Position numbers and translations under genes: made by a program. The notes below the pieces were generated by a model. It saw only the letters and a list, made by a program, of their open reading frames with translations, made no database searches and was not told the DNA's origin. Below are positions 1 to 22,815 of a DNA stretch of 22,815 nucleotides, piece by piece (positions within the stretch are counted from its first letter, which is position 1; every line of letters begins with the position of its first letter). Origin of the DNA: a virus; the IMG/VR virus record IMGVR_UViG_3300009172_000068, positions 1 through 22,815 of that record. One strand, 5' to 3'.

Positions 1-1531
1 CTAACATACGAAATTCTTGCTTTTGAGCGTAATGTAGACGCTTATGTATAGCAGAAATGATCTTAGAACCCTGTTCAATCAGTGCAACAGTCGTTCCAAC
101 TGGTGCATTTGAGTTCATATCCGCTACTTTTGCGTCTGCAACCTGTGCAAAACGTCTACCAGAATCAACAACCACACCTAAAAGCTGTGCTAACGTAGCT
201 GAAGGCTCTTTATAGGGGAGTGGGATGATTGAGTTCTTGAGATCTCCACCCGGTACATCGATATCTCGAAACTCCCCAGGATTAAGAGGCTCATCATCAT
301 TACGAATACGAACACCACGAGCCTTAAAACCCGCTGGAAGATTCGATAACGTACCGGCATCAATCAATTGCCTTAAAATTGAAGTCGCTGCACGGGATAA
401 ACCCCCGATGGTGTGTAATAATCCAAAACCATAAAAACCAAACCCTGGTAAAAATTTAAAATGCGTAAAATACTGCCTTTTTCTTTTTAATGTGTCTTGT
501 TCTCTAAAGTTTCTAGAAATCGATAACACTTTTCCAGAACTTTGATCAACGGTAACAATATAAGGCAACATAACCCCCGAAGGATTCCCCTCCATATCCG
601 TGTCTTCAAAACCTTCCAAGTCCAAATCAATGTGGCATTCCAATAAAGTATAAGTGTCATCAGAATAATTTGGACGTAGTCCCAACAACTCATCAGCACG
701 TTCTTGGATAGCCCCTTCGCTTTCTCCATCATCTGAGCTAGATAATTCAACATCTTTATACACTCCTGCTACTTGTAGTTTACGAATGTCATTATATGTC
801 ATTCTAACAACATGCGTAACCCTCTCCGCTGTTCTTAGGTCAGAAGCCGAGTACGGAACAACCATATCCTCGGCTGGTACAAATTTAGAAACTGCCCTTT
901 GCTTAGTCTCGTCAAAATATACTTTCTTAAAGGTAGAACCAGTTAAGGGCAGATAAAATAACATTTGATCAGTGTCAGGATCATACTCCTCCATGATCTC
1001 AGTAATCTGATAATTCATAAAATCTTCAACACGTTGAGCTTGTGCTTCAGTTTCTTGCGTAGGTGTTCCCAGCACTTGAGCTTTTACAGGACCGCCACTT
1101 GGTAACATCTCTTTATAACTCTGTGATTGAAACTGCGTAACCGCTTCTGATAGTAACGGATGAGTTACACCGCTCGCCCCTAAAAATGGTTCACTTCGAT
1201 CCTCATAGTTTATTCCAAGTAACCCTAGTCCCTTGGAAATGGCTTCTTCCCAATCTTCTCTTGATTCCAAATCCTCACGGAACTTGGATTGTATGTCAGA
1301 TGATAATTCTCCCAAAACTGAATCGTCAAGAACCTCTGCGAGATTGGCTCCATGATCATAAGGCTCGGCTTCAATCTCTACTCCCTCTTCTCCAGCTAAT
1401 TCAATTCCTTCTGGTAACTCGTCAGTGGTCGATGGTATTTCGATATCCAGACTATCTTCCTCTGGCATCATACTTCCACCACTGCCCATTGACTGTTCGA
1501 CCATTCCTGCTATTTGTCTAGGTTCCGCCAT
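1..1531 (-). CDS. Phage portal protein (3' end beyond window)
   Basis: This is the head-tail vertex protein through which DNA is packaged and ejected. An uninterrupted minus-strand frame starts at ATG 1531-1529 and is still open at the left edge, giving about 510 residues. It begins MAEPRQIAGMVEQ and has a low-complexity acidic N-terminus (about residues 20-60). Conserved portal-like blocks follow, such as PAEDMVVPYSASDL and, near residues 353-392, FTHFKFLPGFGFYGFG followed by GGLSRAATSILRQLIDAG. The visible C-terminal part (about 468-510) is the helical stretch NSNAPVGTTVALIEQGSK, typical of portals of marine podovirus-like phages. The start codon overlaps the stop of the upstream 34-aa gene (TAATG), so translation is probably coupled. 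The family call rests on recognised sequence blocks and on position after terL. The missing part lies left of the window. Confidence 0.88.
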   Translation of the reverse strand, partial: MAEPRQIAGMVEQSMGSGGSMMPEEDSLDIEIPSTTDELPEGIELAGEEGVEIEAEPYDHGANLAEVLDDSVLGELSSDIQSKFREDLESREDWEEAISKGLGLLGINYEDRSEPFLGASGVTHPLLSEAVTQFQSQSYKEMLPSGGPVKAQVLGTPTQETEAQAQRVEDFMNYQITEIMEEYDPDTDQMLFYLPLTGSTFKKVYFDETKQRAVSKFVPAEDMVVPYSASDLRTAERVTHVVRMTYNDIRKLQVAGVYKDVELSSSDDGESEGAIQERADELLGLRPNYSDDTYTLLECHIDLDLEGFEDTDMEGNPSGVMLPYIVTVDQSSGKVLSISRNFREQDTLKRKRQYFTHFKFLPGFGFYGFGLLHTIGGLSRAATSILRQLIDAGTLSNLPAGFKARGVRIRNDDEPLNPGEFRDIDVPGGDLKNSIIPLPYKEPSATLAQLLGVVVDSGRRFAQVADAKVADMNSNAPVGTTVALIEQGSKIISAIHKRLHYAQKQEFRML

Positions 1532-1635
1532 TATGTTATCCTCGTTGTTTTCTTCTTGTTAGGAAGCATCCGATCCGAAAATCGATTAGTAACGCTTTTA
1601 CCCTTAATTTTTTTTATGGGTTTTTTCTTAGCCAT
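1531..1635 (-). CDS. Small basic protein between terL and portal
   Basis: This 34-residue reading frame (MAKKKPIKKIKGKSVTNRF, then SDRMLPNKKKTTRIT) is linked at both ends by TAATG overlaps: its ATG overlaps the terL stop and its TAA overlaps the portal ATG. It fills the gap between the two exactly, which argues for a real gene despite its size. It is very rich in Lys and Arg, with no predicted hydrophobic segment, so it could bind nucleic acid or act as a small head/packaging accessory. No family is recognised and the function is inferred only from position. Confidence 0.7.
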   Translation of the reverse strand: MAKKKPIKKIKGKSVTNRFSDRMLPNKKKTTRIT

Positions 1636-3179
1636 TAATAATACTCTCTTGCTCTACGAGGAAACCAATCTTCTGGAATCTCCTCACCTTGTAAACTAAT
1701 AAACCCGCCTTGTCTAAATCTCATTATAGCCATCGTCATACTATCACAATAATCATCATGATCGCCATTAGGAAATGAAGCAACTTCTTCTATAACCTCG
1801 TCAGCAAACTTCTCATCAGGATACCACACTTTTCCCGACTCGAAAATAGGGGACACAATATGCATCCTTGTCGTTTTATCCAAGTTACCCCCTCGCCTTC
1901 TTCCAGGGCTAAATGTGGCAACCGGTAAATTAATTAATCTTAACTCATCCGCTAACGGTTGACCAGAGGCTTTTGCCTCAATCAAAATCATGTCAGGTTC
2001 CCAGTATTCGTTTTGCTCAACAGCGATTTCTTTTAATTCTGGAAAATTCCACCGCCCCTTTAACGCATCAAGTAATATAATATGCTGCTCACCATTTTCC
2101 TTTGGTTCAAATATACCCCACGTTGTAATAGCAGAATAATCAGCTGTCTCTTTTTTACTGTAAGCCGTATCATAAGATTGTACAATATAATCAAGCCTCG
2201 GAATTTTTTCTTTCTCCCATAACTGCCACCACTCACGCTTAATCATAGCGACTTCGTCAGATGTGGGATCTTGTTGCCACTGTGCATTCCACTTGCCGGG
2301 GGACAGTGAAGCCTTGACCTTTAATAATTCATCCTTATTCCAGAACTCATGCCATAATGGTTCCCCCGATGGTAGGATTGCAGGAAACTCGACCACTTCC
2401 CATTGATCTGCCATAGTGTCTTTTGCCTGTGCAGCCAATAAACGACCCGTCAAATCTTTTTTTGACCATCTGGTTTGTACAATTATTATGGTACCCCCCG
2501 GTTGTAATCTCTGACGAGGACCAGAAGTATACCATTCGTAGGCATTATCATAAGCGTTTGCGGACAACGCATCTTGTTCCGAGTGCGGATCATCAATAAT
2601 TAATAAATCAGCACCACGACCTGTCATTGCAGCACCCACCCCTGCAGCGAAATATTCCCCACCGGCACTGGTCTCCCAACGACCTGCAGCCTGGCTATCC
2701 TGTTTCAAGTCCGTGTTTGGGAAAATCTCTGAATAAATGGGATCAGCGATCAAATCACGAACCTTCCTACCAAATCTTACAGCAAGTTCAGTGTTCATGG
2801 TAGCCTGTATTATTTTTAATTTTGGATTACGCCCCAAAAACCAAGAGGGCATTAAATAAGAAGCAAATTCAGACTTAGAATGACGGGGGGGCATGTTTAC
2901 AATAAGTCGTTTCAGTTTACCTTCGGCTATGGCTTCCAATTTTTCAGCTATGATTCCGTGATGCCTACCTTCTATAAACCCTTCATACACATGTTTTGCA
3001 TAGTACATAAATTTATCACGGGCTATCTCACGAGTTTCTAATCTGTTCTTTTGCTCTTCCAGTAACAGGAGTTCTTTAAGAACCTCATCTGGCAATGACT
3101 CTAAATTTTTTGACATGTTGGAACGATAATACATTTGAATGAATTTATCAACCAAACTTATTACACCTATGCCATACAT
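1635..3179 (-). CDS. terL: Terminase large subunit (packaging ATPase/nuclease)
   Basis: This is the motor ATPase and headful/cos nuclease that packages phage DNA through the portal. It has 514 residues, a normal length. The ATPase domain shows a Walker A variant NMPPRHSKSE (95-104), Walker B LLIIDDPHSE (192-201) and the coupling motif IIVQTRWSKKD (232-242). The C-terminal RNase H-like nuclease domain has candidate metal ligands D337 (SYDTAY), E401 (ILIEAK) and the D474/D475/D479 cluster (GDHDDYCDS). The start at 3179 is preceded by a purine run AAGGGGGG ending 5 bases upstream. An internal Met22 (MSKNLESLP) has no clear ribosome site, so the long start is preferred. It heads a minus-strand operon with the 34-aa protein and portal. 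A small terminase subunit is not visible in this window. Confidence 0.95.
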   Translation of the reverse strand: MYGIGVISLVDKFIQMYYRSNMSKNLESLPDEVLKELLLLEEQKNRLETREIARDKFMYYAKHVYEGFIEGRHHGIIAEKLEAIAEGKLKRLIVNMPPRHSKSEFASYLMPSWFLGRNPKLKIIQATMNTELAVRFGRKVRDLIADPIYSEIFPNTDLKQDSQAAGRWETSAGGEYFAAGVGAAMTGRGADLLIIDDPHSEQDALSANAYDNAYEWYTSGPRQRLQPGGTIIIVQTRWSKKDLTGRLLAAQAKDTMADQWEVVEFPAILPSGEPLWHEFWNKDELLKVKASLSPGKWNAQWQQDPTSDEVAMIKREWWQLWEKEKIPRLDYIVQSYDTAYSKKETADYSAITTWGIFEPKENGEQHIILLDALKGRWNFPELKEIAVEQNEYWEPDMILIEAKASGQPLADELRLINLPVATFSPGRRRGGNLDKTTRMHIVSPIFESGKVWYPDEKFADEVIEEVASFPNGDHDDYCDSMTMAIMRFRQGGFISLQGEEIPEDWFPRRAREYY

Positions 3180-3184
3180 GTGTG

Positions 3185-3209
3185 CCCCCCTTATATGTGG
3201 GGTGGGGGG
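3185..3209 (-). promoter_or_regulatory. C6/G6 hairpin overlapping the terL ribosome site
   Basis: Read on the minus strand, CCCCCC (3209-3204) is followed after 13 bases by GGGGGG (3190-3185), and the ATG of terL lies 5 bases further on. The G-run is part of the only Shine-Dalgarno-like sequence. Pairing of the two runs would give a six G-C stem that hides the ribosome site. The sequence is seen directly; a translational control role is inferred. Confidence 0.4.
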
Positions 3210-3267
3210 TCTATAGTAGTTAATAGCTGATATGGAATATCACATAGTAACCCTAGAAACGGTCATA

Positions 3268-3295
3268 GTTAACATGTTAACTATTAACATGTTAA
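3268..3295. promoter_or_regulatory. Paired palindromic operator-like sites (TTAACATGTTAA x2)
   Basis: A perfect 14-base palindrome GTTAACATGTTAAC (3268-3281) is followed by a second core TTAACATGTTAA (3284-3295). The centres are 15 bases apart. The pair lies between the divergent terL and 3389 genes, upstream of the TTGACT promoter element. It is probably a dimeric regulator site; the binding protein is unknown. Confidence 0.6.
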
Positions 3296-3326
3296 GTTAA
3301 TAGTTTTAATTACTTGCAATTACTTG

Positions 3327-3358
3327 TTGACTTCTATTTATATATTGATTAATATAAT
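3327..3358 (+). promoter_or_regulatory. Sigma70-like promoter P1
   Basis: TTGACT (3327-3332) is a good -35 element. A -10 could be TAATAT (3350-3355, 17-base spacer) or TATAAT (3353-3358, 20-base spacer). The nearest operator-like palindrome is centred 37.5 bases upstream of the -35, the same distance as in P3. It drives the 3389-4263 cluster. Confidence 0.6.
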
Positions 3359-3388
3359 TATATTAACAACAAAGAAGAGGAAAACAAA

Positions 3389-3640
3389 ATGTTAAGTAAA
3401 ACTTTTAAGAAGACAATCCAATATAGTTTAGAAGACGTTAACTTTAAGACTATAAGAGAAGAGTATATTGCTATCGAGGCTTGCTCTAAAATGTTTAGCG
3501 ATAGACTTAAACAATTAAAGAAGAGTATTAAAGAAGATATCGCAGAACATCATGAAGACTTTTACTTAGTCGAGTCAGATGTTAAAGAGCATATCGTTAA
3601 GGCTCATACTAGAACATCACTTAAATTAATAGCTAAGTAA
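3389..3640 (+). CDS. Hypothetical protein, first gene after P1
   Basis: This is an 83-residue, lysine- and glutamate-rich, probably mostly helical protein (MLSKTFKKTIQYSLEDVNF at the N-terminus). It has no membrane segment and no recognised domain. The start is well supported by the leader GAAGAGGAAAACAAAATG, which recurs almost unchanged before the genes at 3695, 4573 and 6288. It is the first gene behind the operator/promoter P1, so it may be expressed early. A small host-takeover or regulatory protein is possible but unproven. Confidence 0.6.
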   Translation: MLSKTFKKTIQYSLEDVNFKTIREEYIAIEACSKMFSDRLKQLKKSIKEDIAEHHEDFYLVESDVKEHIVKAHTRTSLKLIAK

Positions 3641-3646
3641 TCAATC

Positions 3647-3671
3647 GAGGTGCTGAGTTATTCAGCACCTC
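3647..3671 (+). other. Intercistronic hairpin without U-tract
   Basis: GAGGTGCTGA (3647-3656) and TCAGCACCTC (3662-3671) form a perfect 10-bp stem with a 5-base loop just after the 3389 gene. There is no T-run behind it, and a ribosome site and ATG follow within about 25 bases. It is more likely an RNA stability, processing or partial-termination element than a full terminator. Confidence 0.6.
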
Positions 3672-3694
3672 ATAACATCGAAGAGGAAAACAAA

Positions 3695-3889
3695 ATGAGT
3701 AATAAAATAGATATAACACCATCATGGGAGACAGCAGGAGAAATTCTTATAATGGCTTTACAAAATAAGAAACTAGATAAAAAAGGTTTTGATAATGTAT
3801 TTGCGAATATAAGAGATATGGCGAGTAAAATGGATTTAGCAAACAGCATAATAAGAAAATTAAAAGAGGAGAAGAATAATGAGAAGTAA
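3695..3889 (+). CDS. Hypothetical small helical protein
   Basis: This 64-residue protein (MSNKIDITPSWETAGEI at the start) is charged and helical with a Lys/Glu-rich tail. The chosen ATG at 3695 follows GAAGAGGAAAACAAA. An in-frame upstream extension to 3650 would run back through the 3647-3671 hairpin and has no ribosome site, so it is rejected. The phrase ITPSWETAGEILIMALQN resembles short phage/plasmid proteins of unknown function. The gene overlaps the next one by 11 bases. Confidence 0.6.
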   Translation: MSNKIDITPSWETAGEILIMALQNKKLDKKGFDNVFANIRDMASKMDLANSIIRKLKEEKNNEK

Positions 3890-4112
3890 ATTAACATATA
3901 AAGAGATCGAGCATCAAGACAAAACTGGTGACAGAATAACGGGAGCAATATGTTTTGTGTTTGGTCTGTTATTCACATATGTTGCATGGACAATTGGAAT
4001 ACCTTTAGTGAATGATCTATATGAATTGTCAGCCGTTGCATTATTTGGATCAATAGGTATAACAGTATCGTTATGTGGTTTAGCTTTAATCTGGAGGAAT
4101 AGGAATGTCTAA
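3879..4112 (+). CDS. Small membrane protein, two TM segments
   Basis: This is a 77-residue protein with a charged N-terminus (MRSKLTYKEIEHQDKTGDR) followed by two hydrophobic stretches, about residues 21-41 (ITGAICFVFGLLFTYVAWTI) and 51-71 (AVALFGSIGITVSLCGLALI). Both termini are predicted to lie on the same side, with Arg/Asn at the C-terminus. It has no lysozyme or canonical holin motif. A membrane role such as superinfection exclusion, or a holin-like function, is possible, but the position among early genes argues against a lysis cassette. It overlaps both neighbours. Confidence 0.6.
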   Translation: MRSKLTYKEIEHQDKTGDRITGAICFVFGLLFTYVAWTIGIPLVNDLYELSAVALFGSIGITVSLCGLALIWRNRNV

Positions 4113-4263
4113 GAAACTAAGAATACAAAAACAATCTAATAACTTTTACAAGTTTGGAAAGTATACAAACCTAACAGAAGAAGAGGCTATAAAAAAACAA
4201 AAGAAATATATCATAATGGTTGATCAATTGTTTACTGGAAAAGAAATAGCTAGAACATACTAA
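4105..4263 (+). CDS. Hypothetical 52-aa basic protein
   Basis: ATG 4105 is preceded by CTGGAGGAATAG, a good ribosome site, and overlaps the upstream stop by 8 bases. The product (MSKKLRIQKQSNNFYKFGK at the N-terminus) is basic and ends FTGKEIARTY. No family is recognised. It is the last gene of the P1 operon: a strong terminator begins about 20 bases after its stop. Confidence 0.5.
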   Translation: MSKKLRIQKQSNNFYKFGKYTNLTEEEAIKKQKKYIIMVDQLFTGKEIARTY

Positions 4264-4278
4264 ACACTTTCCTCGAAG

Positions 4279-4309
4279 AAAAAACCCAGCTTACGAGCTG
4301 GGTTTTTTT
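4279..4309 (+). terminator. Rho-independent terminator of the P1 operon
   Basis: ACCCAGCT (4284-4291), loop TACG, AGCTGGGT (4296-4303), then a T-run to 4309. A-residues before the stem could pair with the T-run, so some bidirectional activity is possible. Confidence 0.92.
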
Positions 4310-4328
4310 GTGCCTGGGTTTTTCATAA

Positions 4329-4353
4329 ACGGTCATGGATCGCAGGACGCAGG
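4329..4353 (+). repeat. Repeat ACGGTCATGGATCGCAGG(A/T)CGCAGG, copy 1
   Basis: This 25-base stretch matches two copies at 5444-5468 and 5506-5530 except for one base (GGACGC instead of GGTCGC). It sits in the 309-base gap between the P1 terminator and the GP88 gene. That gap also holds three palindromic operator-like sites, the palindrome GGTCATGACC (4396-4405) and two more CGGTCAT words. Confidence 0.7.
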
Positions 4354-4373
4354 GAACACATCAATAAAAATTA

Positions 4374-4387
4374 GTTAACATGTTAAC
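4374..4387. promoter_or_regulatory. Operator-like palindrome GTTAACATGTTAAC
   Basis: This is a perfect 14-base palindrome, identical to 3268-3281, and is the first of three copies in the gap before the GP88 gene. Confidence 0.55.
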
Positions 4388-4461
4388 GACCAAACGGTCA
4401 TGACCTTCGGTCATAGCTATTGATACGGTCACGCCATGAAAATTTTGTCAAGAGAAAAGTG

Positions 4462-4475
4462 CTTAACATGTTAAG
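4462..4475. promoter_or_regulatory. Operator-like palindrome CTTAACATGTTAAG
   Basis: This is a perfect 14-base palindrome whose outer bases differ from the GTTAAC version while symmetry is kept. The symmetric change suggests selection for two-fold symmetry. Its centre is 31 bases before that of the next copy. Confidence 0.55.
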
Positions 4476-4492
4476 GATAATTCCTGGAACTA

Positions 4493-4506
4493 GTTAACAT
4501 GTTAAG
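4493..4506. promoter_or_regulatory. Operator-like palindrome at promoter P2
   Basis: GTTAACATGTTAAG is followed by TCAATA, the same right flank as at 6181. Its centre lies 34.5 bases upstream of a TATGAT -10 candidate, so it abuts the -35 region. Confidence 0.55.
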
Positions 4507-4510
4507 TCAA

Positions 4511-4539
4511 TAATTGTTGTGTTTTGTTGTAACTATGAT
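4511..4539 (+). promoter_or_regulatory. Probable promoter P2 for the GP88 gene
   Basis: A -10 candidate TATGAT (4534-4539) is preceded by a T/G-rich stretch with no good -35 (best ATTGTT or TTGTTG). Together with the adjacent palindrome and the leader GAAGAGGAAAAAATT before the ATG, this matches the P1/P3 units and may indicate activator dependence. Confidence 0.45.
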
Positions 4540-4572
4540 ACTGTTAATTAAATCAATGAAGAGGAAAAAATT

Positions 4573-5325
4573 ATGAAATTATTAGATACAAAACAAAGTA
4601 ATACCAAAGTTAGAAAATCTTTAAAATATAGCAATTGGAAAGGTATTAATCCAGAAAATACAGATTTTGCTAGTTTATCATTAATGCCAGATTACAAAAT
4701 TTGTGGAGGTTCTAAAAGTGCAGGATGCATGGATTTGTGCTTAAAAGGATCTGGATTTGCTAAAATTTTTAATTCTGTAAATGTCGCCAGACAAAACAAA
4801 ACAAATTATTTATTAAATGATAAAGAAAATTTTATGAACCAATTAGATAAAGAGTTATCTAACTATGATAAAAAATGTATTAAAAATAATAAAAAAGGTT
4901 TTGTTAGATTAAATACAATTAGTGATTATCCATTTTATAAAACAGGCTTAATGGAAAAAAACAATGATCTAGAATTCATTGATTATACAAAAATAGCTAA
5001 AAGATTATTTGAAAACTTGCCAAGTAATTATCATTTAATATTTTCATTTTCTGGACGTGCTCAATATGAAAACCAAGTTAAACTAGCATTAAAAACAAAC
5101 TTTCCTATATCTGTAGTTTTTTACGATACCTTTCCAGAAACATTTTTAGGACGTGAAGTTATTGACGGCGACAAATCAGACCTTAACAATGCATTATCAT
5201 TTAATAAAATAGTTGGTTTAACATTTAAAAAAATTGATAAAGAAATATTTAATGAATTTAAAGATAATGATTTCATTGTTTACAATCATCAATTAGATTT
5301 TTATAATAAAAAATTCTTAAATTAA
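4573..5325 (+). CDS. GP88-family protein (Gene product 88 domain)
   Basis: This 250-residue protein is recognised as the phage/plasmid GP88 family, whose biochemical function I cannot state. Typical features are an N-terminal N-T-K motif (SNTKVRKSLKYS), a cysteine cluster C44, C52 and C56 in KICGGSKSAGCMDLC that could bind metal or an Fe-S cluster, the segment NSVNVARQNKTNYLL (67-81) and VRLNTISDYPFY (111-122). The C-terminal half is less conserved and asparagine/lysine-rich. The gene stands alone: it has its own operator/promoter region upstream and two terminators downstream. Its codon use looks more AT-rich than that of the replication genes, consistent with a separately acquired cargo (moron-like) gene. 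Confidence 0.8.
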   Translation: MKLLDTKQSNTKVRKSLKYSNWKGINPENTDFASLSLMPDYKICGGSKSAGCMDLCLKGSGFAKIFNSVNVARQNKTNYLLNDKENFMNQLDKELSNYDKKCIKNNKKGFVRLNTISDYPFYKTGLMEKNNDLEFIDYTKIAKRLFENLPSNYHLIFSFSGRAQYENQVKLALKTNFPISVVFYDTFPETFLGREVIDGDKSDLNNALSFNKIVGLTFKKIDKEIFNEFKDNDFIVYNHQLDFYNKKFLN

Positions 5326-5334
5326 TTGACAAAT

Positions 5335-5370
5335 AATCTAGATCATGATTTTATGATCTAGATTTTATTT
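5335..5370 (+). terminator. Terminator 1 after the GP88 gene
   Basis: AATCTAGATCAT (5335-5346) and ATGATCTAGATT (5353-5364) form a perfect 12-bp stem with loop GATTTT, followed by TTATTT. It is AT-rich but well formed. Confidence 0.75.
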
Positions 5371-5394
5371 ACAGGTAATAAAATCTCACTCAAT

Positions 5395-5432
5395 AAATCT
5401 GAAGGTATCCTCCCCACCTTCAGATTTTTTTT
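5395..5432 (+). terminator. Terminator 2 after the GP88 gene
   Basis: AAATCTGAAGGT (5395-5406), a 9-base loop and ACCTTCAGATTT (5416-5427) are followed by a T-run to 5432. This strong second terminator makes a tandem pair, insulating the downstream repeat region. Confidence 0.9.
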
Positions 5433-5442
5433 GTCAAAAATC

Positions 5443-5530
5443 TACGGTCATGGATCGCAGGTCGCAGGTCGCAGGTCGCAGGTCGCAGGATTTTCTCAAA
5501 AACCTACGGTCATGGATCGCAGGTCGCAGG
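5443..5530 (+). repeat. Two TACGGTCATGGATCGCAGG units with a TCGCAGG heptamer array
   Basis: The first unit, TACGGTCATGGATCGCAGG, runs directly into five tandem TCGCAGG heptamers (5455-5489). The second unit (5505-5530) has two. A lone GTCGCAGGAT lies at 5571-5580 inside the end of the nuclease gene. Copy number differences suggest slippage. The role is unknown; there are no CRISPR-like spacers. Confidence 0.8.
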
Positions 5531-5537
5531 ATTGCTG

Positions 5538-5551
5538 CTTAACATGTTAAC
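5538..5551. promoter_or_regulatory. Operator-like palindrome CTTAACATGTTAAC
   Basis: A 12-base TTAACATGTTAA core lies just past the stop of the minus-strand nuclease gene. No promoter is obvious next to it on either strand, so this copy may act structurally or be a relic. Confidence 0.5.
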
Positions 5552-5553
5552 TA

Positions 5554-5946
5554 TTAATTATTAGGGGCAAGTCGCAGGATGTGGTATAATATTTGGTCAA
5601 AATTTTTGCCTTGATATAGGCTTTTTGCCACCAAACCATCAGATGATAATTCCATTGCCCTAAAACCTTCAAATAAATATAGGTCAGAGGTCAAGAGGTG
5701 CTTTACCAAGAAGAAAGATAACCCTTTTGCACGAGAATGCGACAGATTCCAAGCAATTTGAGAAGGTCGGACTAAAACTCGGTTGTTTTTTGTTGTTTTT
5801 AACTCAACAAATACAGATAAACCATTATGACATAAATAAGTGTCGGGTGTTCCACTTGATGCAATGGATTCAATACGTTGATAATGAGTTTTTTTAGGTA
5901 GTTTTAACTTAAAAAGTTTAGCTAAATTTTTCTCTGGTGTTGCCAT
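5554..5946 (-). CDS. PD-(D/E)XK (VRR-NUC/Hjc-like) nuclease
   Basis: This 130-residue protein has the compact nuclease core of the PD-(D/E)XK superfamily. GTPD (32-35) supplies the first acidic ligand, VELK (47-50) supplies E48 and K50, and RPSQIAWN (60-67) supplies the conserved Gln of the following helix. This matches VRR-NUC or Holliday-junction-resolvase-like enzymes, which cut branched DNA. A likely role is resolving replication or recombination intermediates before packaging. The gene is transcribed against both neighbours. No clear Shine-Dalgarno precedes ATG 5946, so it may start near a leaderless transcript or be poorly translated. Its end abuts the repeat/operator zone. Confidence 0.8.
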   Translation of the reverse strand: MATPEKNLAKLFKLKLPKKTHYQRIESIASSGTPDTYLCHNGLSVFVELKTTKNNRVLVRPSQIAWNLSHSRAKGLSFFLVKHLLTSDLYLFEGFRAMELSSDGLVAKSLYQGKNFDQILYHILRLAPNN

Positions 5947-5975
5947 AAGCTACTATAGGGTTTTTCACTACAGGA

Positions 5976-5991
5976 TTCAATAATTATTGAA
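5976..5991. repeat. 16-base palindrome TTCAATAATTATTGAA
   Basis: A perfect AT-only-centre palindrome lies 30 bases upstream of the minus-strand nuclease start. It could be an operator for that gene. It differs from the TTAACATGTTAA family. Confidence 0.4.
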
Positions 5992-6025
5992 AAAACAGTC
6001 TACGATGCTCAGTAATGATTTCAAA

Positions 6026-6110
6026 GTGTGCAAACGTGCATAAAGTGTGCAAAAACTTTGTTGCCTAATAAGGCTTTGAAGTATGTTTGCACGTTTGCAC
6101 GTTTGCACAC
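6026..6110. repeat. Iteron-like inverted repeats, possible origin
   Basis: GTGTGCAAACGTGCA (6026-6040) is exactly repeated in inverse as TGCACGTTTGCACAC (6096-6110). The right arm contains three tandem GTTTGCAC octamers (6085-6108) and the left arm is followed by another GTGTGCAAAA. The element occupies the 341-base gap between the nuclease and the 6288 gene, upstream of promoter P3. Such clusters are typical of origins or multi-site operators. No DnaA box was identified. The rest of the gap (6111-6180) is AT-rich with nothing recognised. Confidence 0.6.
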
Positions 6111-6180
6111 CTATTTACTCAAATATTTTTAAGAAGTAAATCCCATTGGGAAAACTCCTTATATAGGTAAATTCCAGGTA

Positions 6181-6194
6181 GTTAACATGTTAAG
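6181..6194. promoter_or_regulatory. Operator-like palindrome at promoter P3
   Basis: GTTAACATGTTAAG is followed by TCAATAGTTT, nearly the same right flank as the second P1 site. Its centre is 37.5 bases before the -35, the spacing seen at P1. Confidence 0.6.
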
Positions 6195-6224
6195 TCAATA
6201 GTTTAGATAAGTTGCAATTAATTG

Positions 6225-6255
6225 TTTACTTATGATTTATTGTCATTATTATGAT
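6225..6255 (+). promoter_or_regulatory. Promoter P3 of the long small-gene operon
   Basis: TTTACT (6225-6230) is the -35 candidate. The -10 candidates are ATTATG (6248-6253, 17-base spacer) and TATGAT (6250-6255, 19-base spacer). The region aligns with P1, including the shared TTGCAATTA before the -35. It probably drives the unbroken plus-strand gene train from 6288. Confidence 0.55.
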
Positions 6256-6287
6256 TATAGAAGATAAATTAATTGAAGAGGAAAATC

Positions 6288-6611
6288 ATGAAACATATAA
6301 ATAGAGACTACTCAGAGAATCCATATATTGATCCTAAAAATACTCATCCATCAATTACTTTAGATGTAGCAATTCCACACACATGGGAATCTGTATCTTA
6401 TAGCAATGATGTTTGTCCTAGTTTTACAATCAAGAATTTACAGATATTTATTTGTGATGAAGAAACAAAAAAACTAGAACAATTAGATACAAAATATTCA
6501 ATCATGTATCAAGATGATTATGGATGTACTTATGATTCATTATTAAACACAGATGATTGGAGCGAGGTTTTATTATTCGTACAACTTCATAAGTTTGAGG
6601 AGTATGTATAA
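6288..6611 (+). CDS. Hypothetical protein, head of the small-gene operon
   Basis: This 107-residue acidic protein starts MKHINRDYSENPYIDPK. ATG 6288 follows the shared leader GAAGAGGAAAATC. An upstream in-frame TTG at 6273 falls at the edge of that ribosome site and is rejected. Alternating hydrophobic/polar runs (FTIKNLQIFICDEE) suggest beta structure. No family is recognised. Its stop overlaps the next ATG (TAATG). Confidence 0.6.
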   Translation: MKHINRDYSENPYIDPKNTHPSITLDVAIPHTWESVSYSNDVCPSFTIKNLQIFICDEETKKLEQLDTKYSIMYQDDYGCTYDSLLNTDDWSEVLLFVQLHKFEEYV

Positions 6612-6811
6612 TGGTCAATGGTCGAGCGACAATGAACAACCTTCGGTCATCATGTGTGACATTACAATACACATGTGAAGATTGTGCAGGATATGGCAAT
6701 CAGCCGATAAGTGAAGAAGAGGTGGTTACATGTCCAACCTGCAATGGTGCAGGATGGACGGATTTACCTAACAATCAAGATTTAACAATTAAAATAGTAA
6801 GGGGATTATAA
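6611..6811 (+). CDS. Mini DnaJ-type zinc-finger protein
   Basis: This 66-residue protein carries two CxxCxGxG motifs, CEDCAGYG and CPTCNGAG, separated by 14 residues. That is the half zinc-centre arrangement of the DnaJ cysteine-rich domain. The J-domain and the substrate-binding region are absent, so it cannot be a full co-chaperone. It may bind a protein or nucleic-acid partner through one zinc ion. The ATG follows GAGGAG at 8 bases and overlaps the upstream stop. Its first 15 codons contain the CTTCGGTCAT word, so Met8 could be an alternative start. Confidence 0.7.
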   Translation: MVNGRATMNNLRSSCVTLQYTCEDCAGYGNQPISEEEVVTCPTCNGAGWTDLPNNQDLTIKIVRGL

Positions 6812-7026
6812 TGGAAGATTTTGAAAGCACATACATAGGTCATCTTTGGAATTTATTACTAAGCAATGACAAGAGATCATTCAATGAATATTTTTCAGAG
6901 GAGCATGGAATCACTCTTGATGATGACATTACTAATGATCAAATGAGATTCTTAGCAAAAAAATTGATGGGATTAGACATTAAAAAACTAAGAGAAGTAG
7001 ATTCAATAGATAGAGAAATGGAGTAA
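6811..7026 (+). CDS. Hypothetical 71-aa acidic protein
   Basis: The ATG overlaps the upstream stop (TAATG) and follows AAGGGG. The product (MEDFESTYIGHLWNLLLSND at the start) is acidic and probably helical. A DDDITNDQMRFLAKKLMG segment looks like a helical hairpin. No family is recognised. Confidence 0.55.
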   Translation: MEDFESTYIGHLWNLLLSNDKRSFNEYFSEEHGITLDDDITNDQMRFLAKKLMGLDIKKLREVDSIDREME

Positions 7027-7030
7027 GAAA

Positions 7031-7552
7031 ATGAAACTTAATTTTGAAAACGGCAACTTTGATGTTGAAATAATTGGAAGTCATGGTCAAGGAACAATTG
7101 ATGCGACATATGCAGAACTAAAACATTGTTTTGGAAATCCTAAAGGCAGTCACGATGATCACAAATGTGATGTTGAATGGAATATAAAATTTGCAGATGG
7201 AACGATAGCTTGCATTTACAATTGGAAGAACGGCTTGAATTATTGTGGTGTTGAAGATGGATTACGACTTAGTCAAATGACCTCGTTTAGTGTCGGTGGA
7301 TTCAATGAAAATGCCGTCAAGTTTGTAAAGGCAATTGTCAATGATCATCAGTTAGAAAAAGAATTATCAATGCAAGGTGCTAATGAAGAATGGGTAGTTT
7401 TAAACAAAACAAATCTAAGAGTTGATGTTAGTTATATCATCGAGAGATTAGAGGGAGTTTTAGATTCTGATTGTATCGGTGCAGGAACTGAAGAGTTACT
7501 TGAAGAATTGCAGGAGAATAATAAAAACCATAAGGAGAAACATAATGCTTAA
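7031..7552 (+). CDS. Conserved phage protein of unknown function
   Basis: This 173-residue protein contains KCDVEWNIKFADGTIACIYN followed by WKNG (about residues 45-68). That is a recognisable block of a widespread phage protein family of unknown function in which a short beta domain reads D-G-T-hydrophobic-IYNWK. A preceding block, ATYAELKHCFGNPKG, also fits that family. The C-terminal part is a Glu/Asn-rich helical tail (EELLEELQENNKNHKEK). The ribosome site GGAG lies 9 bases before the ATG. It overlaps the next gene by 8 bases. Confidence 0.65.
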   Translation: MKLNFENGNFDVEIIGSHGQGTIDATYAELKHCFGNPKGSHDDHKCDVEWNIKFADGTIACIYNWKNGLNYCGVEDGLRLSQMTSFSVGGFNENAVKFVKAIVNDHQLEKELSMQGANEEWVVLNKTNLRVDVSYIIERLEGVLDSDCIGAGTEELLEELQENNKNHKEKHNA

Positions 7553-7787
7553 AATAAAAATTCCTAAGAAACAATTTGAGACATTACAAGCTGAAATAGC
7601 ATCATCGTTAATGGAGAATGAACTCGGAGAAGGATTAAGTTTTTATATTGATAATGATTTATACGATGGAACATTTAATCCATTACCTCCACTAAACAAA
7701 GATGGTCAAGCTATTTATAAAACGTGGAGTGATGAATCAGAATTAATTTTAACAAGCAATGGATTGGAGAAAGATAATGGAAATTAA
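7545..7787 (+). CDS. Hypothetical 80-aa protein
   Basis: The start at ATG 7545 is supported by AAGGAG 7-8 bases upstream; an in-frame extension to 7479 would overlap the previous gene by 74 bases and is rejected. The product (MLKIKIPKKQFETLQAEI at the N-terminus) is acidic in its second half, with a proline pair in FNPLPPLNK. No family is recognised. It overlaps the next gene by 11 bases. Confidence 0.55.
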   Translation: MLKIKIPKKQFETLQAEIASSLMENELGEGLSFYIDNDLYDGTFNPLPPLNKDGQAIYKTWSDESELILTSNGLEKDNGN

Positions 7788-7971
7788 AGTTGATGATTCT
7801 GTTTTTGTCTCAAGAGGAGATGAAAATGTTGGTACATTTAAATACATGGATGATGCTTTATATTTTTTCGATTGGTTTTCTAAAGAATGGGAAGAGTATG
7901 ATTATAGCTTTAACATTTTAACTAAAAAAGAAATGAAACAACTTAAACAAAAATTGAAGGGAGAAAAATAA
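7777..7971 (+). CDS. Hypothetical 64-aa protein
   Basis: ATG 7777 follows GGAGAAAGATA. An upstream in-frame ATG (7759) lies in front of that ribosome site and is rejected. The product has an aromatic, beta-like core (TFKYMDDALYFFDWF) and a lysine-rich helical C-terminus (KKEMKQLKQKLKGEK). The function is unknown. Its stop overlaps the next start (TAATG). Confidence 0.55.
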   Translation: MEIKVDDSVFVSRGDENVGTFKYMDDALYFFDWFSKEWEEYDYSFNILTKKEMKQLKQKLKGEK

Positions 7972-8360
7972 TGGGTAGATATTACACAGGAGATATAGAA
8001 GGCAAGTTTATGTTTGGAGTTCAAAGTTCAGATGATGCAGATTTCTTTGGAGTGGAGGGAGATGCAAGGTTCTTAAATTATTCTTATAGTGAAGAAGACT
8101 TACCTAAAGTTGAAGAGGGTGTCAAAGAATGTGAAGGAGTCTTAGGAGAATACTTAAAACATATTGATCAGTTCTTTAAAGAGAATGATAGTTTTAATAG
8201 TGAAAGATTAGCTAAGTATTTAAGTAATGTACTAGATAAAAATGTTACTGAAGAAAACGTAAGGTTTAATCTAGAATGGTATGCAAGATTAGAACTTGGA
8301 AGAGAGATCAGAGATTGCATAAAAGAAAATGATGAATGTAATTTTGAGGCTGAACTATAG
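7971..8360 (+). CDS. Conserved phage protein (GRYYTGDIEGKF family)
   Basis: This 129-residue protein opens with MGRYYTGDIEGKFMFGVQSS and DDADFFGV, a motif seen in many phage and some bacterial hypothetical proteins. The rest is acidic and helical, with a possible regulatory fold in ERLAKYLSNVLDKNVTEENV. No catalytic motif is visible. It is coupled to the upstream gene by TAATG. Confidence 0.65.
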   Translation: MGRYYTGDIEGKFMFGVQSSDDADFFGVEGDARFLNYSYSEEDLPKVEEGVKECEGVLGEYLKHIDQFFKENDSFNSERLAKYLSNVLDKNVTEENVRFNLEWYARLELGREIRDCIKENDECNFEAEL

Positions 8361-8371
8361 GGAGAATTTAG

Positions 8372-8491
8372 ATGGGCGAGTATGAATGTTGGGATTGCGA
8401 TGAGAAATTTCATTTAGAAGAACCACCATACGATGGTCGGGAAATATGTGACGAATGTAGAAAGGAGTATAAAAATGGAGATGATAACTAA
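8372..8491 (+). CDS. 39-aa zinc-ribbon miniprotein
   Basis: The short reading frame MGEYECWDCDEKFHL to EICDECRKEYKNGDDN has two CxxC pairs (CWDC and CDEC) 18 residues apart, a complete four-cysteine zinc ribbon. GGGAG lies 7 bases before the ATG. The 3' end overlaps the next gene by 17 bases. It probably binds one zinc; the partner is unknown. Confidence 0.6.
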   Translation: MGEYECWDCDEKFHLEEPPYDGREICDECRKEYKNGDDN

Positions 8492-8675
8492 AGAAAGATC
8501 ATATGATCTGCTTGAATTAAGTGAGTTGGAATTGAATGTCATACAATGTGCTATGTCGAGATATCAAATATCACTAACAGAACAAGTAAACAAAAGAGGT
8601 TACATAGAAGAACGATTGGGTCTTGTTGAAGACATGGTAATTAAATTAGATTTTGAGGAGGAAGTAAATGAGTAA
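8475..8675 (+). CDS. Hypothetical 66-aa helical protein
   Basis: ATG 8475 (MEMITKERSYDLLELSELEL) is placed after AAAGGAG with a 7-base gap. The longer in-frame start at 8433 lies within the zinc-ribbon gene and lacks a ribosome site. The sequence is a run of amphipathic helices with a heptad-like pattern (ELNVIQCAMSRYQISL), possibly a coiled coil. The family is unknown. It overlaps the next gene by 8 bases. Confidence 0.55.
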   Translation: MEMITKERSYDLLELSELELNVIQCAMSRYQISLTEQVNKRGYIEERLGLVEDMVIKLDFEEEVNE

Positions 8676-8937
8676 AAGATATTGTAAAGCAGATTTTGTT
8701 GACGAGATGATACTTAAATCAGACGTTACAGATGAACTAAACAGAATGATTTCAGAAGGAGAATTAACAAAGACTTCGGTCATCGTAGAAGTAAAAGATG
8801 GTGCTTGTATAGGTGTACATAATCTTGTCGATGGACATTTTCTATTTGATTGGGATGACATTGAAGAAGAAGGTAATACAGAATTCCAGGAAAAATTATT
8901 TAAAGCAATGATGGAGAGATTAGATGAAAAGGTATAA
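8668..8937 (+). CDS. Hypothetical 89-aa acidic protein
   Basis: It starts MSKRYCKADFVDEMILKSDV after GAGGAGG. A central beta-like segment (KTSVIVEVKDGACIGVHNLV) is followed by an acidic stretch and a C-terminal helix. The codons at 8774-8783 contain a CTTCGGTCAT word. The function is unknown. It overlaps the methyltransferase start by 14 bases. Confidence 0.55.
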   Translation: MSKRYCKADFVDEMILKSDVTDELNRMISEGELTKTSVIVEVKDGACIGVHNLVDGHFLFDWDDIEEEGNTEFQEKLFKAMMERLDEKV

Positions 8938-10087
8938 TGTAATAAGTTGTTTTGATGGCTTGAGTGGTGGTCAATTGGCAATGGGCAGGGCAGGATTGTC
9001 AATTAACAATTACTATGCTTGTGAGATTGACAAGTATGCCATGCAAGTAACTAGAGAAAATTTCCCTGATACAATTGAAATAGGAGATGTAACAAGGTTT
9101 ACTAGAGAAATGTTTAGGGAAGAATACTTAAAAGAAAACCCTATTGATTTGTTAATGGGTGGGAGTCCATGTCAGGGATTTTCATTTGCAGGAAAGAATC
9201 TAAACTTCGATGATCCTAGATCCAAATTGTTTTTTGAATTTGTAAGGATCAAGGAAGAATTTAAACCAAAATATTTCTTACTTGAAAATGTTAAGATGAA
9301 GAAGGAATCTCAAGACATTATCAGTAAGTACATGGGTGTTGAACCTATTGAGATTAACAGTAGTTTAGTATCAGCACAAAATCGCAAGAGATTATATTGG
9401 ACGAACATACCTTTTGATATGCCTATCGAAGATAAGGGATTGGTATTGAGGGATATACTTGAACCCGAAGAGAATATTGAACCTAAGTATCTTGCAGGGA
9501 ATAAGTTAATAATAAATTATAGAGGTGGAAATCAATTGAATCCTAACTATAAATCTCAAGCCAATACAATTCATGATAAATCTAAAAAGAGTCCGTGTGT
9601 ATGTGCAGGAACTCATGGTTATGCAATTGGATATGTCGAAGGATGTGTTCAAGTTGGAGAGGCTAATTTAAATGGTCATGACATACTTAAAAGAGTTTAC
9701 TCGGTGGATGCAAAGTCTCCGACTGTAAATGCCTGTACAGGTGGCAACAGAGAGCCTAAAATAATGAGAGCAGGTTCTATTATAAATAGAAAGATCAATC
9801 CTTTGACAGGTAAGAGGGATGACTACAATCCAAACATCAAAGCAAAGGCAAGAATAGAAGTCAGAGCAGACGATAAGACAGGTTGTCTTACAACTGTTCA
9901 GAAAGATAATGTTGTTGTCCATGAAGAGCAGAGATATTGGAGAAAGCTTACACCTCTTGAGTGTGAGAGATTACAAACTTTACCTGATAATTACACAGAC
10001 TCTGTATCGAATACACAGAGATATAAAATGATTGGCAATGGTTGGACTGTGGATGTCATTGCACATATTTTGAAAGGAATAAAATAA
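8924..10087 (+). CDS. Orphan C5-cytosine DNA methyltransferase
   Basis: This 387-residue enzyme transfers methyl from SAM to cytosine C5 in phage DNA. All core motifs are seen: I at CFDGLSGGQ (9-17), IV GGSPCQGFSFAG (79-90) with catalytic C83, VI ENV (121-123), VIII QNRKRLYW (152-159), IX-like RKLTPLECERLQTLP (340-354) and X KMIGNGWTVDVIAHIL (368-383). The region of about 180-335 between VIII and IX is the target-recognition domain. The DGLSGG form of motif I is typical of phage DNMT-like enzymes. No cognate restriction endonuclease lies beside it, so protection from host restriction or epigenetic control is more likely than a restriction-modification pair. It is embedded in the small-gene operon. 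Confidence 0.93.
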   Translation: MKRYNVISCFDGLSGGQLAMGRAGLSINNYYACEIDKYAMQVTRENFPDTIEIGDVTRFTREMFREEYLKENPIDLLMGGSPCQGFSFAGKNLNFDDPRSKLFFEFVRIKEEFKPKYFLLENVKMKKESQDIISKYMGVEPIEINSSLVSAQNRKRLYWTNIPFDMPIEDKGLVLRDILEPEENIEPKYLAGNKLIINYRGGNQLNPNYKSQANTIHDKSKKSPCVCAGTHGYAIGYVEGCVQVGEANLNGHDILKRVYSVDAKSPTVNACTGGNREPKIMRAGSIINRKINPLTGKRDDYNPNIKAKARIEVRADDKTGCLTTVQKDNVVVHEEQRYWRKLTPLECERLQTLPDNYTDSVSNTQRYKMIGNGWTVDVIAHILKGIK

Positions 10088-10620
10088 TGAGTGATAAATT
10101 ACATAAGATTAAAACATTTCAGTTTAAGGCTAAAGACATTGAGTTAAAAGCTATTAAACATTATGCATCAATGAGCGAAGAAACATATTGTTACGAGGCG
10201 AATCTATACGTCTTAGATGTAAAGGTAGGTCGAGTATCCAATCGAGGTCATGGAGGTGGCGATGATTGGGATGGCGATGGGAAAGGTTTGAATTATTCAT
10301 GGTTATCTGAATTAGAGATATGGTGTAAGAAAACTTTACCTAAATGGCATAGTAAATGGGATGATTCATGGAATCAACAAAGCTTTGAGGTATGGTGTCA
10401 TGGACAGGTGGAAAAGCATATTGATGAAAAGGAATTCAATAAGGCTATGAAGAAAACTTTATTCATTGATCCTTCTCAGCCTAAATCTATATCTTATTTC
10501 AAAGCAAAACCAACCAAAGAAAACTTAGACGTTTTAAAGAAAAGAAATCCTAAATATATTTTCTTACATGACATGATTAAAGCACAAGCCTTCAAAACAT
10601 TTATGGAGAATGCAGGATGA
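10087..10620 (+). CDS. Conserved hypothetical protein (RGHGGGDDWDG family)
   Basis: This 177-residue protein starts MSDKLHKIKTFQFKAKDIEL. ATG 10087 overlaps the methyltransferase stop; the longer in-frame start at 10042 lies inside it and is rejected. The block YEANLYVLDVKVGRVSNRGH followed by GGGDDWDGDGKG resembles a family of uncharacterised phage and bacterial proteins. The C-terminus has a conserved-looking RNPKYIFLHDMIKAQAF segment. No function can be assigned. It is coupled to the next gene by ATGA. Confidence 0.6.
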   Translation: MSDKLHKIKTFQFKAKDIELKAIKHYASMSEETYCYEANLYVLDVKVGRVSNRGHGGGDDWDGDGKGLNYSWLSELEIWCKKTLPKWHSKWDDSWNQQSFEVWCHGQVEKHIDEKEFNKAMKKTLFIDPSQPKSISYFKAKPTKENLDVLKKRNPKYIFLHDMIKAQAFKTFMENAG

Positions 10621-10820
10621 CAAACCCATTAGAAGAGAAAAGAAGAGGTTACTTAAACTTCTTCAAGGATGGTGTAGCCGATGCATTGCTCGATGGAGTA
10701 ATAGATGACAACAAGCGATCTTCTGCTTACTATAAACAAGGGTATGATTTTGGATTAACAATGTGGAGTCGTATCCTGGAAAACGGCAATGGAAAGGAGT
10801 CGCAGGACAATGGACAATGA
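10617..10820 (+). CDS. Hypothetical 67-aa protein
   Basis: ATGA overlap with the upstream gene. The product is MTNPLEEKRRGYLNFFKDG at the start, then KRSSAYYKQGYDFGLTMW, resembling short phage proteins of unknown role. Its 3' end carries a GTCGCAGGAC word like the intergenic repeats. It overlaps the next gene by 11 bases. Confidence 0.5.
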   Translation: MTNPLEEKRRGYLNFFKDGVADALLDGVIDDNKRSSAYYKQGYDFGLTMWSRILENGNGKESQDNGQ

Positions 10821-10998
10821 ACAAAAGGAAACTCAATTGGAACATGATCCTCTTATTAGAGAAGAAATTTCATGGCAAACGGCAGTCACTAAAGTTGAGT
10901 CAGTTATAAATGATGTATGCTTGGAGTATGATAAGGACGGACATCCTTATTACTCTGAAGCATTAAGAAAATATTGGCGAAGAATATTAAAGGGTTAA
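10810..10998 (+). CDS. Hypothetical 62-aa protein
   Basis: ATG 10810 lies 10 bases after AAGGAG. An ATG at 10789 is upstream of that site, and Met at 10816 (MNEQKE) is also possible. The product is acidic at the N-terminus with a helical second half (SWQTAVTKVESVINDV) and ends YWRRILKG. No family is recognised. Confidence 0.5.
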   Translation: MDNEQKETQLEHDPLIREEISWQTAVTKVESVINDVCLEYDKDGHPYYSEALRKYWRRILKG

Positions 10999-11000
10999 TT

Positions 11001-11417
11001 ATGATTAGAATAAAAAGAACAAGAGAAGAGATCAATGCAAGCATAAAAGATAGGTCTTGTTGTTATCTGTGTGGGAAAAAACTTAGAACAGTTAGTGTAC
11101 TAAGAACTTCTGATAAGGCTTGCTCTTCGTGTAGAACAGAGGGTAAGTCAAAGAAAGCAGGTATAGCAAGAGACCACAAAGAACTAAAGGCTAAAAAGAT
11201 AGAACCTAGTGAGGATGAAATGTCATTTGAGGATGATCCGAGAGCTTTAAAAGAGCAAGACGATCAACGATATATTTCTAAACCGACAGAGCATATATCT
11301 CATGGCACATCTGCATTAGTTGATATGATGTCTCCGAGTAGCTACTATTCTAAGCTTTATGGATTGTCAAAACATGGCACTAGATATTCATATAGAAAAG
11401 GGGGGAAGAAGAAATGA
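11001..11417 (+). CDS. Zinc-ribbon protein of unknown function
   Basis: This 138-residue protein begins MIRIKRTREEINASIKDRSC. Cysteines in CYLCGKK and CSSC (about 20 residues apart) form a zinc ribbon in the first third. The rest is charged and low in predicted structure, ending in a basic tail (YSYRKGGKKK). HNH enzymes share such a ribbon, but no HNH catalytic His-Asn-His is visible, so a nuclease call is not supported. ATG 11001 is preferred over the in-frame 10974 start, which overlaps the previous gene. Stop/start overlap ATGA with the next gene. Confidence 0.6.
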   Translation: MIRIKRTREEINASIKDRSCCYLCGKKLRTVSVLRTSDKACSSCRTEGKSKKAGIARDHKELKAKKIEPSEDEMSFEDDPRALKEQDDQRYISKPTEHISHGTSALVDMMSPSSYYSKLYGLSKHGTRYSYRKGGKKK

Positions 11418-11716
11418 ATTGTATCAAATGTAATAGCACTACGTCTGTTGTGGATAGCAGACCACAGGAATCATCTGCGATAAAAAGAAGACGTAAGTGT
11501 GGTGCATGTGGTTACAGATTTAATACAATAGAACAAGTCTTAACAGAAACGGTCATTGTAAAAGAAGTGGTAAAAGAAACAGTAAGAATAAATAAACCTA
11601 AAATTAAACCTATTGACCCATTCAAAGATGATGCATATTTAGAATCATTGAGCGATGCCGAACTTGAAGCTTTAATAGGAGATGATAATTTTGGAGAAGA
11701 AAATGAAAGTTATTGA
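11414..11716 (+). CDS. NrdR-like zinc-ribbon protein lacking the ATP cone
   Basis: This is a 100-residue protein. The first 45 residues (MNCIKCNSTTSVVDSR through RRRKCGACGYRFNTIEQ) closely match the zinc-ribbon domain of NrdR, the repressor of ribonucleotide reductase genes: CxxC, VxDSR, RRRxCxxCxxRFxTxE. The following ATP-cone domain of NrdR (about 100 residues) is missing and replaced by a Val/Lys/Glu-rich stretch and an acidic tail. Known NrdR reads nucleotide levels through the ATP cone, so this form could bind DNA only, perhaps as a decoy or dominant regulator of host nrd genes. That function is inferred. Confidence 0.75.
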   Translation: MNCIKCNSTTSVVDSRPQESSAIKRRRKCGACGYRFNTIEQVLTETVIVKEVVKETVRINKPKIKPIDPFKDDAYLESLSDAELEALIGDDNFGEENESY

Positions 11717-11885
11717 TAAAATAATAAAGCACTATGAGCAAGAAGCACTTGATTTTGCTTTAGGAGGTTCTGATAAAGAAGCAGAAAAAGCAAAAAGAAT
11801 GGCTTCCAAATATACCGAAATGAAATATAATGGGCATACACACTCATTAAGAATGGAGATAAAAAACAAATGGGAAAAGAAATAA
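11703..11885 (+). CDS. Hypothetical 60-aa helical protein
   Basis: ATG 11703 (MKVIDKIIKHYEQEALDF) follows TTGGAGAAGAA. It is highly charged and predicted helical throughout, with YNGHTHSLRMEIKNKWEKK at the C-terminus. The family is unknown. It overlaps the neighbouring genes by 14 and 16 bases. Confidence 0.5.
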   Translation: MKVIDKIIKHYEQEALDFALGGSDKEAEKAKRMASKYTEMKYNGHTHSLRMEIKNKWEKK

Positions 11886-12070
11886 ATTACGAATGGACAA
11901 AAGAAGTACAGGAAAGAAACGAAGCTTCTAAAGAATTGTTTTCTCATTGTGCACCTCGTTGTCCGAGATGCCAAGGAGTTCTATCAACAATGGAAGTGCA
12001 TGGACATGAACAATGCGTTCTTTGTCATGCCGTGATAGAAGATTGTTGTCAAGGAGCACCACAAAAATGA
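11870..12070 (+). CDS. Small zinc-ribbon protein
   Basis: This 66-residue protein has cysteine pairs CPRC and CVLC 14 residues apart, with additional His and Cys (HCAPRC, HAVIEDCC), forming a zinc ribbon. It starts MGKEINYEWTKEVQERNEAS. It is one of at least five mini zinc proteins in this operon. The function is unknown. It overlaps the next gene by 4 bases. Confidence 0.6.
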   Translation: MGKEINYEWTKEVQERNEASKELFSHCAPRCPRCQGVLSTMEVHGHEQCVLCHAVIEDCCQGAPQK

Positions 12071-12300
12071 GTGACAATGTTATACAATTAGATAAAATAA
12101 AGAGAACAAAAGACCCTGTTAAAAATGTTTGCGAGATGGCTGCGAAAGAATTTAACGATTTAGTTATCATAGGTGAGGATAAAAATGGTAAGATTCAAAT
12201 GATTACAACTATTGCAGAACCCGCTGATTTAATATGGTTTTTAAAAGTTTGTGAGCATGGAATATTATCAAGAGGAGTGGAGGAGGAAGAAGATGAGTGA
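12067..12300 (+). CDS. Conserved phage protein, unknown function
   Basis: ATG 12067 (MSDNVIQLDKIKRTKDPVKN) follows AAGGAG; the longer in-frame start at 12013 lies inside the previous gene. The block LVIIGEDKNGKIQMITTIAE then DLIWFLKVCEHGIL is familiar from short phage proteins of unknown role. The acidic tail is EEEEDE. It overlaps the next gene by 8 bases. Confidence 0.6.
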   Translation: MSDNVIQLDKIKRTKDPVKNVCEMAAKEFNDLVIIGEDKNGKIQMITTIAEPADLIWFLKVCEHGILSRGVEEEEDE

Positions 12301-12502
12301 AGATATACAATTAGACGCAACTGCCTGTTTAGAAGAAGTAGTCTCTTACATAAGAGGAGACACTAACCTTAGAGAAGCTACGTCAGCTTTATATAGATTA
12401 GGAATGGATAAGAAAAGTGCAGGTAAAGTTCTCAGAGATACACCTAGAAGTAACGTCTACGACTTTCAGACAAAATCCCAACTTGGCTCTGATTCAAGCT
12501 GA
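12293..12502 (+). CDS. Hypothetical 69-aa protein
   Basis: ATG 12293 (MSEDIQLDATACLEEVVSYI) follows GAGGAGGAAGAAG. The product is helical and acidic at the N-terminus and basic in the middle (LGMDKKSAGKVLRDTPRS). No family is recognised. The in-frame upstream extension to 12251 is rejected because the ribosome site favours 12293. Confidence 0.55.
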   Translation: MSEDIQLDATACLEEVVSYIRGDTNLREATSALYRLGMDKKSAGKVLRDTPRSNVYDFQTKSQLGSDSS

Positions 12503-12506
12503 GAGA

Positions 12507-12806
12507 ATGTGGGAAATATCTAAGCCAATTGAGATAATAAGTTTCATGTGTGGCTTAGATGAAAAAGTTATAAGAATGTTAGCAACAGGTTTAGAGTGGA
12601 AGAGGGTAAAGAAAGATTGGTGGGAAGTTAGATGGTATGGTTCTTGGTTAACTACTGAGGAGATGAACCAACTTCCAGAATCTAATTTTGGAGATTATAA
12701 TATAGTACCTCCAGAAGAAGATGGACTACCTTTTAAGGGAAGTAAATATCTGTCTGATCAATCAGCTAGTTCTAGTTTAGATTGGATCAACATAACATAT
12801 AAGTAA
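12507..12806 (+). CDS. Hypothetical 99-aa protein
   Basis: The chosen start is ATG 12507 (MWEISKPIEIISFMCGLDEK), four bases after the upstream stop, with GAGAG immediately upstream as a weak ribosome site. The reading frame stays open back to 12417, but that would overlap the previous gene by 86 bases. The product is tryptophan-rich (KKDWWEVRWYGSWL) and looks like a compact domain of unknown function. It is the last gene before the helicase. Confidence 0.5.
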   Translation: MWEISKPIEIISFMCGLDEKVIRMLATGLEWKRVKKDWWEVRWYGSWLTTEEMNQLPESNFGDYNIVPPEEDGLPFKGSKYLSDQSASSSLDWINITYK

Positions 12807-12816
12807 GGGGAAGCAA

Positions 12817-14265
12817 ATGAAATTCAAATACAAAACAAAACCATATAAACATCAAGAAGATGCTTTAGAAAAAAGTTATAATAAAAAGAACTATGCCTAT
12901 TTCATGGAGATGGGTTGTGGTAAATCAAAAGTATTACTTGATAACATTGCATGGTTATACATAAAAAAAGAAATAGATACTGCTATAATTGTTGCACCAA
13001 AGGGTGTGTATAGAAATTGGGAAGTATCAGAAATACCAACACACTTCTTAGATGAGATCGATAAAGATGTTTACATATGGAATTCATCTCCTAATAAATC
13101 TCAAGAAAAAGAATTGGTGCGAGGAACTCAAGATAGAACAAAACTTAGAATACTATTAATTAATGTAGAAGGTTTTGCTACACCTAAAGTTAAAAAATAT
13201 ATACATGCTTTTACACAGAACTGTAAGTTTATGTTAGCCGTGGACGAGTCAACTACCATTAAGAATCTTAAAGCTAAGAGGACGAAAGCTTTAATTGCTT
13301 TTGGACAAAAGGCATCATACAAAAGAATATTAACAGGCTCTCCTGTAACTAAGTCTCCATTAGATTTGTTTTCTCAATGCTCATTCATGAGTAATCAATT
13401 GTTAGGGTTTGCATCTTACTTTGCCTTTCAAGGTAGGTATGCGGTAACGAGAACTCAACAGATGGGTGCTCATTCTTTTCAACAGATCATTGGTTATAGA
13501 AACCTGGAAGAATTATCTAATAAACTAAATAATTTTTCTTTCAGAGTTACAAAAGATCAAGCCTTAGATTTACCTGATAAGATATACACAACAAGAGAAG
13601 TAAGTCTTTCGACAGAACAACTACAACATTACACTTCATTAAAGAAAAATGCCGTGACAATGATCGATGATGAATTGATATCAGCTACGGAAGTAATGAC
13701 ACAGTTACTTCGACTGCAACAGGTTTTATGTGGATATCTGAAGACGGATGATGGAAACATTATTGATATAAAGAATAATCGTATGGATGCTTTGTTTGAA
13801 ACGATAGAAGAAATGGATGGCAAGGTAATTATTTGGTCAAGGTTTAGAAAAGACATAATAAGTATTGCTGCTAAACTTGCCAAAAAATACGGTCATGGAT
13901 CGGTGGTTAGTTTTTTCGGAGACACTTCGGATTCAGATAGAAAAGATGCCGTTAAAAACTTTCAATTTGGAGATGCACGATTCTTTGTAGCTAATCCACA
14001 AACGGCAGGGTTCGGGTTAACTTTGACCGCAGCAACAAATGTTATTTATTACGCAAACGATTTTAATTTAGAGACAAGAGTACAGTCGGAGGACAGGTGT
14101 CATAGGATAGGTCAGAATAAATCTGTGACGTATGTTGATTTACTTTGTCGAGGGACAATTGATGAATACATTGTAAAATCTTTAAAGGCTAAGATTAATC
14201 TGGCGAGTGCGTCATTGAACGAAGAAGTGAGGAAGTGGTTGGATCTGTCTCCGAAAAAGGTTTAG
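12817..14265 (+). CDS. SNF2-type SF2 helicase/translocase
   Basis: This 482-residue enzyme is an ATP-dependent duplex-DNA translocase. Motifs seen: Q-like KHQ (11-13), Walker A MGCGKSK (32-38), motif II VDEST (142-146; DEST in place of DEAH), motif III TGSPVTKS (173-180) and RecA2 motifs AGFGLTLTAA and QSEDRCHRIGQ (423-433) with the arginine finger. It lacks accessory SNF2 domains, as phage members commonly do. A role in replication, recombination or clearing proteins from DNA is likely. The ribosome site AGGGGAAG precedes the ATG. Its 3' end overlaps the minus-strand nuclease by 71 bases (convergent). The sequence TACGGTCATGGATCG inside the gene (13888-13902) equals the intergenic repeat. 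Confidence 0.93.
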   Translation: MKFKYKTKPYKHQEDALEKSYNKKNYAYFMEMGCGKSKVLLDNIAWLYIKKEIDTAIIVAPKGVYRNWEVSEIPTHFLDEIDKDVYIWNSSPNKSQEKELVRGTQDRTKLRILLINVEGFATPKVKKYIHAFTQNCKFMLAVDESTTIKNLKAKRTKALIAFGQKASYKRILTGSPVTKSPLDLFSQCSFMSNQLLGFASYFAFQGRYAVTRTQQMGAHSFQQIIGYRNLEELSNKLNNFSFRVTKDQALDLPDKIYTTREVSLSTEQLQHYTSLKKNAVTMIDDELISATEVMTQLLRLQQVLCGYLKTDDGNIIDIKNNRMDALFETIEEMDGKVIIWSRFRKDIISIAAKLAKKYGHGSVVSFFGDTSDSDRKDAVKNFQFGDARFFVANPQTAGFGLTLTAATNVIYYANDFNLETRVQSEDRCHRIGQNKSVTYVDLLCRGTIDEYIVKSLKAKINLASASLNEEVRKWLDLSPKKV

Positions 14266-14560
14266 TGGAAAATTGATGTGGATGTAGCTCAACTCGTTTT
14301 GTTTCTATATCCACATAAAGAAGCCTGATACCTAAACTTAATTGTCTTGATGTTAATGTCCTAGAGATAATACTACCATCTTTTCTTCGACCTACTTTTT
14401 TAACATCAAAGAAAAACCATTGATGACCAGGAGCTAAAGCAATTAAGTCTACAGGTCCCTGTTCAACGAAAGGAGAATAGACGTAACAATTTTGAGATAA
14501 CAACCATTCGGCTGCAATGAGTTCGCATCTCTTACCAAAGCCATTTCTTGTATCTAACAT
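14195..14560 (-). CDS. PD-(D/E)XK endonuclease (second nuclease)
   Basis: This 121-residue protein has GKRCELIAAEWLL (10-21, E13), GPVDLIA (35-41, D38) and FFFDVKK (49-55, D52 and K54), fitting the compact PDDEXK_5-type fold. The form D-(X)n-D-V-K uses Asp in place of the usual Glu in the second acidic position. It is probably a DNA endonuclease, perhaps a junction resolvase or host-DNA nuclease. It is transcribed against the operon, with AAGGAA 6 bases before ATG 14560 and a 3' end overlapping the helicase. Its start and that of 14635 face away from each other across 74 bases. Confidence 0.75.
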   Translation of the reverse strand: MLDTRNGFGKRCELIAAEWLLSQNCYVYSPFVEQGPVDLIALAPGHQWFFFDVKKVGRRKDGSIISRTLTSRQLSLGIRLLYVDIETKRVELHPHQFSTKPFSETDPTTSSLLRSMTHSPD

Positions 14561-14634
14561 GCAATTCCTTGTTGTTATTTATAAGTAATTGTTGTAATAC
14601 TATATTAAGATATTTTAAATACAAGGAGAAAATA
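14561..14634. promoter_or_regulatory. Divergent promoter region
   Basis: This 74-base AT-rich gap separates the minus-strand nuclease from the plus-strand 14635 gene. A plus-strand candidate is TTGTTG near 14570 with TGTAAT or TATATT downstream; no element is strong enough to fix. A ribosome site AAGGAG serves 14635. Confidence 0.35.
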
Positions 14635-14880
14635 ATGGAGTTCAATAAAGGAGAGTTACAAGTTTTAGAAAAAGCCGTTGGGTATTTCTCTGATCTTGTT
14701 TTAACTGAGGGTCGAGATTTTCATAGCCCTGATGAATTGGTAAATCTGTATAAATTAAAAGAGATAATGGAAAGAAAAGGTGGACCAAATATGCACGGTA
14801 ATAATGAAGTAAAACATTTATATGACGCAATGGAAAGTGAAAGGAAAATCAATGCCAAGAACATGGAAAGAAAAATATAA
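14635..14880 (+). CDS. Hypothetical 81-aa protein
   Basis: ATG 14635 (MEFNKGELQVLEKAVGYFSD) follows ACAAGGAGAAAATA. The in-frame 14548 start lies across the divergent gap and is rejected. The product is mostly helical with a charged C-terminus and no recognised family. It overlaps the RHH gene by 29 bases, suggesting coupled expression with it. Confidence 0.6.
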   Translation: MEFNKGELQVLEKAVGYFSDLVLTEGRDFHSPDELVNLYKLKEIMERKGGPNMHGNNEVKHLYDAMESERKINAKNMERKI

Positions 14881-15004
14881 GACGGTTGCAATACCAATGG
14901 AGAACTATGAAATGCTATCAGAAATAGCGGAAGATGAAGGAAGAAGTTTAACAAGGCAAATCTCTTGGTTAATAAAAAAAGCATTTGAGAAAAAAACTTC
15001 TTGA
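14852..15004 (+). CDS. Ribbon-helix-helix (CopG/Arc-like) DNA-binding protein
   Basis: This 50-residue protein, MPRTWKEKYKTVAIPMENYE at the start, then SEIAEDEGRSLTRQISWLIK, has the RHH layout: a short strand with alternating residues (KTVAIP), a helix, the GRSLTRQI turn and a second helix. RHH proteins act as dimers on palindromes or tandem half-sites, commonly as repressors. It is one of only two clear transcription-factor candidates in the window, so it may bind the TTAACATGTTAA sites; this is inference. The ribosome site AAAGGAAAATCA precedes ATG 14852. A promoter starts right at its stop. Confidence 0.75.
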   Translation: MPRTWKEKYKTVAIPMENYEMLSEIAEDEGRSLTRQISWLIKKAFEKKTS

Positions 15005-15028
15005 CAACTTATTGCAAGTGTTTAGTAT
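15001..15028 (+). promoter_or_regulatory. Promoter of the SSB/primase operon
   Basis: A perfect -35 TTGACA (15001-15006) overlaps the stop of the RHH gene, followed after 16 bases by TAGTAT (15023-15028). Transcription would start near 15035, just at the base of the following hairpin. Confidence 0.65.
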
Positions 15029-15036
15029 CAAGATTG

Positions 15037-15070
15037 CTAGGTTGGGTAAGCTTCCTCTTCTCCAACCTAG
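15037..15070 (+). other. 5'-leader hairpin
   Basis: CTAGGTTGG (15037-15045) and CCAACCTAG (15062-15070) form a perfect 9-bp stem with a 16-base loop. There is no T-run, so it is not a terminator. Its position at the expected 5' end suggests an mRNA-stabilising structure. Confidence 0.6.
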
Positions 15071-15114
15071 TTATAAAAGCCGAAGGGCAGAACTTTTAAA
15101 AAGGAGAAGTAAAG

Positions 15115-15672
15115 ATGAGCGAGTTATTTGAAACGATTGTTGCTGATGCGAGTGCGTTTGATGAAGTTAACGCAAAAACTGGGAGTGAATTATCTTCCCT
15201 TATCCGTAGTAGTCAAGAACTCTCCACTCAAATTAAAGAAGCTGAACAGCATCTTAAAGACCTTAAAGGAATGCAAAATAAGGTCGATACAGAATCCATC
15301 CCGGCAGTTATGCATGAGATGGGTGTAGACTCTGTTACTGTAGACGGTAACAAAGTTGAGTTAAAAGCCTTTGTACACGCAAGTATCCCACAGGATAAAC
15401 GTGAAGAGGTTTTTGGTTGGCTTCGATCAATTGGCGAAGGAGACATTATAAAGAATGATGTCATCTGTAGTTTTAGCATGGGACAAGATAACCTTGCTAA
15501 ATCTATTATTGCTGATCTCGAAGACAGAGGAGTTAACCCACAAGCTAAAACGCACATCCATCCGATGACGTTGAAGTCTTGGGTTAAAGATCGCATTGAA
15601 GCAGGGAAAGATATTGATCTTGACATGTTCGGTGCTTACGTTGGAACTAAAGCTACTACTAGAAAGGTATAA
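15115..15672 (+). CDS. Conserved phage protein upstream of SSB-like gene
   Basis: This 185-residue protein has an N-terminal coiled-coil region (about 23-60: SSQELSTQIKEAEQHLKDLK), then IPAVMHEMGVDSVTVDGNKV (62-81) and a conserved-looking C-terminus (THIHPMTLKSWVKDRIEAG). This organisation is familiar from phage replication modules, where the family is of unknown function. The ribosome site AAGGAG lies 8 bases before the ATG. It is the first gene behind the TTGACA promoter and is followed after four bases by the SSB-like gene, so a DNA replication/recombination accessory role is likely. Confidence 0.65.
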   Translation: MSELFETIVADASAFDEVNAKTGSELSSLIRSSQELSTQIKEAEQHLKDLKGMQNKVDTESIPAVMHEMGVDSVTVDGNKVELKAFVHASIPQDKREEVFGWLRSIGEGDIIKNDVICSFSMGQDNLAKSIIADLEDRGVNPQAKTHIHPMTLKSWVKDRIEAGKDIDLDMFGAYVGTKATTRKV

Positions 15673-15676
15673 GATA

Positions 15677-16486
15677 ATGAGTACAAATAATCAAGTAACA
15701 GAGAAAAAAGAAGCAGGTTTACCTGCTAATCTAATGAGTGAGATGGTTGCCGATTCAGGAGTTGGTCTTGATAATGTGACGGCTGATGATATGCAGATTC
15801 CTTTTCTTAGGATTCTACAAGCTTTATCCCCACAGTTAATAAAGACTAACTCAGGCTATATTAAGGGAGCAGAACAAGGAGATATCTTCAACACAGTTAC
15901 CCATCAGGTATGGAAAGCTGAAGATGGAATTCTTGTTGTACCATGTTATTTTGAACAAAAGTTATTAGAGTTTGTTCCTAGATCGCAAGGCGGTGGATTT
16001 ATACAAGAGTTAAAGAAGACGGATCCAAATGTTCTTGCGGTGCAGAAAGACAAAGAAACCGGCATGGACATGTTGCCTAGTGGTAATGAACTTGTTCGTA
16101 CAGGGCAACATTATGTCAAGATCCTTAACGATGAGCTTGGCATGTTGGAACCTGCTATAATTGACATGAAGAAAACTCAGATGAAACGATCTAAGATTTG
16201 GGTTACACAAATGTCAATGCAGACTATTAAATTACCAGATGGTTCAGCTAAACCTGCACCTATGTTTTCAACCAAATGGAAATTGAAAACAGTTGCTGAT
16301 GGTAATGACAAAGGTTCTTGGTATTCATGGCAGATTGAGAAGATCGGATTAGTCGATACTCTTAGTATGTATAATGAGTGCAAAGAGTTTCATGCTAATG
16401 TATCAAGTGGAGCCGTAAAATCATCTGCCGTTACTGATGACTTACCTTCTACTAATACAGTAAACGAAGACGAAGTGCCGTTTTAA
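15677..16486 (+). CDS. Putative phage SSB-like protein (conserved phage family)
   Basis: This 269-residue protein starts MSTNNQVTEKKEAGLPANLM; ATG 15677 is chosen because the frame further upstream overlaps the previous gene. Blocks such as MQIPFLRILQALSPQLIK and ILVVPCYFEQKLLEFVP belong to a phage family widely seen beside replication genes. The C-terminus is acidic and ends NEDEVPF, like the protein-interaction tip of bacterial SSB (DDDIPF). An SSB role is therefore favoured, but a canonical OB-fold cannot be shown from sequence alone. A hairpin follows the stop. Confidence 0.6.
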   Translation: MSTNNQVTEKKEAGLPANLMSEMVADSGVGLDNVTADDMQIPFLRILQALSPQLIKTNSGYIKGAEQGDIFNTVTHQVWKAEDGILVVPCYFEQKLLEFVPRSQGGGFIQELKKTDPNVLAVQKDKETGMDMLPSGNELVRTGQHYVKILNDELGMLEPAIIDMKKTQMKRSKIWVTQMSMQTIKLPDGSAKPAPMFSTKWKLKTVADGNDKGSWYSWQIEKIGLVDTLSMYNECKEFHANVSSGAVKSSAVTDDLPSTNTVNEDEVPF

Positions 16487-16495
16487 CTGACAAGT

Positions 16496-16535
16496 TTAGA
16501 GCAGGGTCTTTTTTGGATATTATTCCCTGCTCTAA
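16496..16535 (+). other. Intercistronic hairpin, possible partial terminator
   Basis: TTAGAGCAGGG (16496-16506) and CCCTGCTCTAA (16525-16535) form a perfect 11-bp stem with an 18-base loop, followed by TTCTTT rather than a clean T-run. It may lower readthrough from the SSB-like gene into the primase, or be a processing site that gives more SSB than primase. Confidence 0.65.
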
Positions 16536-16559
16536 TTCTTTAGGAGAGGAAGAGTTAAG

Positions 16560-18089
16560 ATGGATAACGTACAACGATTAATGGATGTGTTTGAGGGTTT
16601 TAGTGATGCCCATGGACAAACTAGAATATCTGCTGAAAGAAGAGCGGGTAAACAATCAGCTAATTCTTATATAAAGAGAACTCCTTTAACACAAGAACTC
16701 GTCAATGGTCATTTGACAGGTGTTCTTGGAGTAGGCTCAATACCAATCAATGAAAATAATCAATGCAAGTTCGGTGCTTTAGACATTGACATCTATCCTT
16801 TGGATCATATTGCATTAGATAAACAACTTAGAAAATTAAAGATACCTTGCGTTGTATGCCGGAGTAAGTCTGGTGGTGCACACATATACTTTTTTATGAC
16901 GGAATGGATGAATGCAGGAGAGTTTAGAGACAAGGCATCAGAGATAGCTTCGGTCATAGGTCATGGCGGTTGTGAGATATTTCCTAAACAAGAAGAGATA
17001 TTAGTTGAACGTGGGGATGTGGGAAACTTTATTAATCTTCCATACTTTGACCATGAGATGACAACAAGATATGCATTTAAAGAAGATGGCGAATCAGCTA
17101 CGTTAGAAGAATTTTTAGATATAGCCGACCAAAGGAAAGTAACTCCTAGTGATTTTAATAAACTACAGGTTGGAAGTAAACAGACGGAACCTTTTCCAGA
17201 AAGTCCACCATGTTTAAATGTTATGGCATTGAGTGGTATTGGAGAAGGTGGACGTAATTCTTCTTTATTTAACTATGCTACTATGTTTAAGAAAATGGAT
17301 CCTGATAATTGGAAAGCTTTATTAGAAAAGTTTAATATAGAATATTGTTCTAATCCGTTATCAGCTTCAGAGATTGTCACAATTCAATCCCAATTAGAAA
17401 AGAAAGAATATTTTTACACATGTAATCAAGAACCATTAAAGTCCCATTGCAATAAATCTTTATGTAAGAGAAGAAAATATGGCATAGGAACTACGACTGA
17501 TGCTGTGGAGATAACAGGTTTGTCTATTGTCAAGTCCGAACCAAGGGTCTTTTTTGCTGATTTAGATGGCAGACGATTAGAGTTAACGAGTTATGATTTA
17601 CAGTCTCAAGCTAAGTTCCAAATAGCCTGTCTTGAGCAACAAAATTTTATGCCACCACGAGTTAAGGAAGACTCTTGGCAAATATTAATTAATAGTTTGT
17701 TGTCAGAGGCTAATGAAATAGAGGTTCCAGAGGAGTTGACATATAAAGGTCAGTTCTTGGATTTAATAGAATCATTTTGTCATGGCAGGGTTCAAGCTGC
17801 ATCAGCAGAGGAATTATTGTTAGGTAAGCCTTGGGTTATGGAAGATAATGTTTATTTTAAGATAGATTCTTTTGTAGATTTTTTAAGACAAAAGAATTTT
17901 ACACATTACTCTAAAGGACAAATACAGGAAAGAATAAAAGAAATGAATTCTGGGGATAAATGTAATGCGTCTAAACATTTTAAAACAACAAATGGTGGAT
18001 GGAAATCAATAAGGGTATGGTGGGTTCCAGACATGAAAGAGCAGGTTGACATACCTAATGTAGAAATTGAAGAAGAGGTGCCTTTTTAA
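16560..18089 (+). CDS. AEP-type DNA primase
   Basis: This 509-residue protein makes primers for phage replication. The N-terminal ~200 residues show archaeo-eukaryotic primase motifs resembling the AEP domain of TOTE-type systems: FGALDIDIYP (71-80) with metal-binding D75 and D77, RSKSGGAHIYFF (101-112) with the SGGxH motif, and CEIFPKQEE (138-146) with GNFINLPYF (155-163). A middle domain has GGRNSSLFNYA (230-240) and a cysteine set C288, C297 and C302 that may bind metal. The C-terminus, residues about 370-509, looks helical with no NTPase motifs and ends EEEVPF, an SSB-like tail. It overlaps the helicase start (TAATG). No helicase domain is fused. Confidence 0.85.
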   Translation: MDNVQRLMDVFEGFSDAHGQTRISAERRAGKQSANSYIKRTPLTQELVNGHLTGVLGVGSIPINENNQCKFGALDIDIYPLDHIALDKQLRKLKIPCVVCRSKSGGAHIYFFMTEWMNAGEFRDKASEIASVIGHGGCEIFPKQEEILVERGDVGNFINLPYFDHEMTTRYAFKEDGESATLEEFLDIADQRKVTPSDFNKLQVGSKQTEPFPESPPCLNVMALSGIGEGGRNSSLFNYATMFKKMDPDNWKALLEKFNIEYCSNPLSASEIVTIQSQLEKKEYFYTCNQEPLKSHCNKSLCKRRKYGIGTTTDAVEITGLSIVKSEPRVFFADLDGRRLELTSYDLQSQAKFQIACLEQQNFMPPRVKEDSWQILINSLLSEANEIEVPEELTYKGQFLDLIESFCHGRVQAASAEELLLGKPWVMEDNVYFKIDSFVDFLRQKNFTHYSKGQIQERIKEMNSGDKCNASKHFKTTNGGWKSIRVWWVPDMKEQVDIPNVEIEEEVPF

Positions 18090-19615
18090 TGGAAACAAGT
18101 ATATTTGGACCACCCGGAACAGGGAAGACAACTAAGTTATTACAAATAATTGAGGATGCTATAGCTGATGGAATTCAACCAGATAGAATAGCTTTCTTAT
18201 CGTTTACTAGAAAAGCTGCTCAAGAAGCTATTGACAGAGCCTGTGTAAAATTTAATCTCGACCCTAAATATTTTCCTCATTTTAGAACCCTTCATTCGTT
18301 GGCTTTTCGTTGGACAGGAATGAAGGCAGAGAACTTAGTTAAACCTGCTGATATGAGGTTCTTAGGTTTAAAGTTAGGTGTTAAGTTTAATAAAGAAGAA
18401 AAAATTAACATTGAAGATGGGGATTTATATACACCTGGATCAACGGATGGCGATAAGTATTTTCACATAATGCATTTATCAAGATTAAAAGGAACTTCTT
18501 TATTAAAAGAGTTTGATGCTTTTAATGATACAACCTTACATAGAAGTTACGTTACTGTAGTAGAAAAAGCTTATGGTGACTTCAAGAAAGCACATGATAA
18601 GATTGATTTTACGGACATGCTTCTTAATTTTTTAGAAATGAAGACTGGTCCAGATTTAGATTTATTAATTGTTGATGAGGCACAGGATTTATCTCCTATC
18701 CAATGGAGAATGATTAAGGAATGTTTGTTACCAAACGCTAAGAAAGCTTATTACGCAGGGGACGATGATCAATGTATTTTTAATTGGGCAGGTGCAAATG
18801 TACGAGATTTTTTAAATGCATCTGAAAATAAAATTATTTTGGATAAATCATACCGAGTACCAAAAACTATACATGAATTTGCTAGAAATATAATTTCAAA
18901 TGTTACTTTCAGGCAAGCTAAAGATTGGCAACCTCGTGAAGAAAAAGGTGTGTTAAATTTTCACTTCAATATAATGGATGTAGATTTTAGAACCGGAGAG
19001 TGGTATATCCTTGCTCGTACAAATAGAATACTTTCAGAAGTTTCAGATAAACTTAAAAATGAGGGGTACATCTTTTGGAGAGAAGGATCTGGTTGGTCGG
19101 TGTCTCAAGAAATTATTGATAGTATTGAGGTTTGGGTAAAGTTATGCAAAGGAAAATCAGTAAGAGTACAAGAACTAATAACTTTCTCGAAGAAAACAAA
19201 GAAGGACATCATTGGTTATGGTGGAAAAAAACAAATAGAAGGTCTAGACTATGGTCATACATACACACTAAACGATTTATTAAACAGTAATTTAGGTCAA
19301 AAATTGAATCTAAACAAAGAGATGACTTGGTGGGATGTTATAAATGTCAGCGAAGAGCAACGAATTTATATTACATCAGCACTCAGACGAGGAGAATCAA
19401 TTCTATTGGGCACTCCGAGGATTAGGATATCTACAATACACAGATCTAAAGGTGGAGAAGCGGATAACGTAGCTTTATTGTTAGAGACACCAAAAATAAT
19501 ACAAGACAAAGGGGATAAAGATAGCGAACATAGAGTGTTCTATGTAGGGGCAACTCGTGCTAAAAAACAATTACATGTAATAGAAAGTGGGATAAAAAGT
19601 GGCTATAAAATCTAA
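18089..19615 (+). CDS. UvrD/Rep-like SF1 DNA helicase
   Basis: This 508-residue helicase moves on single-stranded DNA and is the best candidate for the replicative unwinding enzyme, since no DnaB-like protein is in the window. Motifs: I GPPGTGKTT (7-15), Ia SFTRKAAQEA (38-47), II VDEAQD (195-200), III GDDDQCIFNWAGA (224-236), IV SYRVP (254-258), V TIHRSKGGEAD (449-459) and VI VGATRAK (486-492) with the arginine finger. It is shorter than UvrD or Rep (about 700), implying a reduced 2B region. It is translated by TAATG coupling to the primase, and its end overlaps the GTG start of the next gene by 17 bases. Confidence 0.93.
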   Translation: METSIFGPPGTGKTTKLLQIIEDAIADGIQPDRIAFLSFTRKAAQEAIDRACVKFNLDPKYFPHFRTLHSLAFRWTGMKAENLVKPADMRFLGLKLGVKFNKEEKINIEDGDLYTPGSTDGDKYFHIMHLSRLKGTSLLKEFDAFNDTTLHRSYVTVVEKAYGDFKKAHDKIDFTDMLLNFLEMKTGPDLDLLIVDEAQDLSPIQWRMIKECLLPNAKKAYYAGDDDQCIFNWAGANVRDFLNASENKIILDKSYRVPKTIHEFARNIISNVTFRQAKDWQPREEKGVLNFHFNIMDVDFRTGEWYILARTNRILSEVSDKLKNEGYIFWREGSGWSVSQEIIDSIEVWVKLCKGKSVRVQELITFSKKTKKDIIGYGGKKQIEGLDYGHTYTLNDLLNSNLGQKLNLNKEMTWWDVINVSEEQRIYITSALRRGESILLGTPRIRISTIHRSKGGEADNVALLLETPKIIQDKGDKDSEHRVFYVGATRAKKQLHVIESGIKSGYKI

Positions 19616-19892
19616 AGACAGAGAATTTTTCTTAAAAGAAGCAGAAGCACTCATCAATGGTCCAAGGGCGAAGGAGTATGGGCCAGCGAGAAAAAATCAT
19701 AAAAGAATAGCTGATATATGGAGTATACTTTTAGATAAAAAACTGAAAGAACCAATTACTCCGGAAGAAGTTGTGGCTTGTATGATAGGTGTTAAAGTTG
19801 CTAGACTTGCCGAAGATATATCTAAAGAAGATTCGTGGACGGATATTATTGGATACGCTGCATTAGGTGGAGAAATCATAAATGACAAGTAA
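19599..19892 (+). CDS. DUF6378-family protein
   Basis: This 97-residue protein begins with GTG (MAIKSKDREFFLKEAEAL). The pattern INGPRAKEYGP, IADIWSILL, ITPEEVVACMIGVKVARLAE and DSWTDIIGYAALGGEI matches DUF6378, a phage-rich helical family related in organisation to MazG-like nucleotide-processing folds; the function is not established. No in-frame ATG gives this core, so GTG is accepted. It overlaps the helicase by 17 bases and the polymerase by 11, placing it within the replication module. Confidence 0.8.
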   Translation: MAIKSKDREFFLKEAEALINGPRAKEYGPARKNHKRIADIWSILLDKKLKEPITPEEVVACMIGVKVARLAEDISKEDSWTDIIGYAALGGEIINDK

Positions 19893-21786
19893 TGATCAGT
19901 ATCACTTTTTAGATCAAGACATAAAAGATATGTCTTGGGGCAATGTAGATTCTGATTGGTCGCCACCAAACACTTTTCCAGACCTTACAAAAGCAACTAG
20001 AATTGCAGTTGACTTAGAAACAAAAGATCCAAACTTAATTAAATTAGGACCTGGGTGGTGCAGGAACGATGGACATATAATAGGTATTGCCGTGGCCGCA
20101 GGGGATTTTCAAGGTTATTATCCTATACGTCATGCGGCAGGTAATATGGATAAAAGAATTATCTTTAATTGGTTTAAAAAACAAATGGCAACACCTCACA
20201 TACCTAAAGTGTTTCATAATGCTATGTATGATCTTGGTTGGTTAAGAGCCGAAGGAATAGAAGTACAAGGTAAGATAATAGATACCATGATTGCTGCACC
20301 TTTAATTGATGAGAACAGGAGATTCTATAATCTTAATTCATTAGCTAGAGATTATTTAAAAGAATCTAAAAGTGAAAAAGCATTAAGAGCTGCAGCAAAT
20401 GAGTTTGGTGTTGATCCAAAAGCAGAGATGTATAAATTACCAGCTAGATACGTTGGTGCTTATGCAGAACAAGATGCAGCTGTGACATTACGACTGTACG
20501 ATCATCTAAGTGTTTTGTTAGATAAAGAAGAATGCTCTTCTATTTTTGAGTTGGAGACTGATTTGCTTCCTGTCATATTTGAAATGAAAACAAAAGGTGT
20601 TCGAGTTGATGTTGACAAGGCTGAACAAGTTAAAAAGAAAATGGCACGAGAAGAAAAATTACTTATACAAGAGATAGTCAAGGAAACAGGTGTCACGGTT
20701 GAACCTTGGGTCGCTACATCTATAGCAAAGGTCTTTGATTCTGTGGGACTTTCTTATTCTCGTACAGAAAAGTCCGGGGCACCCATGTTTACAAAACAAT
20801 TTCTCTCTAATAACACGCATCCAATTGCACATAAGATTGCAAAGATAAGAGAACTTAACAAAGCAAACACGACCTTTGTTGAAACTATTCTTAATCATGC
20901 TCATAATGGTAGAATTCATTGTGACTTTCATCCCTTGAGAACTGACGATGGTGGTACTGTAACAGGTCGATTTAGTTCTAGCAATCCTAATCTGCAGCAA
21001 ATTCCTGCTAGAGATCCTGATATTAAAAAAGCAATCAGAGGATTATTCATTCCAGAAGAAGGAACCAAATGGGGGTCATTTGACTATGCTTCACAAGAAC
21101 CTAGATGGTTAGCTCATTACTGTGCAAATTCAACAGGGGATTTACGACATCCATTAATTGATGATGTGGTTAAAATGTATAAAGAAGGTAAAGCCGACTT
21201 TCATCAAATGGTAGCTGACATGGCAGATATAAACAGGAAAGAAGCTAAGACAGTTAATCTTGGAATTATGTATGGCATGGGTAAAAAGAAATTAGCTGAC
21301 ACATTATCTATTACAGAAGAAGAAGCGGTATCTTTATTAGAAAAATATAATGAGAAGGTTCCGTTTGTTAGAGACTTAGCAACAAGAGTTTCTGCCTTTG
21401 CACAGAATAAAGGAATGATAAGAACACAGCTTGGTAGAAAATGTAGATTTGATATGTGGGAGCCAAAGGGATTTGGTTACAAAAAAGCATTGCCAATGAA
21501 TGAAGCTCTAAAGGAATACACAAATATAAAGAGAGCTTTTACATACAAAGCTTTGAATCGATTGATTCAAGGATCAAGTGCTGATCAAACTAAAAAGGCA
21601 ATGGTCGATTGTCATGCGGCAGGTCTTACACCGACATTGACGGTGCACGATGAATTATGTTTTAGTATAGAAAATCAAGAGCAATCAGACACTATAGTAA
21701 ATATAATGTCTAACTGCATTAAAGATTTAAACGTACCTTTTGAAGTCGATGCAGAACTAGGCGACAATTGGGGCGAGGTAGGTTAA
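19882..21786 (+). CDS. polA: Family A DNA polymerase with proofreading domain
   Basis: This 634-residue replicase has a 3'-5' exonuclease domain with D44/E46 (VDLET), N113/D117 (FHNAMYDL) and Y194/D198 (YAEQD), and a polymerase domain. The latter includes TGRFSSSNPNLQQIP (361-375), motif A DYASQEPR (401-408), motif B RKEAKTVNLGIMYG (452-465) and motif C VHDEL (588-592). There is no 5'-3' exonuclease domain, as usual for phage enzymes. Residue Leu460 aligns with E. coli Phe762. No DnaJ-type insertion was seen. It overlaps the upstream stop by 11 bases and couples to the next gene by TAATG. Confidence 0.96.
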   Translation: MTSNDQYHFLDQDIKDMSWGNVDSDWSPPNTFPDLTKATRIAVDLETKDPNLIKLGPGWCRNDGHIIGIAVAAGDFQGYYPIRHAAGNMDKRIIFNWFKKQMATPHIPKVFHNAMYDLGWLRAEGIEVQGKIIDTMIAAPLIDENRRFYNLNSLARDYLKESKSEKALRAAANEFGVDPKAEMYKLPARYVGAYAEQDAAVTLRLYDHLSVLLDKEECSSIFELETDLLPVIFEMKTKGVRVDVDKAEQVKKKMAREEKLLIQEIVKETGVTVEPWVATSIAKVFDSVGLSYSRTEKSGAPMFTKQFLSNNTHPIAHKIAKIRELNKANTTFVETILNHAHNGRIHCDFHPLRTDDGGTVTGRFSSSNPNLQQIPARDPDIKKAIRGLFIPEEGTKWGSFDYASQEPRWLAHYCANSTGDLRHPLIDDVVKMYKEGKADFHQMVADMADINRKEAKTVNLGIMYGMGKKKLADTLSITEEEAVSLLEKYNEKVPFVRDLATRVSAFAQNKGMIRTQLGRKCRFDMWEPKGFGYKKALPMNEALKEYTNIKRAFTYKALNRLIQGSSADQTKKAMVDCHAAGLTPTLTVHDELCFSIENQEQSDTIVNIMSNCIKDLNVPFEVDAELGDNWGEVG

Positions 21787-21947
21787 TGGGTAAAAAAGCA
21801 GAAGAAAAAACTGAACGTAATGCAGAAATATATTATAGACGTATGGCAGGGGAAAGACTCAAAGACTTGTGTAAGCAGTATGATCTATCCCGTAGCCGTG
21901 TATATAAAATAGTGATGCAGTATTCTAAAAAACTGTGCCTAAGTTGA
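21786..21947 (+). CDS. Mini helix-turn-helix protein (Mor-like)
   Basis: This 53-residue protein, MGKKAEEKTERNAEIYYRRM at the start, then GERLKDLCKQYDLSRSRVYK, contains a classic HTH: a helix ending in LKDLCKQY, turn D-L-S, and recognition helix RSRVYKIV. It resembles the C-terminal HTH of Mor/C middle-promoter activators. It follows PolA by TAATG, so it is expressed late in the early operon, a good position for a switch to late genes. Its stop abuts the stop of the opposing DUF1127 gene with no terminator between them. Confidence 0.65.
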   Translation: MGKKAEEKTERNAEIYYRRMAGERLKDLCKQYDLSRSRVYKIVMQYSKKLCLS

Positions 21948-22148
21948 TTAGTAACCAGCTTTTACATATTGATTATGTAATTCTGTCAACGGATCTTCTT
22001 CTGGCTTTTCATTTTTAAAAACTTCATACGCATGTGATTTTATATTAGACCTATTTAGTCCTATATCTTTCAATGTTGCATCGTCTAAGCTGTTTAAAGC
22101 TGTTACTGTTCTTCCTATCTTAAAGTTGTAAAACCATTTTTCAAACAT
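21948..22148 (-). CDS. DUF1127-domain protein
   Basis: This 66-residue protein is MFEKWFYNFKIGRTVTALNS at the start, then LDDATLKDIGLNRSNIKSHA. It shows the DUF1127 hallmark (LxxLDDxxLKDIGLxRSxI), a small domain common in Alphaproteobacteria where some members act in RNA/sRNA maturation and nutrient control. The C-terminal tail is acidic. GGAG lies 8 bases before ATG. It is likely host-derived cargo. It sits convergently against the HTH gene and is separated by 268 bases from DUF1289, suggesting its own promoter. Confidence 0.85.
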   Translation of the reverse strand: MFEKWFYNFKIGRTVTALNSLDDATLKDIGLNRSNIKSHAYEVFKNEKPEEDPLTELHNQYVKAGY

Positions 22149-22416
22149 TTATTTCTCCATTTCTATTATTAGTTATATATTGTTTCTAAATAAGAGATAA
22201 GAGGGCAAAAATGAAAAACACAAGTGCTTAAATAGATTGAATTAATGTTAAGGTAGTTATCATAAACATACAAAAGATGAGGCTATTTTAGGTATCAATC
22301 ATACCAAGACTATTTGTTTCATCGATTCTGAGGCATCTGAGAGGCTCGTTTTTTTAATAATTCCCTTAACTCTGCATTATTTCCTAATCCTCCCCCCTAT
22401 TGATAAGGAAAAGTGC
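22149..22416. other. 268-base gap upstream of the DUF1127 gene
   Basis: No gene is supported here on either strand; only peptides shorter than 10 codons are seen on plus. The gap is AT-rich, probably holds the DUF1127 promoter on the minus strand, and contains one copy of an 18-base repeat. No clear -35/-10 pair or terminator was fixed. Confidence 0.5.
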
Positions 22417-22433
22417 TTAACTCTGCATTATTT
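22365..22433 (-). repeat. 18-base direct repeat around the DUF1289 stop
   Basis: CTTAACTCTGCATTATTT (plus strand) occurs at 22365-22382 and 22416-22433, 51 bases apart. The right copy is the end of the DUF1289 gene. The left copy is preceded, on minus, by GGGGGGAGG. It could come from a tandem duplication or from recombination. Confidence 0.75.
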
Positions 22434-22575
22434 TTTTACGTTCTTCATCAGTCATTTTAGACCAGTTAGAAATTTGTTCTAAAGTTCTTTGGCAACCAAT
22501 ACATATATTATTTTTTATTTTGCACACGTTTAGGCACGGGCTTGCAATAGGCTGTAATTTTTTTCGTCTTGGCAT
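22417..22575 (-). CDS. DUF1289-family protein (52 aa)
   Basis: Minus-strand reading frame ATG 22575 to TAA 22417 encodes MPRRKKLQPIASPCLNVCKI, then KNNICIGCQRTLEQISNWSK and MTDEERKKIMQS. The pattern SPCxxVCxxxxxxCxGCxRTLxxIxxWxxMxxxER is diagnostic of DUF1289, a small four-cysteine protein common in Proteobacteria and presumed to bind metal. The first 68 bases overlap the end of the upstream gene in another frame, which is why it is easily missed. GGGG lies shortly before the ATG. The function is unknown. Confidence 0.88.
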   Translation of the reverse strand: MPRRKKLQPIASPCLNVCKIKNNICIGCQRTLEQISNWSKMTDEERKKIMQS

Positions 22576-22705
22576 TGGGGTATGGAATCTCTGGTTGTTC
22601 GTTTAATCGTCTAGCAAAATACAGGCAGTCATTAACATTGGGAAATGTTTGGTCTTGATTAATTATTAATGTGCCTATCATATAGACTAAAACAAATTCT
22701 ATCAT
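22508..22705 (-). CDS. Small membrane-anchored or secreted protein (65 aa)
   Basis: A hydrophobic N-terminus (MIEFVLVYMIGTLII) is followed by a polar part with FPNVNDCLYFARRLNEQPEI and a C-terminus TAYCKPVPKR. The two cysteines could form a disulfide. It resembles a family of short proteins seen in marine phages, function unknown. ATG overlaps the stop of the partial upstream gene (ATGA), and its 3' end overlaps DUF1289 by 68 bases, so three genes form a minus-strand operon. Confidence 0.7.
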   Translation of the reverse strand: MIEFVLVYMIGTLIINQDQTFPNVNDCLYFARRLNEQPEIPYPNAKTKKITAYCKPVPKRVQNKK

Positions 22706-22815
22706 TCATCTTTGGTTTTCCAAAAGTATTCATCCGTGTCACCAAGTCTTGTTCTGTTTCCATTCTCAACTTGGTACTCTACTGTACTAACTTTGAAGTC
22801 TGGTTGCAAGGGCTC
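22702..22815 (-). CDS. Partial gene entering from the right edge
   Basis: An open minus-strand frame of 37 codons before TGA at 22704-22702 encodes EPLQPDFKVSTVEYQVENGN, then RTRLGDTDEYFWKTKDE. The stop overlaps the next ATG (ATGA). It is polar with no recognised domain; the N-terminal part lies beyond the window. Confidence 0.6.
   Translation of the reverse strand, partial: EPLQPDFKVSTVEYQVENGNRTRLGDTDEYFWKTKDE

Follow-up and report, generated by a model that had tools for sequence, protein, structure and literature searches.

Why should one 12-bp palindrome recur seven times at a single junction of a phage genome? The window analysed here, 22,815 bases long, is the whole of IMG/VR record IMGVR_UViG_3300009172_000068. 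The original prediction of seven copies of TTAACATGTTAA within 3 kb proved correct. All seven are exact (Table 1), no eighth was found elsewhere in the window, and 0.011 copies are expected under a third-order Markov model of the window. TTAACATGTTAA is the sole 12-bp palindrome present more than once in the window. As had been claimed, every copy lies outside likely genes; the one at 5539–5550 ends just before the stop codon of a leftward nuclease gene (5554–5946). The flanking bases were said to change symmetrically in several copies, which holds for three of the seven (G..C at 3269 and 4375, C..G at 4463) and not for the other four (A..G, G..G, C..C and G..G). The regulator gene was described as not evident beside the sites, and it is indeed not adjacent.

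Table 1. Positions of the palindromes, early promoters and candidate regulator genes in the window
Feature	Position	Strand	Remarks
Palindrome copy 1	3269–3280		G..C flanks; divergent gap between leftward terL and first early gene
Palindrome copy 2	3284–3295	+	Promoter-proximal site of early promoter P1
Palindrome copy 3	4375–4386		Between intrinsic terminator and promoter P2
Palindrome copy 4	4463–4474		Upstream of P2
Palindrome copy 5	4494–4505	+	P2 promoter-proximal site, upstream of GP88-like gene 4573–5325
Palindrome copy 6	5539–5550		Between terminator of GP88-like gene and 3' end of leftward nuclease gene
Palindrome copy 7	6182–6193	+	Promoter-proximal site of early promoter P3
Early promoter P1	3327–3355	+	-35 TTGACT 3327–3332, 17-bp spacer, -10 TAATAT 3350–3355
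Early promoter P3	6225–6252	+	-35 TTTACT 6225–6230, 16-bp spacer, -10 TATTAT 6247–6252
Terminase large subunit (terL)	1635–3179	-	Left border of palindrome cluster
69-aa three-helix protein	12293–12502	+	Candidate regulator only; strongly conserved KKSAxKVLRxTxRxN
Arc/MetJ-type ribbon-helix-helix (RHH) protein	14852–15004	+	Candidate regulator; unsupported as common factor
Mor-like HTH protein	21786–21947	+	Confined to the window's strain group

Terminase and DNA polymerase put the phage close to the Pelagibacter podoviruses HTVC023P and HTVC027P, phage 023Pt_psg01 and DSL-LC04, with 54–63% identity in the terminase and 48–52% in the DNA polymerase. Late genes are transcribed leftward from terL, early and replication genes are transcribed rightward, and the palindromes lie at the point of divergence. 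Other elements share this region. Upstream of terL, a G-rich tract is followed by AGTAACCC(C) (3186–3215 and 3246–3254); the pair is kept in nearly all relatives (L019, L054, L071, L075 and L107 among them), with palindromes present or absent, and is a candidate packaging or terminal site. A second dispersed repeat family, ACGGTCATGGATCGCAGG, with ACGGTCAT at 3259, 4329, 4394, 5444 and 5506 and CGCAGG repeats at 4341–5530, is found on one strand only, interleaved with the TTAACATGTTAA palindromes, and parts of it are also present in palindrome-free relatives. Elsewhere in the window, cellular-type DUF1127 and DUF1289 genes stand at the end of the early region (21948–22148 and 22417–22575), and 11414–11716 encodes a protein resembling, by eye, the NrdR zinc ribbon that is found, among close relatives, in the window's strain group only.

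The palindrome is conserved in part of the family. TTAACATGTTAA is present in 40 of 80 close terminase relatives, and contigs that span the terL/early-gene junction usually have 6–10 copies within the same 3–4 kb. The sequence is held very strictly, since the 80 relatives contain 186 exact copies versus 35 with one mismatch. The copies are kept upstream of promoters in relatives and are not scattered at random: they form a cluster of about 3 kb, and none was found, even with one mismatch allowed, in the 32-kb contig G431, the rightward continuation of the genome. Some relatives at similar terminase identity (88–91%) are entirely without TTAACATGTTAA; in several of them the corresponding gap contains palindromes of another sequence, for example AACCAGCTGGAAA. 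In the early module the palindrome-rich phages form one group. TTAACATGTTAA is absent from two named relatives, the Pelagibacter phage HTVC008M and C48C1, and was not found in 40-kb stretches of HTVC023P and HTVC027P.

In the corresponding gaps, six palindrome-free relatives (L024, L039, L042, L054, L055 and L098) have CCAGCTGG in 4–7 copies, frequently as AACCAGCTGGAAA, a pattern that would fit replacement of one box by another. A ATGATTATCATT-type palindrome, whose core is like that of a Fur box, adjoins a AGTAACCCC element upstream of terL in L038 and L044, with variants in L019 and L024; all four are palindrome-free. Contigs L281, L290 and L292 were judged chance pattern matches. Many matches to GTTAACATGTTAAC in isolate prophages (ggcaGTTAACATGTTAACtgcc) were set aside, as they sit in the same conserved, hairpin-like and more GC-rich setting. 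ggcaGTTAACATGTTAACtgcc forms a near-perfect inverted repeat in L296, L298 and about 35 similar isolate prophage loci; it resembles a hairpin and seems unconnected with the marine promoters.

The position of the palindromes relative to promoters was then considered. Downstream of the palindrome nearest a gene start, nnnAwAGTT and then a sigma70-like promoter are often found. P1 and P3 each begin 31 bp after a palindrome (copies 2 and 7, respectively) and read into genes 3389–3640 and 6288–6611. In the window's family the nearest palindrome mostly ends 10–11, 20–21, 30–31, 41 or 51 bp before the -35. These offsets put the palindrome on one helix face relative to the -35. Family promoters were selected with a weight matrix that took no account of the palindrome, and similar sequences were collapsed. 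The -35 offsets of the 15–17 non-redundant promoters share a helical phase (R 0.66–0.70, P ~4e-4 when compared with random shifts of at most 5 bp). An initial Rayleigh test limited to exact sites gave a weak result (P 0.06), and the P value improved to 4e-4 once one-mismatch sites nearer the gene were allowed, so the phasing claim was rested on an independent scan of viral contigs.

The phasing is kept in deep lineages that have one site each (offset 21 in L102 and 10 in L286) and at the one-mismatch site of L101 (offset 11). In the distant terminase relatives L310, L323 and L319 the palindrome stands, by eye, at 41–42 bp. Two promoters count against an activator: a strong family promoter in L201 is out of phase (offset 26), and P2 of the window, with a weak -35 and TATGAT (4534–4539) as its likeliest -10, could not be assigned a helical phase. 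In some podoviruses 10-bp repeat units (TTGYAATTAR) lie between the box and the -35, and slippage of these repeats could produce part of the phasing. Some copies are not promoter-proximal: they are found in the gap from a stop codon to a terminator, or overlapping a start codon.

For the independent scan, 2.9 million viral contigs were searched for the palindrome, a free gap of 8–38 bp, TKKACW, 16–18 bp and TATAAT. At least 120 stretches matched, and 91 distinct promoters are present among the matches listed. In these 91, the box stands 31 bp from the -35 in 63 and 11 bp in 24, with 4 at other offsets. Since the offset was left free in the scan, the two peaks are a result and not an input. The binomial probability for the 11- and 31-bp offsets among the matches listed is ~1e-97, a value that ignores relatedness. 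The -35/-10 spacer is 17 bp in 90/91 of the promoters listed, and the offset rule holds in about 17 of the 21 families of first downstream genes among the same matches. Many of the contigs come from T4-like myoviruses, to which the window phage is not related, and at least 49 of the 120 listed have T4-type core or replication genes. By DNA polymerase, the closest cultured relative of one such contig, L366, is the Kyanoviridae phage C48C1 (50% identity). The only window gene widely common to the contigs listed is the DUF1289 gene, found in at least 31 of the 120.

The original prediction of a dimeric regulator is well supported by the exact palindrome, its conservation at the junction in relatives and its helical phasing to promoters, and TTAACATGTTAA is very probably the landing site of a protein that switches the downstream promoters. 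The strict palindrome, its position on one helix face and two preferred positions 20 bp apart suggest a class-I activator site, as does placement upstream of the -35, without overlap, at 11 or 31 bp in 87/91 promoters listed. TTAACATGTTAA is, in our view, probably bound by a dimeric transcription factor, which would activate sigma70-type early promoters with class-I geometry. Such a factor would sit upstream of RNA polymerase on the same DNA face, with palindrome centres about 52, 62, 72, 82 or 92 bp upstream of the inferred start; the two main centres, near -52 and -72, assume that transcription starts 7 nt after the -10. It would contact polymerase and activate the early promoters. We infer protein binding, activation rather than repression, and polymerase contact alike from the arrangement of the DNA. 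Copies that stand ahead of terminators or on start codons allow for repression as well, alone or alongside activation.

The palindromes may instead be repressor operators, to which an early or middle phage protein binds and shuts the early promoters, like Arc or phi29 p4. A repressor or roadblock explains the copies away from promoters better than an activator does, copies are present in nearly all early intergenic gaps, and the genome encodes an Arc-type RHH protein. However, the promoter-proximal copies do not overlap the -35 or -10, and phasing to promoters over 40 bp is unusual for steric repression, leaving repressor operators possible but unlikely. Clustering at the divergent late/early junction would also suit replication-origin or partition sites that are not promoter elements. 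This is highly improbable given sites phased to promoters, single copies before many different genes in the myoviruses, and no partition ATPase recognised beside the sites. A chance or repeat-driven artefact without function, for which the AT-rich genome (35% GC) might speak, deserves almost no credence against the excess over the expected count, near-perfect conservation in relatives and the same spacing in an independent data set.

Which protein would bind the box is a separate matter. The RHH and HTH genes had been put forward as running the circuit of this phage, and co-occurrence does not support either. The HTH gene is excluded as a required regulator because it is missing from G002, which has seven sites and extends past polA. 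The RHH gene is retained by 12/17 relatives without the palindrome. It could still encode the factor, activator or repressor, for this phage family, as every palindrome-rich contig covering the locus has the RHH strand KY[KR]TVAIP while the strand of palindrome-free relatives is [FWY][KR][SNT]VA[VLI]. This correlation is not independent because the whole early module diverges together. Moreover L287, a single-site lineage with the same box, has YKSIAV, and no palindrome lies near the RHH gene itself. As expected of an RHH operator, the cognate gene accompanies the box in the window's family, but no homologue was found in the 120 box-bearing contigs listed, which are fragments and many of them myoviruses. 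The RHH protein is thus a doubtful candidate. Other RHH groups yielded no strong palindrome of their own.

The 69-aa protein was readily found in 7/7 palindrome-rich relatives covering its locus and in 0/17 without the palindrome. It was rejected as a perfectly associated regulator, as distant versions turned up in palindrome-free phages when a profile was used for the search. Its model gave no significant PDB match, and no homologue was found in the 120 box-bearing contigs listed, which are fragments. Both this gene and the RHH gene are conserved members of the early module, and their sequences, like their neighbourhood, differ between palindrome-rich and palindrome-free phages. No Crp/Fnr protein was present among the window proteins scanned.

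Because unrelated phage groups have the same box and no DNA-binding gene in common was found, a factor from a common host is suggested. This points to a factor supplied by the shared host as the simplest account, though a phage gene could also encode it. The box-plus-promoter arrangement was found in 0 of about 870 bacterial genomes from four orders, one of which has genomes of 0.7–1.5 Mb, and the phage's host may lie outside these orders. A partly overlapping set of 398 Pseudomonadota genomes showed no enrichment of TTAACATGTTAA, with at most 2 bare copies; the host may lie outside this set as well. The host-factor version is weakened because no bacterial chromosome searched has the box and promoter. 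A broader proposal is about as likely as not: one undescribed activator, either that of a common marine host or the product of a phage gene yet unrecognised, would recognise TTAACATGTTAA ahead of early promoters in no fewer than two unrelated tailed-phage groups. Such promoters would form a class of their own, whose two main positions differ by exactly two turns of the helix.

Several known systems resemble this arrangement in part. The phi29 p4 protein is a small phage regulator that acts around -82, in phase with polymerase, contacts the alpha subunit, and both activates and represses. Its sites differ in sequence from TTAACATGTTAA, and no p4 homologue was seen in the window phage. The stoperators of mycobacteriophage L5 are asymmetric, genome-wide and orientated with transcription. 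Like them, TTAACATGTTAA occurs as numerous identical short sites within narrow intergenic gaps; unlike them, it is palindromic and confined to one junction of about 3 kb. PrfA of Listeria acts at about -41. The PrfA box, of the Crp/Fnr family (TTAACANNTGTTAA, PMC5359189), is also a palindromic activator site upstream of a promoter, and its half-sites, TTAACA and TGTTAA, are identical to those of TTAACATGTTAA. In TTAACATGTTAA, however, the half-sites adjoin directly, without the two central bases of the PrfA box, so that their phasing differs. No exact copy has a central spacer, and one-base spacer variants (TTAACATTGTTAA) were seen only a few times. Because the two central bases are absent, membership of the PrfA or Crp/Fnr boxes is not claimed.

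The nearest precedents are the NtcA and Pho boxes of cyanophages, where phage genes come under a host activator through several sites upstream of promoters (PMC3037559, PMC10976474). T4-like cyanophages were reported to have 1–16 NtcA sites per genome (PMC3037559), and binding of host PhoB to phage promoters was shown by gel shift (PMC10976474). The sequences of these boxes (GTA-N8-TAC and PyTTAAPyPyT/A) are unlike TTAACATGTTAA, and their regulators are known, whereas here a strict 12-bp palindrome stands 11 or 31 bp before the -35 and the factor is only predicted. The TTAACATGTTAA box also occurs in a podovirus-like group, unlike the NtcA and Pho boxes of T4-like cyanophages. No report of TTAACATGTTAA in this promoter role was found in the literature searched.

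The element is best read as a predicted, previously undescribed activator box common to phage early promoters. Early transcription is unmapped in most uncultured marine phages, and a strict box with two main positions offers a signature for candidate early promoters in metagenomic contigs. This signature suggests which genes act first, and it may mark phages with a common host. It also raises a testable question, namely on which protein unrelated marine phages rely to start infection. If that protein is a host factor, the success of these phages would hinge on its activity, a dependence already argued in the case of NtcA and demonstrated in that of PhoB in cyanophages.
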